Source of the DNA: an uncultured Alistipes sp. | GTDB taxonomy: Bacteria > Bacteroidota > Bacteroidia > Bacteroidales > Rikenellaceae | Direction of reading: 5' to 3' | NCBI GenBank assembly: GCA_944320685.1 | Contig: CALUIK010000001.1 | Span: 186,001 to 250,000 of the forward strand | DNA: 64,000 nt | Part shown: positions 1 to 64,000 of the stretch, piece after piece | Layout: each line of letters opens with the position of its first letter | Position numbering within the stretch: the first letter of the stretch is position 1 | Made by a program: the position numbers and the translations under genes | Notes under the pieces: model-generated | Database searches by the model: none | Told to the model about the DNA's origin: nothing | What the model saw: only the letters and a program-made list of their open reading frames with translations

Positions 1-399
1 GTCCTCGGGCGCCTCCCCCTCGGCGGTCTCCGTGACCTCCTCCTCGGATGTCTCCGGCTCCTCAGCGGGATCCGCAGATTCCCGTTCCGCATCCTGCGCC
101 TGCTCGGTTGCGGGCTCACCTCCCTCGGCGACGGCATCGGCCCCGGGCGCAGGTTCCGGCTCCGAAGCGGGCACTTCGGCGGCGCACTCCGTCTCCACAC
201 TTCCCACGGCCTGCTCCGTAGCAGCGTCGGGCACAATCTCCGCGGCAGGCGCCTCGCTCGACGCGGCCGTTTCCGGCGTCACTTTCTCCTCGACATCATT
301 CTGCGTACCGCCGATCTCCTCGGCTGCAGTGTTTCGCGTATCTTCAGCCTCGCTGAGCGATTCCATGCGAATCTCACGGTTGGAATTTTCAATAGCCAT
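1..399 (-). CDS. Acidic low-complexity N-terminus of an unidentified protein (partial)
   Basis: An ATG at 397-399 on the minus strand opens a frame that stays open for 133 codons to the left window edge, so only the N-terminus is visible. It begins MAIENSNREIRMESLSEA and is very rich in Glu, Ala, Pro and Thr, with almost no hydrophobic core, no signal peptide and no membrane segment. It reads like a disordered acidic leader in front of a domain that lies outside the window. Bacteroidota DUF349 proteins often have such leaders, but nothing here proves that identity. A TATATTTG element at 458-465 on the same strand gives it a promoter, which supports a real gene start. Confidence 0.6.
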   Translation of the reverse strand, partial: MAIENSNREIRMESLSEAEDTRNTAAEEIGGTQNDVEEKVTPETAASSEAPAAEIVPDAATEQAVGSVETECAAEVPASEPEPAPGADAVAEGGEPATEQAQDAERESADPAEEPETSEEEVTETAEGEAPED

Positions 400-457
400 C
401 GCTTCTCAATTTAAGGATTACCGCGCACATGCACTCCGCGCGCAGTACAGAATCGCG

Positions 458-465
458 CAAATATA
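458..465 (-). promoter_or_regulatory. Bacteroidota -7 element for the acidic-protein gene
   Basis: Minus-strand TATATTTG matches the TAnnTTTG -7 consensus and lies about 60 nt upstream of the ATG at 399. No clear TTTG -33 box is seen about 19 nt further upstream. It is arranged divergently with the plus-strand element at 510-517. Confidence 0.5.
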
Positions 466-509
466 CACAAATTATCCGATCGTCCGCCGCTTTTTCGGAC
501 GGAAATTCA

Positions 510-517
510 TATATTTG
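510..517 (+). promoter_or_regulatory. Bacteroidota -7 element for the response regulator-proBA unit
   Basis: TATATTTG matches TAnnTTTG and lies 18 nt before the ATG at 536. A T-rich TTTTT stretch at 491-495 is close to the expected -33 position. The transcript would have a very short leader. Confidence 0.55.
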
Positions 518-535
518 TAGAAAATTCGATCCGCT

Positions 536-1198
536 ATGGGATACCGCATACTGCTCATCGACGACGAAACCGACATCCTCGAATTCGTGAAATACAACCT
601 CGAACGCGACGGATACGAAGTCTACACGGCGCAGAACGGGGCCGAAGGGCTCGATACCGCCCTCAAGATCAAGCCGCATCTGATCCTGCTCGATATGCTC
701 ATGCCCGTACTCGACGGCATAGACACCTGCCGCGCCATACGCAGCGCCCCGTCGCTCAAGAACGTGATGGTGGTATTCCTCTCGGCCGTCGGCAGCGAGG
801 AGACACAACTGCAGAGCTACGGCGTCGGCGCCGACGACTTCATCAACAAACCCATCAAGATGAACATACTGCGCAGCCGTGTACAGGCCATCCTAAAGCG
901 CATCCCGCCTACCGAGTCGTCGGCGCCGATCGTCATCGACAAGGAACACTATATCGTACGCAAGGGCGACCAGACACTCGTACTGCCGCGCAAGGAGTTC
1001 GCACTGCTCGAACTGCTGCACTCGCAACCCGGCAAACTATTCACCCGCGAGGAGATATACTCGAAAGTGTGGGGCGACAAAGTGGTCGTGGGCGACCGCA
1101 CTATCGACGTACACATACGCAAACTGCGCCAGAAGATCGGCGAGCAGCACATAGTCACGGTCAAGGGCGTGGGATACAAATTCGAACCCGCCGAATGA
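536..1198 (+). CDS. OmpR/PhoB-family two-component response regulator
   Basis: This 220-residue protein has an N-terminal receiver domain (about residues 3-118). The acidic pocket D9/D10, the phospho-acceptor D53 in LILLDMLMP and the conserved K105 in NKP are all present. A C-terminal winged-helix DNA-binding domain (about 130-218) ends in the typical TIDVHIRKLRQKIG and VKGVGYKF strings. It is a cytoplasmic transcription factor that should be switched by a histidine kinase, but no kinase gene is adjacent, so it is an orphan in this window. Its stop codon overlaps a possible proB start (ATGA at 1195-1198) and proB-proA follow on the same strand. That suggests cotranscription with proline synthesis. 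The signal sensed is unknown. Confidence 0.93.
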   Translation: MGYRILLIDDETDILEFVKYNLERDGYEVYTAQNGAEGLDTALKIKPHLILLDMLMPVLDGIDTCRAIRSAPSLKNVMVVFLSAVGSEETQLQSYGVGADDFINKPIKMNILRSRVQAILKRIPPTESSAPIVIDKEHYIVRKGDQTLVLPRKEFALLELLHSQPGKLFTREEIYSKVWGDKVVVGDRTIDVHIRKLRQKIGEQHIVTVKGVGYKFEPAE

Positions 1199-1257
1199 CA
1201 TCTTCCGGCGCGATGTCCCGAATGGCGGCCGCGCCGACCTCCATCACACGACACACC

Positions 1258-2349
1258 ATGCAGAAAAGACCGCGTTACAGACGCATCGTAGTAAAGATCG
1301 GCAGCAACGTGCTCACGCGCGCCAACGGCACGCCCGATATCACGCGCATATCATCCCTTGTCGACCAGATAGCCTCGCTCCACGCCGCAGGCGCCGAAGT
1401 GATAATGGTTTCGTCGGGGGCAGTGGCATCGGGCCGCGGCCTGCTGCGCGGCATAGGCCGCAAGCTGGACGAGGTATCCGCCCGTCAGATATATTCGGCC
1501 GTAGGGCAGGTACGGCTCATAGACCGCTACTACGACCTTTTCGGCGAGTACGGCATCGTCTGCGGCCAGATCCTAACCACCAAGGAGAGCCTCTCCACAC
1601 GCCGCGACTACCTCAACCAGCGCAACTGCATGGAGACGATGCTCTCGTGCGGCGTCATCCCCATCGTCAACGAGAACGACGCTATCTCGGTCACCGAGCT
1701 CATGTTCACCGACAACGACGAACTGTCGGGTCTCGTTGCCGCCATGATGGACGCCGACCTGCTCATCATCCTGAGCAACATCGACGGCATCTACGACGGT
1801 CCGCCATCCGACCCCGCCTCACGCATCATACGTCGCGTGGAGCCCCGCACCGACCTCACGCGCTACATCGACGCGACCCGCTCGTCGGCAGGGCGCGGCG
1901 GCATGGTGACCAAGCACCGCGTAGCGTCACGCACCGCAGCAGAAGGCATCGAGACAGTCATTGCCAACGGCCGCCGCGACGGCATCATCACCGCCATAGC
2001 AGCATCGCCGGAGACGGCCGTATGTACGCGTTTCGTTCCTGCGGCCGACCCGTCATCGACCATAAAACGGTGGATCGCCAGCAGCGAAGGCTTCGCCAAG
2101 GGCGCCATCGTCATCAATGCGGGCGCTGCCGAGGCCATAGGCCGCAGCAAGGGCGTCAGCATACTTCCCGTGGGTGTCGTGGGCGTCGAAGGGAGATTCG
2201 AAAAGGACGACATCGTGCGCATCGTCACCGCAGACGGCACTCGCATAGGCGTCGGCCGCGCCGCCTGCGACAGCGCCGCCGTCGAACGCAACAAGGGTCG
2301 GCGCGGACTCAAACCTGTAATACATTACGATTATCTCTACATAGAATGA
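1258..2349 (+). CDS. proB: Glutamate 5-kinase
   Basis: ProB phosphorylates L-glutamate to gamma-glutamyl phosphate, the first committed step of proline synthesis, in the cytoplasm. The amino-acid-kinase fold starts with IVVKIGSNVLTR and contains VSSGAVASGR, VNENDAISV and FTDNDELSG, which form the ATP and glutamate sites. A C-terminal PUA domain (about residues 275-355) follows. The ATG at 1258 (MQKRPRYRR) gives 363 residues, close to the 367 of the E. coli enzyme. In-frame ATGs at 1195 (overlapping the regulator stop as ATGA), 1213 and 1222 would add up to 21 residues with no family counterpart. The stop overlaps the proA ATG by four bases, implying translational coupling. Confidence 0.95.
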   Translation: MQKRPRYRRIVVKIGSNVLTRANGTPDITRISSLVDQIASLHAAGAEVIMVSSGAVASGRGLLRGIGRKLDEVSARQIYSAVGQVRLIDRYYDLFGEYGIVCGQILTTKESLSTRRDYLNQRNCMETMLSCGVIPIVNENDAISVTELMFTDNDELSGLVAAMMDADLLIILSNIDGIYDGPPSDPASRIIRRVEPRTDLTRYIDATRSSAGRGGMVTKHRVASRTAAEGIETVIANGRRDGIITAIAASPETAVCTRFVPAADPSSTIKRWIASSEGFAKGAIVINAGAAEAIGRSKGVSILPVGVVGVEGRFEKDDIVRIVTADGTRIGVGRAACDSAAVERNKGRRGLKPVIHYDYLYIE

Positions 2350-3614
2350 ATAACATATCGGCCACACAGTACGAAATCCTCTTCCGTGCCGCGCGCCGCG
2401 CCGCCGCCTCTTTGGCCGGCATCGGAGCCGACACCCTCGACCGCACCCTGCGCCGTACCGCAGCGGCCCTGCGCGACAACGCCGCACGGCTGCTTGAGGC
2501 CAACGCCGGAGATCTTGCCGCCATATCGCCCGACGCACCGATGTATGACCGCCTGAAACTCACGCCGCGCCGCATCGACGACATAGCGTGCGGCATGGAG
2601 CAGGTTGCCGCACTCGGCGCCCCCCAAGGAGAAGTCATGGAACGGTGGATCCGGCCCAACGGCATGGTCATAAGCAAGGTGCGCGTACCGTTCGGCGTCG
2701 TGGGCGTAATCTGCGAGGCCCGGCCCAACGTCACGCTCGACGTCTTCGCCCTCTGCCTCAAGACAGCCAACGCCTCAGTCGTCAAGGGCGGCGGCAACGC
2801 CCGCCGCACCAACGAGGCGGCCGCCGAGATCATACGCGATACGCTGCGCACCGAGGGCCTCGACGAGGCTGCCTTCACGTTGCTGCCGTCGGAGCACGAG
2901 GCGGCCGACGCCCTGCTGCACGCCGAAGGGTTCGTCGACGTGGTCATCCCCCGCGGAGGCCGCGGACTGATAAGGTTCGTGCGCGAAAACGCCCGCGTGC
3001 CAGTGATCGAGACGGGCGCAGGCGTCGTGCACATATACTTCGACCGCGCAGGCGACACGGCCAAGGGACGAAATATCATACGCAACGCCAAGACGCGCCG
3101 CGTGAGCGTCTGCAACGCCCTCGACTGTCTCATCGTACACCGCGACCGCCTGCCCGACCTGCCCGCGCTGTGCGCGCCGCTGGCCGACGAGAAGGTCGAG
3201 ATCCTCGCCGACAGCGAGGCTTTCGCCGCCCTCGGCGGCGCCTACCCCGCCCCGCTGCTCAAACACGCCACGGCGGAAGCCTACGGCACCGAATTCCTAG
3301 ACTACCGCATGGCGTTGCGCACGGTCGGCACGATAGAGGAGGCCATGGAGCATATCGAACGCTACACCTCACGCCACAGCGAGGCCATCATCACCGAGGA
3401 CAGCGAGGCCGCCCGCCGCTTCACCCGCGGCGTGGATGCCGCCTGTGTCTATGTCAACCTGCCCACGTCGTTCACCGACGGCGGTGAGTTCGGATTCGGG
3501 GCCGAGATAGGCATCTCGACGCAGAAACTCCATGCTCGCGGTCCCATGGGACTGCCCGAGCTCACCACATACAAATACGTAATCGAAGGCGACGGCCAGA
3601 CCCGCCCCCGATAG
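2346..3614 (+). CDS. proA: Gamma-glutamyl phosphate reductase
   Basis: ProA reduces gamma-glutamyl phosphate with NADPH to glutamate semialdehyde, the step after ProB. The 422-residue length matches the family (about 417). The aldehyde-dehydrogenase-like fold is evident from PFGVVGVICEARPNVT, VVKGGGNARRTN and the catalytic cysteine in SVCNALDCL. The start is the ATG overlapping the proB stop (ATGA). No proC is present in the window, so the last proline step is encoded elsewhere. Because glutamate semialdehyde also connects to ornithine, its closeness to the arginine block is notable, though the two are 8 kb apart. Confidence 0.96.
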   Translation: MNNISATQYEILFRAARRAAASLAGIGADTLDRTLRRTAAALRDNAARLLEANAGDLAAISPDAPMYDRLKLTPRRIDDIACGMEQVAALGAPQGEVMERWIRPNGMVISKVRVPFGVVGVICEARPNVTLDVFALCLKTANASVVKGGGNARRTNEAAAEIIRDTLRTEGLDEAAFTLLPSEHEAADALLHAEGFVDVVIPRGGRGLIRFVRENARVPVIETGAGVVHIYFDRAGDTAKGRNIIRNAKTRRVSVCNALDCLIVHRDRLPDLPALCAPLADEKVEILADSEAFAALGGAYPAPLLKHATAEAYGTEFLDYRMALRTVGTIEEAMEHIERYTSRHSEAIITEDSEAARRFTRGVDAACVYVNLPTSFTDGGEFGFGAEIGISTQKLHARGPMGLPELTTYKYVIEGDGQTRPR

Positions 3615-3623
3615 CCGTACAAG

Positions 3624-3662
3624 GCAAAAAATACGGCGGACGAGATTCCTTCCCGTCCGCCG
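3624..3662 (-). terminator. Intrinsic terminator of the GH92 gene
   Basis: CGGCGGACG (3634-3642) and CGTCCGCCG (3654-3662) form a perfect 9-bp stem with an 11-nt loop. Read on the minus strand, the stem is followed by ATTTTTT, which fits termination of the leftward GH92 gene that stops at 3682. On the plus strand there is no T-run after the stem, so it is a weaker terminator for proA. Confidence 0.7.
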
Positions 3663-3681
3663 CCACAATGCACGGCCACAG

Positions 3682-6021
3682 TCAATCGCCGACACCCCAC
3701 GACTTGTTAGGCTCGGGCCCCATATACAGCTCCAGCGTACCGCCCGCGACAATATCCGCGAAGTCGATATGCGACGCCGACAGTTCTCGGCCGTTCAGCA
3801 CGGCGCGCTGAATGTATATGTTCCCGGCCGAATTGTCGTGCGCGACAACCGTAAAGCGCGCGCCGCCATAGTATCGCCGGTCGAGCGCGAACTCCACACG
3901 GTCGAAGACGGGGCTCGTGATCTCCATGCGCGTATCTCCCGGGCATGCGGGATGTATCCCCGACGCCGCAAGGACATACCACGCCGACATCTGGCCCGCA
4001 TCCTCATTGCCCACGATGCCTTCGACCCTGTTGGAATAGGCGTTGCGGCATATCGTCCGCGTCCACTTCTGCGTCATCCACGGTTCACCCAGACGGTTGA
4101 AGAGGAACGGCACGAGGTGCACCGGCTCGTTGGCATGGTTGTAGTATTGGTTCCAAAGCATATTCTCGGGCGTCCTGTCGAAAAACTCCTTGAGATCGGC
4201 CAGCACCGCCTCGCGTCCGCCCATGAGTTCAACCATACCGTCGACATCGTGCGGCACGAACCACCCCTGCTGGTAGGGGTTGCACTCGACACAGCCGTAC
4301 CACTCCGTCGTGCGGGCATTCTCGGGCCAAGGCGCCCAGCTGCCGTCGGCGCGGCGCGGACGGAACCAACCTTTCTCCGTATCGAATATATTGCGGTAGG
4401 CCTGCCCCTTGACGGCGAATGCACGTTCGTCGGCCTCTCGGCCCAGCGCCGCCGCCAGCCGCGACACGCACCAATCGCCATAGGCATACTCCAGCGTATG
4501 CGAGATACCCTGATCCGAAGCGGTATATCCGAGTTCGCCGTTACCGAACCGTTCCGACGTATTGACGGCGATGCGGTACGCCTTCTCCACATCGTAGCTG
4601 CGGATGCCCTTCACATAGGCATCGGCCAGCACCGACAGCGCAGGATTGCCGAACATGCATCCCGAATAGGCGTTCATGATCTCCCACCGTTCGAAATATC
4701 CGCGGCCGCTCTCGTCGGCAAGCGTTATGAGCGACCCGAGCATATCATCCACGACACGCGGATTGATAATCGTCTGCAGCGGCATCTGGCTGCGGAAGAC
4801 ATCCCACCCGCTGAATATCGTACGTTTCGTAAACCGCCCCCCGACATCGTGCACCGCGCCGTCGCCGCCCACATAGCGGCCGTCGACATCGGTAAAGAGC
4901 CGCGGATCGATCATCGAGTGGTACAAGGCCGTATAGAATACCCGTTTGTCATCGTCGCTGCCGCCCTCGACACGGATGCGCCCCAGCTCCCCGTTCCACG
5001 AGGCATAAGCCTCACTCGCCACCTCGTCGAACGACTTGTCGGCGATCTCGGCCTCGAAGTTGCGCCGTGCGCCCTCGGCATCGACGAACGATACGCCCAC
5101 CTTGAGCGTCACCACCTCGCCGGCGGCGGAGGCGAACTCGGTATAGAATCCCAGATGCCGTCCCTCCATGCTGCGGCACCCTTCATATACCGGGGCCTCG
5201 GACACGCGTTCGAGATACGGAGCGCTCACAACCTCCTCGCGCTTGCGCACCCAATCGTCGGGGATGTCGGCACTCCAGACACCGAACCGCTCCAGCGGAC
5301 GGCTGAACCGCGCATGGAAGTAGAGCGTATAATCGACATTGCCGTCGCCGTTGCCCCAGCCGCCCGTCTGCGGCGTGCAGCGGATCCATCCTTCGATGGT
5401 GTTATCGTCGACCACCTCCACGTACTGCCGCTCGGACGTACCGCCCACACGCCGCGCCAGATCGATCTGTATACGCGCCGTATCGCTCTCGGGGAAGGTG
5501 AAGCGCAGGATGCCGCAACGGGGTGTGGCCGAACTCTCTGCCTCGATACCGTAATCGGTAAGGTACACGCCATAATAACCTGCACGGGCCCGCTCCGACG
5601 CCTTGTCATAATGCGAACGGTATCCCCCAACCGATCCGTCCTCACGACCCGCAATCTTGCGCAGCGGGCCCGTCGTCGGCATGACAAGGAAATTGCCCAG
5701 ATCGCCGTACCACCCCACGCCGCTCATCTGCGTGAAGGCGAAACCCTCGATCGTGGCATGTTCGTAGCTGTAGCCCGAACCGTTATCGCCGCCAGTGACG
5801 GTATTGGGACTCACCTGCACCATGCCGAACGGCGTGGCCGCCCCCGGAAAGGTCTTGCCCAGACCGTGGTATGCTCCTGCCGCATCGATATTCGTACTCG
5901 CTCCGATAAACGGATTCACATACTGCGCGACATCGGGCTCGGCGCCGCCGCATGCGGCGAATGCCGCAGCCGACGCCCCCGCCGCAAAGAGCGCCGCAAC
6001 CCTGATGACTGAACTTTTCAT
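3682..6021 (-). CDS. Secreted GH92 exo-alpha-mannosidase, lipoprotein
   Basis: This 779-residue protein starts with a lipoprotein signal peptide (MKSSVIRVAALFAAG followed by AAFAAC), so it should be anchored to a membrane after export. Family GH92 enzymes are Ca2+-dependent inverting exo-alpha-mannosidases that trim host N-glycans or yeast mannan. Visible family landmarks are QYVNPFIG near the N-terminus, GWDVFRSQMPL, SHTLEYAYGDWC, the NEP motif in NHANEPVHLVPFLFN and GNEDAGQMSAWYV near the C-terminus, which holds the acidic residues of the active site. The ATG at 6021 is preferred over a TTG three codons upstream because it begins the signal peptide. The gene stands alone, without SusC/SusD partners, between convergent proA and divergent ackA. 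Linkage specificity cannot be read from the sequence. Confidence 0.93.
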   Translation of the reverse strand: MKSSVIRVAALFAAGASAAAFAACGGAEPDVAQYVNPFIGASTNIDAAGAYHGLGKTFPGAATPFGMVQVSPNTVTGGDNGSGYSYEHATIEGFAFTQMSGVGWYGDLGNFLVMPTTGPLRKIAGREDGSVGGYRSHYDKASERARAGYYGVYLTDYGIEAESSATPRCGILRFTFPESDTARIQIDLARRVGGTSERQYVEVVDDNTIEGWIRCTPQTGGWGNGDGNVDYTLYFHARFSRPLERFGVWSADIPDDWVRKREEVVSAPYLERVSEAPVYEGCRSMEGRHLGFYTEFASAAGEVVTLKVGVSFVDAEGARRNFEAEIADKSFDEVASEAYASWNGELGRIRVEGGSDDDKRVFYTALYHSMIDPRLFTDVDGRYVGGDGAVHDVGGRFTKRTIFSGWDVFRSQMPLQTIINPRVVDDMLGSLITLADESGRGYFERWEIMNAYSGCMFGNPALSVLADAYVKGIRSYDVEKAYRIAVNTSERFGNGELGYTASDQGISHTLEYAYGDWCVSRLAAALGREADERAFAVKGQAYRNIFDTEKGWFRPRRADGSWAPWPENARTTEWYGCVECNPYQQGWFVPHDVDGMVELMGGREAVLADLKEFFDRTPENMLWNQYYNHANEPVHLVPFLFNRLGEPWMTQKWTRTICRNAYSNRVEGIVGNEDAGQMSAWYVLAASGIHPACPGDTRMEITSPVFDRVEFALDRRYYGGARFTVVAHDNSAGNIYIQRAVLNGRELSASHIDFADIVAGGTLELYMGPEPNKSWGVGD

Positions 6022-6101
6022 ATCTTCCAAGACTATTTATGGCCCGTACCATACTACCTCTACGGGCATGCGCGCGGACAGGCCCGCGCGCCGCCGCACT
6101 A

Positions 6102-6109
6102 CAAATATA
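6102..6109 (-). promoter_or_regulatory. -7 element for the GH92 gene
   Basis: Minus-strand TATATTTG matches TAnnTTTG and lies about 80 nt upstream of the GH92 ATG. The expected -33 region is AT-rich but has no clean TTTG. Confidence 0.5.
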
Positions 6110-6249
6110 GGCAAAGCCGGCCTAAAATAAAAGGGATCCGTTTCTGATGTCTTTCATCGCGCATCGCCGCCGTTCCCGCCACTCGGACGGCCAAATGCGT
6201 TGTCGGGAACTTTATTCGGACGACTATAGATTTTTACCGATTTCTTTAC

Positions 6250-6257
6250 TATCTTTG
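6250..6257 (+). promoter_or_regulatory. -7 element for the ackA-ptb-buk unit
   Basis: TATCTTTG matches TAnnTTTG. A T-rich TTTTT at 6231-6235 lies about 15 nt upstream, near but not exactly at the -33 spacing. The distance to the ackA start is about 290 nt, so the message has a long leader. Confidence 0.5.
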
Positions 6258-6292
6258 TTAAACCGTTTGTGCAAACATGATACGGCCTGCAA

Positions 6293-6472
6293 ATGATTAA
6301 GGAACCGGCCGCCGTGACAGTCCGGCTGGGCATCGGGCCCGCCGGCGCGGTATTTGATCTCATACGCATGGCCATGCGGGCCTCAACTCGCAGGAGCCCG
6401 CAGCCGCTACGGCCCTTTGAGCGGACTGGCGCCATAGCGGATGACAAGATCGCCGCGGCAGCGGTCAAGTGA
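6293..6472 (+). CDS. Possible 59-residue leader peptide upstream of ackA (uncertain)
   Basis: An ATG at 6293 opens a 60-codon frame ending in TGA at 6470-6472, entirely inside the predicted ackA leader. The product begins MIKEPAAVTVRLGIGPAGAV and is rich in Ala, Arg and Pro, with no recognisable domain. There is no clear ribosome binding site, although Bacteroidota genes often lack one. In DNA this GC-rich a frame of this length can arise by chance. I list it because of its position, not because of its sequence. Confidence 0.15.
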   Translation: MIKEPAAVTVRLGIGPAGAVFDLIRMAMRASTRRSPQPLRPFERTGAIADDKIAAAAVK

Positions 6473-6544
6473 CGGAGAGAGGGCGCCACACGACGCCTCG
6501 GCAGACGGCAGCATTAAGGAAATTACCAAAAAACGAAAAATACG

Positions 6545-7756
6545 ATGATTGTACTTGTACTCAATTGCGGAAGTTCGTCGATCAAGTATCAGCTGATCGA
6601 CATCGACAGCAACAGCAACTCGCTTCTGGCCAAAGGTCTGGTCGAGCGCATCGGTCTGCCCGAAGGCGACCTGACACACAAGCCCACGGGCAAGGATAAG
6701 TATGAGCTCCACATGCCCATACCCGACCACACCACTGGTATAAGCCTCGTGCTGAAAGCCCTGACCGACCCGCAGCACGGCGTCATAAAGGAACTCTCGC
6801 AGATCAAGGCCGTAGGGCACCGCGTAGCCCACGGCGGCGAGTACTTCAAGGGCAGCTGCATCGTCGACGAGCAAGCCAAGGAACATATCCGCTCGCTTTT
6901 CGACATAGCGCCGCTGCACAACCCCGCCAACCTCGAAGGTGTGCTCTCGATCGAAAAGGTACTGCCGGGCGTGCCGCAGGTGACCGTCTTCGACACCTCG
7001 TTCCATCAGACCATCCCCGCAACCAACTACCTCTATGCCCTGCCGCTGGAGTACTACGAGAAGTACCGCGTGCGCAAGTACGGCTTCCACGGCACCAGCC
7101 ACAAGTATGTGGCCAAGGTAGGTGCCGAGCTGGCCGGCATAGACTTCCACAATTCGAAGATCATCACCTGCCACATAGGCAACGGCGGCTCGGTGACGGC
7201 AATCCTCAACGGCAAGTCGTACGACACGTCGATGGGATTCTCGCCCCTCGACGGTCTCGTCATGGGTACGCGCTGCGGCAATGTCGACGCCAGCGCCATC
7301 ACCTTCATCGGCGAAAAGGAGGGCATGAGCTTCTCGGAACTCAACGGCATGATGAACAAACGTTCGGGCGTGCTGGGGCTCACCGGCATATCGAGCGACA
7401 TGCGCGACATAGACGCGGCCTATGAGGCCGGCAACGAGCAGGCCATCGTCGCTCGCGATATGTACTACACGCGCGTCAAGAAGTTCGTGGGCGAGTATGC
7501 GGCGGAAATGGGCGGTGTCGACCTGCTCATATTCACGGGCGGCGTAGGCGAGAACTCGTATGAACTGCGCAGCTGGGTATGCTCGAATATGGAGTTCATG
7601 GGAATACGTATCGACGAGGCCGTAAACCGCGCCTCGCGCGGCGTCGACGCCATACTATCGACGGCCGACTCACGCGTAAAGGTGGCCACGATAGCCACCA
7701 ACGAGGAGCTGGTCATCGCCACAGACACCTACGAACTCACTAAAAACCTGAAATAA
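6545..7756 (+). CDS. ackA: Acetate kinase
   Basis: AckA interconverts acetyl phosphate plus ADP and acetate plus ATP, the energy-yielding end of acetate fermentation. At 403 residues it has the usual family length. ASKHA-fold landmarks run in order: LVLNCGSSSIKYQL at the N-terminus, GHRVAHGGEYF, FDTSFHQTIP, YGFHGTSH, HIGNGGSV, MGFSPLDGLVMGTRCGNVD and IFTGGVGENS. It heads a unit with ptb (32 nt downstream) and buk. There is no phosphotransacetylase of the usual Pta type here, so acetyl phosphate must come from another locus or from a broad-specificity Ptb. A purine-rich AAGGAAA string lies about 25 nt before the ATG. Confidence 0.97.
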   Translation: MIVLVLNCGSSSIKYQLIDIDSNSNSLLAKGLVERIGLPEGDLTHKPTGKDKYELHMPIPDHTTGISLVLKALTDPQHGVIKELSQIKAVGHRVAHGGEYFKGSCIVDEQAKEHIRSLFDIAPLHNPANLEGVLSIEKVLPGVPQVTVFDTSFHQTIPATNYLYALPLEYYEKYRVRKYGFHGTSHKYVAKVGAELAGIDFHNSKIITCHIGNGGSVTAILNGKSYDTSMGFSPLDGLVMGTRCGNVDASAITFIGEKEGMSFSELNGMMNKRSGVLGLTGISSDMRDIDAAYEAGNEQAIVARDMYYTRVKKFVGEYAAEMGGVDLLIFTGGVGENSYELRSWVCSNMEFMGIRIDEAVNRASRGVDAILSTADSRVKVATIATNEELVIATDTYELTKNLK

Positions 7757-7788
7757 CAGCCACACGACACCAAAAACACACAAACGAT

Positions 7789-8694
7789 ATGATAAAGCAT
7801 CTTGATGAACTGGTAACGGCCGCAACGGCACGGGGGCGCAAACGCCTCGCCGTAGCCTACGGTCAGGATACGCACACGATCGAGGCCGTCTACAACGCAT
7901 GGAAAGAAGGCCTTGTCGAGGCGACGCTCTTCGGAGACAAGGCCACTATCGAGCAGGCATGCCGCGAACTGCAGATCGACCCCAACATATTCAAGATCGT
8001 CGACGAATCGAACGATGTGACATGCGTGACCCTCGCCGTACAGGCCGTCGTGAACGGCCGTGCCGACGTGCTGATGAAGGGTCTCGTGTCGACCGACAAG
8101 TATATGCGCGGCATCCTCAACAAGGATGCGGGCCTCTTCCCGCCCAAGGGAGTGCTGAGCCACGTGGCGGTGATCGAGATGCCGGGCCGCGACCGCCTGC
8201 TCTCGGTATCTGACGTCGCGGTCATTCCGCTGCCCGACTTCAAGCAGAAGACCATTCTGATAGGCTATTTGGCCAAGACGGCCAAACTGCTGGGTATCGA
8301 CTGCCCGAAGATCGCATGCATCGCCCCGTCCGAGCAGCTGCTGCCGTCGGTGGTATCCTCTACCGACGGGGCCATTCTGGCAAAGATGGGCGACCGCGGA
8401 CAGTTGGGCAACGTCATCGTAGACGGTCCCCTGTCGCTCGACGTGGCACTCTACAAGGAGGTGGCCGAACACAAGAAGGTCAAGGGTTCAAGCGTGGCAG
8501 GCGACCCCGACTGCCTGCTCTTCCCCAACATCGAGTCGGCCAACGTCTTCTTCAAGGCGGCATCGCATTTCGCCGGCGCCGAGTTGGCGGCAATGGTCAT
8601 GGGAACGAAGGTGCCTTGCGTACTCACGTCGCGCGGCGACACGGCCCTCACCAAGAAATATTCGATAGCGCTCGCCTGTCTGGCCGCACGATAA
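7789..8694 (+). CDS. ptb: Phosphate butyryltransferase (phosphate acyltransferase family)
   Basis: This 301-residue cytoplasmic protein belongs to the phosphate acetyl/butyryltransferase family, which converts acyl-CoA and phosphate to acyl phosphate and CoA. The family core is seen in DVLMKGLVSTDKYMRGIL, GVLSHVAVIE, DGPLSLDVAL, AGDPDCLLFPNIESAN and VPCVLTSRGD. The length fits Ptb (about 300) rather than the longer Pta enzymes. The call rests on the next gene being a butyrate kinase. Substrates could be butyryl-CoA or the branched isobutyryl- and isovaleryl-CoA from amino acid breakdown. It sits between two acyl kinases, so it might serve both. Confidence 0.88.
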   Translation: MIKHLDELVTAATARGRKRLAVAYGQDTHTIEAVYNAWKEGLVEATLFGDKATIEQACRELQIDPNIFKIVDESNDVTCVTLAVQAVVNGRADVLMKGLVSTDKYMRGILNKDAGLFPPKGVLSHVAVIEMPGRDRLLSVSDVAVIPLPDFKQKTILIGYLAKTAKLLGIDCPKIACIAPSEQLLPSVVSSTDGAILAKMGDRGQLGNVIVDGPLSLDVALYKEVAEHKKVKGSSVAGDPDCLLFPNIESANVFFKAASHFAGAELAAMVMGTKVPCVLTSRGDTALTKKYSIALACLAAR

Positions 8695-8707
8695 CCACCG
8701 GCAGCGT

Positions 8708-9853
8708 ATGGCGATAAACTTCACGCGAGTAACGAAGGACCCGAGACACGAGAAAGATGCCCTCATCTTCTCTACAGAGTTGTTGCAGACGTATACCATT
8801 CTGGCAATAAATACGGGTTCGACCTCCACCAAGATGGCCGTCTACAGCAATCGTACGCCCGTGGTGGAGTTGTGCATCACACACCGTACCGACGAAATCG
8901 AACGTTTCGAGACCCTCACCGATCAGGTCGACTGGCGGAAGGACATCATACTCTCTGCGCTTGCCGACAACGGCATCGACATTCAGACCTTCTCGGTCGT
9001 AATCGGCCGCGGGGGGCTGTTGCGCCCCATCGAGAGCGGCGTCTACGAAGTCAATGATCTGATGATCGACGAACTGCGGCGCTGTACGCCGCAGCACGCC
9101 TCCAACCTGAGCGCCATCATCGCCGCCCAAATCGCCGAGATATGCGGCGTGAAGGCCTACATAGCCGACCCGGTTGTCGTTGACGAACGTATCGAGATAG
9201 CCAAGATGTGCGGCATAAAAGAGATCCGCCGCCGTTCGGTCTTCCACGCCCTGAACCAGAAGGCCACGGCACGAATCTATGCCGAGCGCGCAGGGCGCCC
9301 ATACGAGGAGTTGAACCTCGTGGTGGCACACATGGGCGGCGGCATATCGGTGGCGGCACACCGCAAGGGCCTCGTCATCGACGTGAACAACGCTCTCGAC
9401 GGCGAAGGCCCCGTAGCGCCGGAGCGTGCCGGCACCGTGCCCGCAGGCGACCTCGTCGACCTCTGCTACTCGGGGCGCTATACACACGAGCAGGCCCGGC
9501 ATCTCATCGTGGGGCACGCGGGTCTGGTGGCGCTTGCGGGCACCAACTCCGTCAGCGAACTCGACAAGCGCGCCGCCGCGGGCGACAGCGATGCCGCAAA
9601 GGCTATCGAACTGATGAGTTTCACCATAGTGAAGAACATCGGGCAGATGGCGGCCGTACTGTGCGGCGATGTCGATGCAGTGATACTCACGGGCGGCATA
9701 GCGAACTGCCGCCGTGTCACGGATTACATCACGCGCCACTGCCGCTTCATCGCCCCGATAGAGATATTCCCGGGCGAGAACGAACTGCAGGCGTTGGCGC
9801 ACAATGCGCTGCGGGTGCTGCAGCGCCAGACCGAAGCCAAAATATACGAATGA
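8708..9853 (+). CDS. buk: Butyrate kinase
   Basis: Buk transfers the phosphate of butyryl (or branched acyl) phosphate to ADP. Family strings are ILAINTGSTSTKMAVY near the N-terminus, VIGRGGLLRPI, VVAHMGGGISVAAHR, DGEGPVAPERAGTVP and ILTGGIANC. The frame from ATG 8708 gives 381 residues, about 25 more than typical Buk. The residues before TYTILAINTG have no family counterpart. TTG codons at 8780 or 8783 would give about 356 residues and match the family length, so the true start is uncertain. The gene is 13 nt after ptb, and its stop overlaps the aroQ ATG (ATGA). Confidence 0.92.
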   Translation: MAINFTRVTKDPRHEKDALIFSTELLQTYTILAINTGSTSTKMAVYSNRTPVVELCITHRTDEIERFETLTDQVDWRKDIILSALADNGIDIQTFSVVIGRGGLLRPIESGVYEVNDLMIDELRRCTPQHASNLSAIIAAQIAEICGVKAYIADPVVVDERIEIAKMCGIKEIRRRSVFHALNQKATARIYAERAGRPYEELNLVVAHMGGGISVAAHRKGLVIDVNNALDGEGPVAPERAGTVPAGDLVDLCYSGRYTHEQARHLIVGHAGLVALAGTNSVSELDKRAAAGDSDAAKAIELMSFTIVKNIGQMAAVLCGDVDAVILTGGIANCRRVTDYITRHCRFIAPIEIFPGENELQALAHNALRVLQRQTEAKIYE

Positions 9854-10281
9854 CAATGCAGAAAAAGATACTCATACTCAACGGCCCGAACCTCAACCTG
9901 CAAGGTACGCGCGACGTGGCAACATACGGCACCACCACCTTCGACGAATACATCGCGCAGTTGCGCCGCCGTTTCGAAAGCCGCGCCGAGTTCGACTGCT
10001 ACCAGTCGAATATCGAGGGCGAACTCATCAACGCAATCCACGGCAGCGTCGGCCGCTACGACGGCATTGTCCTTAACGCCGGAGGATATACGCACACCTC
10101 CGTAGCGCTGCGCGACGCCATCTCGGCCGTTGCGACCCCCGTCGTGGAGGTCCACATCTCGTCGATACTCGCACGCGAGGAGTTCCGCCATATCTCGATG
10201 ATAGCACCCGTCGCCAAAGGCTCGATCATGGGATTCGGGCTCGACTCGTACCGGCTGGGCGTAGAGGCTCTGTTGGGATAA
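9850..10281 (+). CDS. aroQ: Type II 3-dehydroquinate dehydratase
   Basis: AroQ dehydrates 3-dehydroquinate to 3-dehydroshikimate in the shikimate pathway. The 143-residue dodecamer-forming type II family is clear from ILILNGPNLNLQGTR, the catalytic tyrosine in ATYGTTTFDE, YQSNIEGELINAIH, LNAGGYTHTSVALRDAI and VEVHISSILAREEFRH. The ATG at 9850 overlaps the buk stop (ATGA); a second in-frame ATG at 9856 (MQKKILIL) is an equally good start. Coupling to buk is positional only, as no metabolic link is obvious. Confidence 0.96.
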   Translation: MTMQKKILILNGPNLNLQGTRDVATYGTTTFDEYIAQLRRRFESRAEFDCYQSNIEGELINAIHGSVGRYDGIVLNAGGYTHTSVALRDAISAVATPVVEVHISSILAREEFRHISMIAPVAKGSIMGFGLDSYRLGVEALLG

Positions 10282-10294
10282 CCCCGAATAGGAC

Positions 10295-11755
10295 ATGGGC
10301 CCCAACCGACAGTTGAGCGAGCGCGTCGCCTCGGGCGTGGCGTGGAGTTTCGCCGAAAAGACAGGCTCCATGCTGCTGCAGATGGTGGTCAGCATCGTCG
10401 TGGCCAACCAGCTCGCACCGATGGATTTCGCCGTGATGGCAGTGCTCACGGTCTTCACCGCACTGGCGCAGGTCGTCGTCGACAGCGGCTTCTCACAGAC
10501 GCTCATACGCAAGGCCTCGCCCACACAGGGCGAATACAAGGCCGTCTTCCGCTTCAACATCCTCACGGCGCTGGGACTTTACGTCCTGCTCACGGCCGCG
10601 GCTCCGACCATGGCCCGCTACTACGGCTGGCCGGAGATTGCGGACGTCGCACCCGTACTCTACCTGCTGCTGCCGTTGAATGCCCTCTGCGTCATACAGA
10701 ACACCATCATGGTACGCGAGTTCCGCTTCGCGCAGCTCTCGACCATAACCTTCCTGTCGTCGCTCATAAGCGGCATCACGGCCATAGCCATGGCCGTGAC
10801 TGGATGCGGTGTATGGAGCCTTGCGGCACAGCGCGTGGTGATGATGGCGGCCAAAGCGGCCATGCTGTGGCTGCGGAGCCCGTGGCGTCCGCGCGGCGTG
10901 CACGCCTCGTCGCTGCGCGAGATGGCGCCATACAGCCTGCGGCTGATGTCCACGGATCTGGTCACGTCGCTATACAACAACGTGGCCCAACTCTTCATCG
11001 GCAAGATATACTCGGGCAACTCACTGGGATACTACAATCAGGCGCAGAAACTCAAGGATATGCCCGTAACGTCGGCCATGCAGTCGATACAGAGCGTCAC
11101 TTTCCCCGCGCTGGCAAAGATCGCCGGCGACAGGGAGAAGTTCGCCGAAGGTTACCGCCGCGTGGCCATGGTGACGGCATTCGTCATATTCCCCGTCATG
11201 GCAGGCCTCATCGCCACGGCCGACGACATATACACCCTGCTGCTCAAACCCGAATGGCGTCCCGCCGTACCCTACTTCCGCATACTGTGCGTGGCAGGGC
11301 TGTTCTATCCCGTTGCCGTCGTGGCATACAACGTCCTCAAGGTGGGAAGCGACGGGACCATAATCCTGCGTCTGGAGATCATAAAGAAGGCGGTTATGAC
11401 CGCCATCCTCGCCGCCACCATACCCGTGAGCGTACGGGCCGTGGCATGGGGCATGGCCGCAGCCGCGGCATGCGACTTTGCCGCCAACGCTCTGGCGGCA
11501 CGCCGCTACACCTCCCTGACGCTGCTGCGGTTGCTGCGGGCCCTGCTCCCTGCCGCCGCAACGACTGCAGTGATGTACGGAGCGGTAATGCTGCTCGGGG
11601 AGTGGACGGCCGGATGGCACGTTGCGGCGCGCCTCGCGGCCAAGATCGCAGCCGGCGTGGCGGTATACGCCGCCGTCGCCGCCGCCGCACGTCTCGAAGC
11701 CATGCGCGAGGTAATGCATATCGCACGCGACCTCGTACGGCAAGGAGGGAGGTGA
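10295..11755 (+). CDS. Lipopolysaccharide/polysaccharide flippase (MOP superfamily)
   Basis: This 486-residue integral membrane protein of the Wzx/PST branch of the MOP exporters probably flips lipid-linked oligosaccharides across the inner membrane. It opens with a polar SERVASGVAWSFAEKTGSML, typical of the family, then shows 12-14 hydrophobic segments spread over the whole length. Strings such as FSQTLIRK, NTIMVREFRF and SGNSLGYYNQAQKLKDMP are common in Bacteroidota oligosaccharide flippases. It starts 13 nt after aroQ and is the last gene before a strong terminator. No glycosyltransferases are adjacent, so its substrate cannot be inferred. Confidence 0.85.
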   Translation: MGPNRQLSERVASGVAWSFAEKTGSMLLQMVVSIVVANQLAPMDFAVMAVLTVFTALAQVVVDSGFSQTLIRKASPTQGEYKAVFRFNILTALGLYVLLTAAAPTMARYYGWPEIADVAPVLYLLLPLNALCVIQNTIMVREFRFAQLSTITFLSSLISGITAIAMAVTGCGVWSLAAQRVVMMAAKAAMLWLRSPWRPRGVHASSLREMAPYSLRLMSTDLVTSLYNNVAQLFIGKIYSGNSLGYYNQAQKLKDMPVTSAMQSIQSVTFPALAKIAGDREKFAEGYRRVAMVTAFVIFPVMAGLIATADDIYTLLLKPEWRPAVPYFRILCVAGLFYPVAVVAYNVLKVGSDGTIILRLEIIKKAVMTAILAATIPVSVRAVAWGMAAAAACDFAANALAARRYTSLTLLRLLRALLPAAATTAVMYGAVMLLGEWTAGWHVAARLAAKIAAGVAVYAAVAAAARLEAMREVMHIARDLVRQGGR

Positions 11756-11794
11756 TCCGCGCCGGACGCCTGTCCTCCCGCACGCCGCAGACGC

Positions 11795-11822
11795 AAAGGA
11801 GAGGGACGAAGCCCTCTCCTTT
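11795..11822. terminator. Bidirectional terminator between flippase and thiL
   Basis: AAAGGAGAGGG (11795-11805) pairs perfectly with CCCTCTCCTTT (11812-11822) around a 6-nt loop. A-tract and T-tract ends on the two arms let it work for the rightward flippase unit and for the leftward thiL unit, which converge here. Confidence 0.8.
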
Positions 11823-11839
11823 ATCATCGACACCGCACT

Positions 11840-12778
11840 TTAGAAGTGCATGAACCCGTGCCAATCGGGATGTATCTCCGCACCGCGTTCAATCCACCTT
11901 ATACGGGGATTCCCGGCGATGATACGTCCCACGCGGTACAGTTCCCGCCCGAACCGCGCCCTAAAATCACGCGACAAGGCCACCGCCGCCTCCGGCGCGG
12001 CCGTAAGCAGCAGTTTGTAATCCTCGCCCCCGCACACGGCGGCCCGCACGTCGCCTCCGACAGCGGGGATGGTCCCGACGTCGATCTCCGCACCGCACGA
12101 CGAGGCACGCAACATATGCAGCAGGTCGGAGGCCAAGCCGTCCGACAGATCCATCATGGCATGCACCTCGCCGCGGCCGCCGAACCACACGCCCTCCGCC
12201 GTCTGCGCCTCGGGATTACGGTGCACGGCGGCATACGGCGTATCGGTACGCCCCGCAAGAATATCCGCAAGGCCCAAGGCGGAGGCGCCCAATTCCCCCG
12301 CAACGAATATCATGTCCCCCGTGTGCGCCGCCGAACGGCGCTTCACGTGCCCGGCGGCACCGCGGCCTATGGCCACGACATTTATGGCTATACCATGTTC
12401 CGACGATGTGGTATCGCCTCCGACAAGAGCCACGCCCTCGCGGTGCGACAACTCCGAATAGCCCTCGATGAAACCGCGTGCCCATCCATCCTCCGCACCG
12501 CGCGGCAGCGCCACAGACAGGAGCGTCGCCACGGGCTGCAAGCCCATGGCCGCCACGTCGCTCAGGTTCACCGCGAGGGCCTTGCGGCCCAACTGCTGCG
12601 GCGCAGTCGCGTCTCGGAGGAAGTGCACCCCCTCGACCAGCATGTCGGTAGTGAGGGCTATGACCTCACCCCCGCCGACGGGCAGCACGGTGCAGTCGTC
12701 GCCTATGGCCTCCCAGCCGTGACGGTCGGCATCGGCAAAGAGGCGCGCCGCAAACTCTATGAGCCCGAACTCTGTCAT
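11840..12778 (-). CDS. thiL: Thiamine-monophosphate kinase
   Basis: ThiL phosphorylates thiamine monophosphate to thiamine diphosphate with ATP. The family (PurM/SelD fold) is recognised from EFGLIEFAARLF, IGDDCTVLP, TTDMLVEGVHFLRD, KALAVNLSDVAAMG, LVGGDTTSS and MMDLSDGLASDLLHML, which provide the Mg2+ and nucleotide ligands. The ATG at 12778 gives 312 residues. A GTG at 12793 overlapping the argH stop would add MTGAA and is possible. It is the last gene of the leftward arg unit, and its product supplies the cofactor for enzymes such as the transketolase encoded at 27-29 kb. Confidence 0.94.
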   Translation of the reverse strand: MTEFGLIEFAARLFADADRHGWEAIGDDCTVLPVGGGEVIALTTDMLVEGVHFLRDATAPQQLGRKALAVNLSDVAAMGLQPVATLLSVALPRGAEDGWARGFIEGYSELSHREGVALVGGDTTSSEHGIAINVVAIGRGAAGHVKRRSAAHTGDMIFVAGELGASALGLADILAGRTDTPYAAVHRNPEAQTAEGVWFGGRGEVHAMMDLSDGLASDLLHMLRASSCGAEIDVGTIPAVGGDVRAAVCGGEDYKLLLTAAPEAAVALSRDFRARFGRELYRVGRIIAGNPRIRWIERGAEIHPDWHGFMHF

Positions 12779-12789
12779 CGCCGCACCCG

Positions 12790-14121
12790 TCACTCCTCCA
12801 TAAGGCGCCGCTCGGCCTCATCGGCCGGCGCCGTATCGAACATATTGCGGGCAAACTTGCGCCTGATGGCATCGAGGCAAAGATTGCCGATACTCCCCTC
12901 ATGCGTATGGTGCAGCTCGCGGCCGTCGTGCTCGTATGTTCCCTGCTGCACGCGCATGCCCACTTCGCGGTAGGCGTCGCGGAAAGGTACGCCCCGCGCC
13001 ACGGCGTCGTTCACATCCTCCACCGTGAAGAGGTACTTGTACTTCCCGTCACTCAATATGTCGCGGTTTATCTGCATCTGCTCGATACCCATGCGCGCCA
13101 TCTTCAGGCAGTCGGCAATCTCGCCGAATGCTGGAACATATATCTCCTTCGTAAGTTGCATGTCGCGGAAATATCCCGACGGCAGGTTGGTCGATATGAG
13201 CGTCACCTCCAACGGCTGCGCCTGCATGCGGTTGCAGCGGGCGCGGATCAGTTCGAAGATGTCGGGGTTCTTCTTATGAGGCATGATGCTCGAACCCGTA
13301 GTGAAGGCGTCGGGCAGGCGCACGAAACCGAAATTGGCGCACGAATATAGGCACACGTCCTGCGCCAGCCGCCCGACAGTCGCCGCGACGGCCGCGATGG
13401 CCGCAAGGACCGTACGCTCGGTCTTGCCGCGCTGCATCTGCGCATATATCGAGTTGTAGGCCAAATCGTCGAAACCCAGCAGGCGCGTCGTCATCGTACG
13501 GTCCAGCGGCACCGACGACCCGTATCCCGCACCCGAACCCAGAGGATTGGTATTCACGAGCGCATAGGCCGCCTTGAGCTGCAGCATGTCGTCCGCCAGA
13601 GCCTCGGCATAGGCGCTGAGCCACAGGCCGAACGACGATGGCATGGCTATCTGCATATGCGTATACCCGGGCATCAGCACATCCCCATACTCCTCCGCCT
13701 TGGCGACCAGTGTCCTGAACAACGCCTCCACGTCACGCTGCAGTGCCGCCAGCGCCGCCCGCGAAAAGAGCTTGATGTCGACCATCACCTGATCGTTGCG
13801 CGAGCGTCCCGTGTGGATCCTCTTGCCCGCATCTCCGCACATCTCCGTAAGCATGAACTCCACTTGCGAATGGACATCCTCGACACCCTCCTCGATGCGG
13901 AACTCGCCGCGGCGGACCTTGCCGTAGATCTCCCGCAGGCCTTTTTCCAGCGCTGCACGGTCGTCGTCAGAGATGAGCCCTATCGAATGGAGCATCTTCA
14001 TATGGGCCATGTTGCCCAGCACGTCTGCCTCGGCCAGATATATGTCCAGCTCGCGGTCACGCCCTACGGTGAACCGCTCGACGAAAGAGTCGATGTCGTA
14101 TCCCTTATCCCAAAGTTTCAT
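12790..14121 (-). CDS. argH: Argininosuccinate lyase
   Basis: ArgH cleaves argininosuccinate to arginine and fumarate, the last step of arginine synthesis. The 443-residue protein shows the fumarase-superfamily signature GSSIMPHKKNPD, plus EDVHSQVEFMLTE, HTGRSRNDQV, MPGYTHMQIAMP and PLGSGAGYG. It lies about 150 nt downstream of argE, with a hairpin in between, and it abuts thiL. The start MKLWDKGYDIDSFVERFTVG is the typical one for the family. Confidence 0.97.
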   Translation of the reverse strand: MKLWDKGYDIDSFVERFTVGRDRELDIYLAEADVLGNMAHMKMLHSIGLISDDDRAALEKGLREIYGKVRRGEFRIEEGVEDVHSQVEFMLTEMCGDAGKRIHTGRSRNDQVMVDIKLFSRAALAALQRDVEALFRTLVAKAEEYGDVLMPGYTHMQIAMPSSFGLWLSAYAEALADDMLQLKAAYALVNTNPLGSGAGYGSSVPLDRTMTTRLLGFDDLAYNSIYAQMQRGKTERTVLAAIAAVAATVGRLAQDVCLYSCANFGFVRLPDAFTTGSSIMPHKKNPDIFELIRARCNRMQAQPLEVTLISTNLPSGYFRDMQLTKEIYVPAFGEIADCLKMARMGIEQMQINRDILSDGKYKYLFTVEDVNDAVARGVPFRDAYREVGMRVQQGTYEHDGRELHHTHEGSIGNLCLDAIRRKFARNMFDTAPADEAERRLMEE

Positions 14122-14228
14122 AGCTCTATATCGTTTCGTTAATACTTCCGTCCCTTGGCGGCACGGCCCGCCGGCCGTTACTCACCCGCAGCGCCGCACA
14201 TCAGGCCCTCGCAGCGGCCCGCCACAAC

Positions 14229-14255
14229 AACGCCGCAGGTCGGGCCTGCGGCGTT
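14229..14255 (-). terminator. Hairpin between argE and argH (terminator or attenuator)
   Basis: AACGCCGCAGG (14229-14239) and CCTGCGGCGTT (14245-14255) form a perfect 11-bp stem with a 5-nt loop just after the argE stop. On the minus strand it is followed by TTGTTGTGG rather than a proper T-run, so it may only lessen read-through into argH or stabilise the upstream message. Confidence 0.45.
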
Positions 14256-14268
14256 AAAATTAATCAAA

Positions 14269-15333
14269 TTATTCCGACAGCACAAGTCCGTCCATCATCG
14301 TGACATATACTCCGACCGCCTCGTCTATCTCTGCGAGGCATATGTATTCGTCGGCCGTATGCGAGCGGGCGCTGTCGCCGGGCCCCAGCTTCACCGTCGC
14401 AAAGGGCATCACAGCCTGATTTGACAGCGTGGGCGACCCGAACGGCTTGCGTCCCAGCGCCGCAAGCCGCCGCACCGCAGGGTGCGACACGTCGATCGAC
14501 GACGAAGAGAGGTGCGTCGAGCGCGGCACCACGTCGCATGAGACACTGCGGCGTATCTCCTCCAGCAGCTCCTCGTTTCGGTAACACTCGTTCGGCCGCA
14601 CATCGACCATGAAACTGCACTCGGCCGGCACCACATTGTGCTGCGTACCCGCCTGCACACCCGTCACCGTCATCTTCACCGCCCCGAGCAGAGGCGATAT
14701 CCGTTCGAAACGGTGCGTACGGAACCACTCCATGTCGGGCAGGGCCTTGTATATCGCATTGTCGCCCTCGTCGCGCGCCGCATGCCCCGCGCGGCCATGC
14801 GACGTGCAGTCCAGAACCATAAGACCCTTCTCCGCCACGGCGGGATTCATCCCCGTAGGTTCGCCCACGACACCGAAGTCGATACGCCCCAACTCCCCTA
14901 TTACGGCCCGCACTCCTCCGGCGCCCGTAATCTCCTCCTCGGCTGAGGCCAGATATATCAGGTTATACGGCTGCGGCCGCTGCGCCAAAGCATCGAACGC
15001 TGCCAGCAGCGACACCACGCTGCCGCCCGTATCGTTACTCCCCAGACCGTAGAGGCGGCCATCCACGATGCATGCATCGTAGGGATCACGTCTCCATGCC
15101 GAAGACGGACGTACCGTGTCTATATGCGCATCGAACAACACCGTCGGCTTCGTCCCGTCGTGCGGCGCCGCCTCGGCCCACACGTTGTTTCCCTTGCGCT
15201 TCGGCGCATACCCCAGACGTGCGAGTTCCGCCTCCATTATGTCGGCGGCGGCCGCCTCCCCGCGGCTCGGCGAGGGGGTCGCTATAAGGCGCCGCAAAAG
15301 CGCCACCGCAGAGTCGAAATCCATACGCGCCAT
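14269..15333 (-). CDS. argE: M20 family N-acyl-ornithine/citrulline deacylase (ArgE-like)
   Basis: This 354-residue dizinc M20 deacylase sits inside the arg operon, so it most likely removes the N-acyl group from an arginine pathway intermediate. Metal ligands are visible in VLFDAHIDTVRP, the bridging Asp of GSNDTGG, the catalytic and metal Glu pair of SAEEEITGAGG, VGEPTGMN and the C-terminal His in RSHTADEYI. In Bacteroidota that use a carbamoyltransferase acting on acylated ornithine, the deacylase acts on acyl-citrulline instead of acyl-ornithine. Which applies here is not determined, because the carbamoyltransferase gene is absent. The stop of argB lies 11 nt upstream. Confidence 0.9.
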   Translation of the reverse strand: MARMDFDSAVALLRRLIATPSPSRGEAAAADIMEAELARLGYAPKRKGNNVWAEAAPHDGTKPTVLFDAHIDTVRPSSAWRRDPYDACIVDGRLYGLGSNDTGGSVVSLLAAFDALAQRPQPYNLIYLASAEEEITGAGGVRAVIGELGRIDFGVVGEPTGMNPAVAEKGLMVLDCTSHGRAGHAARDEGDNAIYKALPDMEWFRTHRFERISPLLGAVKMTVTGVQAGTQHNVVPAECSFMVDVRPNECYRNEELLEEIRRSVSCDVVPRSTHLSSSSIDVSHPAVRRLAALGRKPFGSPTLSNQAVMPFATVKLGPGDSARSHTADEYICLAEIDEAVGVYVTMMDGLVLSE

Positions 15334-15343
15334 ATCAAGCCGC

Positions 15344-16108
15344 TTATGCCGTTACCACGGTTCCGCCCGCAAGGTCGTGCGGCGAGGTTATGCGCACCGT
15401 ACGCACCCCCGCCGAAATGGTCCTGTAGGCATTGTCTATCTTCGGTATCATGCCCGAATGTATCTTTCCCTCGGCACGCAGCGCGGCATAGGTACCGGGT
15501 GTGATACGCGCTATGAGCGACGCCTCGTCGTCGACATCGAGCAGTACGCCCGCCTTGTCGAGCGTGAAGACCAGTTCCACGTCATACCGCGCCGCCAAAG
15601 CCGAAGCCACGGCCGAAGCCACACTGTCGGCGTTGGTATTGAGCAGTTCGCCCGCCGCCGAACAGGTTATGGGCGAAATGACGGGCGTAACGCCCGCGTC
15701 GAGCAGCATGCCCAGCACATCGGCCCGCACGCTGTCCACATCCCCTACATATCCCCAATCTATCTCGCCCGCGGCACGGCGGTGCGACACTACCACACCC
15801 ATGTCGCAGCCCGAGAGGCCGCAGGCATCGACGCCGCGTGCCTGCAACGCCGCCACGACGCGTTTGTTCGCCAGACCGGCGTACGCCATGACCGCTATGT
15901 CGAGAGTCGCGGCATCAGTTATGCGGCGCCCTTCATGCATCTTCACCTCCACGCCCAGCTTCTCGGCCAAGCGCGAACCCATGACGCCGCCGCCATGCAC
16001 CAGCACGAACGCCTCGCCGAGCGACACCAGTCCGTCGCACAGCGAAGCGAGCACCTCCCCGTTCTCGATCAGCCTGCCGCCGATCTTTATCACCTTTATA
16101 CTCTTCAT
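15344..16108 (-). CDS. argB: N-acylglutamate kinase
   Basis: ArgB phosphorylates N-acetylglutamate (N-succinylglutamate in some Bacteroidota) in the second step of arginine synthesis. It is an amino-acid-kinase-fold protein of 254 residues, with IKVIKIGGRLIEN at the N-terminus, FVLVHGGGVMGSRL, RRITDAATLDI, LLNTNADSVASAVA and KIHSGMIPKIDNA, which form the nucleotide and substrate sites. Its length matches the arginine-insensitive E. coli type (258 residues) and there is no N-terminal regulatory helix. It lies in the leftward arg unit between argD and argE. Confidence 0.95.
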   Translation of the reverse strand: MKSIKVIKIGGRLIENGEVLASLCDGLVSLGEAFVLVHGGGVMGSRLAEKLGVEVKMHEGRRITDAATLDIAVMAYAGLANKRVVAALQARGVDACGLSGCDMGVVVSHRRAAGEIDWGYVGDVDSVRADVLGMLLDAGVTPVISPITCSAAGELLNTNADSVASAVASALAARYDVELVFTLDKAGVLLDVDDEASLIARITPGTYAALRAEGKIHSGMIPKIDNAYRTISAGVRTVRITSPHDLAGGTVVTA

Positions 16109-16220
16109 CCGAATAATTGTTTAACGGCGGAATATGGCAGTGCCCCCACGGCATCCTGCGGGCCACCTCCCCGACACGCCGCCATCCGACGCACGGCATC
16201 CCCGCCAACCGCTCTTCGCC

Positions 16221-17357
16221 CTACATACCCATCTCCGCAGCCGTAGCACGGAACGCCTCGGCGAAACGCTCCACCTCGCGCTCTCCTATCATAAGCGGCG
16301 GCAGCAGCCGCAACGTATTCTTGCCGGCGTATCCCGTCATGATATGATGATGCGACATGAGCACCTTACGGAAATCGGCCTGCGGAACAGGCAGATCAAC
16401 CCCGATCATAAGGCCGCGGCCGCGGATGTCCAGCACACCGCCGACACCCTTTATGGCCTCGACTATCTTGCCGCCCATCACGAGGGCATTCTCGACCAGA
16501 TTTTCGTCCCTGACCACATCGGCCACGGCAATAGCCGCGGCACAGGCCAGATGACTGCCGCCGAAAGTGGTGCCGAGCATCCCCGTACGTGCAGGCACCG
16601 CGGGCGAGATCATGATAGCACCGATCGGGAAGCCGTTGCCTATGCCCTTGGCCAGCGATATGATGTCGGGGCGCACGCCGGCCCACTGGTGGGCGAAGAA
16701 ACGGCCGCTGCGACCGTACCCCGACTGTATCTCGTCGAGAACCATCATCGTACCCGTCGCGTCGCACTCCTCCCGCACTGCGCGCAGGAAGTCGTCCGAC
16801 GCGGCATGGATACCGCCCACACCTTGGATACCCTCGACGATAACCGCCGCATAGGCCCTGCTGCGCAACTCGGTGCGCATGGCCTCGATGTCGTTCAGAG
16901 GCGTAAATGTCACCTTATCCGTACGGTTCACGGGGGCCTGTATCGCAGGGTTGTCCGTCACGGCCACAGCCATGCTCGTACGGCCGTGGAATGCGCCGCA
17001 CATGGCCAGCACTCGCTCGCGTCCCGTCGTGAACGACGCCAGCTTCAAGGCGTTCTCGTTGGCCTCGGCACCGCTGTTGCAAAGGAAGAGCGAGTAGTCG
17101 TCATAACCCGAGAGTTCGCCCAGCTTATGCGCCAGTTCGCGCTGCAGCGTGTTGATGACGGCATTCGAGTAGAAGCCGATCTTCGACAGTTGCGATGAGA
17201 TCATCTCGACATAGTGCGGATGCGTATGCCCGATCAAGATGACGGCATGGCCGCCGTAGAAATCGAGGTACTCCACACCGTTGCGGTCCCACAGATATGC
17301 TCCTTGGGCCTTTACCGGCTCCATGTCGAGCAGCGAATATACATTGAACAGTTCCAT
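16221..17357 (-). CDS. argD: N-acylornithine aminotransferase
   Basis: ArgD is a class III PLP aminotransferase that converts N-acylglutamate semialdehyde to N-acylornithine using glutamate. The 378-residue product from ATG 17357 (MELFNVYSLLDMEPV) has YLDFYGGHAVILIGHTHP, LFLCNSGAEANENALKLA, AFHGRTSMAVAVT, MMVLDEIQSGYGRSG with the PLP-contacting Asp, and the catalytic lysine in IISLAKGIGNGFPIGA. Upstream in-frame starts as far as 17432 give an N-terminus with no family match. The gene is separated by 93 bp from argC and by 112 bp from argB, with no obvious promoter in either gap. Confidence 0.95.
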   Translation of the reverse strand: MELFNVYSLLDMEPVKAQGAYLWDRNGVEYLDFYGGHAVILIGHTHPHYVEMISSQLSKIGFYSNAVINTLQRELAHKLGELSGYDDYSLFLCNSGAEANENALKLASFTTGRERVLAMCGAFHGRTSMAVAVTDNPAIQAPVNRTDKVTFTPLNDIEAMRTELRSRAYAAVIVEGIQGVGGIHAASDDFLRAVREECDATGTMMVLDEIQSGYGRSGRFFAHQWAGVRPDIISLAKGIGNGFPIGAIMISPAVPARTGMLGTTFGGSHLACAAAIAVADVVRDENLVENALVMGGKIVEAIKGVGGVLDIRGRGLMIGVDLPVPQADFRKVLMSHHHIMTGYAGKNTLRLLPPLMIGEREVERFAEAFRATAAEMGM

Positions 17358-17450
17358 AGTTTTCACGTATTTGTTTGATCGGGAAATAGATATATATTGC
17401 ATCCCCGCGCCCCTCATACATAGCGGCCGCACCCCACGCTCCGCCTCCCG

Positions 17451-18413
17451 TCAGAAGAAGCTGGCCTTCAGACGCAGGCCCGCGGTCTCGTCGAGGCCGA
17501 ACATGAGGTTCATGTTCTGCACCGCCTGCCCCGACGCCCCTTTCAGCAGGTTGTCCACCACCGAGGTCACCAGTAGTTTGCTGCCCGTCATCTGCAACGA
17601 CAGGAAACAGTAGTTCGTGTTGACAACCTGCTTCATGTATACGGGCTTGCCGCTCACACAGACGAAGGGGTGCGGCTCATAGTAGTCCCTGAATATCGAG
17701 GCGACATGCTCCGCATCGGCCTCCAGACGCACCACCACGTCACTCATGATGCCGCGCGTGTGGCATCCGCGCACCGGTACGAAAGCTATGTCGGTCGCAG
17801 GCGACCCGCCTGCTGCCGCCACCGTCTCGCCGATCTCGCCCAGATGCTGGTGCGTGAAGACCTTGTAGTTAGAGAGGTTTGCTGCGCGGTTGCTGAAATG
17901 CGTGTCGGGCGTAGGTTTCTGTCCCGCTCCCGTCGAGCCGGTAATGCCGACGACGGTCACCTCCTCGGGCAGCAGGCCCGCAGCCGCCAGCGGCAGCAGG
18001 GCCAGATTGATCGAGGTGGCGAAACATCCCGGGTTGGCGACGCAGCGACTCGCGCGTATACGGTCGCGGTTGAGTTCCGGCGCGCCGTAAACGAACTCGC
18101 CCGCATCGGCCTTCAGCCGGAAATCGTTGCTCAGGTCAATGATCTTGACACTCTGCGGCACGGGATTCTCGGCCAGAAACTTGGCCGAATTGCCGTGACC
18201 CATGCATATGAACAGCACGTCGATGTCATCGAAGTCTATGTCCGAGAAACACAACGGCGAATAGATCAGGTCGCTGTGCACCGACCCTACAGGCTCGCCC
18301 TTGTGCGATTCGCTCTGTATGTATTTCAGTTCGGCGTACGGATGGTTCACCAGTATGCGGATCAGTTCGCCCGCCGTATATCCCGCACCGCCTGCTATGC
18401 CCACTCTTATCAT
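17451..18413 (-). CDS. argC: N-acyl-gamma-glutamyl-phosphate reductase
   Basis: ArgC reduces N-acylglutamyl phosphate with NADPH to the semialdehyde. The 320-residue protein begins with a dinucleotide-binding IRVGIAGGAGYTAGELIRIL, contains CMGHGNSAKFL and the catalytic cysteine in VANPGCFATSINLAL, and ends with a dimerisation region. It lies between argG and argD on the minus strand. A hairpin-containing gap of 150 bp separates it from argG. Confidence 0.96.
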   Translation of the reverse strand: MIRVGIAGGAGYTAGELIRILVNHPYAELKYIQSESHKGEPVGSVHSDLIYSPLCFSDIDFDDIDVLFICMGHGNSAKFLAENPVPQSVKIIDLSNDFRLKADAGEFVYGAPELNRDRIRASRCVANPGCFATSINLALLPLAAAGLLPEEVTVVGITGSTGAGQKPTPDTHFSNRAANLSNYKVFTHQHLGEIGETVAAAGGSPATDIAFVPVRGCHTRGIMSDVVVRLEADAEHVASIFRDYYEPHPFVCVSGKPVYMKQVVNTNYCFLSLQMTGSKLLVTSVVDNLLKGASGQAVQNMNLMFGLDETAGLRLKASFF

Positions 18414-18498
18414 CGCTGAAAAATCCTTTAGGTTGGTTGACTTATGCCTTCCCGCCCGCCGACGCCTCCATATGCGGCACGAAACCCCGGCGGAACGA

Positions 18499-18536
18499 CC
18501 GGCACGACGTCTTTCTTGCGAACGACGCCGTGCCGG
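18499..18536 (-). terminator. Hairpin in the argG-argC gap
   Basis: CCGGCACGACGTC (18499-18511) and GACGCCGTGCCGG (18524-18536) form a 13-bp stem with one mismatch and a 12-nt loop. No T-run follows on the minus strand, so it may be an mRNA-processing or partial attenuation site rather than a true terminator. Confidence 0.4.
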
Positions 18537-18563
18537 ATCAGTATGCCATTATGACGCAGCCGA

Positions 18564-19751
18564 CTACTCCTCGTCGTTCACGGCGTGATAGATCTTCAAC
18601 GGCATCGACAGTATCTTCGTGAAACCCTTGACGTCGTCTGCCGTCCACGCATTGTTAATCTCACCGTACTCGGCAAACTTGGCGTTCATCAGGTCGTGCT
18701 TCGACTCGATACCCACCAGAGAGAAGGTGTAGGGACGCAGCGTAAGGAACACCTTGCCCGTAACATGGCGCTGGCTGTTGTCCAAGAACTTCTCGATGTC
18801 GCGCATGACGGGCTCCGAATACATGGCCTCGTGCATGAACATGCCGTACCACGTGCCGAGCTGGTCCTTCCAATACTGCTGCCACTTGGTGAGAGTATGC
18901 TTCTCCAGAAGCTCATGGGCCTTGATTATGAGCATCGGCGCCGCAGCCTCGAAGCCTACGCGGCCCTTGATACCCACCAACGTGTCGCCCACATGCGTGT
19001 CACGGCCTATGGCCCACGCCGAACCTATGGCCTCGAGCCTGTTGATCGCCTCAACCCCTTTCATCGCAACACCGTTCACAGCGACGACCTCGCCGCACTC
19101 GAACTCTATCTCGAGCTGCTCCGAGCCCTGCTTCCGCAACTGCGAGGGGTACGCCTCGTCGGGCAGGTTCGTAGCCGAGCACAATGTCTCCTTGCCTCCG
19201 ACCGACGTGCCCCACACACCCTTGTTGATCGAGTACTGCATCTTGGTGAAGTCGGCCTCGAAACCGTTCTCCTTCAGATACGAGATCTCGTATTCGCGCG
19301 TGAGTTTCATGTCGCGCGTGGGTGTTATGATCTCCATATGTGGTGCGAAGACCTCAAACGTCAGATCGAAACGAACCTGATCATTGCCCGCCCCCGTCGA
19401 ACCGTGAGCCACGGCGTCGGCGCCGATGCTCTTGGCATAGTTGACGATGGCCAGCGCCTGAAACGTACGCTCCGAACTTACCGATATAGGGTAGGTCTTG
19501 TTGCGCAATACATTGCCGAAGACCATATACTTGATACACTTCGAATAGTAGTCCCCCGTCACGTCGATGTTGACGTGCTGCTTGGCGCCGAGCGCATACG
19601 CGCGCTTCTCGACTGCGGCCAGCTCCTCGGCCGAGAAACCGCCCGTGTTGGCCAGCGCCGTATAGACCTCGTACCCCAACTCCTTGGTCAGGTACTTCAC
19701 GCAGAACGAGGTATCCAGACCGCCGCTGTATGCCAATACAACCTTTTTCAT
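18564..19751 (-). CDS. argG: Argininosuccinate synthase
   Basis: ArgG joins citrulline and aspartate with ATP to argininosuccinate. The PP-loop VVLAYSGGLDTSFCVKYL is at the N-terminus, followed by AHGSTGAGNDQVRFDL, TREYEISYLKENG and WAIGRDTHVGDTLVGIKGR; at 395 residues the length is standard. A clear ribosome binding site AAAGGAGAG sits just before the ATG, stronger than for most genes here. It follows the GNAT gene by 19 nt and should be the second gene of the leftward arg unit. Confidence 0.97.
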   Translation of the reverse strand: MKKVVLAYSGGLDTSFCVKYLTKELGYEVYTALANTGGFSAEELAAVEKRAYALGAKQHVNIDVTGDYYSKCIKYMVFGNVLRNKTYPISVSSERTFQALAIVNYAKSIGADAVAHGSTGAGNDQVRFDLTFEVFAPHMEIITPTRDMKLTREYEISYLKENGFEADFTKMQYSINKGVWGTSVGGKETLCSATNLPDEAYPSQLRKQGSEQLEIEFECGEVVAVNGVAMKGVEAINRLEAIGSAWAIGRDTHVGDTLVGIKGRVGFEAAAPMLIIKAHELLEKHTLTKWQQYWKDQLGTWYGMFMHEAMYSEPVMRDIEKFLDNSQRHVTGKVFLTLRPYTFSLVGIESKHDLMNAKFAEYGEINNAWTADDVKGFTKILSMPLKIYHAVNDEE

Positions 19752-19770
19752 ATCTCTCTCCTTTCTTTAT

Positions 19771-20403
19771 TTATTTGCTTCTCTTGAATATACGGCCCAG
19801 CCACGATCCATTGTGCTCTCGGGTCTTTGCCTCTTCAGCCTTGCGCGCCTCCTCTTCGGCCCTGCGCTTGGCCACCTTTGCCGGATCGTAGATCATACCC
19901 GTACAGAGGCACTTGGTCATGTTAGTACGTTGCAGCACGTCGTAGTTGACACACGAGCGGCACCCTGCCCAGAACTCCTCGTCGTCGGTCAGTTTGGCGA
20001 ACGTGACGGGTTCGTAGCCCAGCTCGGTGTTTATGCGCATCACCGCCTCACCCGTCGTCAGCCCGAATATCTTGGCATTGGGGAAACGCTTGCGCGAGAG
20101 TTCGAACGCCGCCTTCTTGATGCGTTTGGCCACACCCATATTTCGGTATTGGGGGCGCACGATAAGGCCCGAGTTGGCCACGAACTCGTCATGTCCCCAC
20201 GACTCTATGTAACAAAATCCCACGAACTCCTCGCGGTTGACGGCGATAATCGCCTTACCCGAGTTGATCTTGTCGGCGATATATTCGTCCGTGCGGCGGG
20301 CGATACCGGTTCCACGGCTCTTCGCAGCCTCGTCAATAGCATCGTTTATCTGCGTGACATAACGCAGATGCTCTTTCGAGGCAACCATTACATCGATTTT
20401 CAT
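19771..20403 (-). CDS. GNAT acyltransferase, candidate N-acylglutamate synthase
   Basis: This 210-residue GNAT-fold protein heads the arg operon, directly behind an operator-like promoter. The acyl-CoA-binding loop is seen in IVRPQYRNMGVAKRI, preceded by the beta-strand GFCYIESWG. Downstream is a cysteine cluster: C-x2-C in AGCRSC and C-x-C in TKCLC, which could bind metal. The C-terminus is a lysine/arginine- and glutamate-rich tail. No argA or argJ is present, and this gene position would suit the missing first enzyme that acylates glutamate. That role is inferred from context. It differs from classical ArgA, which carries an amino-acid-kinase domain of its own. A general protein or amine acetyltransferase is the alternative. 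Confidence 0.75.
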   Translation of the reverse strand: MKIDVMVASKEHLRYVTQINDAIDEAAKSRGTGIARRTDEYIADKINSGKAIIAVNREEFVGFCYIESWGHDEFVANSGLIVRPQYRNMGVAKRIKKAAFELSRKRFPNAKIFGLTTGEAVMRINTELGYEPVTFAKLTDDEEFWAGCRSCVNYDVLQRTNMTKCLCTGMIYDPAKVAKRRAEEEARKAEEAKTREHNGSWLGRIFKRSK

Positions 20404-20449
20404 TGCAATAAATTTTATTACACTTGTTGTATTATAAGTTTCGCGGATG

Positions 20450-20481
20450 CAAATATTGCATATAAATACGCAAAAAGCAAA
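20450..20481 (-). promoter_or_regulatory. Promoter of the arg operon with embedded palindromic operator
   Basis: On the minus strand, TTTG (20478-20481), a 20-nt spacer and AATATTTG (20450-20457) form a near-consensus Bacteroidota promoter, about 47 nt upstream of the GNAT ATG. The 18-bp imperfect palindrome TTGCATATAAATACGCAA (20456-20473; 14 of 18 positions symmetric) lies between the two boxes. Its size and AT-rich centre resemble an ARG box, so ArgR binding would block polymerase. A similar inverted segment, GTATAAAAATGCATAC, is at 20540-20555. Confidence 0.6.
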
Positions 20482-20503
20482 TATTTATTCCTCAATATTT
20501 GCT
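20476..20503. repeat. Perfect 10-bp inverted repeat upstream of the arg operon
   Basis: AGCAAATATT (20476-20485) and AATATTTGCT (20494-20503) are perfect inverted copies around an 8-nt spacer. One arm overlaps the -33 box of the arg promoter. It could be another regulator site or, read leftward where TTTTT follows, a weak terminator for transcripts coming from carB. Confidence 0.5.
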
Positions 20504-20582
20504 CCCCGCAGAAATTTCCCGCATAACCGCATAATAATCGTATAAAAATGCATACATCGGCCTTCCCGCGTCTCTTCCAATA

Positions 20583-20680
20583 GCCGTATCGGATACGGCA
20601 ACGGGAATGAACCGACAGCTATCGCTGCATATTCATTCCCGCAATACGGTTATTTATTCGGCCGCAGGGGAGGGGCATGC
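20583..20680 (-). other. Inverted repeats downstream of carB
   Basis: The 292-bp gap between carB and the GNAT gene also holds a palindrome near 20583-20599 (GCCGTATC/GATACGGC) and a pair CGGGAATGAA (20602-20611) and TTCATTCCCG (20632-20641). A GC-rich GGGGCA/GCCCC segment near 20670 completes it. Together they probably form the 3' end of the carAB transcript. No gene is seen. Confidence 0.35.
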
Positions 20681-20695
20681 CGCCCCGTCCCGCAA

Positions 20696-23600
20696 TCAGT
20701 ACGACCCCCAGCTCCGGATGGCAAGACCCTTGTCGCCTACAAGGCACACGGCCATTATGAACGACGAGGCCAGCCGTGCATTCGTCAACAGCGGTATGTT
20801 GAAGTCGATGGCCGCACGGCGGATCTTGTACCCGTTGTCCAGCTCGCGGCGGGTCTGGTTCTTGGGGATGTTGATCACCAGATCGACCTTCTTCTGCCTG
20901 ATGTAGTCGATAACCGTAGGCGCCCCCTTCTCGTCGGGCCAACCCACGACCTCAATATCCTTCACGCCATGCTGGAAGAGGAACTCGGCACTGCCGGCCG
21001 TGGCATAGACCTTGAACCCGTACTTGAGCAGCATCTTCGTCGCCGACAGCAGTTCGACCTTCGAGCGCGCCGGTCCCGACGATATGAGCACGTTATGCTT
21101 GGGTATGGCCTGTCCCACCGACAGAAGGCTCTTGAGCAGCGCCTCGTAATAGCTGTCGCCGATACATGCCACCTCACCCGTCGAGGTCATGTCGACGCTC
21201 AGCACCGGATCGGCATTCTGCAGCCGCGCGAACGAGAACTGCGACGACTTGACCCCGACATAGTCGATATCGAACATCGACTTGGGGTGCGTCTCGACGG
21301 CGCGGCCCAGCATCACGCGCGTGGCCATCGTGATGAAGTTGAACTTCATGATCTTCGACACGAAGGGGAAACTGCGCGACGCACGCAGGTTGCACTCTAT
21401 GACCTTCACATGATTGTCCTTGGCGAGGAACTGTATGTTGAAGGGCCCCGATATGTTCAGCTCGCGCGCGATCTTCTCGGCGATATGGCGTATCTGGCGT
21501 ATCGTCTCGAGATATATGCGCTGCGCCGGGAAGACTATCGTGGCGTCGCCCGAGTGCACGCCAGCATACTCGACATGCTCGCTTATGGCCGACACCTTGA
21601 TTACGCCGCGCTGCGCCACGGCATCCATCTCGATCTCCTTGGCGTGCTCGATGAACTCGCTCACCACGACCGGATGGTCGGAGCTGACCTCGGCCGCCTG
21701 ACTCAGGTAGTGGTCCAGTTCTTCCCGCGCATAGACCACATGCATGGCGGCGCCCGACAATACATACGACGGACGTATCAGCACCGGCAGGCCCACCTCG
21801 TCGACGAAATCGTAAATCGACTGCATGGTCGTAAGCTCGCGCCAGCGCGGCTGGTCAATGCCCAGCGCATCGCACATCGACGAGAACTTGCCGCGGTCCT
21901 CGGCCCTGTCGATCGACTCGGCCGACGTACCGAGGATGTTCACCCCCTGACGGTAGAGCGGCATTGCCAGATTGTTCGGTATCTGGCCGCCCGTCGATAC
22001 GACGACGCCGTAGGGCGACTCCATCTCGATGATATCCATCACGCGCTCGAACGTAAGTTCGTCGAAATAGAGGCGGTCGCATATGTCATAGTCGGTCGAG
22101 ACGGTCTCGGGGTTGTAGTTTATCATCACCGACCGCAACCCCACCTGCGAGAGGGTCTTGAGCGTATTCACGCCACACCAGTCGAACTCGACGCTGCTGC
22201 CTATACGGTAAGCGCCCGAACCGAGCACGATAACCGAACGGTGGTCGTGCTCGTACTCGATATCGTCCTTGGTGCCGTTGTATGTCAGGTAGAGGTAATT
22301 TGTCTGGGCCGGATACTCGCCCGCCAGCGTATCTATCTGCTTCACGCACGGGCGTATGCCCATTTCCAGACGGCGGCGGCGTATACACATCATACGCTCG
22401 AACATGGGCAGCGCCGAACGCGACATCGTCAGCTCGGCGATCTGGAAATCAGAGAATCCCATCCGCTTGGCCTCGTACAGCACGTCCGCCGGCAACGGCC
22501 CCGTACCGTCACCGTCATACCCGCGCAGCACGTTCTTGTACTCGTATATGCGGTACAGCCGCTGCAGGAACCAGCGGTCGATCTTCGTACGCTCGTATAT
22601 CTGGTCGATGGTATACCCCTGTTCGAAAGCCTCGGCTATGGCGTATACGCGCTTGTCGGTCGGGTGCTCCAGCTCGTCGTCTATATCCACCTCGACGGGT
22701 TTGTTGCCCACGAAACCGTGCTTGCCCTGCCCCACCATGCGCAGGCCCTTCTGTATGGCCTCCTCGAAGGTGCGGCCTATCGACATCACCTCGCCCACGC
22801 TCTTCATCGACGATCCGAGCAGCTTCGACACGCCGTCGAACTTGTTGAGGTCCCAGCGCGGGATCTTGCAGACGACATAATCCAGCGCCGGCTCGAAACA
22901 TGCCGACGTGACCTTCGTCACCGAATTCTTTATCTCGTGCAGCCCGTAGCCCAGACCGAGTTTGGCCGCAACGAACGCCAGCGGGTAACCCGTAGCCTTC
23001 GACGCGAGGGCGCTCGAACGCGACAGGCGCGCGTTCACCTCGATAACGCAGTAGTCCTCCGACTCGGGGTCCAGCGCATACTGCACGTTGCACTCTCCCA
23101 CAATGCCGATGTGGCGGATGATACGGATGGCGATGGCGCGCAGCTTGTGGTACTCGCTGTTGGTAAGCGTCTGCGACGGTGCCACCACGAGGCTTTCGCC
23201 CGTATGTATGCCGAGCGGGTCGAAGTTCTCCATGTTGCAGACCGTTATGCAGTTGTCGTAGCAGTCGCGCACGACCTCATACTCCACCTCTTTCCACCCC
23301 TTGAGCGACTTCTCTATGAGCACCTGCGGCGAATATGAGAACGCACTGGCGACGATCTTCTCCAGCTCCTCCTCGTTCTTGCAGAAGCCCGAGCCCAGAC
23401 CGCCCAGCGTGTAGGCGGCGCGTATGATAAGGGGGAATCCCAACTCGCCGGCCGCGGCCTTGGCCTCCTCCATGGTCGAGCATGCTACGCTGCGCGGAGT
23501 CTTGACACCGATCTCGGCCAGTTTCTCGGAGAAGAGCTTGCGGTCCTCCGTGTCGATGATGGCTTGCACGGGCGTGCCGAGCACCTCGACGCCGTAGCGC

Positions 23601-23920
23601 TCCAACACCCCTTTCTTGTAGAGCTCCACGCCGCAGTTCAACGCCGTCTGCCCGCCGAACGAGAGCAGTATGCCGTCGGGGCGCTCCTGCTCGATCACCT
23701 TCTCGACGAACTCTTCCGTAACAGGCAGGTAATATATCTTGTCTGCCACATCCTCCGACGTCTGCACCGTGGCGATGTTTGGGTTTATGAGCACGGTGTA
23801 CTTGCCCTCCTCGTGCATCGCCTTGAGCGCCTGCGATCCCGAATAATCGAACTCGCCGGCCTCGCCTATCTTCAACGCTCCCGATCCGAGGAGCAGAACT
23901 TTGTTTATCTCTTTTTTCAT
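20696..23920 (-). CDS. carB: Carbamoyl-phosphate synthase large subunit
   Basis: CarB makes carbamoyl phosphate from ammonia, bicarbonate and two ATP; it feeds both arginine and pyrimidine synthesis. The 1074-residue protein has the usual duplicated layout. Each half holds a pre-ATP-grasp and ATP-grasp domain: KVLLLGSGALKIGEAGEFDY and later SVIVLGSGAYRIGSSVEFDW mark the two starts, with RAAYTLGGLGSGFC and RPSYVLSGAAMHVV as the two ATP loops. A C-terminal MGS-like regulatory domain follows. The ATG at 23920 is chosen over a GTG at 23932 that would sit at the carA stop. It is transcribed with carA. Confidence 0.97.
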   Translation of the reverse strand: MKKEINKVLLLGSGALKIGEAGEFDYSGSQALKAMHEEGKYTVLINPNIATVQTSEDVADKIYYLPVTEEFVEKVIEQERPDGILLSFGGQTALNCGVELYKKGVLERYGVEVLGTPVQAIIDTEDRKLFSEKLAEIGVKTPRSVACSTMEEAKAAAGELGFPLIIRAAYTLGGLGSGFCKNEEELEKIVASAFSYSPQVLIEKSLKGWKEVEYEVVRDCYDNCITVCNMENFDPLGIHTGESLVVAPSQTLTNSEYHKLRAIAIRIIRHIGIVGECNVQYALDPESEDYCVIEVNARLSRSSALASKATGYPLAFVAAKLGLGYGLHEIKNSVTKVTSACFEPALDYVVCKIPRWDLNKFDGVSKLLGSSMKSVGEVMSIGRTFEEAIQKGLRMVGQGKHGFVGNKPVEVDIDDELEHPTDKRVYAIAEAFEQGYTIDQIYERTKIDRWFLQRLYRIYEYKNVLRGYDGDGTGPLPADVLYEAKRMGFSDFQIAELTMSRSALPMFERMMCIRRRRLEMGIRPCVKQIDTLAGEYPAQTNYLYLTYNGTKDDIEYEHDHRSVIVLGSGAYRIGSSVEFDWCGVNTLKTLSQVGLRSVMINYNPETVSTDYDICDRLYFDELTFERVMDIIEMESPYGVVVSTGGQIPNNLAMPLYRQGVNILGTSAESIDRAEDRGKFSSMCDALGIDQPRWRELTTMQSIYDFVDEVGLPVLIRPSYVLSGAAMHVVYAREELDHYLSQAAEVSSDHPVVVSEFIEHAKEIEMDAVAQRGVIKVSAISEHVEYAGVHSGDATIVFPAQRIYLETIRQIRHIAEKIARELNISGPFNIQFLAKDNHVKVIECNLRASRSFPFVSKIMKFNFITMATRVMLGRAVETHPKSMFDIDYVGVKSSQFSFARLQNADPVLSVDMTSTGEVACIGDSYYEALLKSLLSVGQAIPKHNVLISSGPARSKVELLSATKMLLKYGFKVYATAGSAEFLFQHGVKDIEVVGWPDEKGAPTVIDYIRQKKVDLVINIPKNQTRRELDNGYKIRRAAIDFNIPLLTNARLASSFIMAVCLVGDKGLAIRSWGSY

Positions 23921-23932
23921 ATCGTCTCGCAC

Positions 23933-25030
23933 TCAATGTTTCGCGGCTTTCCACGCCTTGATGTTTTCGATGAATTCGTCGAACAGGTACTCTGTGTCGA
24001 CCGGACCGCTCGACGCCTCGGGATGGTACTGCGTCGAGAAGAAAGGTTTGCTGCGGTGGCGTATTCCCTCGTTGGTGCCGTCGTTTACATTGACGAACAG
24101 GGTCTCCCACTCCTCGGGCAGCGTGCGGTCGTCTATGGCGAAACCGTGGTTCTGCGACGTAATGAAGCAGCGGTTGGTACCGGGTACCGTCACCGGCTGG
24201 TTGTGGCCGCGGTGGCCGTATTTGAGCTTGTATGTCGCCGCCCCCGCCGCACGGGCCAGAAGCTGGTTGCCGAGGCATATCCCCATAATAGGCCTATCTT
24301 CGCGCAACGCCGCAGCGATGTGGGCGATCGTCTCGCCGCACTGCGACGGGTCGCCCGGGCCGTTCGAAAGGAATAGCCCGTCGTAATCCTCCTGCGAGAA
24401 GTCGTAATCCCACGGCACGCGTATAACCGTAGCGCCGCGGCGCAGCAGGCACCGCAGGATATTGTACTTCACGCCGCAGTCGACCACCACCACGCGGTAT
24501 GGCCCGTCGCCGTAGACCCTGCGCTCGCGCGAGGATACCTGCGCCACCACATTGTCCACGTTCGGGTCGTAGAAGTCGGGCACGGCCTCGCCCTCGATCT
24601 CAATACGCCCCAGCATCGAACCGCTATCGCGCAGGCGCTGGGTGACGGCACGCGTATCGACACCGCATATGGCGGGCACATGCTGCTCGCGCAACCACTC
24701 GCCGAGGCTCTTGTCGGCGTTCCAATGGCTGTACTCGTACGAGTAGCACGACACCACCAGCGCCGAACAGTGTATGCGGTCCGACTCGTAGAATTTCTCG
24801 ATGCCCCACTCGTCGCGCTCGTCCGACGGCACGCCGTAGTTTCCGATCAGCGGATATGTGGGCACAAGTATCTGCCCCTTGTAGGAGGGGTCGGTAAGGC
24901 TCTCCACATAACCCGTCATGGCGGTATAGAAAACCACTTCGCCGGCTACCGGAGCCTCATATCCGAACGACCATCCTTCATATCGGGTTCCGTCCTGCAA
25001 TACCAGAACCGCTCTTCTTTTAGTCTGCAT
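23933..25030 (-). CDS. carA: Carbamoyl-phosphate synthase small subunit (glutaminase)
   Basis: CarA releases ammonia from glutamine for CarB. The 365-residue protein has an N-terminal CPSase domain (LVLQDGTRYEGWSFG, FYTAMTGYVESLTDPSY, GVDTRAVTQRLRD) and a C-terminal class I glutaminase domain with the nucleophile cysteine in MGICLGNQLLA and the His/Glu pair in QYHPEASSGP. The ATG at 25030 (MQTKRRAVLVLQ) starts at the conserved region; an upstream in-frame start at 25072 would fall within the promoter. The gene is divergent from argR, so arginine control of carAB through the shared gap is likely. Confidence 0.96.
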   Translation of the reverse strand: MQTKRRAVLVLQDGTRYEGWSFGYEAPVAGEVVFYTAMTGYVESLTDPSYKGQILVPTYPLIGNYGVPSDERDEWGIEKFYESDRIHCSALVVSCYSYEYSHWNADKSLGEWLREQHVPAICGVDTRAVTQRLRDSGSMLGRIEIEGEAVPDFYDPNVDNVVAQVSSRERRVYGDGPYRVVVVDCGVKYNILRCLLRRGATVIRVPWDYDFSQEDYDGLFLSNGPGDPSQCGETIAHIAAALREDRPIMGICLGNQLLARAAGAATYKLKYGHRGHNQPVTVPGTNRCFITSQNHGFAIDDRTLPEEWETLFVNVNDGTNEGIRHRSKPFFSTQYHPEASSGPVDTEYLFDEFIENIKAWKAAKH

Positions 25031-25046
25031 AGATATGTTGCCTTTG

Positions 25047-25075
25047 CAAATATTTTCAAACATTGGACACACAAA
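25047..25075 (-). promoter_or_regulatory. Candidate promoter of carAB
   Basis: On the minus strand, TTTG (25072-25075), a 17-nt spacer and AATATTTG (25047-25054) lie just upstream of the carA ATG at 25030. The spacer is slightly short of the usual 19. The leader would be only about 12-15 nt, which also rules out the carA start at 25072. Confidence 0.45.
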
Positions 25076-25088
25076 AATAACAACTAAT

Positions 25089-25124
25089 TTTGGAAATATA
25101 AAAAATATGCGTTACTTTCGCATA
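25089..25124 (+). promoter_or_regulatory. argR promoter with overlapping operator-like palindrome
   Basis: TTTG (25089-25092), a 20-nt spacer and TACTTTCG (25113-25120) make a promoter about 24 nt before argR. The inverted repeat TATGCG (25106-25111) / CGCATA (25119-25124) covers the -7 box. Its half-site resembles the palindrome in the arg operon promoter, which suggests autorepression by ArgR and perhaps control of the divergent carA. Confidence 0.55.
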
Positions 25125-25144
25125 AATATGTTGACATTTGGGTT

Positions 25145-25612
25145 ATGAATCAGAAAACACAACGCTTCGCAACAATCCGCAAGATCATCCGCAGCGAGTT
25201 GATCGGGTCGCAGGACGAACTCATCACTCGCCTGCGCGAATGCGGCGTGGAGATAACACAGAGCACGCTGTCGCGCGACCTGAAGTTCATGAACGTCGCC
25301 AAAGTCCCTCACAAGAGCAAGGGATACATCTACGTACTGCCCAACACGGCAAGTCACGAGATCAACATATCGTCGAACATATCGGACAACATCACCGGCC
25401 TCACCTTCTCGGGCAATCTCGGCGTGCTGAAGACCAAATCGGGGTATGCCAGCGCCATATCCGTCCCCATCGACAACCTCGACTGCCCCGACATCCTCGG
25501 CACCATAGCCGGCGACAACACCGTGCTCCTCATACTGCGCGAGAATGCCAACCGCAACCATGTAATCGAGGCGCTGCTTCGCATATTCCCCATGCTGAGC
25601 AACGTGCTGTAA
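25145..25612 (+). CDS. argR: Arginine repressor
   Basis: ArgR is the hexameric arginine-dependent repressor. This 155-residue protein has the N-terminal winged helix (about 1-75) with the recognition segment ITQSTLSRDLKFMNV, and the C-terminal arginine-binding and hexamer domain with GTIAGDNTVLLILRE near its end. It is divergent from carAB and next to the arg biosynthesis unit, so its targets are probably the operator-like palindromes at 20456-20473 and 25106-25124. A strong terminator follows directly. Confidence 0.95.
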   Translation: MNQKTQRFATIRKIIRSELIGSQDELITRLRECGVEITQSTLSRDLKFMNVAKVPHKSKGYIYVLPNTASHEINISSNISDNITGLTFSGNLGVLKTKSGYASAISVPIDNLDCPDILGTIAGDNTVLLILRENANRNHVIEALLRIFPMLSNVL

Positions 25613-25632
25613 ACACCCCGACCCCGCAATGA

Positions 25633-25661
25633 AAAGGGGGACGACGCGGTCGTCCCCCTTT
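25633..25661. terminator. Strong terminator after argR
   Basis: AAAGGGGGACGAC (25633-25645) pairs perfectly with GTCGTCCCCCTTT (25649-25661) around a GCG loop. The A and T ends make it usable in both directions: argR from the left and ftsB-like unit transcripts from the right. Confidence 0.85.
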
Positions 25662-25915
25662 CGAAATCTGGAGCGATTCCTCACGGACATTGTCCGCAGT
25701 CGAGATAAAGCCGCCCGATTTGCCTGCGCAGCCGTCGGCTTCGTCAAGCGTCATTGGTACCATATAGGTTGTTTTTACCATGCGGAGACCCGTCCGAAAA
25801 GTGTCGGGAACTCTTTGCCGGGGCAGAAGCCGCGGCAATGCAATCCGAATGATCCCAAGCATGACGCCGAACACTCCGATACAGCCGGCTTGTTTACCCG
25901 CGCCCATACACGCCG
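25662..25915. other. Non-coding gap of about 250 bp, possible dispersed repeat
   Basis: No convincing gene is present. A minus-strand frame runs through it, but it continues through the terminator and into argR antisense, so it is not credible. The segment contains GTGTCGGGAACTCTTTG near 25800, resembling TTGTCGGGAACTTTATT in the gap before ackA (about 6198-6215). The shared core suggests remnants of an intergenic repeat family, but the similarity seen here is short. Confidence 0.35.
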
Positions 25916-26179
25916 CTAATCCTCCATGATATAGACATGCTCGTCGCTGCGCTGCATATGGAACTTCTCGCGGGCGTACTGCTCGAGGTACTCGTCGTAG
26001 TTGAGCCTCTCGAGCATCGTGCTGTCCTGCTCTATCCGCTGCCTGAAAAACTCCTGCTGGTCCTTCAGACGGCCGATACGGTGCTCGACCTTGATCACCG
26101 TAATGAGGTTGCGCACCGTCAGCGCCGCCGTATATACGAATATTACGGCGGTAATGCATAACCATATCTTACGGCTCAT
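25916..26179 (-). CDS. FtsB/DivIC-like septum formation initiator protein
   Basis: This 87-residue protein has one N-terminal membrane helix (about residues 5-25, WLCITAVIFVYTAALTV), a coiled-coil region (about 30-60) and a short C-terminal motif YAREKFHMQRSDEHVYI typical of the FtsB/DivIC family. These bitopic proteins bridge FtsQ and FtsL in the divisome. The ATG at 26179 (MSRKIWLC) is preferred to the GTG at 26191. It is the last gene of a leftward set with queE and hpt. The family assignment rests on layout and the C-terminal motif. Confidence 0.85.
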   Translation of the reverse strand: MSRKIWLCITAVIFVYTAALTVRNLITVIKVEHRIGRLKDQQEFFRQRIEQDSTMLERLNYDEYLEQYAREKFHMQRSDEHVYIMED

Positions 26180-26224
26180 ATTCCGGTTCACCTCACTCGA
26201 TGTTTACGCCCGCGGCCGGCGCCG

Positions 26225-26860
26225 TCAGGGTATATGCATGAATTTATGCGTCTGCACCGATATGCTCCAGCGCGGATGTGCCTTCGCATAATCGACGATC
26301 GACGGCAGTATCTTCTCGTAGCGGCTCCACTCGGGCTGCAGGAAAAGCCTGCAGTAACGCCCCACGCGGCGGGCGTTCTCCTCGGCCCACGCGAAGTCAT
26401 CCTCCGTCTCGACGATGACCTTCAGTTCGTGCGCCCGACCGAACGCCTCCGCCAGAGGCGGATGCTGGCGCTTGGGCGAAAGGCACACCCAATCGAACTC
26501 GCCGCTGAAGGGGTGCGTACCCGAAGTCTCGAGGAATATCTCCAGCCCCTCGGCCCTCAGGCGCGACGTAAGCATCCCCAGCGGGTATAGCAGCGGCTCG
26601 CCGCCAGTGATGACTATAGACCGTGCGGCGCAAGCCTTGGCCCGCGCCACCACCGTCTCGACATCGACGGGAGGATATATCCGCGGATTCCACGTATACT
26701 TGGCGTCGCACCACTTGCATCCCACGTCGCACCCGCCCAGACGGATGAAGTATGCAGGTTTGCCCGTGTGATAGCCCTCGCCCTGTATCGTATAGAAATC
26801 CTCCACGAGAGGCAGCCGGCGGCCGCCGTCCAGTATATCGCTATTCGTTGTCGATGACAT
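26225..26860 (-). CDS. queE: 7-carboxy-7-deazaguanine synthase
   Basis: QueE is a radical-SAM enzyme that rearranges 6-carboxytetrahydropterin into the deazaguanine core of queuosine. The 211-residue protein has the FeS cluster motif C-x3-C-x2-C in GCDVGCKWCD, preceded by YTIQGEGYHTGKPAYFIRLG, and the SAM-binding GGEP in SIVITGGEPLLYPLG. No queC, queD or queF lies nearby. The ATG at 26860 overlaps the end of hpt by 20 bp; no later ATG precedes the conserved region, so the overlap appears real. Confidence 0.93.
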   Translation of the reverse strand: MSSTTNSDILDGGRRLPLVEDFYTIQGEGYHTGKPAYFIRLGGCDVGCKWCDAKYTWNPRIYPPVDVETVVARAKACAARSIVITGGEPLLYPLGMLTSRLRAEGLEIFLETSGTHPFSGEFDWVCLSPKRQHPPLAEAFGRAHELKVIVETEDDFAWAEENARRVGRYCRLFLQPEWSRYEKILPSIVDYAKAHPRWSISVQTHKFMHIP

Positions 26861-27383
26861 ATATATCCTTCAGATTGCGCCCCAGCTGGTCATAATCCAG
26901 ACCATAGCCCACGATAAACTCATTGCCTATCGGGAAGGCAGCATAGTCTATAGGGTACTCATAGAGGAACTTGTCGGGCTTGAAGAAGAGCGTGCAGATG
27001 GCGATGCTTGCAGGGTTCTTCGCCCGCAGGTGATCGAGCAGGTAGTTCATGCTGTGGCCCGTCTCGACAATATCCTCAACTATGATTATATCGCGGCCTG
27101 CGATATCGAAATCGACACCCAGCTGCTGCTGCACCCTGCCCGTGGACTGCGTGCCCTCGTACGACGAGATCTTGACGAAGGCAAGCTGGCAGTCGAACTC
27201 CGTCTTGCGCACCAGATCGCTCAGGAAGAGGAAGGCGCCGCTCAACACCCCCAGAAAGACGGGGGTGCGCCCCGCATAGTCATGGTTCAGCCTCTCGGCC
27301 ACACGCCCTACCGCCGCGTCGATCTCCTCGGCCGGTATCATCACGCGAAAGGTCCTGTCGTGCAATTTTATTCGTTTCTCCAT
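26841..27383 (-). CDS. hpt: Hypoxanthine phosphoribosyltransferase
   Basis: Hpt salvages hypoxanthine (and usually guanine) to the nucleotide using PRPP. The 180-residue protein has the type I PRTase core: FVKISSYEG, the PRPP loop IIIVEDIVETGHSMNYLL and the C-terminal purine-site region FIVGYGLDYDQLGRNL. An in-frame ATG at 27410 would add MENRLQKSQ; the ATG at 27383 (MEKRIKLHDRTF) better matches family length. Its 3' end overlaps queE. Confidence 0.94.
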   Translation of the reverse strand: MEKRIKLHDRTFRVMIPAEEIDAAVGRVAERLNHDYAGRTPVFLGVLSGAFLFLSDLVRKTEFDCQLAFVKISSYEGTQSTGRVQQQLGVDFDIAGRDIIIVEDIVETGHSMNYLLDHLRAKNPASIAICTLFFKPDKFLYEYPIDYAAFPIGNEFIVGYGLDYDQLGRNLKDIYVIDNE

Positions 27384-27439
27384 CTGTGACTTCTGTAGCC
27401 TGTTTTCCATCGGGTCCCAAATCGGCCGAACGCCATACG

Positions 27440-29470
27440 CTACCCTTTGACAAGGGCCTTCACCTCCTCGTACACCGTAACGCCATTGTACCCGAACTTC
27501 TCGTCAAGCACCTTGTACGGGGCCGAGTATCCGAAGTGGTCGCAGCCGTGGATGCGGCCGTTCTCGCCCACAAGGCCGAGCAAGTTGACCGACAGGCCCG
27601 ACGTGAGGCCGTAACGCACCACGTCGCGCGGCAGGACACTGTCCTGGTACGACTTGGGCTGGTCACGGAAGAGCCCTTCGCTCGGGACACTGACCACGCG
27701 CACGGGAATGCCCTCCTTCATCAGCAGTTCGGCGCCCTCGACGAGCGTCGCCACCTCCGATCCCGAGGCCAGCATCACCACCTGCGCCTTGGCGGCATCC
27801 ACCACCGTATAGGCGCCCTTAACAGCCTGCTTGGCCTCCTCGCGGCGGCTCAACCGCAACGCGGGCAGGTTCTTTATATTTTGACGAGAGAGAATCAATG
27901 CCACCGGACGCTGCTCCGAGAGGGCGTACTGCCATGCCGACATCGTCTCCTCGGCATCGGCCGGACGCAACACCACCATCGACCGTTCGCCGCGGTGGTT
28001 GCGTACATGTTCCATAAGACGTATCTGCGCCTCCTGCTCTATGGGCTGGTGCGTGGGACCGTCCTCACCTACGCGGAACGAGTCGTGCGTCCAGATATAT
28101 ATCACATGCAGACGCATGAGCGCCGCCAGGCGCACCGCAGGCTTCATGTAGTCCGAGAATACGAAGAACGTGCCGCAGGCGGGTATCACACCGCCGTGCA
28201 GCGCCATGCCGTTCATCACGCATGCCATAGTCAACTCCGACACTCCAGCCTGGAAGAACTGTCCCGTAAAGTCGCCCTTGGCAAAGGCCTTGGTTTTCTT
28301 CAGGAACCCGTCCGTCTTGTCCGAGTTGCTCAAGTCGGCCGACGCCACAATCATGTTCTCGATCTTTCCTGCATATACGCCGAGCATCGTCGCCGACGCG
28401 GCGCGCGTGGCGGTATCGGGCTTGAGCTCTATCTTGTTGCAGTCGATTTCGGGAACCTCGTTCGAAAGGAAGCGCGTCAGTTTGCGCGACAGGTCACGGT
28501 TTTCGGCGCGCCATGCCGCCTCCGCCTGACGGCGCTGCACAGCCCACATCTTCAGTTCGCAGCGGCGCGTTTCGTATATCTCGCGGCTCTCGGCGAAGAT
28601 CTTGAACGGGTCCTCCTCGTCACCGCCCAAATTGCGTATCGTGGCGGCCAGATCGGCTCCGGCGCCCGACAGAGGTTGCCCGTGCGTCGAGACGCAACCC
28701 TCGAAACTGCGGCCGTCGGCGCCTACAGCGCCCTTGGCCATGGTCGTGCGGCCTATGATGAGCGTCGGGCGGTCGGTTTGGGCATTGGCCTCGGCAAGGG
28801 CCCCGCGGAGGGCCTCCACGTCATTACCGTCGACATCGATCACATGCCAGTTCCATGCGCGGTATTTGGCCGCCACGTCCTCCGTATCGACCTCGTCAAC
28901 CTTGGTCGAAAGCTGCACGTTGTTGGCGTCGTAATACATGATCAGGTTGCTCAACCCCAAATGGCCCGCTATGCGGCCCACGCCCTGCGAGATCTCCTCC
29001 TGCACCGCACCGTCCGAGATGAATGCATAGGTCTTGTGCGCCATCCACTCACCGAAACGCGCCGCCATGAACCTCTCGGCGATGGCTGCGCCCAAAGCCA
29101 TGGCATGGCCCTGCCCCAGCGGGCCGGACGTATTCTCCACGCCGTGCATCACATCCACTTCAGGATGCCCGGGCGTTATGCTGCCCCACTGTCTGAACAT
29201 CTTCAGGTCGTCCGTCGTATAATACCCCGCCAAGGTGAGCACCGAATACAACATAGCCGACATATGGCCCGGATCGAGGAAGAAGCGGTCGCGGAAAGGA
29301 TATGACGGATCCTCGGGGTCGTAACGCATGAATTCGGCATAAAGCAGATTGATGAAATCAGCCCCGCCCATGGCGCCGCCCGGGTGGCCCGACTTGGCCT
29401 TTTCAACCGTAGCCGCCGCAAGTATGCGGATGTTGTCGGCAGCCCTGTTCAGTTTCGAGTTAGCAAACAT
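27440..29470 (-). CDS. tkt: Transketolase
   Basis: Transketolase is the thiamine-diphosphate enzyme of the non-oxidative pentose phosphate pathway. The 676-residue length is standard. Landmarks are KAKSGHPGGAMGGAD near the N-terminus, GPLGQGHAMALGAAIAE, the cofactor motif beginning FISDGAVQEEISQGVG and ending NNVQLST, THDSFRVGEDGPTHQPIEQ in the middle domain, and a C-terminal domain with LASGSEVATLV. It has its own promoter (29659-29666) and a leader of about 185 nt. The end of the gene lies 56 nt before hpt, which may be cotranscribed. Confidence 0.97.
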   Translation of the reverse strand: MFANSKLNRAADNIRILAAATVEKAKSGHPGGAMGGADFINLLYAEFMRYDPEDPSYPFRDRFFLDPGHMSAMLYSVLTLAGYYTTDDLKMFRQWGSITPGHPEVDVMHGVENTSGPLGQGHAMALGAAIAERFMAARFGEWMAHKTYAFISDGAVQEEISQGVGRIAGHLGLSNLIMYYDANNVQLSTKVDEVDTEDVAAKYRAWNWHVIDVDGNDVEALRGALAEANAQTDRPTLIIGRTTMAKGAVGADGRSFEGCVSTHGQPLSGAGADLAATIRNLGGDEEDPFKIFAESREIYETRRCELKMWAVQRRQAEAAWRAENRDLSRKLTRFLSNEVPEIDCNKIELKPDTATRAASATMLGVYAGKIENMIVASADLSNSDKTDGFLKKTKAFAKGDFTGQFFQAGVSELTMACVMNGMALHGGVIPACGTFFVFSDYMKPAVRLAALMRLHVIYIWTHDSFRVGEDGPTHQPIEQEAQIRLMEHVRNHRGERSMVVLRPADAEETMSAWQYALSEQRPVALILSRQNIKNLPALRLSRREEAKQAVKGAYTVVDAAKAQVVMLASGSEVATLVEGAELLMKEGIPVRVVSVPSEGLFRDQPKSYQDSVLPRDVVRYGLTSGLSVNLLGLVGENGRIHGCDHFGYSAPYKVLDEKFGYNGVTVYEEVKALVKG

Positions 29471-29658
29471 ATTATGTTCCGTATTTAATTAAGTTCCCGT
29501 TATAGGAGGTCGCGCAGGGAAAACCTCCCATGCGACGTGGGTACAGGTCCAGTCGTCCGGCGCACGAAACGCCGCGCCCGCCCATACTTATGCGCATACG
29601 GGAAGATCGCTCCTCCCGCATCGCAAACCGCGGCCAAGATACACCGCGTTCATATTTA

Positions 29659-29666
29659 CAAATATA
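29659..29666 (-). promoter_or_regulatory. -7 element for tkt
   Basis: Minus-strand TATATTTG matches TAnnTTTG. The start codon is at 29470, giving a leader of roughly 185 nt that contains a GGAGG/CCTCC inverted repeat near 29500-29530. I checked for the thiamine-pyrophosphate riboswitch consensus strings and did not see them. Confidence 0.5.
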
Positions 29667-29677
29667 GCATAAAAATC

Positions 29678-30991
29678 TTATCCGACCCGCTTCATCTCCA
29701 AAAAATTCGCGCCCTCGATCTTATTTTTAGCATAGGGCAGCGTCACGTCGAAGCGCGCCTCGCCCGACGAGGGGACGTCATACATGGCGTCGATCATCAC
29801 GGCCTCGCATATCGAACGCAGGCCCCGCGCCCCGAGCTTGTACTCGTCGGCCTTGTCGACGATATAGTCCAGCACCTCGTCATCGAAGTGGAGTTCCACG
29901 CCGTCCATGGCGAACAGCCGCTCGTACTGCTTGACGATGGCGTTGCGCGGCTCGGTGAGGATCGACCGCAGCGCCTGCTTCGTCAGAGGCTGCATGTGGG
30001 TCAGCACCGGAAGGCGCCCCACCAGCTCGGGAATGAGGCCGTACGACTTGAGGTCCTGCGGCATGATATACTTCATCAGGTTGCTGCGGTCGATGGACGA
30101 GGTGCCCTGCACGCCGTAGCCTATGGCCCGGGTGTTGAGACGCTGCGCGATCTTCTTCTCGATGCCGTCGAAGGCGCCGCCGCAGATGAAGAGTATATCC
30201 TTCGTGTTTACCTGAATGAATTTCTGGTCGGGGTGCTTGCGCCCGCCCTGCGGCGGCACATTCACCACAGTACCCTCCAGAATCTTCAGCAGGGCCTGCT
30301 GCACGCCCTCGCCCGAGACGTCGCGCGTGATGCTCGGGTTGTCGCTCTTGCGGGCAATCTTGTCGATCTCGTCAATGAAGACTATGCCGCGCTCGGCCGC
30401 AGCGACATCATAGTCGGCGACCTGGAGCAGCCGTGTGAGTATGCTCTCCACATCCTCGCCCACATATCCCGCCTCGGTGAGCACCGTGGCGTCGACGATG
30501 GTGAACGGCACCTTCAACAGCCGAGCTATCGTACGGGCCATGAGCGTCTTGCCGGTACCGGTCGGCCCGACCAGCACGATATTCGACTTGTCGATCTCCA
30601 CATCATCGGCCCTGCCGTCCCCTCCGTCCTTGCCGGCACTGCGAGCGGAATCCTTGCTTAAGAGACGTTTGTAGTGATTATACACCGCCACCGACATGTA
30701 ACGCTTGGCATCATCCTGCCCTATGACGTACTGGTCCAGAAACTCCTTTATCTGCTGCGGCTTGAGCAGCTCCGCCATCTTCAGTTCGGGATGCTTGCCG
30801 CGGCGCCCCGCCGCAGCCTTGCTCTCGGCGAGCATACCGTACGCCCGCTCGACGCAGTTGCTGCATATGTTGGCGCCGTCCATCCCCTGAAACAATATGG
30901 GCACGTCACTGCGCTTGGCGCCGCAGAACGAGCAGCAGTCCTCGCCGCCGCGGCCCGTGGGTTTATCCTTGTATCCTCGTGTATTAGACAT
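29678..30991 (-). CDS. clpX: ATP-dependent Clp protease ATP-binding subunit
   Basis: ClpX is the AAA+ unfoldase that feeds substrates to ClpP. The 437-residue protein starts with the zinc-binding domain (CSFCGAK and ICSNC cysteine pairs within about residues 19-46), then the AAA+ module with Walker A in [15 protein letters not shown], Walker B in [11 protein letters not shown] and pore loop GYVGEDVES, followed by a C-terminal subdomain. It lies 7 nt downstream of clpP, the usual clpPX order. The C-terminus ends near the tkt promoter. Confidence 0.97.
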
Positions 30992-30998
30992 AGTCGCT

Positions 30999-31670
30999 CT
31001 ATTTGTTGTTGCGTTTCGAGAGCACCTCGTCGATCAATCCGTAATCCTTCGCCTCCGCAGCCGTCATCCAGTAGTCGCGGTCGGCATCGCGCTCGATGCG
31101 GGCCATATCGGCTCCCGAATGGCACGAAAGTATCTCGTAAAGCTCGCGCTTGGTCTTGGCGATCTCGCGCGCCGTAATCTCTATGTCCGAGGCCTGTCCC
31201 TGCGCGCCGCCCAGCGGCTGATGTATCATCACTCGCGAATGGGGCAGCGCCGACCGCTTGCCCGCCGCGCCCGCCGTAAGCAGCACGGCGCCCATCGAGG
31301 CCGCAAGACCCGTACAGATGGTAGCGACGTCGCACGAGACAAGCTGCATCGTGTCGTATATGCCGAGACCGGCCGTCACCGACCCGCCGGGCGAGTTGAT
31401 GTATATCTGCACATCCTTCGAGGGATCGACCGACTCGAGAAACAGCAGTTGCGCCTGTATGATGTTGGCGGCATCGTCATAGATGGGCGCCCCCAAAAAT
31501 ATGATACGGTCCATCATCAGCCGCGAGAAGACGTCCATGGTAGCTACGTTCAACTGGCGCTCCTCGATGATCGTCGGCGAGATGTAGGCCGACTGCACCG
31601 ACTGGAAATCGTGCAGCACGAGGCTGCTTATGCCGCGGTGCCCGCGGGCGTATTTCTCAAATTCGCTCAT
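30999..31670 (-). CDS. clpP: ATP-dependent Clp protease proteolytic subunit
   Basis: ClpP is the serine protease barrel of the ClpXP machine. The 223-residue protein has the catalytic serine in [11 protein letters not shown], the catalytic histidine in [15 protein letters not shown] and the Asp further on, with [12 protein letters not shown] as the oxyanion-hole and substrate strand. The N-terminal about 25 residues form the propeptide or axial region. It is followed by clpX and preceded by tig, which is the common tig-clpP-clpX order. Confidence 0.97.
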
Positions 31671-31731
31671 ATTCTATCATGTCTTTTTCGGGGCAGGCCA
31701 TGGACACGCGCCACGCACCGGCCTCCGCAAT

Positions 31732-31769
31732 CAAAAATGGACTCTGCAAACATTACGCCCAGAGTCCAT
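31732..31769 (-). terminator. Terminator between tig and clpP
   Basis: ATGGACTCTG (31737-31746) and CAGAGTCCAT (31760-31769) form a perfect 10-bp stem with a 13-nt loop. On the minus strand the stem runs into TTTTTGA, so it should stop most tig transcripts before clpP. Confidence 0.7.
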
Positions 31770-31791
31770 GCAAATAATATTCTGTCAAATA

Positions 31792-33117
31792 TTACTCCTC
31801 TTGCGCCAATTTGGCAAACTCCTCCGACGTAACCGTCTTGTTCGACACCTTGATTTTCGACTTCACGTAGTCGACAACCTTCAGTTCGTAGAGCTTCTCG
31901 TAAATCTTCTGCGCCTGCTCCTTGTTCGCCAACACCTGCTTTGCGAAGTTGCCGACCATCTCGTCGGGCGCCGACGGCATGCCGTACTGCATGAACTGCG
32001 CACGGGCGAACTCCTTGGCTTCGGCCTCGGCCTCCTCCGCGCTGACGCTAAGGTTGCCCTCCTTGATAAAGTGTTTCTGCAGGTAGTTCCACGTGAACAT
32101 CTTAACGAAGCCGGCGAAGTCCTTCTCTATCTCCTCCTTCGAGAACTTGCCCTCGTTGATTACATAGAGCCAGCGCTTGAGAAACTCCTCGGGCATCTTG
32201 AGGCCCGCCTTCTCCATGAGGAAATTGCGCACGCGGATGGTAAACATGTAGTCCGACTCGCGCTTGAGCTCCGTCTCAATCTCGCCGTCGATGAATGCGT
32301 CGAGTTCGGCCTCGCTCTTGACGTTGCCCGCGGGGAATGCCATCTTGAAGAACTCCTCGTTCAGCTCGGGGTTCGAGAAACGGCGGATCTGCTTGATCTC
32401 CATCTCGAACTTGGGATTGATGCCTGCCAGTTCCCCCTCCTTGACCTGAAGCACGGCGGCGCGCTGCGACGGCGTCTTGTAGAGTTCGTTCACATCGACC
32501 TCCATCTTGTCGCCTACCTTCTTGCCGATGAAGGGCTTGCGCTCCTCGTCGCTCATCGAGATAAGGCCTACATAGGCATCCTCGATACGCATGTCGCCGT
32601 TGTCGAGCACAACCGTCAGCGCCTCGTCCTTCTCCACGGCCTCGACATCCACCAGACGGCCGTAGCGGCGCAGGTAGTTGTCCTTGTATGCCTCGTGCAT
32701 CTTCTCGTCGATCTTGATCTTGTAGTAGGTGAGCTTGTCCTTCTCCGAAAGCTCGACCTTCACCTCGGGCGCCTCGCCTATCTCGAACATGAATTCATGC
32801 TCGGTATTGTTCTCGAAATCGAAATCGCCCTGTTCGTCCGACGGGATGACATCGCCAACATAGTCGATACCCTCCTTCTGCAGATACTCGAAGACGGCGT
32901 TCGAGGCGGTGCGGTACGACTGCTCGGCCACGGCGCTCTTGCCGTACATCTTACGTATCACGCCCATGGGGACCATGCCCGGACGGAATCCCGGGATGTT
33001 GGCCTTGCGCTTGTAGTCGCGAAGCATCTTGTCGACTGCCTCGCCATAATCCTTCTCGTCGACCAGAACCTTCAGTAACGAGACGTTCTGCCCACGCTGT
33101 TCTCTTGTAATCTTCAT
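31792..33117 (-). CDS. tig: Trigger factor chaperone
   Basis: Trigger factor binds the ribosome exit and shields nascent chains. The 441-residue product has an N-terminal ribosome-binding domain with a GFRPGMVP loop (signature GFRxGxxP), a middle region in the place of the peptidyl-prolyl isomerase domain, and a helical C-terminal chaperone region. Bacteroidota versions are divergent, and the middle domain here lacks obvious FKBP motifs. The ATG at 33117 (MKITREQRGQNVSLLKV) fits the family; a longer frame to 33189 would cross the promoter. It is followed by a terminator and clpPX. Confidence 0.92.
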   Translation of the reverse strand: MKITREQRGQNVSLLKVLVDEKDYGEAVDKMLRDYKRKANIPGFRPGMVPMGVIRKMYGKSAVAEQSYRTASNAVFEYLQKEGIDYVGDVIPSDEQGDFDFENNTEHEFMFEIGEAPEVKVELSEKDKLTYYKIKIDEKMHEAYKDNYLRRYGRLVDVEAVEKDEALTVVLDNGDMRIEDAYVGLISMSDEERKPFIGKKVGDKMEVDVNELYKTPSQRAAVLQVKEGELAGINPKFEMEIKQIRRFSNPELNEEFFKMAFPAGNVKSEAELDAFIDGEIETELKRESDYMFTIRVRNFLMEKAGLKMPEEFLKRWLYVINEGKFSKEEIEKDFAGFVKMFTWNYLQKHFIKEGNLSVSAEEAEAEAKEFARAQFMQYGMPSAPDEMVGNFAKQVLANKEQAQKIYEKLYELKVVDYVKSKIKVSNKTVTSEEFAKLAQEE

Positions 33118-33186
33118 AATCGGTATTTGTTGTTTATATTTGCCGCAATATGCCGCACCGCGCCCGCTCGGGCCGGGTTCGGAGTG

Positions 33187-33194
33187 CAAAGGTA
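33187..33194 (-). promoter_or_regulatory. -7 element for tig
   Basis: Minus-strand TACCTTTG matches TAnnTTTG exactly. It lies about 70 nt upstream of the tig ATG at 33117, and inside the longer in-frame extension, which supports the shorter start. Confidence 0.6.
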
Positions 33195-33230
33195 AATAAT
33201 TTTAATGAATTAATGCACGTTCCCTGCTTT

Positions 33231-34343
33231 TTATTCCGAGCGGACGCGATAGTCGCGCAATTCGTACAGCTGGTTGCGCAGGCGCGGCGTAAAGCCGGCC
33301 TCGCGTATGGCCCGCTGCATGCCCTCGGCGTCGAATTCGTTGCGTGCGCCGGCGCTCGATACGACGTTCTCCTCGATCATGATCGAGCCCATGTCGTTGG
33401 CTCCGCTGTGCAGGGACAGTTGCGCCGTAGCCTTGCCCACCGTAAGCCACGAAGCCTGTATGTTCCGGATATTGCACAATATCAAACGGCTTGCTGCGAT
33501 CACGCGCACATATTCCAGCGGCGAGAAGTGCGTCCGCACCCCCTCCTGTTCGAGCCGCGTCCCCGTCGAGCGGAATATCCACGGGATAAAGGCCAGAAAG
33601 CCGCAGTTGCCCTCGGGACACCGGGCCTGCAGGTCGCGTATGGCCAGCAGGTGGTCGATGCGCTGCCGCGGCGTCTCCACATGTCCGTACATCATCGTCG
33701 CCGACGTAGGCAGGTTCATCATGTGCGCCTCGTGCATAACCTCGATCCACTCCGCCGCACTCGGTTTGGCGGGCGATATGCGCCGCCGCACATCCTCCAC
33801 GAGTATCTCCGCACCCGCACCCGGCAGCGAGTCGAGGCCCGCCGCCACGAGCCGCTCCAGCGTGCGCCGCACCGTAAGGCCGCTGATGCGGGCTATGTGC
33901 GCCACTTCGGGAGGCCCGAGGGCATGCAGCCGCACGTTGGGATAGAGGTGTTTCAATGCAGAGAACAGCCCCTCATAGAACGTTATGTCCAGCTTCGGGT
34001 GCAGGCCGCCCTGCAGCAGCAGCTGGTCGCCTCCGAGTTCCAGCATGCGGTCGATCTTGGCGCGATACTCGTCTATGGTGGTTATGAACGCCTTGTCGGC
34101 ACGGTGCGGCGGGCAGTGGAAGTTGCAGAACTTGCAGCCCGAGATGCATACGTTCGTTATGTTGACGTTGCGGTCGATCTGCCACGTCACCACCCCGGGA
34201 TCGGGCACAACCGATCGCCGCACCTCGTCGGCCGCGGCCGCCAGCTCGTCGATCGGAGCCTCCTCCCACAGGCTGTATGCCTCCTCGCGCGAGAGCATCT
34301 CGCGCGCGAGGGCCTTTTCGTATATCTGCGACAGGTTTACCAT
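33231..34343 (-). CDS. mqnC: Cyclic dehypoxanthine futalosine synthase (futalosine menaquinone pathway)
   Basis: MqnC is the radical-SAM enzyme that cyclises dehypoxanthine futalosine in the alternative menaquinone route. The 370-residue protein has the cluster motif C-x3-C-x2-C in NVCISGCKFCNFHC, LLLQGGLHPKL, GLDSLPGAGAEIL and the C-terminal string SLHSGANDMGSIMIEENVV that is typical of MqnC. MqnE and the CofH/CofG enzymes share the fold, but the C-terminal features favour MqnC. It overlaps the 3' end of rnr by 7 bp. No other mqn gene is visible. Confidence 0.88.
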   Translation of the reverse strand: MVNLSQIYEKALAREMLSREEAYSLWEEAPIDELAAAADEVRRSVVPDPGVVTWQIDRNVNITNVCISGCKFCNFHCPPHRADKAFITTIDEYRAKIDRMLELGGDQLLLQGGLHPKLDITFYEGLFSALKHLYPNVRLHALGPPEVAHIARISGLTVRRTLERLVAAGLDSLPGAGAEILVEDVRRRISPAKPSAAEWIEVMHEAHMMNLPTSATMMYGHVETPRQRIDHLLAIRDLQARCPEGNCGFLAFIPWIFRSTGTRLEQEGVRTHFSPLEYVRVIAASRLILCNIRNIQASWLTVGKATAQLSLHSGANDMGSIMIEENVVSSAGARNEFDAEGMQRAIREAGFTPRLRNQLYELRDYRVRSE

Positions 34344-36538
34344 CGGCTACCTGTTCGTTTGCCGACAATGAGTTCGAAGTCGAGCGTGCGGCGGCGCAGA
34401 TCGGCCCCTTTGACGCGGATCCACACCTCGTCGCCCAGCGTCAGCCGGCGTCCGGTATTGCGGCCCACGACCTCGAAACGCACCTCGTCGAAATAGTAGT
34501 AGTCGCCCTCGATGTCGCGCAGGAAGGCCATGCCCTCGATGTGCGTCTCTTCCAGCTCGACATATACGCCCCACTCGCTCATGCCCGAGACATGGCCCTT
34601 GAACATCTGGCCTATCTTGTCTTTCATGAACTCGACCATCTTGTACTTGATCGAGGCGCGTTCGGCCTCCGACGCCACCACCTCTCGGTCCGACGCATAG
34701 GCGCACTGCGCCTCAAGCGTCTTCTTGTCGGCCGAGCGGCCGCCCGCAAGGTAACGCGCCAGCAGACGGTGCACCATCATGTCGGGATAGCGTCGTATGG
34801 GCGAAGTGAAGTGCGTGTAGTATTTGAAGGCAAGGCCGTAGTGCCCTATGTTGTCCGTCGTATAGAATGCCTTGGCCATACTGCGCACCGCCAGCATCGA
34901 GATGGCATTGGCTTCGGGACGGCCCTTAACCTCCGACACAAGGCGGTTTATCGCCTTGGCCACGGCACGCCCCTTCGAGGCGCGGAACTGGTGCCCGAAA
35001 CGCAGTACGAATTCGCGGAAACGCGTCAGCTTCTCCTCGTTCGGCTCGTCGTGCACACGGTATACCATCGTACGGGCCGTGCGCCGCGCGCCCTCCACAC
35101 GGTAGGCGCAATATTCCGCCACGCGGCGGTTGGCAAGCAGCATGAACTCCTCGATCATCTGGTTCGACTCCTTCTGCTCCTTGGTGTAGACGCCCAGCGG
35201 CCGTCCCTTCTCGTCGAGTATGAACTTGAACTCCTCGCGCTCGAAGCTGATGGCCCCGTTCTTGAAACGGCGCTGACGCATCGTCTGCGCCAGACGGTTC
35301 AACGTGCCAATCTCCTCGGCATAATCCCCGACACCTGTTTCGATACGCGCCTGAGCCTCGGCATAGGTGAAGCGGCGGTCGGAATATATCACCGTGCGGC
35401 CGAACCACTCGTCCTGCACCTCGGCATCGTCATTCAGGGTGAAGACTGCCGAGAAACAGAGGCTCTCCTCGTTCGGGCGCAGCGAACACAGCTCGTTGGA
35501 GAGACGCTCGGGAAGCATCGGCACCGTACGGTCCACAAGATAGACCGACGTGCCGCGCTCGCGCGCCTCGCAGTCCAGCACCGAGTCGGGCCGCACATAA
35601 TGCGTCACGTCGGCAATATGCACGCCCACCTCCCAAAGGCCGTTCTCCAGCTTGCGGATCGAGAGCGCATCGTCGAAATCCTTTGCATCGGCCGGATCGA
35701 CCGTAAAGGTGGTGATGCCGCGGAAATCGCGCCGTTCGGCATAGTCCTTCTCCGTAATCTGCCCCGGGATGGCTTCGGCTGCAGCCTCGACATCAGCCTC
35801 GAACTTGTACGGCAGGTCGAACTCCGCGAGGATGGCATGCATCTCGGTATCGTTGTCGCCCTCACGGCCCAGACGCTCTATCAGCACGCCGCGCGGACTG
35901 TGGTCACCTTCACGCCACTCCGAGATGCGGAACACGACCTTGTCGCCATCATTCACGCCCGGGCAGTCCTTGCGCGAAAAATATATGTCCATCGGCAGCT
36001 TGCGCGAATCGGGATGCACGAACACCGCCTGACGGCTCACCTCCGCAACACCCACATAACGCTTGCCGCTGCGCTCCAGCACCGCCGTGATCGTGCCCTC
36101 GGGATGCCCGCCGTCGCGCGCCTGCCGCTGCAACGCCACCTCGACGCGGTCGCCGTCCAGCGCATAGCCCGTGTTGTGATGGTTTACGTATATGTCATTC
36201 TCCAACTCCTCGACCTTGACATACGCGGCTCCCGACGCCAGCATGTCGACCACGCCCTCGTATCGGGGCAGCTGCGACGTCGAAAGCTGGTACTTGTCGC
36301 GGCCGCGGCGTTCGATGACGCCGTCGCGTTCCAACGCCTCGACAATATCGCGCACGACGTAACGGCTCTCGCGCGAGGCATCGCCCGAAGACGTCGTGAG
36401 CTGCTTGAGCGTAAAACTCCTATCGGGATACTCCCGAAACATATCGGCTATGAATCCCGCCCTGTCCTGTGTCGAAACACTCCGGCGCGGCTCCGAACGG
36501 TCACCGCGGCGCGATTCTCTCTTCCTTGACTGTCTCAT
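34337..36538 (-). CDS. rnr: Ribonuclease R
   Basis: RNase R is a 3'-to-5' processive exoribonuclease able to degrade structured RNA. The 733-residue protein has an N-terminal winged-helix region, cold-shock domains, the catalytic RNB domain with the metal-binding TVDPADAKDFDDALSI string, YLVDRTVPMLPERLSNELCS and an S1 domain near the C-terminus (FKGHVSGMSEWGVYVEL). A basic N-terminus (MRQSRKRESRRGDRSEPRR) could help RNA binding. The ATG overlaps the stop of the upstream M20 gene (ATGA), and its stop overlaps mqnC, so translation along the set is coupled. Confidence 0.96.
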   Translation of the reverse strand: MRQSRKRESRRGDRSEPRRSVSTQDRAGFIADMFREYPDRSFTLKQLTTSSGDASRESRYVVRDIVEALERDGVIERRGRDKYQLSTSQLPRYEGVVDMLASGAAYVKVEELENDIYVNHHNTGYALDGDRVEVALQRQARDGGHPEGTITAVLERSGKRYVGVAEVSRQAVFVHPDSRKLPMDIYFSRKDCPGVNDGDKVVFRISEWREGDHSPRGVLIERLGREGDNDTEMHAILAEFDLPYKFEADVEAAAEAIPGQITEKDYAERRDFRGITTFTVDPADAKDFDDALSIRKLENGLWEVGVHIADVTHYVRPDSVLDCEARERGTSVYLVDRTVPMLPERLSNELCSLRPNEESLCFSAVFTLNDDAEVQDEWFGRTVIYSDRRFTYAEAQARIETGVGDYAEEIGTLNRLAQTMRQRRFKNGAISFEREEFKFILDEKGRPLGVYTKEQKESNQMIEEFMLLANRRVAEYCAYRVEGARRTARTMVYRVHDEPNEEKLTRFREFVLRFGHQFRASKGRAVAKAINRLVSEVKGRPEANAISMLAVRSMAKAFYTTDNIGHYGLAFKYYTHFTSPIRRYPDMMVHRLLARYLAGGRSADKKTLEAQCAYASDREVVASEAERASIKYKMVEFMKDKIGQMFKGHVSGMSEWGVYVELEETHIEGMAFLRDIEGDYYYFDEVRFEVVGRNTGRRLTLGDEVWIRVKGADLRRRTLDFELIVGKRTGSRW

Positions 36539-37641
36539 CTGTTCAGAATATTAAGTGCCAACTGATACATGAACTCCTCGCCCACGGCCAAAGCCCGCTC
36601 GTCGGGGAGGAAAGTGGCCGTATGCGCGCGGCCCGAAGCGCGGCCCACGCCCAAACGGTAAAAGAGCGAAGGATACACGTGCGTATAGAACCCGAAATCC
36701 TCGGCAGTAGTGCGCATCCCGAGATCCCTCACCACGAAGCCCTTGCTGTCGGCCAACACCATCGCCTCGTACGTAAGGCGGCGATCGTTCTCGACACACG
36801 GATAGCCGTGGCGTATATCGTTCTCCACCTCAACATCGTACTTGTACTCGATCTCCTCGGCGATATGCGCTATCATCTCCTTGACTCGCGCCCGCAGGTT
36901 CTCGTCGAACGTACGCATAGTGCCGTCGCATGCGACCGTCTCGGGAATGACATTGGTGGCGCCGTCCGCCGCCACATGGCCTATGGATACCACGCACACG
37001 TCGCTGTTGAGCCGGTTCAGGCGCAGTATAAGGTCGGACGCGGCGACAACCGCATCCTTTATGCGGTCGCGCATGGCGGCATGGCCCCCGACACCCTTCA
37101 CCTTGAAATGCAATTCGTCTGCCGAAGCCATGAACTTGCCCGGGCAGAAACCTATCTCGCCGACCTCGAGGTCGGCATCGACATGCTCGCCTATGACGGC
37201 AGCCACATCATACCCATCGAACGGTTTTTCCGCCAGCACCAGCGACGCGCCGCCCGGGTCCTTCTCCTCGGCAGGTTGGAAAAGCCCGAAAAGCGTACCC
37301 TCGAAGTCGGGGTCGGCATGCAGGCGCTTCAACACTCCGTACAACACCGCCGCATGGCAGTCGTGGCCGCAGGCGTGCATGACACCCTTGTTCTGCGAAG
37401 CCCACTCCACGCCCGTCATCTCGCAGACTGGCAGCGCATCTATGTCGGCGCGCAGCACGACACAACGCTTCGGATTGCCGCGCCGTCCCTCGATACGAGC
37501 CAGCACGCCCGTCCCTGCGACAGGGCGGTTCTCTATACCCTCCTTCGACAGTTCGGCCGCAATGAACGCCGCCGTAGCGTGCTCCTCGAACGAAAGTTCG
37601 GGACGGCGGTGCAACATGCGGCGAAAATCCTTGGTATCCAT
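36535..37641 (-). CDS. M20 family amidohydrolase (peptidase/N-acyl amino acid hydrolase)
   Basis: This 368-residue metal-dependent amidohydrolase belongs to the M20D/HipO-like group that cleaves N-acyl amino acids or peptides. Metal-site strings are VVLRADIDALPV, MHACGHDCHAAVLYG, LFQPAEEKDPGGA and the C-terminal TAEDFGFYTHV. The ATG at 37641 (MDTKDFRRMLHRRPELSFEE) starts at the conserved region; ATG 37668 is also in frame and would add nine residues. The substrate is unknown. No signal peptide is seen, so the enzyme is probably cytoplasmic. It overlaps rnr by 4 bp and lies 135 nt downstream of the methyltransferase gene. Confidence 0.88.
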   Translation of the reverse strand: MDTKDFRRMLHRRPELSFEEHATAAFIAAELSKEGIENRPVAGTGVLARIEGRRGNPKRCVVLRADIDALPVCEMTGVEWASQNKGVMHACGHDCHAAVLYGVLKRLHADPDFEGTLFGLFQPAEEKDPGGASLVLAEKPFDGYDVAAVIGEHVDADLEVGEIGFCPGKFMASADELHFKVKGVGGHAAMRDRIKDAVVAASDLILRLNRLNSDVCVVSIGHVAADGATNVIPETVACDGTMRTFDENLRARVKEMIAHIAEEIEYKYDVEVENDIRHGYPCVENDRRLTYEAMVLADSKGFVVRDLGMRTTAEDFGFYTHVYPSLFYRLGVGRASGRAHTATFLPDERALAVGEEFMYQLALNILNR

Positions 37642-37776
37642 AACTTCACGATTAGTAAATCCGGTCATCAACCCTCTGCGGCCCGAAGCCGCCGTCGGCG
37701 CGCTCGCGTCGGATCCGCATTGTACGTTCGGCGAACGCCGGGTTCCTGCCGACGACACCTGCGGCCGCGCCGTGCG

Positions 37777-38667
37777 TCACCGCTCCGGCGCGAATACGCG
37801 CGGAGCATGTTTCGCCGCCATACGCGACAACAGGGATATGTATTCGGGCGTAGTACCGCAGCATCCGCCCACAATATTCACAAGGCCCTTGCGGCAATAC
37901 TCCTCCATGCCGCGGACGAACTTCTCGGCTCCGACCGAAGGCTCCCCAGCGGCGGGATATGCCGCAACGGGTTTCCCGCACAACGCGGCCAGCATCTCCA
38001 GCGAGGCGCCCATCGCCCGCGGAGAGTCCGAGCAGTTGAACCCCGCCACAGCGATATCCTCCATCGGCAGTTCCTTGAGGAAGGTGGCGATCGGAGCGCC
38101 GTTGGCAACACGCCCCTCCAAACGCGACAACACCGCCGATACCGCTACGGGCACTCCGGCGTCGAGTTTGCGGCAGCGCTCGGCCGCGATCGCGGCATTG
38201 CGCGAGTCCATCACCGTCTCCACAAGGATAATGTCGGCGCCGCCGTCCAGCAGGCCCCGTATGACCGTCTCGTAGACCTCGCCCAGACGCTCCTCGGTCA
38301 CATCGTTCGCAAGCGATATGTTGCGTGTCGAGGGGCCAACCGATCCCGCGACGAAACGCCGCCGCTGCGGCGTGGAATAACGATCGGCGCAGGCGCGCGC
38401 AATCTCGGCGCCGCGGCGCGCGATCTCGTACGACCGTTCCGACAGCCCGAAATGCTCCAGACACAAGGCATCGGCGCAAAGCGTGTCCGTCGTTATTATA
38501 TCGGCCCCCGCATCGAGATAGTCCTCGTGCACGGCCGCTACGGCCGCCTCGTTATCGAGCGTCATCGCCTCAAGGCATCCCTTGCCGCCACGCCGCATCA
38601 ACTCGGTGCCCACAGCGCCGTCAAGCACCAGAATACGCTCCGAAAGAGCCTTCATAAAATCGTTCAT
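37777..38667 (-). CDS. Stand-alone homocysteine S-methyltransferase domain protein
   Basis: At 296 residues this corresponds to the homocysteine-binding module alone. LVLDGAVGTELMRRG at the N-terminus, VAGSVGPSTRNISLAND, and the zinc ligands in GFNCSDSP and VGGCCGTTPEYI are typical of the N-terminal module of cobalamin-dependent MetH and of free-standing methyltransferases (MmuM, BHMT). There are no pterin-, cobalamin- or activation-domain sequences. It may donate the homocysteine module to a split MetH encoded elsewhere, or act as an S-methylmethionine-type enzyme. It follows the cyclotransferase gene by 4 nt, so the two are likely cotranscribed. Confidence 0.85.
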   Translation of the reverse strand: MNDFMKALSERILVLDGAVGTELMRRGGKGCLEAMTLDNEAAVAAVHEDYLDAGADIITTDTLCADALCLEHFGLSERSYEIARRGAEIARACADRYSTPQRRRFVAGSVGPSTRNISLANDVTEERLGEVYETVIRGLLDGGADIILVETVMDSRNAAIAAERCRKLDAGVPVAVSAVLSRLEGRVANGAPIATFLKELPMEDIAVAGFNCSDSPRAMGASLEMLAALCGKPVAAYPAAGEPSVGAEKFVRGMEEYCRKGLVNIVGGCCGTTPEYISLLSRMAAKHAPRVFAPER

Positions 38668-38671
38668 CGCG

Positions 38672-39463
38672 TCAACGTTCTACTATCTCGACCTCGAAAA
38701 GTTTGCACCACCGCTTGCCCGTGACAAAGATACGCCCGGCAGCCGCGTCGTACGCTATGCCGTTGAAAACATCCGTATCATCGAAGGTGTCCCCTGCATC
38801 CAACAGCCCCGAGAAATCAACGACGCCCTCCACGACGCCCGTCGAGGGCTCGATGATCATCACGTAGTCGGTCGTATAGACGTTGGCCCATATCTTGCCG
38901 TCGATCCACTCCAGTTCGTTCAGATAGTTTACCGGTTCGCCGCGCAGCGTAACCGTCACACTCCCCTCGCGGCGAAAACCGTCGGGGTCGATACGGTATA
39001 TCTGCGGCGAGCCGTTCGACATGTACAGTTTCTCGCCGTCGGAGGTAAGGCCCCACCCCTCACCCGGGTAGTGTACGTCGTCGATAAGTTTTCCCTGGAG
39101 GTCGTATATGTGCACCGTATTGTTGGTCCACGTAAGCTGGTATATCCTGTCCCCCAGCACCGTGATGCCCTCGCCGAACTCGCGGCGCGGCAGCCGCACC
39201 ACCACATCGGCCTTGCCGGTCTCGAGATCCACCTTCTGCAGGACAGACTCGCCCCATTCGCCGGTGCCTTCCCACAGCACGCCGTCGACATATTGCAGGC
39301 CCTGCGTGTAGCTCGTCCGCAGATGGGGGTATACAGCCTTCACATTATAACCGTACATTACGGGCTCCACAGGCTTCACCGCCGCCGCGCTCCGGCTCGC
39401 CGGCCGCGAGCCGCACGAGGCTATGCCCACGCACATAATAAGAGCCGCCACGAAGATTTTCAT
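38672..39463 (-). CDS. Glutaminyl-peptide cyclotransferase, beta-propeller type, lipoprotein
   Basis: This 263-residue protein resembles plant and bacterial glutaminyl cyclases, which convert N-terminal glutamine of peptides to pyroglutamate using a five-bladed propeller. Family strings are RTSYTQGLQYVDGVLWEGTG, FGEGITVLGDRIYQLTW, YLNELEWIDGKIWANVY and DVFNGIAYDAAAGRIFVTGK. The N-terminus MKIFVAALIMCVGIASC is a lipoprotein signal, so it should be exported and membrane anchored. In-frame ATGs at 39469 and 39493 exist, but the -7 element at 39507-39514 leaves almost no leader for 39493. It heads the unit leading to the methyltransferase, M20, rnr and mqnC genes. Confidence 0.88.
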   Translation of the reverse strand: MKIFVAALIMCVGIASCGSRPASRSAAAVKPVEPVMYGYNVKAVYPHLRTSYTQGLQYVDGVLWEGTGEWGESVLQKVDLETGKADVVVRLPRREFGEGITVLGDRIYQLTWTNNTVHIYDLQGKLIDDVHYPGEGWGLTSDGEKLYMSNGSPQIYRIDPDGFRREGSVTVTLRGEPVNYLNELEWIDGKIWANVYTTDYVMIIEPSTGVVEGVVDFSGLLDAGDTFDDTDVFNGIAYDAAAGRIFVTGKRWCKLFEVEIVER

Positions 39464-39506
39464 CGTCATCTTGCTTTTGGGCGAAAACGCCATTCTCTCT
39501 TTGCGG

Positions 39507-39514
39507 CAAATATA
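39507..39514 (-). promoter_or_regulatory. -7 element deciding the cyclotransferase start
   Basis: Minus-strand TATATTTG matches TAnnTTTG. A transcript from here would start near 39500, so the ATG at 39493 would be nearly leaderless, while those at 39469 and 39463 have leaders of about 30-37 nt. Confidence 0.55.
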
Positions 39515-39552
39515 CAAAAAAAACGCAAACCGCGCCACCGTCCAAACGCATA

Positions 39553-39577
39553 GCGGCCCCCCGAAAGGAAGGGCCGC
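39553..39577 (-). terminator. Hairpin after the V-ATPase operon
   Basis: GCGGCCC (39553-39559) and GGGCCGC (39571-39577) can pair with an 11-nt loop, 24 nt after the ntpK stop at 39601. There is no clean T-run on the minus strand, so it is a weak terminator. Confidence 0.4.
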
Positions 39578-39600
39578 CATACGATCGCCACACAGGCCGT

Positions 39601-40068
39601 CTATGCTACGGCGCTGGCGATAAGGAACGTTGCCGCAACGGTAAGGATGGCGTACAACTCGGGATATGCCGCCATAATGAGCGTCTTACCCATCACGTCG
39701 TGACCGTTGCCGATGGCGGTGATACCGTTGGCGCACACCTTGCCCTGATAGATGGCGGCGGCCAGATTCACGATACCGACCAGAATACCTATGCTAAGAA
39801 CGGCCGCACCCTGAAGCATCGTGATCTCGGGAGTGATGATGTTGTAGATGTTCGTCACCATGAAGAAACATACGAAGCCGTAGAGGCCCTGCGAACCCGG
39901 CAGCGCCGAGAGGGCCATATAGCTACCGAATGCTCCGCTGTTCTTCTTCATGGCGCCTACTGCCGCCTGACCGCAGATCGAAGTACCGACTGCCGAAGCG
40001 ATACCTGCAAGGCCCACCATGAGAGCTACGCCCACGTAGGCCATTACCAATGCTGTTGAATTTTCCAT
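39601..40068 (-). CDS. ntpK: V-type ATPase membrane rotor subunit K
   Basis: This 155-residue proteolipid has four membrane helices, two fused hairpins as in Enterococcus hirae NtpK. It forms the rotor ring that carries the coupling ion. The essential carboxylate is E137 in AAYPELYAIL of the last helix; the equivalent position in the first hairpin (around G64 in SQGLYGFV) has no acidic residue. L56, S59 and Q60 in LPGSQ, and Q108 in YQGKV, match the Na+ ligands of E. hirae NtpK (Leu61, Thr64, Gln65, Gln110, Glu139). That predicts Na+ rather than proton coupling. It is the last gene of the operon. Confidence 0.95.
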   Translation of the reverse strand: MENSTALVMAYVGVALMVGLAGIASAVGTSICGQAAVGAMKKNSGAFGSYMALSALPGSQGLYGFVCFFMVTNIYNIITPEITMLQGAAVLSIGILVGIVNLAAAIYQGKVCANGITAIGNGHDVMGKTLIMAAYPELYAILTVAATFLIASAVA

Positions 40069-40108
40069 AATAGTGTTTGTGTGTTATTGAATTTTACGTT
40101 TTGTTTTC

Positions 40109-41965
40109 TTACTTGTCCTCGTTCCGCAGCGGCTCGAACGAACGGGTCGCCATCTCGAAGCCGGCGTTCTTGTAGAACTCCACGAAGGTGAGTCGCATGG
40201 GGTGCACCAGCGACGATATGGTCGACATGAAGAGGTTGATGCCGTGACCGATCAACAGTATGATCGAGGTACCCGCCACCTGCAGCGCCACAGCCCACCA
40301 CGGCGAAGCCGACAGGTCGCCGTCGAGCCCCGTTATGCCAATTGCCAGAGAGTTGAACACCAGCGCCAGCACGCCGCCCGAGAGTCCGATTGCAAAGAGA
40401 CGTATGTAGCTCAACACGTCGCTCAACAGTCCCGTAACGTTGTTGTAGGTGTTCCACAAGCCCGAACCGAAGTTCACGAATATGTTCTTGCCCGGCGAGT
40501 TGAAGAACAGCATCAGCACCATGCCCAGACCCGCCACGGCAAGGAATGCCGGCGAGCCCATCGTGAAGCCCGGAATAACCCATGCCTCGTTGAGCATCGC
40601 AAGGCCCGACGCCATACAGCACGAGAGGATCAGCAGGAACCACCCGAGCGTACTCAACGCATGCCGCAGGCCGAACAGCCGCGTCGTCATGCATATGTTT
40701 ATCAGCAGGCCCAGCAATATCTGCACCACGCCCAACGCCAGCGCTATGGAGAAGAAGTCCTGCTGGAAGTTGAGGAAGTGGAAGCCCTCGAACATCGGCG
40801 CCTCCGATATAGAAAGGCCGAAGAAGGAGTTGGAGTAGAACCCGAACAGCACCGTAGCGCTGCCGCAGATTATCGTAAGCCATGCCGCGCGGTGGAGGCT
40901 TGCGCCGCCCTTTTTCAGGAGCAGCAGCCCCGCCAGCAGCAGGATAAGTCCATAGCCCGCGTCGTTGAGGCAGATTGCGAAGAAGAGCATGTAGAACGGG
41001 GCGAAGAATGGCGTAAGGTCCAGCGTGCCGTACTTGGGCAGCGCATAGAGCGACCCGATCAGCTCGAACACGCGCGCGAAGCGGTTGTTCTTCAACTTCA
41101 CTGGGGTATTGTCATCGGGCGTGGGGTCCTCCTTGATATACACCACATTGGGATACTCCTCCAGCAGGGCGTCCACCTTGCCCGAGGTCTCCTTCTCGGC
41201 CCACCCCTCCATGACGATGAGCGAGCCGTCGGCGGCCTCCGCGGCCGTACCCCGTATCTTCACGTTCTGCATGCGCACGGTGAGGTCATGCAATTTGGCG
41301 CGCATGGCATCCAGACTCGCGGCACAGCGCGAAAATACCCCGTCCATCTCCGCGATCGAGGCCTGCGCCTTCGCAGCCTCGGCGCGTGCGGCACGGTAAT
41401 CCATCGCCGGAGCCTTTATCTCCTGCGCGTCGATCGAGACCTCCTCGTCGGGCGCCGCCGCCACGACGAAGTATACGGTCGAAGCCGTACGGTTGATCTC
41501 CGCCACGGTATAGCGCTCACCCCACTCAGCCTCCGAGGCGTCGAAGGTCGAAGGCTGCGCCGTAAAGTACCGCAGCACGATGCCCGCACGCAAGAGCGAC
41601 GCTCCGCTCTCGGTGGAGAACTCGCCCCACGGCTCGATCTCGTCGGCCATCTTCGCAAAACGCGCCGCATCGCCCGCAAGCGCGGCCTTGCGCTGCTGCG
41701 CCTCCGTATAGGCGGCAAAGGCCTCGTCCCCGTCGGCGTAAGGAGCAGCATCCTTGCGCATGGACTTCGAACGTCCGAAGGCTTCGAGCCACGCCACAGC
41801 CTTGCGGCAGCTCTCGATGTCTGTCAGCAGCTGCCGGTCCTGTTCTGTCGGCTCCCAGCCCGTGGCCGTGATGTCCACGAGCCCCGTCTCACGCAGACGG
41901 GCCAAAAAATCGTCGCTCTGCTCGGCGAACAGCACGAAATCGTATCGCGACATCTCAACTATCAT
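40109..41965 (-). CDS. ntpI: V-type ATPase subunit I (membrane stator)
   Basis: Subunit I (a-subunit) combines a cytoplasmic N-terminal stator arm (about residues 1-310, helical) with a C-terminal membrane part of seven or eight helices (about 320-600) that forms the ion half-channels. Family strings are FFAPFYMLFFAICLNDAGYG at the start of the membrane part and SYIRLFAIGLSGGVLALVFN, which holds the conserved arginine that faces the rotor carboxylate, then IGHGINLFMSTISSLVHPMRL. The ATG overlaps the ntpD stop (ATGA). The length, 618 residues, is within the family range. Confidence 0.94.
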   Translation of the reverse strand: MIVEMSRYDFVLFAEQSDDFLARLRETGLVDITATGWEPTEQDRQLLTDIESCRKAVAWLEAFGRSKSMRKDAAPYADGDEAFAAYTEAQQRKAALAGDAARFAKMADEIEPWGEFSTESGASLLRAGIVLRYFTAQPSTFDASEAEWGERYTVAEINRTASTVYFVVAAAPDEEVSIDAQEIKAPAMDYRAARAEAAKAQASIAEMDGVFSRCAASLDAMRAKLHDLTVRMQNVKIRGTAAEAADGSLIVMEGWAEKETSGKVDALLEEYPNVVYIKEDPTPDDNTPVKLKNNRFARVFELIGSLYALPKYGTLDLTPFFAPFYMLFFAICLNDAGYGLILLLAGLLLLKKGGASLHRAAWLTIICGSATVLFGFYSNSFFGLSISEAPMFEGFHFLNFQQDFFSIALALGVVQILLGLLINICMTTRLFGLRHALSTLGWFLLILSCCMASGLAMLNEAWVIPGFTMGSPAFLAVAGLGMVLMLFFNSPGKNIFVNFGSGLWNTYNNVTGLLSDVLSYIRLFAIGLSGGVLALVFNSLAIGITGLDGDLSASPWWAVALQVAGTSIILLIGHGINLFMSTISSLVHPMRLTFVEFYKNAGFEMATRSFEPLRNEDK

Positions 41966-42570
41966 AGCATAGACCCCTCCGCAGCCTGTTGTTGACGGTT
42001 TTTCACAATTTTCTGAGCCGATTTCGAGAGGTTCTCCTCGTCCTCCATGAATCGCTTGATCTTACGTATGGCATCCTCGTAACCCGGGATCTGCACCTTT
42101 TCGTAGAGATTCACCTTCTGCGTGGTCTTGCGGCGCGAATAGTCCAGCAGTTCCATCTTGCGGTTGTATACCTCGCACTCGATGCCCAGACGCGCCGCCC
42201 GCTTCAGCAGGTCGATGCCGTCGGCATACCACGCCGGCGAAGAGAAGAGGTCGTAGGCCTTCTCCTCGAAGGCCACATCCTCCAATACGGGAGTGCGCAC
42301 GCCGGCAATCTTCTGCGTCGCCAGCCTTACATCGGCCACGCGCAGCAGGCTACAATCAAATTCGCCCCACAGCGCAGCCATGTAGTCGTACTCCGCCGTC
42401 AGCGCATCGAGGCGGCGGCGGAAATCCCGCGCCGTGTCACGCGCTTTCTTCACCTCGGAGCGCAGCGCCGACTCCTTGCTCTTGATGGTAGGGAGCGCCG
42501 TCTGCCGCATCTTGAGCTGTTTGCCCAGCTCGCCCAGCGAAGTCTTGTTATACTGAAATTTGATTGCCAT
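41962..42570 (-). CDS. ntpD: V-type ATPase subunit D (central shaft)
   Basis: Subunit D is the central axle, a long antiparallel coiled coil that turns inside the A3B3 head. The 202-residue protein begins KFQYNKTSLGELGKQLKMRQ and is strongly helical with LKRAARLGIECEVYNRK near the middle, consistent with the family. It lies 6 nt downstream of ntpB and overlaps ntpI by four bases. Confidence 0.9.
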   Translation of the reverse strand: MAIKFQYNKTSLGELGKQLKMRQTALPTIKSKESALRSEVKKARDTARDFRRRLDALTAEYDYMAALWGEFDCSLLRVADVRLATQKIAGVRTPVLEDVAFEEKAYDLFSSPAWYADGIDLLKRAARLGIECEVYNRKMELLDYSRRKTTQKVNLYEKVQIPGYEDAIRKIKRFMEDEENLSKSAQKIVKNRQQQAAEGSML

Positions 42571-42576
42571 AATACG

Positions 42577-43896
42577 TTACGCTTTCCAATACTTTGCGAT
42601 AAGGTCGGCCTTGATGGCCACCTCCTCCTTCGAGAAGTACTCGGCAAAGAGGCGCCATGCCGTGTCGAGCATACTCTCGATCTCGATGTTCACGTCGATC
42701 GAAAGCAGTTTCTCCGAGTAGTCGTGCGCGAATTTCAACGCACGCTCGTCGTAGTCCGACAGGTCAAAACCGTTCTCGAGTTTGGTCTTGGCATTGGCCG
42801 CATCGGCGTAGAGGCGCACACAGGCGTTCATCACCTGCGCATGGTCCTCGCGCGTCTTCTTGCCTATTACCAGCTGCTTGAGTCGCGACAGCGAGCGGAA
42901 CGGGTCGACGATGACCTTTCCCGTATCCGAGTCGTTGCGCAGGAAGAGCTGGCCTTCCGTAATGTAACCCGTGTTGTCGGGCACGGCGTGCGTGATGTCG
43001 CCGCCCGAGAGCGTCGTAACGGCGATGATGGTGATTGAGCCGCCATTGGGCAGCTGCACGGCCTTCTCGTATATCTTCGCGAGGTCCGAATAGAGCGAAC
43101 CGGGCATCGAATCCTTCGACGGGATCTGGTCCATACGGTTCGACACAATGGCCAGCGCATCGGCGTAGAGCGTCATGTCGGTGAGCAGCACCAGAACCTT
43201 CTCGCCCTTGTCCACGGCGAAATATTCGGCCGCCGTCAGCGCCATGTCGGGAACGAGCAGTCGCTCCACCGGCGGGTTGTCCGTAGTGTTGACGAACGAG
43301 ACGATGCGGTCCAACGCACCGGCGTTCTCGAAAACCTGCTTGAAGTAGAGGAAATCGTCGTTCGTCAGTCCCATGCCGCCCAGAATGATCTTGTCGGCCT
43401 TGGCGCGCAGCGCCACGTTTGCCATGACGGCGTTATACGGCTGGTCGGGGTCGGCGAAGAAGGGTATCTTCTGTCCCGACACGATGGTGTTGTTGAGGTC
43501 GATGCCGGCAATACCCGTAGCGATCAGCTCCGAGGGCTGCTTGCGCTTGAAAGGGTTGACCGTGGGGCCGCCGATCTCGCGCTCCTCGCCCTCGATGGGC
43601 TCGCCTCCCTCCAGAGGCTCGCCGTAGGCATTGAAGAAGCGCCCCGCCAGAGCGTCCGATACGCGCAGTTTGGGCGAACTGCCATGGAAGACTACCTCCG
43701 AATCGGTAGCCAGCCCCTCCGTACCGGCGAACACCTGCAACGTGACATTGTCGCCCATGATCTTCACCACCTGCGCCAGCTTGCCGCCGACGGTGGCCAG
43801 TTCGTCGTTGCCCACGCCCGTGGCGCGCAGCGTGATGGTGGCCTTGGTGATATTGTCTATCTTGGTATATACTTTCTGAAATGCTCGTGTTGTCAT
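42577..43896 (-). CDS. ntpB: V-type ATPase subunit B
   Basis: Subunit B is the non-catalytic head subunit that alternates with A. The 439-residue protein shows the family strings GRFFNAYGEPLEGGEPI, RKQPSELIATGIAGIDLNNT, GQKIPFFADPDQPYN, LLTDMTLYADALAIVSNRM and GSLYSDLAKIYEKA. As in the family, it has no proper Walker A loop. It follows ntpA by 8 nt. Confidence 0.95.
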   Translation of the reverse strand: MTTRAFQKVYTKIDNITKATITLRATGVGNDELATVGGKLAQVVKIMGDNVTLQVFAGTEGLATDSEVVFHGSSPKLRVSDALAGRFFNAYGEPLEGGEPIEGEEREIGGPTVNPFKRKQPSELIATGIAGIDLNNTIVSGQKIPFFADPDQPYNAVMANVALRAKADKIILGGMGLTNDDFLYFKQVFENAGALDRIVSFVNTTDNPPVERLLVPDMALTAAEYFAVDKGEKVLVLLTDMTLYADALAIVSNRMDQIPSKDSMPGSLYSDLAKIYEKAVQLPNGGSITIIAVTTLSGGDITHAVPDNTGYITEGQLFLRNDSDTGKVIVDPFRSLSRLKQLVIGKKTREDHAQVMNACVRLYADAANAKTKLENGFDLSDYDERALKFAHDYSEKLLSIDVNIEIESMLDTAWRLFAEYFSKEEVAIKADLIAKYWKA

Positions 43897-43904
43897 AGCT
43901 GCCC

Positions 43905-45662
43905 TTATTTTGAGAGTTTTCCGTTAACGTACTCCTCGACCTGACGTTTGTAGTCGAGGAACTTTTCGCTCTGCCACTCCGAATAGTTCATCTGGCGGAA
44001 GAGGTTTATAAGGCCCTTGAAATACTGCGAGCAGGACTCGAAATCCTGAAAATCGAAGTCCTTGCGGCAGATGTCGAGCACCATCTCGTACATCATCTTC
44101 TGGCGCTCGATCGGGCAGTTGGCATCTATGTCGTCGAAGGCGTCCTGCTGCAGGATCACGAAGTCGAGCAGTTCGCTCTTCCAGAAACGCTCGTGATACG
44201 ATACGGGCACGCCGTCGTCGCCGAGGATGTTGATCTGGTCGTTCGCCTCCTTGCCTCGCTGCACGATGGTCTTGCCTTCGTACACCATGTCCACCCAACT
44301 CTTGCCGATGTGGCTGTCGAGGTACTCGCGCACCTCGGGATACTCGAGGTACTTCGAGTACGACTCCAACGGGTCGATGGCGGGATAGCGCTTCGAGTCG
44401 GCACGGCCCTGCGACAGGGCATAGAAGCAACGGGCAGCCTTCTTCGTCGACTCGGTCACGGGCTCTTTGAGGTTACCGCCCGCAGGCGATACCGTACCGA
44501 GGAAGGTCACCGATCCCGTCTGACCGTTGTTGAGCTTCACGAGGCCCGCACGGGCGTAGAAGTTGGAGATGATGGCCGAGAGATCCATCGGGAAAGCGTC
44601 CTGACCGGGCAACTCCTCCAGACGGTTCGAGATCTCGCGCAAGGCCTGCGCCCAGCGCGACGTCGAGTCGGCCATCACCAGTACCTTGAGCCCCATCGAA
44701 CGGTAATACTCGCCGATGGTCATACCCGTATATACCGACGCCTCACGCGCCGCAACCGGCATGTTCGACGTGTTGCAAATGATGATCGTACGCTCCATGA
44801 GCTTGTGTCCGGTGCGGGGGTCGACCAGCTCGGGAAACTCGGCGAAGATCTCCACCACCTCGTTGGCGCGCTCGCCGCACGCCACCATGATGATGACGTC
44901 GGCATCGGCCTGCTTCGATATGGCGTGCTGCAACACCGTCTTGCCGGCACCGAACGGACCCGGGATGAAGCCCGTGCCACCCTCGGCCATGGGGTTGAAG
45001 GTGTCGATGGCGCGCACGCCCGTCTCCATCACGCGCGACGGACGCGGTTTCTCGGCATAGCAGCGTATGGCCTGCTTCACGGGCCACTTCTGCACCATCG
45101 TTATGTTGTAGTCGTTGCCGTCGGCATCCGTAACCACCGCCACCGTATCGGTGACCTTGTACTCTCCGGCCGCGGCGACACTCTTTACCGTATAGTTGCC
45201 CTGCATGACGAAAGGCACCATGATCTTATGGTCGACCCACTGCTCCTTGACGCGGCCCAGCCACGCTCCGGCCGTCACCTTGTCACCGGCCTCGGCTATG
45301 GGTGAAAATTCCCACTTGCGCTCGAAATCGACGGGGTCGGTGATCGAGCCTCGCGAGATGAAGAGCCCGTCCATCTTCTCCAGATCGTTCTGAAGGCCGT
45401 CGTAATTGCGCGACAGCAGGCCCGGCGCCAGCGTCGCCTCAAGCATGTGGCCCATGAACTCAACCTTGTCGCCGATCTTCAGGCCGCGGGTGCTGTCGTA
45501 CACCTGTACGTAGGCGTCGTCGCCTATGACCTTGATGACCTCGGCCATCATACGGGTCTCGCCGCAGTAGACGTAGCATATCTCGTTCTGCCCCACCGCG
45601 CCGTCGGCCTTAACGATCACGATGTTGGAGATGATCCCGTTTACATGTCCCAATGTTTTCAT
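43905..45662 (-). CDS. ntpA: V-type ATPase catalytic subunit A
   Basis: Subunit A hydrolyses ATP. The 585-residue protein has the N-terminal barrel, the family-specific non-homologous insert (about residues 110-190), and the P-loop GPFGAGKTVLQHAIS in the nucleotide-binding domain with the catalytic glutamate in IIMVACGERANEVVE. Later strings are ADSTSRWAQALREISNRLEE and GSVTFLGTVSPAGGNL. It is transcribed after the DUF2764 gene, 11 nt away. Confidence 0.96.
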   Translation of the reverse strand: MKTLGHVNGIISNIVIVKADGAVGQNEICYVYCGETRMMAEVIKVIGDDAYVQVYDSTRGLKIGDKVEFMGHMLEATLAPGLLSRNYDGLQNDLEKMDGLFISRGSITDPVDFERKWEFSPIAEAGDKVTAGAWLGRVKEQWVDHKIMVPFVMQGNYTVKSVAAAGEYKVTDTVAVVTDADGNDYNITMVQKWPVKQAIRCYAEKPRPSRVMETGVRAIDTFNPMAEGGTGFIPGPFGAGKTVLQHAISKQADADVIIMVACGERANEVVEIFAEFPELVDPRTGHKLMERTIIICNTSNMPVAAREASVYTGMTIGEYYRSMGLKVLVMADSTSRWAQALREISNRLEELPGQDAFPMDLSAIISNFYARAGLVKLNNGQTGSVTFLGTVSPAGGNLKEPVTESTKKAARCFYALSQGRADSKRYPAIDPLESYSKYLEYPEVREYLDSHIGKSWVDMVYEGKTIVQRGKEANDQINILGDDGVPVSYHERFWKSELLDFVILQQDAFDDIDANCPIERQKMMYEMVLDICRKDFDFQDFESCSQYFKGLINLFRQMNYSEWQSEKFLDYKRQVEEYVNGKLSK

Positions 45663-45673
45663 CTATATCTTTT

Positions 45674-46507
45674 TTATTGTTTATTTATCAAATCCTTGCC
45701 GTCGAGTTCGGCCATCAGGCGCTCGAATATCTCGCGGCCCCGTTTGGGATCGAGCACGCTCCAGCGCGCCACGATGTTGATCTTCACCAGATACGACAGC
45801 ACGGCGCCTATGTTGAAGTAGTCGAAGGCGGCCAGTTCGCCCGCCATATCCCAGCGCACCATATCGATCTTGCGCTCCTTCTCCAGCATGTTGGCCTCGT
45901 CGTTGACGGCGGCGATCACGGCGTCGATATACTGCAGCTCGCCGCGCAGCCCGAAGTCGGCCGACGACGAACGCTGCAACTGCTCGACCACGTCGCCCCC
46001 GCCCACAGTGACGCTGTCGACGGGACGCTGCGCGGCACGCGCCGCCAACGCCGCAGTGACGTTGCGCAGCGTACGGTCGAACTCCGACCACTCGCGCAGG
46101 AAACGGCACGACGACCGCTCGCACGTACGGTAGTATGCGGCAAAGAGAGCGTTCTCGAAACCGTGTGTGAGGTCCACCTCCTCGGCATCCTCTCCCTCGG
46201 GGTCGGCAAAGGCGCGGATCACCTGCGCCACGGCATCGGGCAGGCCCTCGGGCGACTTCAACGCTCCGGCGACCTCCTCCTGCGTAAGGTTGCCCAGAGG
46301 GTTGTACGCCGCGCGGCCGCTGCGCGCAGCGGCGATGTTCTCGCAGTCGTAGTATCCGTAGAGCAGGCGCACGGCCGCCGCATCGCGCGGCGAAAGCTCC
46401 TCAAGGATCTCGCCGACGATCTGCGCGGCGTCGAATCCCTTGGTGTCGGAGTCCGGAGTATACTCTTTCAGGCCGGATACAAGACAATAATAATTCTTTT
46501 CGAACAT
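45674..46507 (-). CDS. DUF2764 family protein of the V-ATPase operon
   Basis: This 277-residue helical soluble protein begins MFEKNYYCLVSGLKEYTPDS and belongs to the DUF2764 family, which in Bacteroidota operons occupies the slot between the E and A genes. No membrane segment or enzymatic motif is seen. The position suggests a V-ATPase structural role, perhaps in the place of the C/d subunit that connects the shaft to the rotor and is otherwise missing here. That substitution is inference. It is separated from ntpE by 5 nt. Confidence 0.85.
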   Translation of the reverse strand: MFEKNYYCLVSGLKEYTPDSDTKGFDAAQIVGEILEELSPRDAAAVRLLYGYYDCENIAAARSGRAAYNPLGNLTQEEVAGALKSPEGLPDAVAQVIRAFADPEGEDAEEVDLTHGFENALFAAYYRTCERSSCRFLREWSEFDRTLRNVTAALAARAAQRPVDSVTVGGGDVVEQLQRSSSADFGLRGELQYIDAVIAAVNDEANMLEKERKIDMVRWDMAGELAAFDYFNIGAVLSYLVKINIVARWSVLDPKRGREIFERLMAELDGKDLINKQ

Positions 46508-46512
46508 GGGTG

Positions 46513-47124
46513 TCAGGCCTTAAACAGCAAATCCGAAACTTTCTCGCGCAGGTAGCCGCCCAGCAGGGCCTCGAAACTCTCGTCCGAGAACGATATGTAG
46601 TATCCGCCGTTCTTCTCCCCGACCTTGAAACCGCTCTTCACCTCGGGCGAGTAACCGACCTCTATGCCTTCGGCCAGCAGGGCCTTGGCGCTTGCGGCGA
46701 CAGCCTTGTCGAGTTCCTTCTTCTGCGCCTCGGGCAGCAGGGCGGCGAGTTCCGCCTTCGCGCCGTTGTTCCAGTTCCTCGCTACGGCCAGCAGCATCTC
46801 CTTGATGAAGGCGGCGTCGAGATTGGCGGCCTTGACACCCGCCTCGGTGCTCTTGGCCACGATCATGGTCTCGATCTCCGACTTGATCTTGGCTTTGGCC
46901 TGGCGTCCCGCCAGCGCGATTTCGGTCATGGCGTTCTTCTCGGTATCTTCGGCCTTATGACGCGCCTGCTCCAAAATCTTCTCGGCCTCGGCGCGGGCGT
47001 CGGCCACGATCTTCTCCGCTTGGCTCTTGGCCTCGGCTACAAGGCTGTCGGCCTCGGCGCGGCCCTTCTCCAGACCCTCCTGATAGAGTTTGTCGGTCAA
47101 CTCCTGAAGTTTCGTATTTCCCAT
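46513..47124 (-). CDS. ntpE: V-type ATPase subunit E (peripheral stalk)
   Basis: Subunit E forms the peripheral stalk that keeps the head from turning. The 203-residue protein has a long alanine/glutamate/lysine-rich coiled coil (about residues 20-90, with heptad-like EKGRAEADSLVAEAKSQAEK) and a compact C-terminal domain. The usual partner of E, a separate subunit G/H, is not found. It is the first gene of the operon, 48 nt from a near-perfect promoter. Confidence 0.9.
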   Translation of the reverse strand: MGNTKLQELTDKLYQEGLEKGRAEADSLVAEAKSQAEKIVADARAEAEKILEQARHKAEDTEKNAMTEIALAGRQAKAKIKSEIETMIVAKSTEAGVKAANLDAAFIKEMLLAVARNWNNGAKAELAALLPEAQKKELDKAVAASAKALLAEGIEVGYSPEVKSGFKVGEKNGGYYISFSDESFEALLGGYLREKVSDLLFKA

Positions 47125-47171
47125 GGCTTTTATGTTTTAATTTACACTATATTCTAATCGGAATATATACG

Positions 47172-47202
47172 CAAAAATACAATAAATCTAATCTCCGTCA
47201 AA
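47172..47202 (-). promoter_or_regulatory. V-ATPase operon promoter (near-perfect)
   Basis: On the minus strand, TTTG (47199-47202), exactly 19 nt of spacer and TATTTTTG (47172-47179) match the Bacteroidota promoter consensus TTTG-N19-TAnnTTTG. It lies about 48 nt upstream of ntpE. Confidence 0.75.
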
Positions 47203-47352
47203 ATTTAATTATATTTTTTAAGATCGTCTTCCGACCTTTTTACAACCCGCAAACGTACGCTCCTGCCCTTTTCGCACCCCTCGGCGACAATAGGGATAAT
47301 ATCGCCTACCCCTCGGCGAACGCCTCTGCCGCAATATCATAGTTGCCGTCAT

Positions 47353-47383
47353 TTTGTTTTTTGCGTTCCAACACCTATCTTTG
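47353..47383 (+). promoter_or_regulatory. GH16 gene promoter (near-perfect)
   Basis: TTTG (47353-47356), exactly 19 nt of spacer and TATCTTTG (47376-47383) match the Bacteroidota promoter consensus. The GH16 ATG is 45 nt downstream. Confidence 0.75.
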
Positions 47384-47427
47384 TTACCCAACATTTCACG
47401 CCAACCTGCGTTATAATTTATCGTACC

Positions 47428-48270
47428 ATGAGAAGAATCGCCGCACTGTTCCCCATTCTGCTGCTGGCACTCGCCGCAGCCCCGGCGCAGGCACAGGAGC
47501 CGTCACCCGCGCCGCAAAACGAAGAACGCACCGCCAACCCGCGCCGCGCACACAAAGGCTGGCGTCTGGTTTGGGCCGACGAGTTCGAAGGCGAACGCCT
47601 CGACACCGCCTCGTGGAGCCGCTGCGCCGCAGGCGATGCCGACTGGATGCGCCACATGTCGCCCATAGACTCACTCTGCCGCGTCGAAAACGGCACGCTC
47701 CGGCTCTATGGCATCCGTGCCCCCGAAGGCACGGACGACGGCCGCCCGTGCCTCACTGGCGGCGTCGACAGCAAGGGCAAGAGATCGATACCGGCACCCG
47801 CACGCATAGACGTACGGGCCCGATTCGACTGCGCACAGGGATTCTGGCCCGCAATCTGGCTCATGCCCGACAGCGAGATAGGATGGCCCCGAGGCGGCGA
47901 AATAGACATAATGGAACACCTCAACTTCGACCGCATAGCATACCAGACGGTCCACACGCCCGCCACGCTGCGCGGCGACAACCGTTTCCCACCCAACAGC
48001 GGCACGTCGCCCATCGACCCCGAGGCATTCAACACCTACTCGGTGATATTCACCGAACACAGCATACAGTTCCTCATCAACGACCGCCCGACGCACTCAT
48101 ATCCGCGCCTGCGGCCCGACCGCGAAGAGCAGTTCCCGTTCAAGGACCATCCCTTCTACGTCATACTGTCGGCGCAGCTCGGAGGCTCGTGGGTCGGAGA
48201 GATCGACCTCGGCCAGCTGCCCGTCATGATGGAGATCGACTACGTACGTCTCTACGAGAAGCGGCATTAG
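47428..48270 (+). CDS. Secreted GH16 family glycoside hydrolase
   Basis: This 280-residue protein has a cleavable signal peptide (MRRIAALFPILLLALAAAPA, probable cleavage after AQA) and a GH16 jelly-roll domain. Retaining GH16 enzymes cut beta-1,3- or beta-1,3-1,4-glucans, galactans and related polymers. The catalytic E-x-D-x-x-E motif is GGEIDIMEH, with RARFDCAQGFWPAIWLMP ahead of it and FYVILSAQLGGSW after. Substrate cannot be assigned; the laminarinase/lichenase branch is plausible. It stands alone with its own promoter and terminator, and has no SusCD pair. Confidence 0.92.
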   Translation: MRRIAALFPILLLALAAAPAQAQEPSPAPQNEERTANPRRAHKGWRLVWADEFEGERLDTASWSRCAAGDADWMRHMSPIDSLCRVENGTLRLYGIRAPEGTDDGRPCLTGGVDSKGKRSIPAPARIDVRARFDCAQGFWPAIWLMPDSEIGWPRGGEIDIMEHLNFDRIAYQTVHTPATLRGDNRFPPNSGTSPIDPEAFNTYSVIFTEHSIQFLINDRPTHSYPRLRPDREEQFPFKDHPFYVILSAQLGGSWVGEIDLGQLPVMMEIDYVRLYEKRH

Positions 48271-48296
48271 ACAGCGTACGCAATCGCGGACAACAC

Positions 48297-48336
48297 ATGG
48301 GCGGGGTGCGATCTATACGGATCGCACCCCGCCCAT
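48297..48336. terminator. Bidirectional terminator between GH16 and DUF4301
   Basis: A perfect 17-bp stem is formed by 48297-48313 and 48320-48336 around the loop TATACG. Arms begin ATGGGCGGGG and end CCCCGCCCAT. It separates the convergent GH16 and DUF4301 genes. Confidence 0.8.
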
Positions 48337-48355
48337 ATTCCTGCGCCGCCCGCGG

Positions 48356-49801
48356 CTATTCCGTCTGGTGTTCGGGACGCAGCAGATCGGTAACCACCTT
48401 CACCGGAGAGAATGTCGTCACGGGGACCTCCACGAAGACCGTATTCCAGTCCGACATGGCACCGTTCCACAGCCCCGGCAGCTCCTGTGCCCGAAGCTCC
48501 CGCCCGAAACTCGACTTCGACGAGATGAATCCCGTAGCGGGGTCGGTGTACTGCGTGAGGTCGAACTTCTCGCCGCGCGAGTTGCGCACACCGCACACTA
48601 TGTCCACGGGATTGAAATATGTGGCCGTTCGCATCACGTCGCGCTCTTCGGGTGCGATCTGGCTCGGCTCGGCTATCTGCAGCGACTCTATGCCGTCGCG
48701 TCCCGCAACCCAGAACGGGCCTCCCCCCGGCTCGCCCTCGTTGCGCACCATGCCGCACACGCGCATGGGACGGTCGAGGATACGCTTGAGCATCGCCGAA
48801 CTGTAATTCTCGGGCAGCTTCACACACAGGCGCCGCTCGATGAAGTCGGCGATGGGCGACAGGTCGACGCCCCCGACCTCCAGAGCCTGAAGGTAGTCGA
48901 ACGCCTGCGCCTGAAGCATGAGCAGCACGCCCGCCAGCGCCTTCTTGTATGTCACCGTATCGCCGCGGCGGGCATCGGTGGTAACGTTGTCGATATTCTT
49001 TACAAAAATTATGTCGGCCTCTATGTCGTTCAGGTTCTCTATCAGAGCGCCGTGCCCTGCGGGACGGAAGAGCAGCCCGCCGCTGTCGGTGCGGAAGGGT
49101 GTGTTGTCGGGGTTCACGGCTATGGTGTCTGTCGAAGGCTTCTGCACCGAGAACGAGACATCGTACTTGACGCCGAAGCGCTCCTCGTAATATGGCTGCG
49201 TCGCCCCCAGCACATCCCAGAAACCGCCCATGTGCTCGGCCGAAACCGTAAAGTGTATATGCACCTCGTCCCCCGTACGGGCATACATGGCGCCCTCGAC
49301 CAGATGCTCCTCGACAGCCTTTCGACAGCCGTCGGTGTAGGCATGGAACGTTACAAGCCCCTTTGGCTTGTGCCCGTATGCCAGCCCCGTCTCTATGATC
49401 GAGGCGATGATCTCCCGTTCGGACGCATCCTTGGGAAGCACATCCTGCAACTCCCCGTAAAAGGCGAAGCGCGGCAGGTTCTCCAGAACCGTATCCACAC
49501 CCTTGCCGCGGCGCCCGTCGTTCACGAACTCGAACAGTTCCTTGAACATACGCGTCGCCGCGCCCGATGCGGGGACGAACTTCACCACCCGCAGGGCGTC
49601 GGCCGCAGTCTCGTAACGCGCCACCGCACGACGTAACCCATCCTCGTCGAGCACACGCACTCCGTCGCCCTCCGACGCCGCCCGCACGATCTTCAGGTAA
49701 GGAAACCCGTTGCGGAAATTCTCTATCTGGCGCTCCACCGCCTGCAACGTAAGGCCGTGTCGCTCAATCTGCGACAAATCCTCTCTGCTGAACATATCCA
49801 T
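48356..49801 (-). CDS. DUF4301 family protein
   Basis: This 481-residue cytoplasmic protein belongs to DUF4301, widespread in Bacteroidota and of unknown function. It contains VKFVPASGAATRMFKELFEF near residue 70-90, which resembles the loop of nucleotidyltransferase-like folds, GLVTFHAYTDGCRKAVEEH, and a C-terminal half with LLFRPAGHGALIENLND, FVKNIDNVTT and NPVDIVCGVRNSRGEKFDL. A sugar-nucleotide role is possible, but I see no proof. It is monocistronic, with its own promoter overlapping that of the divergent protease gene. Confidence 0.85.
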   Translation of the reverse strand: MDMFSREDLSQIERHGLTLQAVERQIENFRNGFPYLKIVRAASEGDGVRVLDEDGLRRAVARYETAADALRVVKFVPASGAATRMFKELFEFVNDGRRGKGVDTVLENLPRFAFYGELQDVLPKDASEREIIASIIETGLAYGHKPKGLVTFHAYTDGCRKAVEEHLVEGAMYARTGDEVHIHFTVSAEHMGGFWDVLGATQPYYEERFGVKYDVSFSVQKPSTDTIAVNPDNTPFRTDSGGLLFRPAGHGALIENLNDIEADIIFVKNIDNVTTDARRGDTVTYKKALAGVLLMLQAQAFDYLQALEVGGVDLSPIADFIERRLCVKLPENYSSAMLKRILDRPMRVCGMVRNEGEPGGGPFWVAGRDGIESLQIAEPSQIAPEERDVMRTATYFNPVDIVCGVRNSRGEKFDLTQYTDPATGFISSKSSFGRELRAQELPGLWNGAMSDWNTVFVEVPVTTFSPVKVVTDLLRPEHQTE

Positions 49802-49836
49802 ATCTCTCTCTTTAATCTGTCAAATCAAAAACCGTT

Positions 49837-49864
49837 CAAATTTACGAAATTATTTCTAACTTTG
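49837..49864. promoter_or_regulatory. Divergent -7 elements for DUF4301 and the S41 protease
   Basis: Minus-strand TAAATTTG (49837-49844) serves DUF4301 (ATG 49801) and plus-strand TAACTTTG (49857-49864) serves the protease (ATG 49922). Both match TAnnTTTG. The two promoters overlap, so polymerase binding may be mutually exclusive. Confidence 0.5.
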
Positions 49865-49921
49865 TCGGAAATGCGGATATTAATACACCGCCTCCGGAAA
49901 ATCAGCAGATTCGCACGACAC

Positions 49922-52900
49922 ATGAAAAAACTACTCCTCGCAATTCCTGCCGTCATGTTCGCCGCACTGTGCGGCGCTTCGCCGCTGTGGATGCGCTACC
50001 CCGCCATCTCGCCCGACGGACGGCAGATAGCCTTCACGTACAAAGGCGACATATACGTGGTCGACGCCGCTGGCGGCACCGCACGGCGCCTCACGGCCGA
50101 GAGCGGCTACAACTACGCACCAGTCTGGTCGCCGGATTCGGAACATATAGCCTATGCCGGCGACCGTTACGGCAACTTCGACATATTCCTCATCGCCGCA
50201 GCGGGAGGACAGCCCGTGCGCCTGACCACCCATTCTGCCGCCGAGAAACCCTACGCCTTCACCCCCGACGGGAAACAGATATACTACGGGGCGCACATAT
50301 GGGACCCCGCCCCGAGCGCACTCTTCCCCACGGGGTCGATGACCGAACTATACGCCGTCGCCGTGACGGGCGGACGCCCCGTGCAGGTGCTTGCCACGCC
50401 CGCCGAGGCCATATCGTTCGCCCCCGACGGCAAATCCTTCCTCTATCAGGACCGCAAGGGCGGCGAGAACATCTGGCGCAAGCACCACACATCGTCCATA
50501 ACGCGCGACATTTGGTATTATGACGCCTCGACCGGACGCCACGCCAACCTCACGGCCCGCGCCGGAGAAGACCGCAACCCACGATACTCGAAGGACGGCA
50601 AGACGGTGTACATGCTGAGCGAGCGCGGCGGCACGTTCAACGTATGGTCGTTCCCGACCGACGATCCCTCGGCGGCGCGTCAGGTTACCGACTTCAAGAC
50701 CCACCCCGTGCGATTCCTCACGGTGGCCGACAACGGCACCCTCTGCTACGGCTACAATGGACAGATATACACGCAGGCGGCCGGAGGGCGCCCGCAGCAG
50801 CTCAAGGTCGAGGTCGTATCGACAGACCCTGCCGACAAGGTCACGCGCATAGGTGTCGGCGGCGGATACAACGCCACCGTCTCGCCCGATGGCAAGCAGG
50901 TGGCATTCGTCGCCCGCGGCGACATCTTCGTCACCTCTGTCGACTACACCACCACAAAGCAGATCACCTCGACGCCGCAGTCGGAGGCAGCCCCCGACTT
51001 CGCCCCCGACAACCGTTCGATGGTATATGCCTCGGAGCGTGACGGCTACTGGCGCATCTACACGGCAAAGATAGCCCGCGACGAGGATCCCAACTTCCCC
51101 AACGCCACGCTCATCGACGAAGAGCCCCTCTTCAAGGACGACGGCATCGAGCGCACATGCCCGAAATACTCGCCCGACGGAAAACGCGTGGCCTACTTCG
51201 AGGGCCGCAGCCGGCTTATGGTCAAGGATCTGAACACGGGCAAAGTGCATCAGGTCACCGACGGCAGCTGCCAATACTCCACCGACGGCAATATCGACTA
51301 CGCATGGTCGCCCGACGGACGGTGGTTCGCCATAAACTACATAGGCAACCGCCACGATCCCTATTCGGACATAGGCCTCGTAAGCGCCGAGGGAGGAGAG
51401 ATCACGAACCTCACCAATACGGGATATTTCGACTTGTCGCCGCAGTGGGTGATGGACGGCAACGCAATCCTCTTCGAGTCGGACCGATACGGCATGCGCA
51501 GCCACGCGTCGTGGGGATCGCTTTCGGACGTGATGATCATATTCCTCAACCGCAAGGCCTACGAGATATACCGTATGAACAAGGAGGAGTACGAAATATA
51601 TCAGGATGCCGAGAAGCGTGCCGAGGAGGAGAAGAAGAAGAAAGCCGAGACCGAAGACAAAGATGGCAAAGACAAAGACAAGGATAAGAATAAGGACAAT
51701 AAGGCCGAAAAGGCCGATTCCGACAAAGGTCCGGAACCGATCGTAGTCGAGCTGGACGGTATTGAGGACCGCACGGTGCGCCTGACACCCGCCTCGTCGT
51801 CGCTCAGCGGCTTCACCGTCGACAAGGAGGGCGGGACGCTCTACTACCTCTGCGCCTACGAGGGCGGCTACGACCTTTGGAAAATGGAGCTGCGCGACCG
51901 CGGCAGCAACTCGATCATGCGCAAGGGCAGCGGCAGCGGCGCCCTCGTATGGGACGCAAAGAAGGAGAACATGTTCCTGCTCGGCGGACGCATGCTGCGT
52001 TTCAAGGGCGGCAGCGGCTCGGGCGACAACATCTCGGCATCGGGCGAGATGCTGCTCGACACCGACGCCGAACGCGAATACATGTTCGACCGTATCTACC
52101 GTCAGGAGAAGAGCCGCTTCTATACCGAGGATATGCACGGGGTGGATTGGGAGGCGCTGCGCGACAACTACCGCCAGTTCCTGCCCGACATTGACAACAA
52201 CTACGATTTCGCCGAGATGGCCAGCGAATGGCTCGGCGAATTGAATGTATCGCATACGGGATGCAGCTACTCGCGTCCGTCGGACGCCAGCGGCGACGCA
52301 ACGGCCGACCTCGGGCTGATCTTCGACACGGCGCACGAGGGCGACGGCCTGCTCATAGCCGAGGTTGTGGCGCAGGGGCCCTTCGACAAGTCCTCATCGC
52401 AAGTGCGTGCGGGCGACATCATAGAGAAGATCGACGGGCGGCCTATCGCCGCGGGCGAGGATTACTTCCCGCTTCTGAACCGCAGGGCCGGCCGCCGCAC
52501 CCTTGTCTCGATTTACCGCCCCGCGGACGGCAGCCGCTGGGACGAGACTGCCGTACCCATATCGCAGTCGCGCCTCTCGCAACTGCTCTACAAACGCTGG
52601 GTAAAGCAGCGCGCCGCCGACGTGGAGCGCCTCTCGGGAGGACGCCTCGGGTATGTACACATAAAGTCTATGGGAGATGAGAGTTTCCGCACCGTATATG
52701 CCGAAATACTCGGCCGCTACAACCAGTGCGACGGCATCGTCATCGACACCCGCTTCAACGGCGGCGGACGCCTGCACGAGGATGTGGAGGTGCTATTCAG
52801 CGGCGAGAAATACCTCACGCAGGTAATCCGCGGCAAGGAGGCGTGCGACATGCCCAGCCGCCGCTGGAACAAACCCTCGATAATGATAACGTGCGAGGCC

Positions 52901-53212
52901 AACTACTCGAACGCACACGGCACGCCGTGGGTATACCAGCATCAGGGTCTCGGCAAGGTCGTCGGCATGCCCGTGCCGGGCACCATGACCAGCGTCTCGT
53001 GGGAGAGGCTGCAGGACCCGACGCTCGTATTCGGCATACCGATCATAGGTTATCGCCTCGATGACGGCTCATACCTCGAGAACAAGCAGCTCGAGCCCGA
53101 CATCGAGGTGGCCAACCCGCCCGAAACCATTGTCGAGGGACGCGACGAACAACTGGAGACCGCCGTCACGGAACTGCTGCGGCAGATAGACGAACAGAAA
53201 GGCAAAAGGTAA
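49922..53212 (+). CDS. Exported tricorn-like S41 peptidase
   Basis: This 1096-residue protein has a signal peptide (MKKLLLAIPAVMFAALCGAS) followed by WD40/TolB-like beta-propeller repeats (repeated SPDGxQIAF-type strings such as YPAISPDGRQIAFTY and YSPDGKRVAYFEGRS), up to about residue 540. A Lys/Asp/Glu-rich linker (about 560-600, DKDGKDKDKDKNKD) follows. After further beta-rich sequence come a core domain, a PDZ domain (about 770-880) and the C-terminal S41 protease domain. The probable nucleophile is S996 in ANYSNAHGTPW. Tricorn homologs degrade oligopeptides; this one would act in the periplasm. It overlaps no neighbour, and murB starts 7 nt downstream, so the two are likely cotranscribed. 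Confidence 0.93.
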   Translation: MKKLLLAIPAVMFAALCGASPLWMRYPAISPDGRQIAFTYKGDIYVVDAAGGTARRLTAESGYNYAPVWSPDSEHIAYAGDRYGNFDIFLIAAAGGQPVRLTTHSAAEKPYAFTPDGKQIYYGAHIWDPAPSALFPTGSMTELYAVAVTGGRPVQVLATPAEAISFAPDGKSFLYQDRKGGENIWRKHHTSSITRDIWYYDASTGRHANLTARAGEDRNPRYSKDGKTVYMLSERGGTFNVWSFPTDDPSAARQVTDFKTHPVRFLTVADNGTLCYGYNGQIYTQAAGGRPQQLKVEVVSTDPADKVTRIGVGGGYNATVSPDGKQVAFVARGDIFVTSVDYTTTKQITSTPQSEAAPDFAPDNRSMVYASERDGYWRIYTAKIARDEDPNFPNATLIDEEPLFKDDGIERTCPKYSPDGKRVAYFEGRSRLMVKDLNTGKVHQVTDGSCQYSTDGNIDYAWSPDGRWFAINYIGNRHDPYSDIGLVSAEGGEITNLTNTGYFDLSPQWVMDGNAILFESDRYGMRSHASWGSLSDVMIIFLNRKAYEIYRMNKEEYEIYQDAEKRAEEEKKKKAETEDKDGKDKDKDKNKDNKAEKADSDKGPEPIVVELDGIEDRTVRLTPASSSLSGFTVDKEGGTLYYLCAYEGGYDLWKMELRDRGSNSIMRKGSGSGALVWDAKKENMFLLGGRMLRFKGGSGSGDNISASGEMLLDTDAEREYMFDRIYRQEKSRFYTEDMHGVDWEALRDNYRQFLPDIDNNYDFAEMASEWLGELNVSHTGCSYSRPSDASGDATADLGLIFDTAHEGDGLLIAEVVAQGPFDKSSSQVRAGDIIEKIDGRPIAAGEDYFPLLNRRAGRRTLVSIYRPADGSRWDETAVPISQSRLSQLLYKRWVKQRAADVERLSGGRLGYVHIKSMGDESFRTVYAEILGRYNQCDGIVIDTRFNGGGRLHEDVEVLFSGEKYLTQVIRGKEACDMPSRRWNKPSIMITCEANYSNAHGTPWVYQHQGLGKVVGMPVPGTMTSVSWERLQDPTLVFGIPIIGYRLDDGSYLENKQLEPDIEVANPPETIVEGRDEQLETAVTELLRQIDEQKGKR

Positions 53213-53219
53213 ACGACGA

Positions 53220-54230
53220 ATGATACGCGAAACAACGGACGCCCCGCTTTTGAGGCGCAACAGTTTCCATGTCGACGAGACGGCGGCGCGCCTCATCGAG
53301 TTCGACAGCACGGATGATCTCGACGCCGTCTTCGGCCGCGGCAGGCCCGAGGTGTGGTATGCGTTGGGCGGGGGCAACAACATACTATTCACGCGGCGTT
53401 TCGAAGGGACGCTGATAAAGCCCGCCGCCGCAGGCATCGAGGCAATCGGCGAGGATGCGGATTCGGTGACGATACGCGCCGCCGCCGCAACCGAATGGGA
53501 CGACATGGTGGCATGGTGCGTAGATCACGGATTGTGGGGGGCGGAGAACCTTTCGCTCATTCCGGGCACCGTGGGCGCAGCGCCTGTGCAGAACATCGGG
53601 GCATACGGCGCCGAAGCAGCAGACATAATCCACCGCGTGGAGGTTTATGACACGCACCGCCGCGAACACATAACGCTGGGAAAGGCCGACTGCCGCTTCG
53701 CATACCGTGACAGCATTTTCAAGCACGAGTTTCGCAGCCGCACGGTAATAACGTCCGTGGAGATGCGACTCGGCAAACGGCCCGCGCCGAATCTGGCCTA
53801 TGGCGACCTGCTCTCGCATGTGGAGGCGCGCGGCGGGGCGTCGCTTAGGAACATACGCGACGCCGTGTGCGCCATACGCCGCGGCAAGCTGCCCGACACC
53901 GACGAACTGGGCAATGCCGGCAGTTTCTTCAAGAACCCAATAGTCGACCGCGCCACAGGCGAACGCCTGCGCAGTGAGGACCCGTCATGCCCCCTCTACC
54001 CCGCGGCCGACCCCGCCAAATGCAAGCTGGCGGCAGGATGGCTCATCGACCGCGCCGGATTGAAGGGATACCGCTCGGGACGCGTAGGCGTACACGAGCG
54101 CCAGGCCCTTGTGCTGGTCAATTTCGGCGGCGCTACGGGCGGCGAGGTGATGGCATTGGCACGTCACGTGCAGAGCGTCGTCCTCGACCGTTTCGGCGTG
54201 GAGATAGAACCGGAAGTGAATATTTTATAG
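53220..54230 (+). CDS. murB: UDP-N-acetylenolpyruvoylglucosamine reductase
   Basis: MurB reduces enolpyruvyl-UDP-GlcNAc to UDP-MurNAc with NADPH and FAD in peptidoglycan synthesis. The 336-residue type I protein has the FAD-site strings VWYALGGGNNILFTRRFEG, LSLIPGTVGAAPVQNIGAYG and the catalytic serine in LGNAGSFFKNPIVDR, then KLAAGWLIDRAGLKGYR and a C-terminal glutamate in VEIEPEVNIL. Length fits E. coli MurB (342). Confidence 0.96.
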   Translation: MIRETTDAPLLRRNSFHVDETAARLIEFDSTDDLDAVFGRGRPEVWYALGGGNNILFTRRFEGTLIKPAAAGIEAIGEDADSVTIRAAAATEWDDMVAWCVDHGLWGAENLSLIPGTVGAAPVQNIGAYGAEAADIIHRVEVYDTHRREHITLGKADCRFAYRDSIFKHEFRSRTVITSVEMRLGKRPAPNLAYGDLLSHVEARGGASLRNIRDAVCAIRRGKLPDTDELGNAGSFFKNPIVDRATGERLRSEDPSCPLYPAADPAKCKLAAGWLIDRAGLKGYRSGRVGVHERQALVLVNFGGATGGEVMALARHVQSVVLDRFGVEIEPEVNIL

Positions 54231-54306
54231 ACAACATACACGTCGCCGCAACCCGCTGCTCGGTACAAACGAAGGCGCTGCCGCGGCAGATACCGCTACA
54301 GGAGAT

Positions 54307-55647
54307 ATGCTCACCGAAAGATTCCAAGCGTACGTACGCGACAACGAGCTCTTCACCCGCGAGGACAAGATCCTGCTCACCGTATCGGGCGGGGTCGACT
54401 CGATGGTGCTCATGACAATGTGCTTCAACTGCGGCTACAACGTGGCCGTGGCCCACTGCAACTTCCAACTGCGTGGCGAGGAGAGCGACGAGGACGAGAC
54501 AATGGTACTTGAGACGGCACGCAAATACGGTATCGTCTGCTACAGCAAACGGTTCGACACCGTGAGCGAGATGGAGCGCACGGGCGAGTCGATGGAGATG
54601 GCGGCACGACGCCTGCGCTACGCATGGTTCCACGAACTGTGCGAAAAGTACGGCTACACTGTCATCGCCATAGCGCACCATATCGACGACTCGATCGAGA
54701 CCTTCTTCATCAACCTGCTGCGCGGCACGGGCCTGCGCGGCCTCACGGGCATCAACAATCAGGTCGGCCGCATAGTGCGGCCGCTGATGTTCGCCACGCG
54801 CCACGAAATCACCGAGTTCGCCCTGCAGAAACACATCCCCTTCCGTGAGGATTCGTCTAACCGCTCGACCAAATACCTGCGCAACAAGATACGGCTGGGC
54901 CTTATACCCCGCATACGTGAGATCAACCCGCGCTTCACCTTCATCATGCGCCGCAACATCGACCGCCTGACGGACGCCCAGCGTTTCATCGACGCCGCCA
55001 TAGACAACATTTTCCGCGAGGCGGTAACCGAATCGTCGGGGGTCTTCACACTGCATGTCGACCGTATCGAAGAACACCGCACACGCGAATTCGTCATATA
55101 CGAGATACTCAACTCGCGCTACGGCTTCCGCGGAGATACCGTCGACGCCCTGTGCCGCGCCCTTGCCGAGGGCAGCCCGGGCAAAAGGTTCTACTCGCGC
55201 AGCCATACGGCCGTAGTCGACCGCGGCACCATCGTCGTGGCCCCTATCGCCGAGGGCGACCCGTGCGAGGTGACGGTAGAACGGGGGCAGCAGCGCGCAT
55301 ACTGCGGCAACTCGGCCCTCTATTTCGAGGTGTGCGACGTGGACAGCCTCCTGACATACGCCGTACCCGAAAACATAGCCCTTATCGACGCCGACAAGGT
55401 GGAATACCCCCTCACGCTGCGCCGCTGGCATGAGGGCGACGCCTTCACCCCTTTCGGGATGGAGGGGCGCAAGAAGGTGAGCGACTACCTCATCGACCGC
55501 AAGGTGCCTCTGCCCGAAAAACAGCGGCAGTTCGTGCTGCTGTCGGCAGGCCGCATCGTGTGGCTCGTCGGTCGGCGCATCGACGACGCCTTCCGCATCA
55601 CCAACTCCACGGAGCGCGTCCTGCGCATAACGCGCGAAATAATATAG
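54307..55647 (+). CDS. tilS: tRNA(Ile)-lysidine synthase
   Basis: TilS modifies the wobble cytidine of the AUA-reading tRNA(Ile) to lysidine, which is essential. The 446-residue protein has the PP-loop LLTVSGGVDSMVLM, then HCNFQLRGEESDEDE, EMAARRLRYAWF and AHHIDDSIETFFINLLRGTG in the catalytic domain, and a C-terminal tRNA-binding domain with a DAFTPFGMEGRKKVSDYL segment. A GGAG string just before the ATG may be its ribosome binding site. It lies 76 nt after murB. Confidence 0.96.
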   Translation: MLTERFQAYVRDNELFTREDKILLTVSGGVDSMVLMTMCFNCGYNVAVAHCNFQLRGEESDEDETMVLETARKYGIVCYSKRFDTVSEMERTGESMEMAARRLRYAWFHELCEKYGYTVIAIAHHIDDSIETFFINLLRGTGLRGLTGINNQVGRIVRPLMFATRHEITEFALQKHIPFREDSSNRSTKYLRNKIRLGLIPRIREINPRFTFIMRRNIDRLTDAQRFIDAAIDNIFREAVTESSGVFTLHVDRIEEHRTREFVIYEILNSRYGFRGDTVDALCRALAEGSPGKRFYSRSHTAVVDRGTIVVAPIAEGDPCEVTVERGQQRAYCGNSALYFEVCDVDSLLTYAVPENIALIDADKVEYPLTLRRWHEGDAFTPFGMEGRKKVSDYLIDRKVPLPEKQRQFVLLSAGRIVWLVGRRIDDAFRITNSTERVLRITREII

Positions 55648-55649
55648 CC

Positions 55650-56720
55650 ATGGCAAAGACCGCCGTAAGATTCAAGGATAGCGTGGCCGAATTCGAGCGC
55701 CTGCGCAAGGATATCGCCGCACGCCGCTTCGCACCCGTATACCTGCTCATGGGAGAGGAGAGTTACTTCATCGACACCTTGTGCGACGCCCTCGCCTCGA
55801 CCATCCTCACGCCCGCCGAGCAGTCGTTCAATCAGATCACCGTCTACGGCAAGGATACCGACGCGGCGCAGGTGGTCAACCTCTGCCGACAGATGCCCAT
55901 GATGGGTGCGCACGAAGTGATCATAGTCAAGGAGGCGCAACAGCTGCGCAACATCGACAAACTCGCGCTCTACACCTCCAAGCCGCAGCCGTCGACCATA
56001 CTCGTCGTATGCCACAAGGAGCGCGGCGTCGACCGCCGATCGGCTTTCTACAAGCAGTGTGCCGCCGCAGGCGAAGTATTCGAATCGGTGCGGCCGCGCG
56101 ACTACGAGATAGGGCCGTGGCTGGGAGAGTTCGTCTCGGCCCGCGGCCTGAAGATCGACGCCAAGGCCGTACAGATGCTCACCGACCAGATCGGGTGCGA
56201 CATATCGAAGATCTCGAACGAAGTCGACAAGCTCCTGCTCGCACTGCCCGCCGGCACGAAATCCATAACCGACGCCCACATCGAGCAGTATGTCGGCATA
56301 TCGAAGGAGTACAACAACTTCGAACTGTGCAACGCCGTGGCCGCGCAGCAGGTTGAACGCGCCATGCGCATAGCCGACCACTTCGCCCGCAACCCGAAGG
56401 ACAACCCGCTGCTGGTGACGATCATGGCGCTGTTCAACCAGTTCCGCGACATATTCGTGGTAAACTATCTCGGATGGCTCTCACGGCGCAAGGGGCAGCC
56501 ATTCCCTGACGACATGTCGCTCATGCGCACACTCAAGAAGAGCAATGTCTACGCCGTCAGGGAAATCAAGCAGGCCGCCGTACGCTGGCCCAACCGCCGC
56601 GTGTTCAACATCCTCGGCCTGCTGCGCGAGTACGACGCCAAGAGCAAGGGCATCGGCACCGGCGGCGCCGACGACGGCGAACTGCTCCGCGAGCTGCTGC
56701 TCAAGATATTCATGGCATAA
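55650..56720 (+). CDS. holA: DNA polymerase III delta subunit
   Basis: HolA is the clamp-loader wrench subunit. The 356-residue protein begins after the tilS stop and has the HolA pattern: APVYLLMGEESYFIDTLCDA at the N-terminus, a region ending LEFV-like, and the helical C-terminal domain with IGCDISKISNEVDKLLLAL and NPLLVTIMALFNQFRDIF. The ATG at 55650 (MAKTAVRFKDSVAEFERLR) is chosen; an upstream in-frame extension from 55560 would overlap tilS and has no family match. Confidence 0.92.
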   Translation: MAKTAVRFKDSVAEFERLRKDIAARRFAPVYLLMGEESYFIDTLCDALASTILTPAEQSFNQITVYGKDTDAAQVVNLCRQMPMMGAHEVIIVKEAQQLRNIDKLALYTSKPQPSTILVVCHKERGVDRRSAFYKQCAAAGEVFESVRPRDYEIGPWLGEFVSARGLKIDAKAVQMLTDQIGCDISKISNEVDKLLLALPAGTKSITDAHIEQYVGISKEYNNFELCNAVAAQQVERAMRIADHFARNPKDNPLLVTIMALFNQFRDIFVVNYLGWLSRRKGQPFPDDMSLMRTLKKSNVYAVREIKQAAVRWPNRRVFNILGLLREYDAKSKGIGTGGADDGELLRELLLKIFMA

Positions 56721-56771
56721 ACATAATGCGGGCCGCGGCCGCGCAGCCTGCCCCGCAGCAAACGCAACTGC

Positions 56772-57551
56772 ATGACAACACAAAGCCGATACATCTCCCG
56801 CGACGGAGAAGTGATATGCGACCGTTTCTCGGAAGGGGCGTACATCTTTCAGAATGTACACACCTTCGGCGGCGAAGCACGCCATGCAGCGGCCCACATC
56901 GCCCTGCTGTGCACGGCGGCGCGAAGGCTCTTCGGCATAGAGGTGCATATCTCGGCCGACGAGTTGCGGAGGCGTATCGCACGCCTTGCCGAGGCGTGCC
57001 GCATGCCCTCGCGCGTATCGGTGCGTGCCATCGTGAGGCTTTACCCCTCTGGCGTCATGGAGATCGCGTGCGACGAGCCCTCCATATATGCCGGATACGT
57101 CCTGCGCAGCCTGCATCCCGACGCCCTTTTCGTGCACATGGCGCCGCCGCTGCCGTCGCTGCCTACATCCGCCGCCGAACACACTCGTCTCATGGCCGAC
57201 GCCTTGGCCCGCACCCGCGGCGCCCATACGGCCATCATGACAGACGGGGAGGGATATGCCGTATCGGAATCGGCGCAACCGCTGTTCACAGTCAGCGGAT
57301 ACACCGTCACTACGCCTCCCGCCGCCGCGGCCGAAGAGTCGGTCGAACGGCGGCTCGTACGCGAGGCGGCGCTCGGCACGGACCTCGTCTTCACCGAACG
57401 CCGCATCACCATCGGCGACCTCGCCGCCGCCGACGAGATCTTCACGGCCGACCACCGCGGCATCACCTCCGTCGCCCGTATCGGCGGCAAACACTACATG
57501 TCGATCATTGCCGAACGCATAGCGGCGCGGCTCGAAAAGGCCACCTTCTGA
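56772..57551 (+). CDS. Class IV aminotransferase homolog without catalytic lysine
   Basis: This 259-residue protein fits the fold of PLP class IV enzymes (branched-chain, D-amino acid and aminodeoxychorismate lyase types), most closely in its second half: DEIFTADHRGITSVARIGGK near the end, GAHTAIMTDGEGYAVSESA around residues 150-168, and PPLPSLPTSAAEHTRL before it. In PabC the catalytic Lys140 is in a GLKHLNRLEQ string that aligns with S129-L130-P131; here a proline stands in its place. The phosphate-binding arginine of the H-x-x-R-L motif is also absent (HIALLC). The only lysines are K240 and K256. It follows holA by 51 nt. A non-PLP role is possible. Confidence 0.75.
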   Translation: MTTQSRYISRDGEVICDRFSEGAYIFQNVHTFGGEARHAAAHIALLCTAARRLFGIEVHISADELRRRIARLAEACRMPSRVSVRAIVRLYPSGVMEIACDEPSIYAGYVLRSLHPDALFVHMAPPLPSLPTSAAEHTRLMADALARTRGAHTAIMTDGEGYAVSESAQPLFTVSGYTVTTPPAAAAEESVERRLVREAALGTDLVFTERRITIGDLAAADEIFTADHRGITSVARIGGKHYMSIIAERIAARLEKATF

Positions 57552-57605
57552 ACCGTCGCAAGACAACTATTTCAAAGACACGGCGCCCCGCATCGAAGAA
57601 TTTTA

Positions 57606-57613
57606 TACCTTTG
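57606..57613 (+). promoter_or_regulatory. -7 element for coaD
   Basis: TACCTTTG matches TAnnTTTG and lies about 48 nt upstream of the coaD ATG. No clear -33 TTTG at the expected distance. Confidence 0.5.
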
Positions 57614-57660
57614 CCCCGAACGGCGCGCACAGCGCGGCATACACACCAAATAGCACGACA

Positions 57661-58128
57661 ATGAAGACTGCCATCTTTCCCGGGACGTTCGATCCCTTCA
57701 CCCGCGGGCATCAGGCCGTGGTCGAGGAGGCTCTCGGACTCTTCGACCATCTGGTTATCGCCATCGGAGACAACTGCAGCAAGCATACGCTCCTCACGGC
57801 CGAGAACCGGCTGCGCCTCATCGAGGACCTCTATGCCGCCGATCCGCGCATAGAGTGCGTCACCTACGACACCCTGACCGGAGAATTGGCCCGCCAATGG
57901 AATGCCGCAGCGATTGTGCGAGGCGTGCGCAACACGGTCGACTTCGAATACGAGCGCACAATGGCGCAGATAAACCGCCGAATATTCCCCGAGATCACTA
58001 CCGTCGTATTGTTCACGCCGCCCGACCTTACGGACATTGCCTCGTCGACGGTGCGCGAGCTGCTCGCCTTCGGCCACGACGTCGGCGACATGGTGCCCAA
58101 AGGCATTGACATCGGGAAATACCTGTAA
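57661..58128 (+). CDS. coaD: Phosphopantetheine adenylyltransferase
   Basis: CoaD transfers AMP to 4'-phosphopantetheine, the next-to-last step of CoA synthesis. The 155-residue nucleotidyltransferase shows FPGTFDPFTRGHQAVVEEAL with the (T/H)xGH motif, a middle IVRGVRNTVDFEYERTMAQ region and the C-terminal DIASSTVRELLAFG. It forms a hexamer in the family. It has its own promoter and is followed 200 nt later by lpxD with another promoter. Confidence 0.96.
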   Translation: MKTAIFPGTFDPFTRGHQAVVEEALGLFDHLVIAIGDNCSKHTLLTAENRLRLIEDLYAADPRIECVTYDTLTGELARQWNAAAIVRGVRNTVDFEYERTMAQINRRIFPEITTVVLFTPPDLTDIASSTVRELLAFGHDVGDMVPKGIDIGKYL

Positions 58129-58223
58129 CGACCGGCCCCGCCATTCTACGGCCTTCCGTAACACGGCAGGCCGCGGATACCGCACACACGGCTTTTTGTA
58201 TTGCACGATAGAACTATAATGGC

Positions 58224-58231
58224 TATCTTTG
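58224..58231 (+). promoter_or_regulatory. -7 element for lpxD
   Basis: TATCTTTG matches TAnnTTTG. TTTTTG at 58193-58198 is about 25 nt upstream, longer than the ideal spacing. The lpxD ATG is about 100 nt downstream. Confidence 0.5.
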
Positions 58232-58331
58232 CCGAATGCGGCCGCAGTACCGCGGCCACCGGCAAAGCGCCGCACGGGCCACGGCTGCAGCGGACAGCCA
58301 AAAATAAACAAACGAACATAATCCGACCATC

Positions 58332-59366
58332 ATGGAATTTACCGCAGAGATGATAGCGGGCCTCATCGGAGGCCGCATCGAAGGCGACGCCAAAGCCACC
58401 GTAAACACCGTATCTTCGCTCGAGGGGGGACACAAAGGCTCGCTCACCTACCTCACCAACGTCAAATACGAGCCTTTCGTATACACTACGGGAGCCTCCA
58501 TCGTTCTTGTCAGCGACACGTTCGAGCCCAAGTCGCCAGTAGCGGCGACACTCATCAGGGTCGCCGACGTAGGCGTTGCCATACTGCGCCTGCTCGAAAT
58601 GTACAACGCCGCCAAACCCCGCAAGACGGGCATCTCGTCCCGCGCCTCGGTATCGCCCGATGCCAAAGTGGGCAAGGAGTGCTATGTGGGCGACTTCGCC
58701 GTCATCGAGGCGGGTGCCGTCATCGGCGACGGCTGCGCCATATATCCGCAGACATATGTGGGCGACGGGGTAAAGATAGGCGACGCGACCACGCTCTACC
58801 CCGGGGTGAAGATATATGAGGGTTGCCGCATAGGCAGCCGATGCATCATACATGCCGGCGCCGTGATCGGAGCCGATGGGTTCGGATTCCTGCCCAACGC
58901 CGAAGGCGGTTTCGACAAGGTCCCGCAGGTGGGCAACGTAGTCATCGAGGACGATGTCGAGATCGGAGCCAACACCTGTATCGACCGTGCCAAGACCGAC
59001 TCTACGATTATCCGCCGCGGCGTGAAACTCGACAACCTCATACAGGTGGGCCACAATGTCGAGATCGGCGAAAACACCGTCTCGTCGGCACAGATGGGAA
59101 TAGCCGGCACCTCGAAGATCGGACGCAACTGTTTCCTCGCGGGACAGGTGGGCATTGCCGACCACGTCACCATAGGCGACAGGGTCAAGATAGGGTCAAA
59201 GACAGGTCTCGACAAGGATGTACCCGACGGCGAGATACGCTTCGGCTACCCCGCCCTGCCGGGCATGCAGTACCACCGTTCGTTTGCCGTCTTCAAGAAC
59301 CTGCCCGATCTGGCCAAGCGCGTCGCGGAGCTGGAGAAAGCGGTAAAGGAGGGCAAGGAGGGCTAA
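58332..59366 (+). CDS. lpxD: UDP-3-O-acylglucosamine N-acyltransferase
   Basis: LpxD adds the second acyl chain to UDP-3-O-acylglucosamine in lipid A synthesis. The 344-residue protein has an N-terminal uridine-binding domain (about residues 1-100) and a long left-handed beta-helix built from hexapeptide repeats such as VIEAGAVIGDG. The catalytic histidine is in NLIQVGHNVEIGENT. A C-terminal helical tail follows (LAKRVAELEKAV). It is a stand-alone lipid A gene here; lpxC and lpxA are not visible. Confidence 0.95.
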   Translation: MEFTAEMIAGLIGGRIEGDAKATVNTVSSLEGGHKGSLTYLTNVKYEPFVYTTGASIVLVSDTFEPKSPVAATLIRVADVGVAILRLLEMYNAAKPRKTGISSRASVSPDAKVGKECYVGDFAVIEAGAVIGDGCAIYPQTYVGDGVKIGDATTLYPGVKIYEGCRIGSRCIIHAGAVIGADGFGFLPNAEGGFDKVPQVGNVVIEDDVEIGANTCIDRAKTDSTIIRRGVKLDNLIQVGHNVEIGENTVSSAQMGIAGTSKIGRNCFLAGQVGIADHVTIGDRVKIGSKTGLDKDVPDGEIRFGYPALPGMQYHRSFAVFKNLPDLAKRVAELEKAVKEGKEG

Positions 59367-59414
59367 TAGCGCAGGACTGACAAGCTGCAAAGCAGCAAAT
59401 ATACCCCGAAAAGC

Positions 59415-60509
59415 ATGAAAAAAATCTTCATTATCCTAATCGCGTGCATGGCAGTAACGGCAGGTTTCGGAAAAGGAGACAAATATGTCCTGATTGCCGA
59501 GGATCCGGAGTTCGTAAACGGCCGATATGCGTATCTGGGTGTGGAGGATATGTGCACGGGGAAGCCCGAGACAGTCGATTCGGTGCTCATAGCGGATAAC
59601 ACGGTGCGGTTCGAGGGCAGAATCGGGACGCCGGCCGTGGCATATGTAATGACCTCCACCGCAGCAGGCACGGACCTGCCCGATGGACGCAAATTGGTCC
59701 AAGGCACCGCCATTCTCGAGGCCGGAACGATTGTATTGTGCCGTATGGCTGGATCGCTCTACCCCGAAGCGGGCAGCACACCGCTCAACGACCTGCTCGT
59801 ATCGTTCCTTACGGCAACCGCACAAACACGCGAGAAACTGGAGGAGGCGGAAACGGACGACGATTTCACAAAATTGATGAACGAATATTTCATCTACGCC
59901 GAAAACATCATACACAAAAACCGCGGCAACGCGCTCGGGGCCTATCTCCTCGACCTCATGTCGGCGGAGATGCCTCCGGCAGCAGTGCTGAGACTCATAT
60001 CGGAGTTCCCCGGGTGCGAGGAGCGGTTCTCCGAGACCAAAGCCATAGCCCAAACGGCCGTGACAGTCACCGCGGGGAACGAATACATCGACATAATCGG
60101 GGCCGGCCCCGAAGGTACGGAGATCGCATTGAGTGATGTCGTGGAAAACAGGGACTGCCGTTATGTCCTTGTAGACTTCTGGGCATCATGGTGCGGCCCC
60201 TGCATGCAGCAGCTGAAGGCATTGAGGAAATTGTACGGCAACTATCACGGCCGCGGGTTCGAGATATACGCCGTATCGAGCGATTTCTCGCGTGAAGCAT
60301 GGCTCGAAGCCATCGGCACAAACCGCATGGGCTGGGTCAACATCTTGGCCGACGGCGGGATGGAATCCCCCGCATATGAAAAATACGCCGTCTGTGCCAT
60401 ACCTTCCAATTTCCTCATCGACTGCGCCACGGGTAAAATCGTCGCCGCCAACTTACCCGTCACGGCGCTCGAACGGAAAATGCAAGAACTCATAAAGAAT
60501 CGTAGATAA
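59415..60509 (+). CDS. DUF4369/thioredoxin-fold protein, paralog 1
   Basis: This 364-residue exported protein has a signal peptide (MKKIFIILIACMAVTAGFG) that lacks a clear lipobox, an N-terminal DUF4369-type domain (about 20-215) and a C-terminal thioredoxin domain (about 235-364) with the redox motif CGPC in VDFWASWCGPCM. Such proteins in Bacteroidota are thought to work in periplasmic disulfide exchange, but substrates are unknown. It is the first of three tandem paralogs; its thioredoxin domain resembles the other two but is clearly diverged, unlike theirs which are identical. Confidence 0.85.
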   Translation: MKKIFIILIACMAVTAGFGKGDKYVLIAEDPEFVNGRYAYLGVEDMCTGKPETVDSVLIADNTVRFEGRIGTPAVAYVMTSTAAGTDLPDGRKLVQGTAILEAGTIVLCRMAGSLYPEAGSTPLNDLLVSFLTATAQTREKLEEAETDDDFTKLMNEYFIYAENIIHKNRGNALGAYLLDLMSAEMPPAAVLRLISEFPGCEERFSETKAIAQTAVTVTAGNEYIDIIGAGPEGTEIALSDVVENRDCRYVLVDFWASWCGPCMQQLKALRKLYGNYHGRGFEIYAVSSDFSREAWLEAIGTNRMGWVNILADGGMESPAYEKYAVCAIPSNFLIDCATGKIVAANLPVTALERKMQELIKNRR

Positions 60510-60541
60510 AAAGGCAAAACCAAATCAATAATCAGTTTATC

Positions 60542-61630
60542 ATGAAAAGAATTTTCACACTCCTGCTTGCGGCAGCCGCAGTTGCAGGATGCACATCGAA
60601 CAAGTACACCATCAAGGGCAGCGACGAGGCACTTGCCGAAATGAACTACGTATTGCTGCAGACCATTGAGAACGGCGAGCGCAACACGCTCGACTCGGTG
60701 GCTGTTGTCGACAAATCGTTCGAAATCAAAGGTGAAGCGCCCGAGGCTCCCGCAATGGCATACCTCTTCTTCGGCGCCGTGGCTCCCGAGGACCCCACCA
60801 AGGCCATGCCCATGATGTTCCAGATCCCCGTCTTCCTCGAGGCCGGCAACATCACCGTCGGCAAGACTGAGAACACCTCTTTTGTGGCCAAGGGTACGCC
60901 CATGAACGACAAGCAGGCCGAGTTCAGTACCAAGATGACCGATCTGTCGAATGAGTTCCAGAAGGCTGCCGAAAGCGGTGACGAGCAGAAGATGAACGAA
61001 ATTCAGGACCAATTCCTCGTAGTCATCAAGGATGCCATCAGCGCCAATACGGACAACCTCTTCGGCGTATCGCTGTTCCAGCAGATGTACTACAACCTCA
61101 AACCGCAGGAGATCATCGACATCGTGGCCAAGTTCCCCGCCGAGAAGCAGGAGATGCTCGCTTCGATCAAGGCCGAGGCCGAGAACGCCCTCAAGACGCA
61201 GCCCGGACAGCCCTATATCGACATCGTGCAGAAGGATGCCGACGGCAAGGAGGTCTCGCTCAAGAGCGTCATCGAGACCGAAGGCAACAAATACGTGCTC
61301 ATCGACTTCTGGGCATCGTGGTGCGGCCCCTGCATGGGCGAGGTACCATTCCTCGTCGACACATATGCCAAGTACCACGACAAGGGATTCGAAATCTACG
61401 GAGTGTCGTTCGACAGCGACCGCGACGCTTGGCTCAATGCCATAGAGAGCAAGAAGATGACTTGGGTTCATGTAAGCGACGTCAACGGCTGGGACAATCA
61501 GGCCCGCAACGACTACGCCGTGAACGGCATCCCCGCAAACTACCTCATCGATTGCGCCACGGGCAAGATCGTCGCCACAGCGCTGCGCGGCGAGGCCCTG
61601 CAGGCCAAGATCGCCGAGCTGCTCGACTAA
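60542..61630 (+). CDS. DUF4369/TlpA-like lipoprotein, paralog 2
   Basis: This 362-residue protein starts with a lipoprotein signal peptide and lipobox (MKRIFTLLLAAAAVAGC), then an N-terminal domain (about 20-215) and a thioredoxin domain with CGPC in DFWASWCGPCMGEVPFLV. Its final 414 coding bases, together with 10 bases beyond the stop, are identical to those of paralog 3. It should be anchored in a membrane and act as a periplasmic thiol-disulfide oxidoreductase. The gene follows paralog 1 by 32 nt with no promoter seen between. Confidence 0.88.
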   Translation: MKRIFTLLLAAAAVAGCTSNKYTIKGSDEALAEMNYVLLQTIENGERNTLDSVAVVDKSFEIKGEAPEAPAMAYLFFGAVAPEDPTKAMPMMFQIPVFLEAGNITVGKTENTSFVAKGTPMNDKQAEFSTKMTDLSNEFQKAAESGDEQKMNEIQDQFLVVIKDAISANTDNLFGVSLFQQMYYNLKPQEIIDIVAKFPAEKQEMLASIKAEAENALKTQPGQPYIDIVQKDADGKEVSLKSVIETEGNKYVLIDFWASWCGPCMGEVPFLVDTYAKYHDKGFEIYGVSFDSDRDAWLNAIESKKMTWVHVSDVNGWDNQARNDYAVNGIPANYLIDCATGKIVATALRGEALQAKIAELLD

Positions 61631-61640
61631 ACGGCAGACA
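61217..61640 (+). repeat. 424-bp direct repeat, copy 1
   Basis: By line-by-line comparison this segment is identical to 62333-62756. It encodes the thioredoxin domain and includes the stop codon plus ten bases after it. The offset is 1116 bp, a multiple of three. Confidence 0.9.
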
Positions 61641-61672
61641 GCATCGCAATTAATTGAGTAAAACAAGGCAAA

Positions 61673-62746
61673 ATGAAAAACGTCACAGCAATCATATTTG
61701 CAATGACCGTTATAGCAGGATGTTCTACCGGAACAGGGTACACTATAACGGGAAGCGATCCTGCTTTCATCGATGGGCAATACGCATACCTCACAAAAGA
61801 GGACAACGGCCAAATCATAACGGTTGATTCGACGGCTATCGCTGACAATTGCTTTTCGTTCAAGGGGGAGGCAGAGTATCCCGTATCGGCATGTATCATA
61901 GTGGGGGCTTCTCAGGAACAAGCCAAAACATACATCGATCTATATCTTGAGCGCGGCAATATATGCGTAAAGAAAGTAAAGCCCGAACACCGCGCATTCA
62001 ATGCCGTAGGAACTCCTCTGAACGATATCCGGACCGCCCACAACTGCAAGATGTGGGATTGCCTTATGGATATGCAGGCGAACGGAGAATCGCAGGATAA
62101 GATAATGGGCAAAATCATGGATATCGTCAGGGAAAACATCAAGGAGAACAAGGACAATCTGGTAGGTGTCGATCTGTTGTGCCAAACTGCGCAAGGACTG
62201 GAGCCGCAGGAAATCATCGACCTGATTGCCTCAATACCGATGCAAAATTTTCCGGAGAGTGTACAGGCAAAGATCGAAAGCACGAAGAGGAATGCCGAAA
62301 TGGCCCTGAGAACGGTCTTGGGCAATAACTACATCGACATCGTGCAGAAGGATGCCGACGGCAAGGAGGTCTCGCTCAAGAGCGTCATCGAGACCGAAGG
62401 CAACAAATACGTGCTCATCGACTTCTGGGCATCGTGGTGCGGCCCCTGCATGGGCGAGGTACCATTCCTCGTCGACACATATGCCAAGTACCACGACAAG
62501 GGATTCGAAATCTACGGAGTGTCGTTCGACAGCGACCGCGACGCTTGGCTCAATGCCATAGAGAGCAAGAAGATGACTTGGGTTCATGTAAGCGACGTCA
62601 ACGGCTGGGACAATCAGGCCCGCAACGACTACGCCGTGAACGGCATCCCCGCAAACTACCTCATCGATTGCGCCACGGGCAAGATCGTCGCCACAGCGCT
62701 GCGCGGCGAGGCCCTGCAGGCCAAGATCGCCGAGCTGCTCGACTAA
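61673..62746 (+). CDS. DUF4369/TlpA-like lipoprotein, paralog 3
   Basis: This 357-residue lipoprotein begins MKNVTAIIFAMTVIAGC with a lipobox. Its N-terminal domain (about 20-220) is only loosely similar to that of paralog 2 and is more AT-rich, whereas the thioredoxin domain with CGPC is identical in DNA. So one module has been copied over or newly joined while the other differs. It is the last gene before a strong intrinsic terminator, so the three paralogs probably form one unit. Confidence 0.88.
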   Translation: MKNVTAIIFAMTVIAGCSTGTGYTITGSDPAFIDGQYAYLTKEDNGQIITVDSTAIADNCFSFKGEAEYPVSACIIVGASQEQAKTYIDLYLERGNICVKKVKPEHRAFNAVGTPLNDIRTAHNCKMWDCLMDMQANGESQDKIMGKIMDIVRENIKENKDNLVGVDLLCQTAQGLEPQEIIDLIASIPMQNFPESVQAKIESTKRNAEMALRTVLGNNYIDIVQKDADGKEVSLKSVIETEGNKYVLIDFWASWCGPCMGEVPFLVDTYAKYHDKGFEIYGVSFDSDRDAWLNAIESKKMTWVHVSDVNGWDNQARNDYAVNGIPANYLIDCATGKIVATALRGEALQAKIAELLD

Positions 62747-62756
62747 ACGGCAGACA
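62333..62756 (+). repeat. 424-bp direct repeat, copy 2
   Basis: Identical to 61217-61640. The match begins at the ATCGAC of the conserved YIDIVQKDADG segment and ends ten bases after the stop codon. Just outside both ends the sequences diverge abruptly. Confidence 0.9.
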
Positions 62757-62774
62757 ACCGGCAATATAGACCAT

Positions 62775-62810
62775 CGACAACACGCCGTACGGCGTGTTGT
62801 CGTTTTTTTT
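62775..62810 (+). terminator. Strong intrinsic terminator after paralog 3
   Basis: CGACAACACGCC (62775-62786) and GGCGTGTTGTCG (62791-62802) form a perfect 12-bp stem with a GTAC loop, followed by eight T residues (62803-62810). It ends the thioredoxin unit. Confidence 0.95.
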
Positions 62811-62822
62811 GCGGGAAATGGT

Positions 62823-62830
62823 TATTTTTG
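62823..62830 (+). promoter_or_regulatory. -7 element for ruvC
   Basis: TATTTTTG matches TAnnTTTG and is 22 nt before the ruvC ATG, just after the T-tract of the terminator. The T-rich stretch 62803-62811 may act as an upstream box although the spacing is short. Confidence 0.55.
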
Positions 62831-62852
62831 CACTTGACAATCCCGTACCGCA

Positions 62853-63464
62853 ATGGACAACAGTGAAAAATATCGCATCATGGGTATAGACCCCGGCACC
62901 AACTACATGGGTTACGGTGTGATCGAGGTCGACGAACGCACATTGCGCTCCGTGGTGATGGGCGACATCGACATGCACCGCATGGAGGATCCCTACGACA
63001 AGTTGCGGTACATATTCGAACGTGTCGGTGCGCTCATCGAGCAGTATGCGCCCCGCGAGGTGGCGCTCGAATCGCCATTCTTCGGTTCCAACGTGCAGAG
63101 CATGCTCAAACTGGGACGTGCACAGGGCGTGGCCATGGCCGCAGCGCTGAGCAGGGGCAGGCAGGTGTTCGAATATGCCCCCACGCGCATCAAGCAAGCC
63201 ATTACGGGACGCGGCGCCGCCTCGAAGGAGCAGGTGGCGGCAATCGTGCGCCACACGCTGCGCATAGACTACATGCCGCGACGGCTGGATGCTACGGACG
63301 GCATGGCCGTTGCGCTGTGCCACTTCTTCGCCACCTCCTCGCCCATCGCCCGCGCCATGGGCGAAGAGAGGGTCAAGGGCCTCGGCGGCCGCAAGAAGGC
63401 CGTGAAGGGTTCCTTGTCGTGGGAGGCCTTCATACGCAACAATCCCGACCGCGAAGTAAAATAA
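62853..63464 (+). CDS. ruvC: Crossover junction endodeoxyribonuclease
   Basis: RuvC cleaves Holliday junctions as a dimer with RuvAB. The 203-residue protein has IMGIDPGTNYMGYGVIE with the first catalytic Asp, the Glu in ALESPFFGSNVQSMLKLGRA and the pair of acidic residues in RLDATDGMAVALCH, as in E. coli DAADALA. The C-terminus is about 30 residues longer than in E. coli (173) and basic. No ruvA or ruvB is near. Confidence 0.95.
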   Translation: MDNSEKYRIMGIDPGTNYMGYGVIEVDERTLRSVVMGDIDMHRMEDPYDKLRYIFERVGALIEQYAPREVALESPFFGSNVQSMLKLGRAQGVAMAAALSRGRQVFEYAPTRIKQAITGRGAASKEQVAAIVRHTLRIDYMPRRLDATDGMAVALCHFFATSSPIARAMGEERVKGLGGRKKAVKGSLSWEAFIRNNPDREVK

Positions 63465-63475
63465 GCCGCCAGACA

Positions 63476-63512
63476 ATCGGGACGGAGCTTCATATTCTTG
63501 CCCCGTCCCGAT
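63476..63512 (+). terminator. Hairpin after ruvC
   Basis: ATCGGGACGG (63476-63485) and CCGTCCCGAT (63503-63512) form a perfect 10-bp stem with a 17-nt loop, 11 nt after the ruvC stop. No T-run follows, so it is a modest terminator. The rest of the gap to 63681 holds only the next promoter. Confidence 0.5.
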
Positions 63513-63638
63513 GTCCGCTGCCGCCTCCTCTGCCGACGGTCGGATGCCGACATAGAAAACACCCCTCGGCCGACACGGCAAACATCCGCCGACGGAGAAA
63601 AAAAGCGATGACAAGAAAACTGTTTAACCAAAAATTAG

Positions 63639-63646
63639 TATTTTTG
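63639..63646 (+). promoter_or_regulatory. -7 element for the last gene
   Basis: TATTTTTG matches TAnnTTTG, 35 nt before the ATG at 63682. TGTTTAA near 63621 lies somewhat too close to be an ideal -33 box. Confidence 0.5.
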
Positions 63647-63681
63647 AAAGATTAAAAAACAGAATACAAAAATATCACAAT

Positions 63682-64000
63682 ATGAGCGATACGAAGTACT
63701 CTCTGCGCGAGGTCACCGACAGGCAACTCGAGCGTGAATTCATCGACCTGCCCAAGCGGCTCTACAAAGGCAACCCATATTGGGTATGCCCCCTCGACGA
63801 CGACATCATCGGCGTCTTCGACAAGTCGAAGAACAAACTCTACGCCGACGGCGAGGCAATACGTTGGATAGCCTACGACCGCAACGGCGAGGTGGTGGGA
63901 CGTATAGCCGCCTTCTACGACAACGAGCACGCCTATTCGTACGAGCAGCCCACGGGCGGCTGCGGATTCTTCGAAGCCATAAACGATCAGGAACTGGCCA
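63682..64000 (+). CDS. GNAT-like acyltransferase family protein (partial)
   Basis: This frame begins MSDTKYSLREVTDRQLERE and is still open at the window edge after 106 codons. The segments FIDLPKRLYKGNPYWVCPLD and GEVVGRIAAFYDNEH resemble the N-terminal region of a Bacteroidota family of roughly 370-residue proteins annotated as GNAT-like. The catalytic core lies outside the window, so the function cannot be judged. Its own promoter (63639-63646) and the hairpin after ruvC suggest a new transcription unit. Confidence 0.7.
   Translation, partial: MSDTKYSLREVTDRQLEREFIDLPKRLYKGNPYWVCPLDDDIIGVFDKSKNKLYADGEAIRWIAYDRNGEVVGRIAAFYDNEHAYSYEQPTGGCGFFEAINDQELA

Follow-up and report, generated by a model that had tools for sequence, protein, structure and literature searches.

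The question raised by this locus is how its arginine pathway begins. The window that we analysed, a stretch of 64,000 nucleotides from an uncultured Alistipes sp., carries an arginine cluster in which the first-pass annotation saw argB, C, D, E, G and H and neither argA nor argJ, and it proposed that the GNAT gene heading the operon may encode the missing glutamate N-acyltransferase. We suggest, with considerable confidence, that the gene encodes ArgA2, the N-acylglutamate synthase of Bacteroidota type, with succinyl-CoA as its most likely donor. The suggestion draws on what was observed here (the predicted fold, the operon, the lack of ArgJ and of any ArgA over cut-off, the co-occurrence across the phylum, the invariance of four cysteines and the succinyl-type signature of the carbamoyltransferase), and from these we infer the reaction, the acyl donor and a bound metal. 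The features concerned, in coordinates of the window, are these:

19771 to 20403, minus strand: argA2, 210 aa; N-acylglutamate synthase of GNAT fold, probably making N-succinylglutamate, assigned from the ORF, Pfam, a structure model, conservation and the published family assignment
18564 to 19751, minus strand: argG, argininosuccinate synthase; Pfam over cut-off, TIGR00032 narrowly missing its cut-off; some Bacteroidota have it fused to ArgA2
17451 to 18413, minus strand: argC, N-acylglutamyl-phosphate reductase; TIGR01850 over cut-off
16221 to 17432, minus strand: argD, N-acylornithine aminotransferase; Pfam over cut-off, with TIGR00707 as the best match in NCBIfam, below the cut-off
15344 to 16108, minus strand: argB, N-acylglutamate kinase, 254 aa; TIGR00761 over cut-off
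14269 to 15333, minus strand: M20 deacylase, probable N-succinylcitrulline desuccinylase; Pfam over cut-off, ArgE/DapE family under NCBIfam cut-offs
12790 to 14121, minus strand: argH, argininosuccinate lyase; TIGR00838 over cut-off
20404 to 20422, no strand assigned: 19-bp near-palindrome, TGTAATAAAATTTATTGCA in the minus-strand reading, abutting the ATG of argA2; putative operator
20696 to 23932, minus strand: presumably carB, carbamoyl phosphate synthase large subunit (named from its translation); similar ORFs in relatives
23933 to 25072, minus strand: presumably carA, carbamoyl phosphate synthase small subunit (named from its translation); similar ORFs in relatives
25145 to 25612, plus strand: argR, arginine repressor, divergent from carA; PF01316 and PF02863 over cut-off

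The description of a GNAT gene at the operon head holds. The 210-residue frame opens with ATG on the minus strand, its product matches Pfam Acetyltransf_1 (E 3.5e-06, above the gathering cut-off), and it ends 19 bp before argG, which is followed on the same strand by argC, argD, argB, the M20 deacylase and argH, neighbouring genes of the cluster being 10 to 150 bp apart; a GNAT domain is thus encoded inside an arginine operon. The companion genes are borne out as well, argB, argC and argH through NCBIfam and Pfam and argG, argD and the M20 (ArgE-type) gene through Pfam over cut-off. The best solved relative of the M20 deacylase is 3ct9 (E 2.9e-130), and by analogy with the role that GapMind gives to BT3549, a candidate desuccinylase of Bacteroides thetaiotaomicron (PMC7311316), it is a probable N-succinylcitrulline desuccinylase. 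Pfam places the argA2 product in GNAT families only, with no amino-acid-kinase domain; its sole NCBIfam match (E 3.7e-07) lies far under the cut-off of that model, and at E 0.001 NCBIfam returned neither classical ArgA (TIGR01890) nor ArgJ (TIGR00120). Taken by itself, the family scan therefore reads the product as a GNAT and nothing more specific.

The claim that argA and argJ are missing was made for the window, and we extended it to the genome, an assembly of 2.49 Mb in 14 contigs that is 97.5% complete. The ArgJ profile found no match there, while the same search was positive in 10 of 14 control genomes. The ArgA profile returned nothing over its cut-off, a result that covers the classical type only, since this profile exceeds the cut-off in just one of the 14 controls; below the cut-off it matched argB, through the kinase part, and a generic GNAT in a 158-aa ORF (E 1.2e-5). 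No GNAT domain was found in the 254-aa ArgB by the Pfam and NCBIfam scan, and a similarity search of the genome with the argA2 protein recovered a single copy, the gene itself. Neither a functional argJ nor a classical argA elsewhere in the genome, either of which the first-pass annotation had named as counter-evidence, was thus detected.

That such a gene should start the pathway is already published: this is a known family in a known place. GapMind reported no ArgA or ArgJ candidate in B. thetaiotaomicron, cited genetic data placing BT3761 in arginine biosynthesis, and called it “probably N-succinylglutamate synthase” (PMC7311316). The name ArgA2 and the proposal of N-succinylglutamate synthase activity come from PMC9026213, which places the gene in the arginine operons of genera such as Bacteroides, Prevotella and Alistipes. 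Arginine prototrophy of a knockout, which would have spoken against the idea, is not what that paper describes for the B. thetaiotaomicron member; on minimal medium, BT3761 mutants need added arginine for good growth (PMC9026213). The nearest relatives of our protein are encoded in Alistipes MAGs, and we take it to be orthologous to BT3761 on the strength of its operon place, the single-copy state of the family in 118 of 124 genomes, and the descriptions in those sources. With the operon head position, the absence of argJ and of classical argA over cut-off, and the arginine-dependent growth of the BT3761 mutants, it is very probable that the argA2 product is the glutamate N-acyltransferase that had seemed to be missing.

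The distribution of the family across the phylum agrees with this assignment. In a sample of 296 phylum genomes, which are related, so that the counts are of non-independent events, ArgA2 was counted at E <= 1e-10 with at most 10 candidates scored per genome, and it was found in 124, all matches listed being at 3e-74 or better. At E <= 1e-30, ArgJ was detected in 121 genomes, of which 120 pass the family cut-off; the two occur together in one genome (G227), and 52 genomes have neither. A close succinyl-type carbamoyltransferase is present in 111 of the 296, and every one of these 111 has ArgA2, close and divergent enzymes being separated at a gap in E-values (6e-77 against 1e-64) that was chosen after the values had been seen. 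In the other 13 genomes with ArgA2 the carbamoyltransferase is divergent, and in these 13 the stretch read around argA2 showed no further arg gene, which speaks against the assignment.

Six of the 124 (L165-L170) carry a second, diverged copy without adjoining arg genes, one M20-type ORF lying in the stretch of L170. These second copies keep the four cysteines discussed below, Tyr41 is changed in all six and Glu67 in five, and they possibly act on another acceptor. A further 20 of the 296 genomes (L145-L159, L161-L164 and G290) have a divergent AOTC/SOTC-like carbamoyltransferase and neither ArgA2 nor ArgJ. In the 19 of these that were read (G290 was left out) the carbamoyltransferase lies in an arg cluster, with Ala at position 90 in 18 and Pro in one. 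Eight of the 20 contain a short GNAT frame (153-216 aa) that matches the acetyltransferase part of ArgA; among ORFs of more than 110 codons on the argG strand that end within 1.2 kb before argG, no clear GNAT was seen, and one ORF, in L153, is unassigned.

Gene order ties ArgA2 closely to ArgG. Among 80 loci of relatives, argA2 directly precedes argG in 73, six have the two fused, and the remaining locus (L010) ends at a contig edge; in the 29 best-scoring other loci of the phylum, argA2 adjoins argG in 28. In total we found nine single-frame ArgA2-ArgG fusions of 586-630 codons from stop to stop, six from Bacteroidales/Bacteroidia MAGs (L034, L038, L041, L042, L044, L065) and three in genomes of the phylum sample (L171-L173). 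That ArgA2 is joined in this way to a second enzyme of arginine synthesis further supports its pathway role. Among open-licence PMC papers, neither the listings searched nor word searches in the two family papers showed a report of such a fusion or of a cysteine or zinc role in this family.

The upstream region is less uniform. The first-pass annotation had spoken of an operator-like promoter, and the 19-bp near-palindrome does stand before the ATG; its conservation is limited to the three nearest of 80 relatives (L001-L003), in which it is found with 0-1 mismatches, the next best having 4 when the upstream stretch of each relative was scored (160 bases each, 92 in L023). A whole-genome scan with the near-palindrome gave one exact site and two others with 3 mismatches each, the backward-pattern control giving one match. 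With near-exact occurrence in three of 80 relatives and no second genome site below 3 mismatches, we make no claim that this is an ArgR box. We note that the putative carB and carA (20696-25072) lie between argR and argA2 in the window, L001 and L003, and that in 14 other loci (L004-L007, L009-L015, L018, L019 and L025) argA2 is preceded by an argR on the opposite strand and no car gene intervenes.

A structure model of the argA2 product, built from a 37-sequence alignment (pLDDT 91.7, pTM 0.85), has the GNAT fold. The best PDB match by Foldseek and VIA-align is the GNAT part (residues 285-434) of N-acetylglutamate synthase from Neisseria gonorrhoeae, 2r8v (Foldseek E 6.3e-09; VIA-align Z 17.0, rmsd 2.7 over 150 residues), which leads the next chain by 1.2 Z units. 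ArgA of Mycobacterium tuberculosis, 5yo2, ranks fourth in both searches at Z 15.6, a value shared by N-terminal acetyltransferases, and 3d2p, the arginine-bound form of the same Neisseria enzyme, ranks 27 at Z 14.8. Since GNAT folds are alike, and since even 3d2p ranks this low, the fold alone does not settle the function.

More distinctive is the cysteine cluster to which the first-pass annotation had drawn attention. It consists of Cys148/151 (C-x2-C) and Cys165/167 (C-x-C), spaced C-x2-C-x13-C-x-C, and in the model the four residues fall between its last two strands (131-133 and 168-172). The suggested check on their conservation was run, and all four are invariant in 128 of 128 relatives, a set that comprises the 80 loci, the 29 best other phylum loci, 13 off-operon copies and the six second copies, all found by similarity to the argA2 protein, and that holds at most 127 distinct sequences, since L103 and L135 represent one gene and the sets may overlap. 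In the second copies the four cysteines outlast other well-kept residues, namely Tyr41 and Glu67. They probably form a structural metal site, for which zinc is our first guess. R87 and G90 are likewise both invariant in the alignment of 128, and R87-x-x-G90 is what we take, by the usual GNAT pattern, to be the CoA-binding P-loop. The charged C-terminal tail mentioned along with the cysteines is real in this protein; its length and sequence vary among relatives.

As to the acyl donor, left by the first-pass annotation between acetyl-CoA and succinyl-CoA, the carbamoyltransferase of the same genome bears on the choice. This enzyme (L084) matches the N-succinylornithine transcarbamylase of Bacteroides fragilis (1js1/2fg6) at E about 1e-175. 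According to a review (PMC4581275), the acetyl enzyme of Xanthomonas campestris has Glu92, Asn185 and Lys302 where succinyl enzymes have A/S/P/V/Q, P and V/I/E, and L084 has Ser92, Pro183 and Ile287, the succinyl type at all three. Because its own carbamoyltransferase is of the N-succinylornithine type, succinyl-CoA is favoured as the donor for ArgA2 and acetyl-CoA is less likely. Among 47 carbamoyltransferases found in the loci of the 80 relatives, the first specificity position is S in 19, V in 17, P in six, A in three, T in one and I in one, and never Glu. We also considered an acetyl-type sub-branch of ArgA2, for which Glu would be expected at position 90 in the 13 genomes with a divergent carbamoyltransferase; the residue is Ala or Val in all 13. 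A succinyl-type residue is present in all 19 of the genomes read that lack ArgA2, so the residue alone does not point to ArgA2; in G223, which has ArgJ, the divergent carbamoyltransferase has Thr at position 90.

These observations bear on two rival explanations. It might be that the enzyme catalyses the same step with acetyl-CoA, thus making N-acetylglutamate, or that either donor will serve, as in the reported case of the homologue in Caldithrix abyssi, Cabys_1732, which its authors describe as an N-acetylglutamate synthase from their unpublished data (PMC5317091) and whose identity to BT3761 is given by GapMind as above 50% (PMC7311316). The closest solved fold, too, is that of an acetyl-CoA-using N-acetylglutamate synthase, and of the succinyl anchors listed for the B. 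fragilis enzyme, H176, R178 and R278 (PMC4581275), we looked at H176 and R178 in L084, where the former is kept as His and the latter is Lys, as in the X. campestris acetyl enzyme. Against this stand the three succinyl-type residues of the genome's own carbamoyltransferase, the Ala or Val found in 13 of 13 divergent enzymes where the acetyl enzyme has Glu, and the report, cited in PMC7311316, that ArgB of B. fragilis is an N-succinylglutamate kinase, and we regard the acetyl or dual-donor explanation as improbable.

It might also be proposed that the GNAT acts on some other substrate, such as a protein or an antibiotic, and merely resides in the operon while another enzyme starts the pathway. 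GNATs are diverse, Pfam says no more than GNAT, and the genome does contain the GNAT whose ORF weakly matches the acetyltransferase part of the ArgA profile (E 1.2e-5). Such a bystander would hardly be expected to show near-complete mutual exclusion with ArgJ, to co-occur with the succinyl-type carbamoyltransferase, or to be fused to ArgG in nine loci, and the fitness defect of BT3761 mutants is rescued by arginine (PMC9026213); we give this explanation very little credence.

We therefore return to ArgA2 as a probable N-succinylglutamate synthase, for which the following mechanism may be proposed. The P-loop R87-x-x-G90 would hold the pyrophosphate of CoA in the GNAT manner, and the deprotonated amino group of L-glutamate would attack the succinyl thioester to yield N-succinylglutamate and CoA. 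ArgB, ArgC, ArgD, the succinyl-type carbamoyltransferase (encoded elsewhere in the genome), the M20 desuccinylase, ArgG and ArgH would then carry the product on to arginine, while the four invariant cysteines between the last two model strands would bind a structural metal. The gene would thereby fill the first-step gap in the arginine pathway of this genome, so that the organism is likely an arginine prototroph with succinylated intermediates. Much more tentatively, we would raise the possibility that ArgA2 is a metal-containing GNAT in which a Cys4 zinc or iron site, between the last two core strands and beside the acceptor pocket, gives the succinyl/glutamate pocket its shape or makes the enzyme switch on redox state or arginine, replacing the absent kinase-like domain; fusion to ArgG would, in such a scheme, tie the first step of the pathway to a late one.

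We would finally make the distinction between this protein and the other enzymes known to acylate glutamate. Classical ArgA (2r8v, TIGR01890) joins a kinase-like domain to a GNAT part, and it is this GNAT part that is the best structural match of ArgA2; the argA2 protein lacks the amino-acid-kinase domain of classical ArgA and does not reach the cut-off of that family. The short N-acetylglutamate synthase of M. tuberculosis (Rv2747; 5yo2, 5yge) is likewise a GNAT without a kinase domain, with a chain of fewer than 170 residues and a close fold (Z 15.6), but it shares only 12-16% identity with the argA2 protein and is absent from the sequence matches to the PDB. Cabys_1732 of C. abyssi, whose gene, according to its authors, occurs only in Bacteroidetes and C. 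abyssi, resembles ArgA2, as described there, in heading an arg locus, argAGCBEH, and differs in being reported as an N-acetylglutamate synthase (PMC5317091). From ArgA2/BT3761 (UniProt Q8A1A5 in PMC9026213) as that source describes it, we see no substantial difference, and we take the gene in the window to be its orthologue in an Alistipes-like genome.

Follow-up and report, generated by a model that had tools for sequence, protein, structure and literature searches.

Two neighbouring lipoprotein genes of an uncultured Alistipes sp., B and C, share a thioredoxin module that is identical base for base. We favour recent gene conversion as the explanation, at a probability of about two in three: homologous recombination would have copied the thioredoxin module of B non-reciprocally into C, an older paralog that presumably had its own module beforehand. 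The identity, a composition mosaic within C and discordant trees for its two modules were observed directly, with B on the donor side. The window analysed, 64,000 nucleotides of contig CALUIK010000001.1, holds both genes in a tandem array between lpxD and ruvC.

The order lpxD, one to three thioredoxin-type genes, ruvC is conserved in Alistipes. Among 66 loci with both anchors, 42 had one gene in the array, 17 had two and six had none in the interval; a three-gene array was seen in the window only. Genes A, B and C are tandem paralogs, each combining a DUF4369-like module at the N-terminus with a thioredoxin-like module, bearing WCGPC, at the C-terminus. B and C exceeded the Pfam cut-offs for Thioredoxin_8, AhpC-TSA and DUF4369 (DUF4369 matches of 4e-12 and 3e-11 in their N-modules), and the DUF4369 match of gene A fell below the cut-off. 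Lipobox cysteines are present in B and C. In gene A and its ortholog in the related locus L038 (L038:4830-5921), by contrast, the signal peptide lacks a lipobox cysteine, and the product of A may be soluble in the periplasm. The array ends at a strong, terminator-like hairpin (core 62775-62802), and this terminator flank is common to the relatives L038 and L037, 3' of the last array gene. A search of the literature found no description of an lpxD-ruvC thioredoxin array.

Features of the lpxD-ruvC array, in window positions
Feature	Position	Strand	Description	Evidence
lpxD	58332..59366	+	Upstream anchor of array	Pfam LpxD/Hexapep; same neighbour in most related loci
Gene A	59415..60509	+	Diverged paralog; DUF4369-like N-module and thioredoxin module with WCGPC	
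Gene B	60542..61630	+	TlpA-like lipoprotein; source of the thioredoxin module (preferred reading)	Lipobox ..VAGC
Tract copy 1	61217..61640	+	Thioredoxin module of B and 10 bp beyond the stop; 424 bp	
Unique inter-copy stretch	61641..62332	+	32 bp intergenic and N-module of C	
Gene C	61673..62746	+	TlpA-like lipoprotein; mosaic of own N-module and thioredoxin module of B	Lipobox ..IAGC
Tract copy 2	62333..62756	+	In gene C; 424 bp	
Intrinsic-terminator-like hairpin and T-run	62775..62810	+	Closes array upstream of ruvC	
ruvC	62853..63464	+	Downstream anchor of array	Pfam RuvC 2e-41

Two kinds of variant were seen at other loci. The second tandem gene at L039:7148-7633 and L162:4418-4948 encodes just 162-177 aa, in essence a thioredoxin module without the DUF4369 module. 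About 1 kb without a family match separates the thioredoxin gene from ruvC at L154:4387-5422, L157:4306-5432 and L161:4136-5228; this interval apparently holds an unrelated reading frame whose start resembles a signal peptide.

An earlier note on this DNA had reported that the two tract copies are base-for-base identical and that the identity runs ten bases past the stop codon, where the tract was said to end. Direct sequence comparison bore this out: the match is exact over 424 bp at an offset of 1116, and the stop codons lie at 61628-61630 in B and 62744-62746 in C. The right edge of the tract is therefore just 3' of the stop, approximately where paralog homology itself stops. On the left, the tract begins at residue 221 of C and so leaves out roughly the first ten residues of the structural thioredoxin domain (domain matches start near residue 211; model pLDDT 94). 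There is a single mismatch at 61216, beyond which the match would run to 61213. This pair is the sole strong repeat of the window. At four-fold sites, B and C match at 59/59 positions in the thioredoxin module and at 16/38 in the N-module, an identity far above chance expectation; a tract near-identical at silent sites is thus flanked by diverged paralogous sequence, a pattern expected of gene conversion. The parts upstream were described as almost unrelated, which is so solely when they are compared ungapped: in a gapped alignment the N-modules prove homologous, with an amino acid identity of about 39-41%, and both match DUF4369. The third paralog, gene A, is indeed diverged throughout, with 25-31% amino acid identity in the N-module and 49% in the thioredoxin module.

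Base composition and phylogeny both divide gene C at the tract. GC3 of C rises from 0.57 in the N-module to 0.84 in the thioredoxin module (Fisher p=7e-8), and B shows no such step (0.79 to 0.84; p=0.27). In the thioredoxin-module tree, B and C grouped together with the B orthologs L038_2 and L037_1 (SH-aLRT 98 for B, C and L038_2; 91 for the wider group). In the N-module tree, C formed a long separate branch outside the B-ortholog clade. Forcing the N-module of C into that clade was rejected (AU p=0.008), as was constraining B and C as sisters in the same tree (p=0.011). The phylogeny of the tract thus conflicts with that of the rest of the gene, a further mark of gene conversion. Because the N-module of C lies outside the B clade and its thioredoxin module is that of B, the module came from the B lineage and was copied into C. 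In this module, 31-36% of four-fold sites differ between B and its orthologs in the two nearest sampled species, and the copying is therefore younger than the splits from those species. Among 180 genomes of the genus, no C ortholog with its own original thioredoxin module was found; the best match to its N-module was 41%.

A second tract, found at this locus in a different species of the genus (L151), bears on how such identity arises. There, the last ~111 bp of two tandem genes are identical at 107/111 positions, running past the stop. Over the last 99 nt, the tandem copies of the sister species L148 match at 73/99. In this stretch, copy 2 of L151 matches copy 1 of L148 at 91/99, but its own L148 ortholog at 75/99; over the 200 nt upstream of the tract, orthologs match at 172-185 positions and paralogs at 120. 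In permutations of silent matches, 0/2000 reached the observed clustering, both in the window pair and in L151. As judged from these alignments, the L151 tract is an independent and unambiguous conversion, because L148 keeps both copies diverged there; a pre-existing recipient with a diverged segment of its own is thus documented for L151. In L151 the downstream copy received sequence from the upstream one, which matches the polarity proposed for B and C.

Applied to the window, gene conversion would have acted on DUF4369-TlpA genes that had long been tandem paralogs. The copied segment would start at the YIDI linker, end ~10 bp beyond the stop and overwrite the matching part of C. This end of the gene may be favoured, since the catalytic module retains longer runs of identical DNA in which recombination could start. 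The longest exact run between paralogs had a median of 11 nt in N-modules and 18 nt in thioredoxin modules, and was greater in the thioredoxin module in 23/28 pairs, making initiation there a plausible inference. The earlier note attached weight to the offset of 1116 bp being a multiple of three, and expected recombination between the copies to leave a chimeric gene. Neither point survives: the repeat is in frame within both genes, so a recombinant would be in frame at any spacing. With identical modules, moreover, a deletion between them would remove C and restore gene B exactly, now with the 3' flank of C.

The alternative that deserves most attention, although we consider it unlikely, is a duplicative gain, in which an N-module of foreign or distant origin, together with a short spacer, was inserted beside B and the thioredoxin module plus 10 bp was duplicated, making C a new chimera. 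Downstream of C lies a flank homologous to the one that follows B in L038 (24/35; shuffle p=0.0005), where B is the last gene and has the same type of terminal flank as C has here. It follows either that L038 lost a downstream gene or that the lineage of the window acquired C as the module was duplicated; the flank comparison would also fit insertion of C beside B. Such a gain would further account for the missing close ortholog of C's N-module among the 180 genomes and for the G+C of 0.47 in the inter-copy stretch, against 0.60 in the window, although the first array gene of L038 is likewise low in G+C. Speaking against such a gain, the N-module of C is a member of the same locus-linked family, with a lipobox and spacing of its own. 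L151, moreover, is a plain conversion of a pre-existing paralog, and we prefer conversion over a gain of C because of this clean precedent. The earlier note had left the choice between recent gene conversion and exchange of an N-terminal cassette. The GC3 step, the discordant trees and L151 speak for the former, and cassette exchange is not needed.

An assembly or consensus artefact, by which slightly different modules were collapsed or one copy was filled from the other, appears very improbable. An exact repeat of 424 bp is longer than usual short-read k-mers, but each copy has unique flanks on both sides, the two lie within one 905-kb contig (of a 2.49-Mb genome in 14 contigs), and the order of lpxD and ruvC is conserved. 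Even if a few differences had been erased, far more silent differences would be expected without copying, as in other pairs. Strong purifying selection holding the modules identical without any recombination is scarcely credible. The thioredoxin module is indeed the better conserved of the two modules throughout the family, and its greater similarity in nearly all pairs mostly reflects constraint, but all silent sites are identical between B and C, whereas roughly 30-80% of four-fold sites match in this module in other tandem pairs at the same locus. This contradicts selection as the sole cause.

Gene conversion at the lpxD-ruvC array is occasional, with no dedicated system, since the permutation test on silent sites found recent tracts in just 2/33 same-locus paralog pairs. 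Recurrent homogenisation across most species with tandem pairs was not seen: many pairs form separate clades in both modules. Several candidates were set aside. The copies in L037 are 77% identical in amino acids in the thioredoxin module, with a non-significant silent-site test (p=0.2); weak signals in L073 and L099 (p about 0.02) were lost under 33 tests. Contigs of G122, G010, G018 and G008 end in or at the edge of the module, a number no higher than chance by our estimate, in view of how many contigs the searched genomes have, and contig breaks were dropped as a sign of repeats. At L055:5965-8089 and L059:5965-8089, the tandem thioredoxin modules group together and the N-modules do not (AU p=0.0006; a broader grouping was not rejected, p=0.18), with no clustered silent matches; one older conversion in a common ancestor is possible.

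B and C show the family combination of a DUF4369 N-module and a thioredoxin-like domain with CxxC. AlphaFold gave a confident two-part protein whose C-terminal part matched Bacteroides TlpA-type domains (4GRF, 3FW2, 3FKF) and ResA in the fold search; the thioredoxin domain filled the results, which were uninformative on the fold of the N-module. From family and fold, both proteins are predicted to be, probably, lipid-anchored envelope WCGPC thiol-disulfide oxidoreductases of the ResA/TlpA type, in which one and the same redox domain is probably combined with differing N-terminal modules. They share the thioredoxin fold of the DUF4369-type TlpA/ResA-like oxidoreductases of Bacteroidota (C-terminal domains 4GRF, 3FW2, 3FKF and 2LRN; VIA-align Z 20.8-22.4, rmsd 1.7-2.0 over 139-142 residues), and differ in forming a tandem array at lpxD-ruvC with one module common to two members. 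We found no paper on these four structure entries. With Bacillus ResA (soluble domain, Z about 19 by VIA-align) and the TlpA/CcmG/DsbE reductases, they have in common a membrane-tethered CxxC thioredoxin-fold domain. The array proteins differ in their extra N-module, and gene B stayed below the NCBIfam cut-offs for ResA, TlpA and DsbE (67.7 vs 170, 43.8 vs 230 and 36.8 vs 123 bits). No cytochrome c maturation genes were found among the immediate array neighbours examined.

Gene conversion and concerted evolution between prokaryotic paralogs are already known: in surveyed cases, tandem pairs included, both silent and replacement sites put paralogs of one genome closer to each other than to orthologs, and gene conversion was invoked (PMC6053082). 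The lpxD-ruvC array differs in that one domain alone was homogenised, and occasionally, in contrast to long-lasting concerted evolution of whole genes. The probable conversion of C by B is an ordinary process in unusually clean form and reveals no new mechanism. It is a doubtful further step, and one we regard as improbable, to see the array as a locus of module exchange, where varied N-modules are repeatedly joined to a shared thioredoxin module by recombination in the conserved catalytic end; if true, new partner specificities would be tried out on a constant redox domain. As it stands, the array cleanly illustrates gene conversion confined to one domain of tandem bacterial paralogs: donor, recipient and tract ends can be identified, and another species has an independent event of its own at this locus. 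The case shows how a gene pair can keep one domain alike even as its other domain diverges, and it cautions that whole-sequence trees of such genes mislead.
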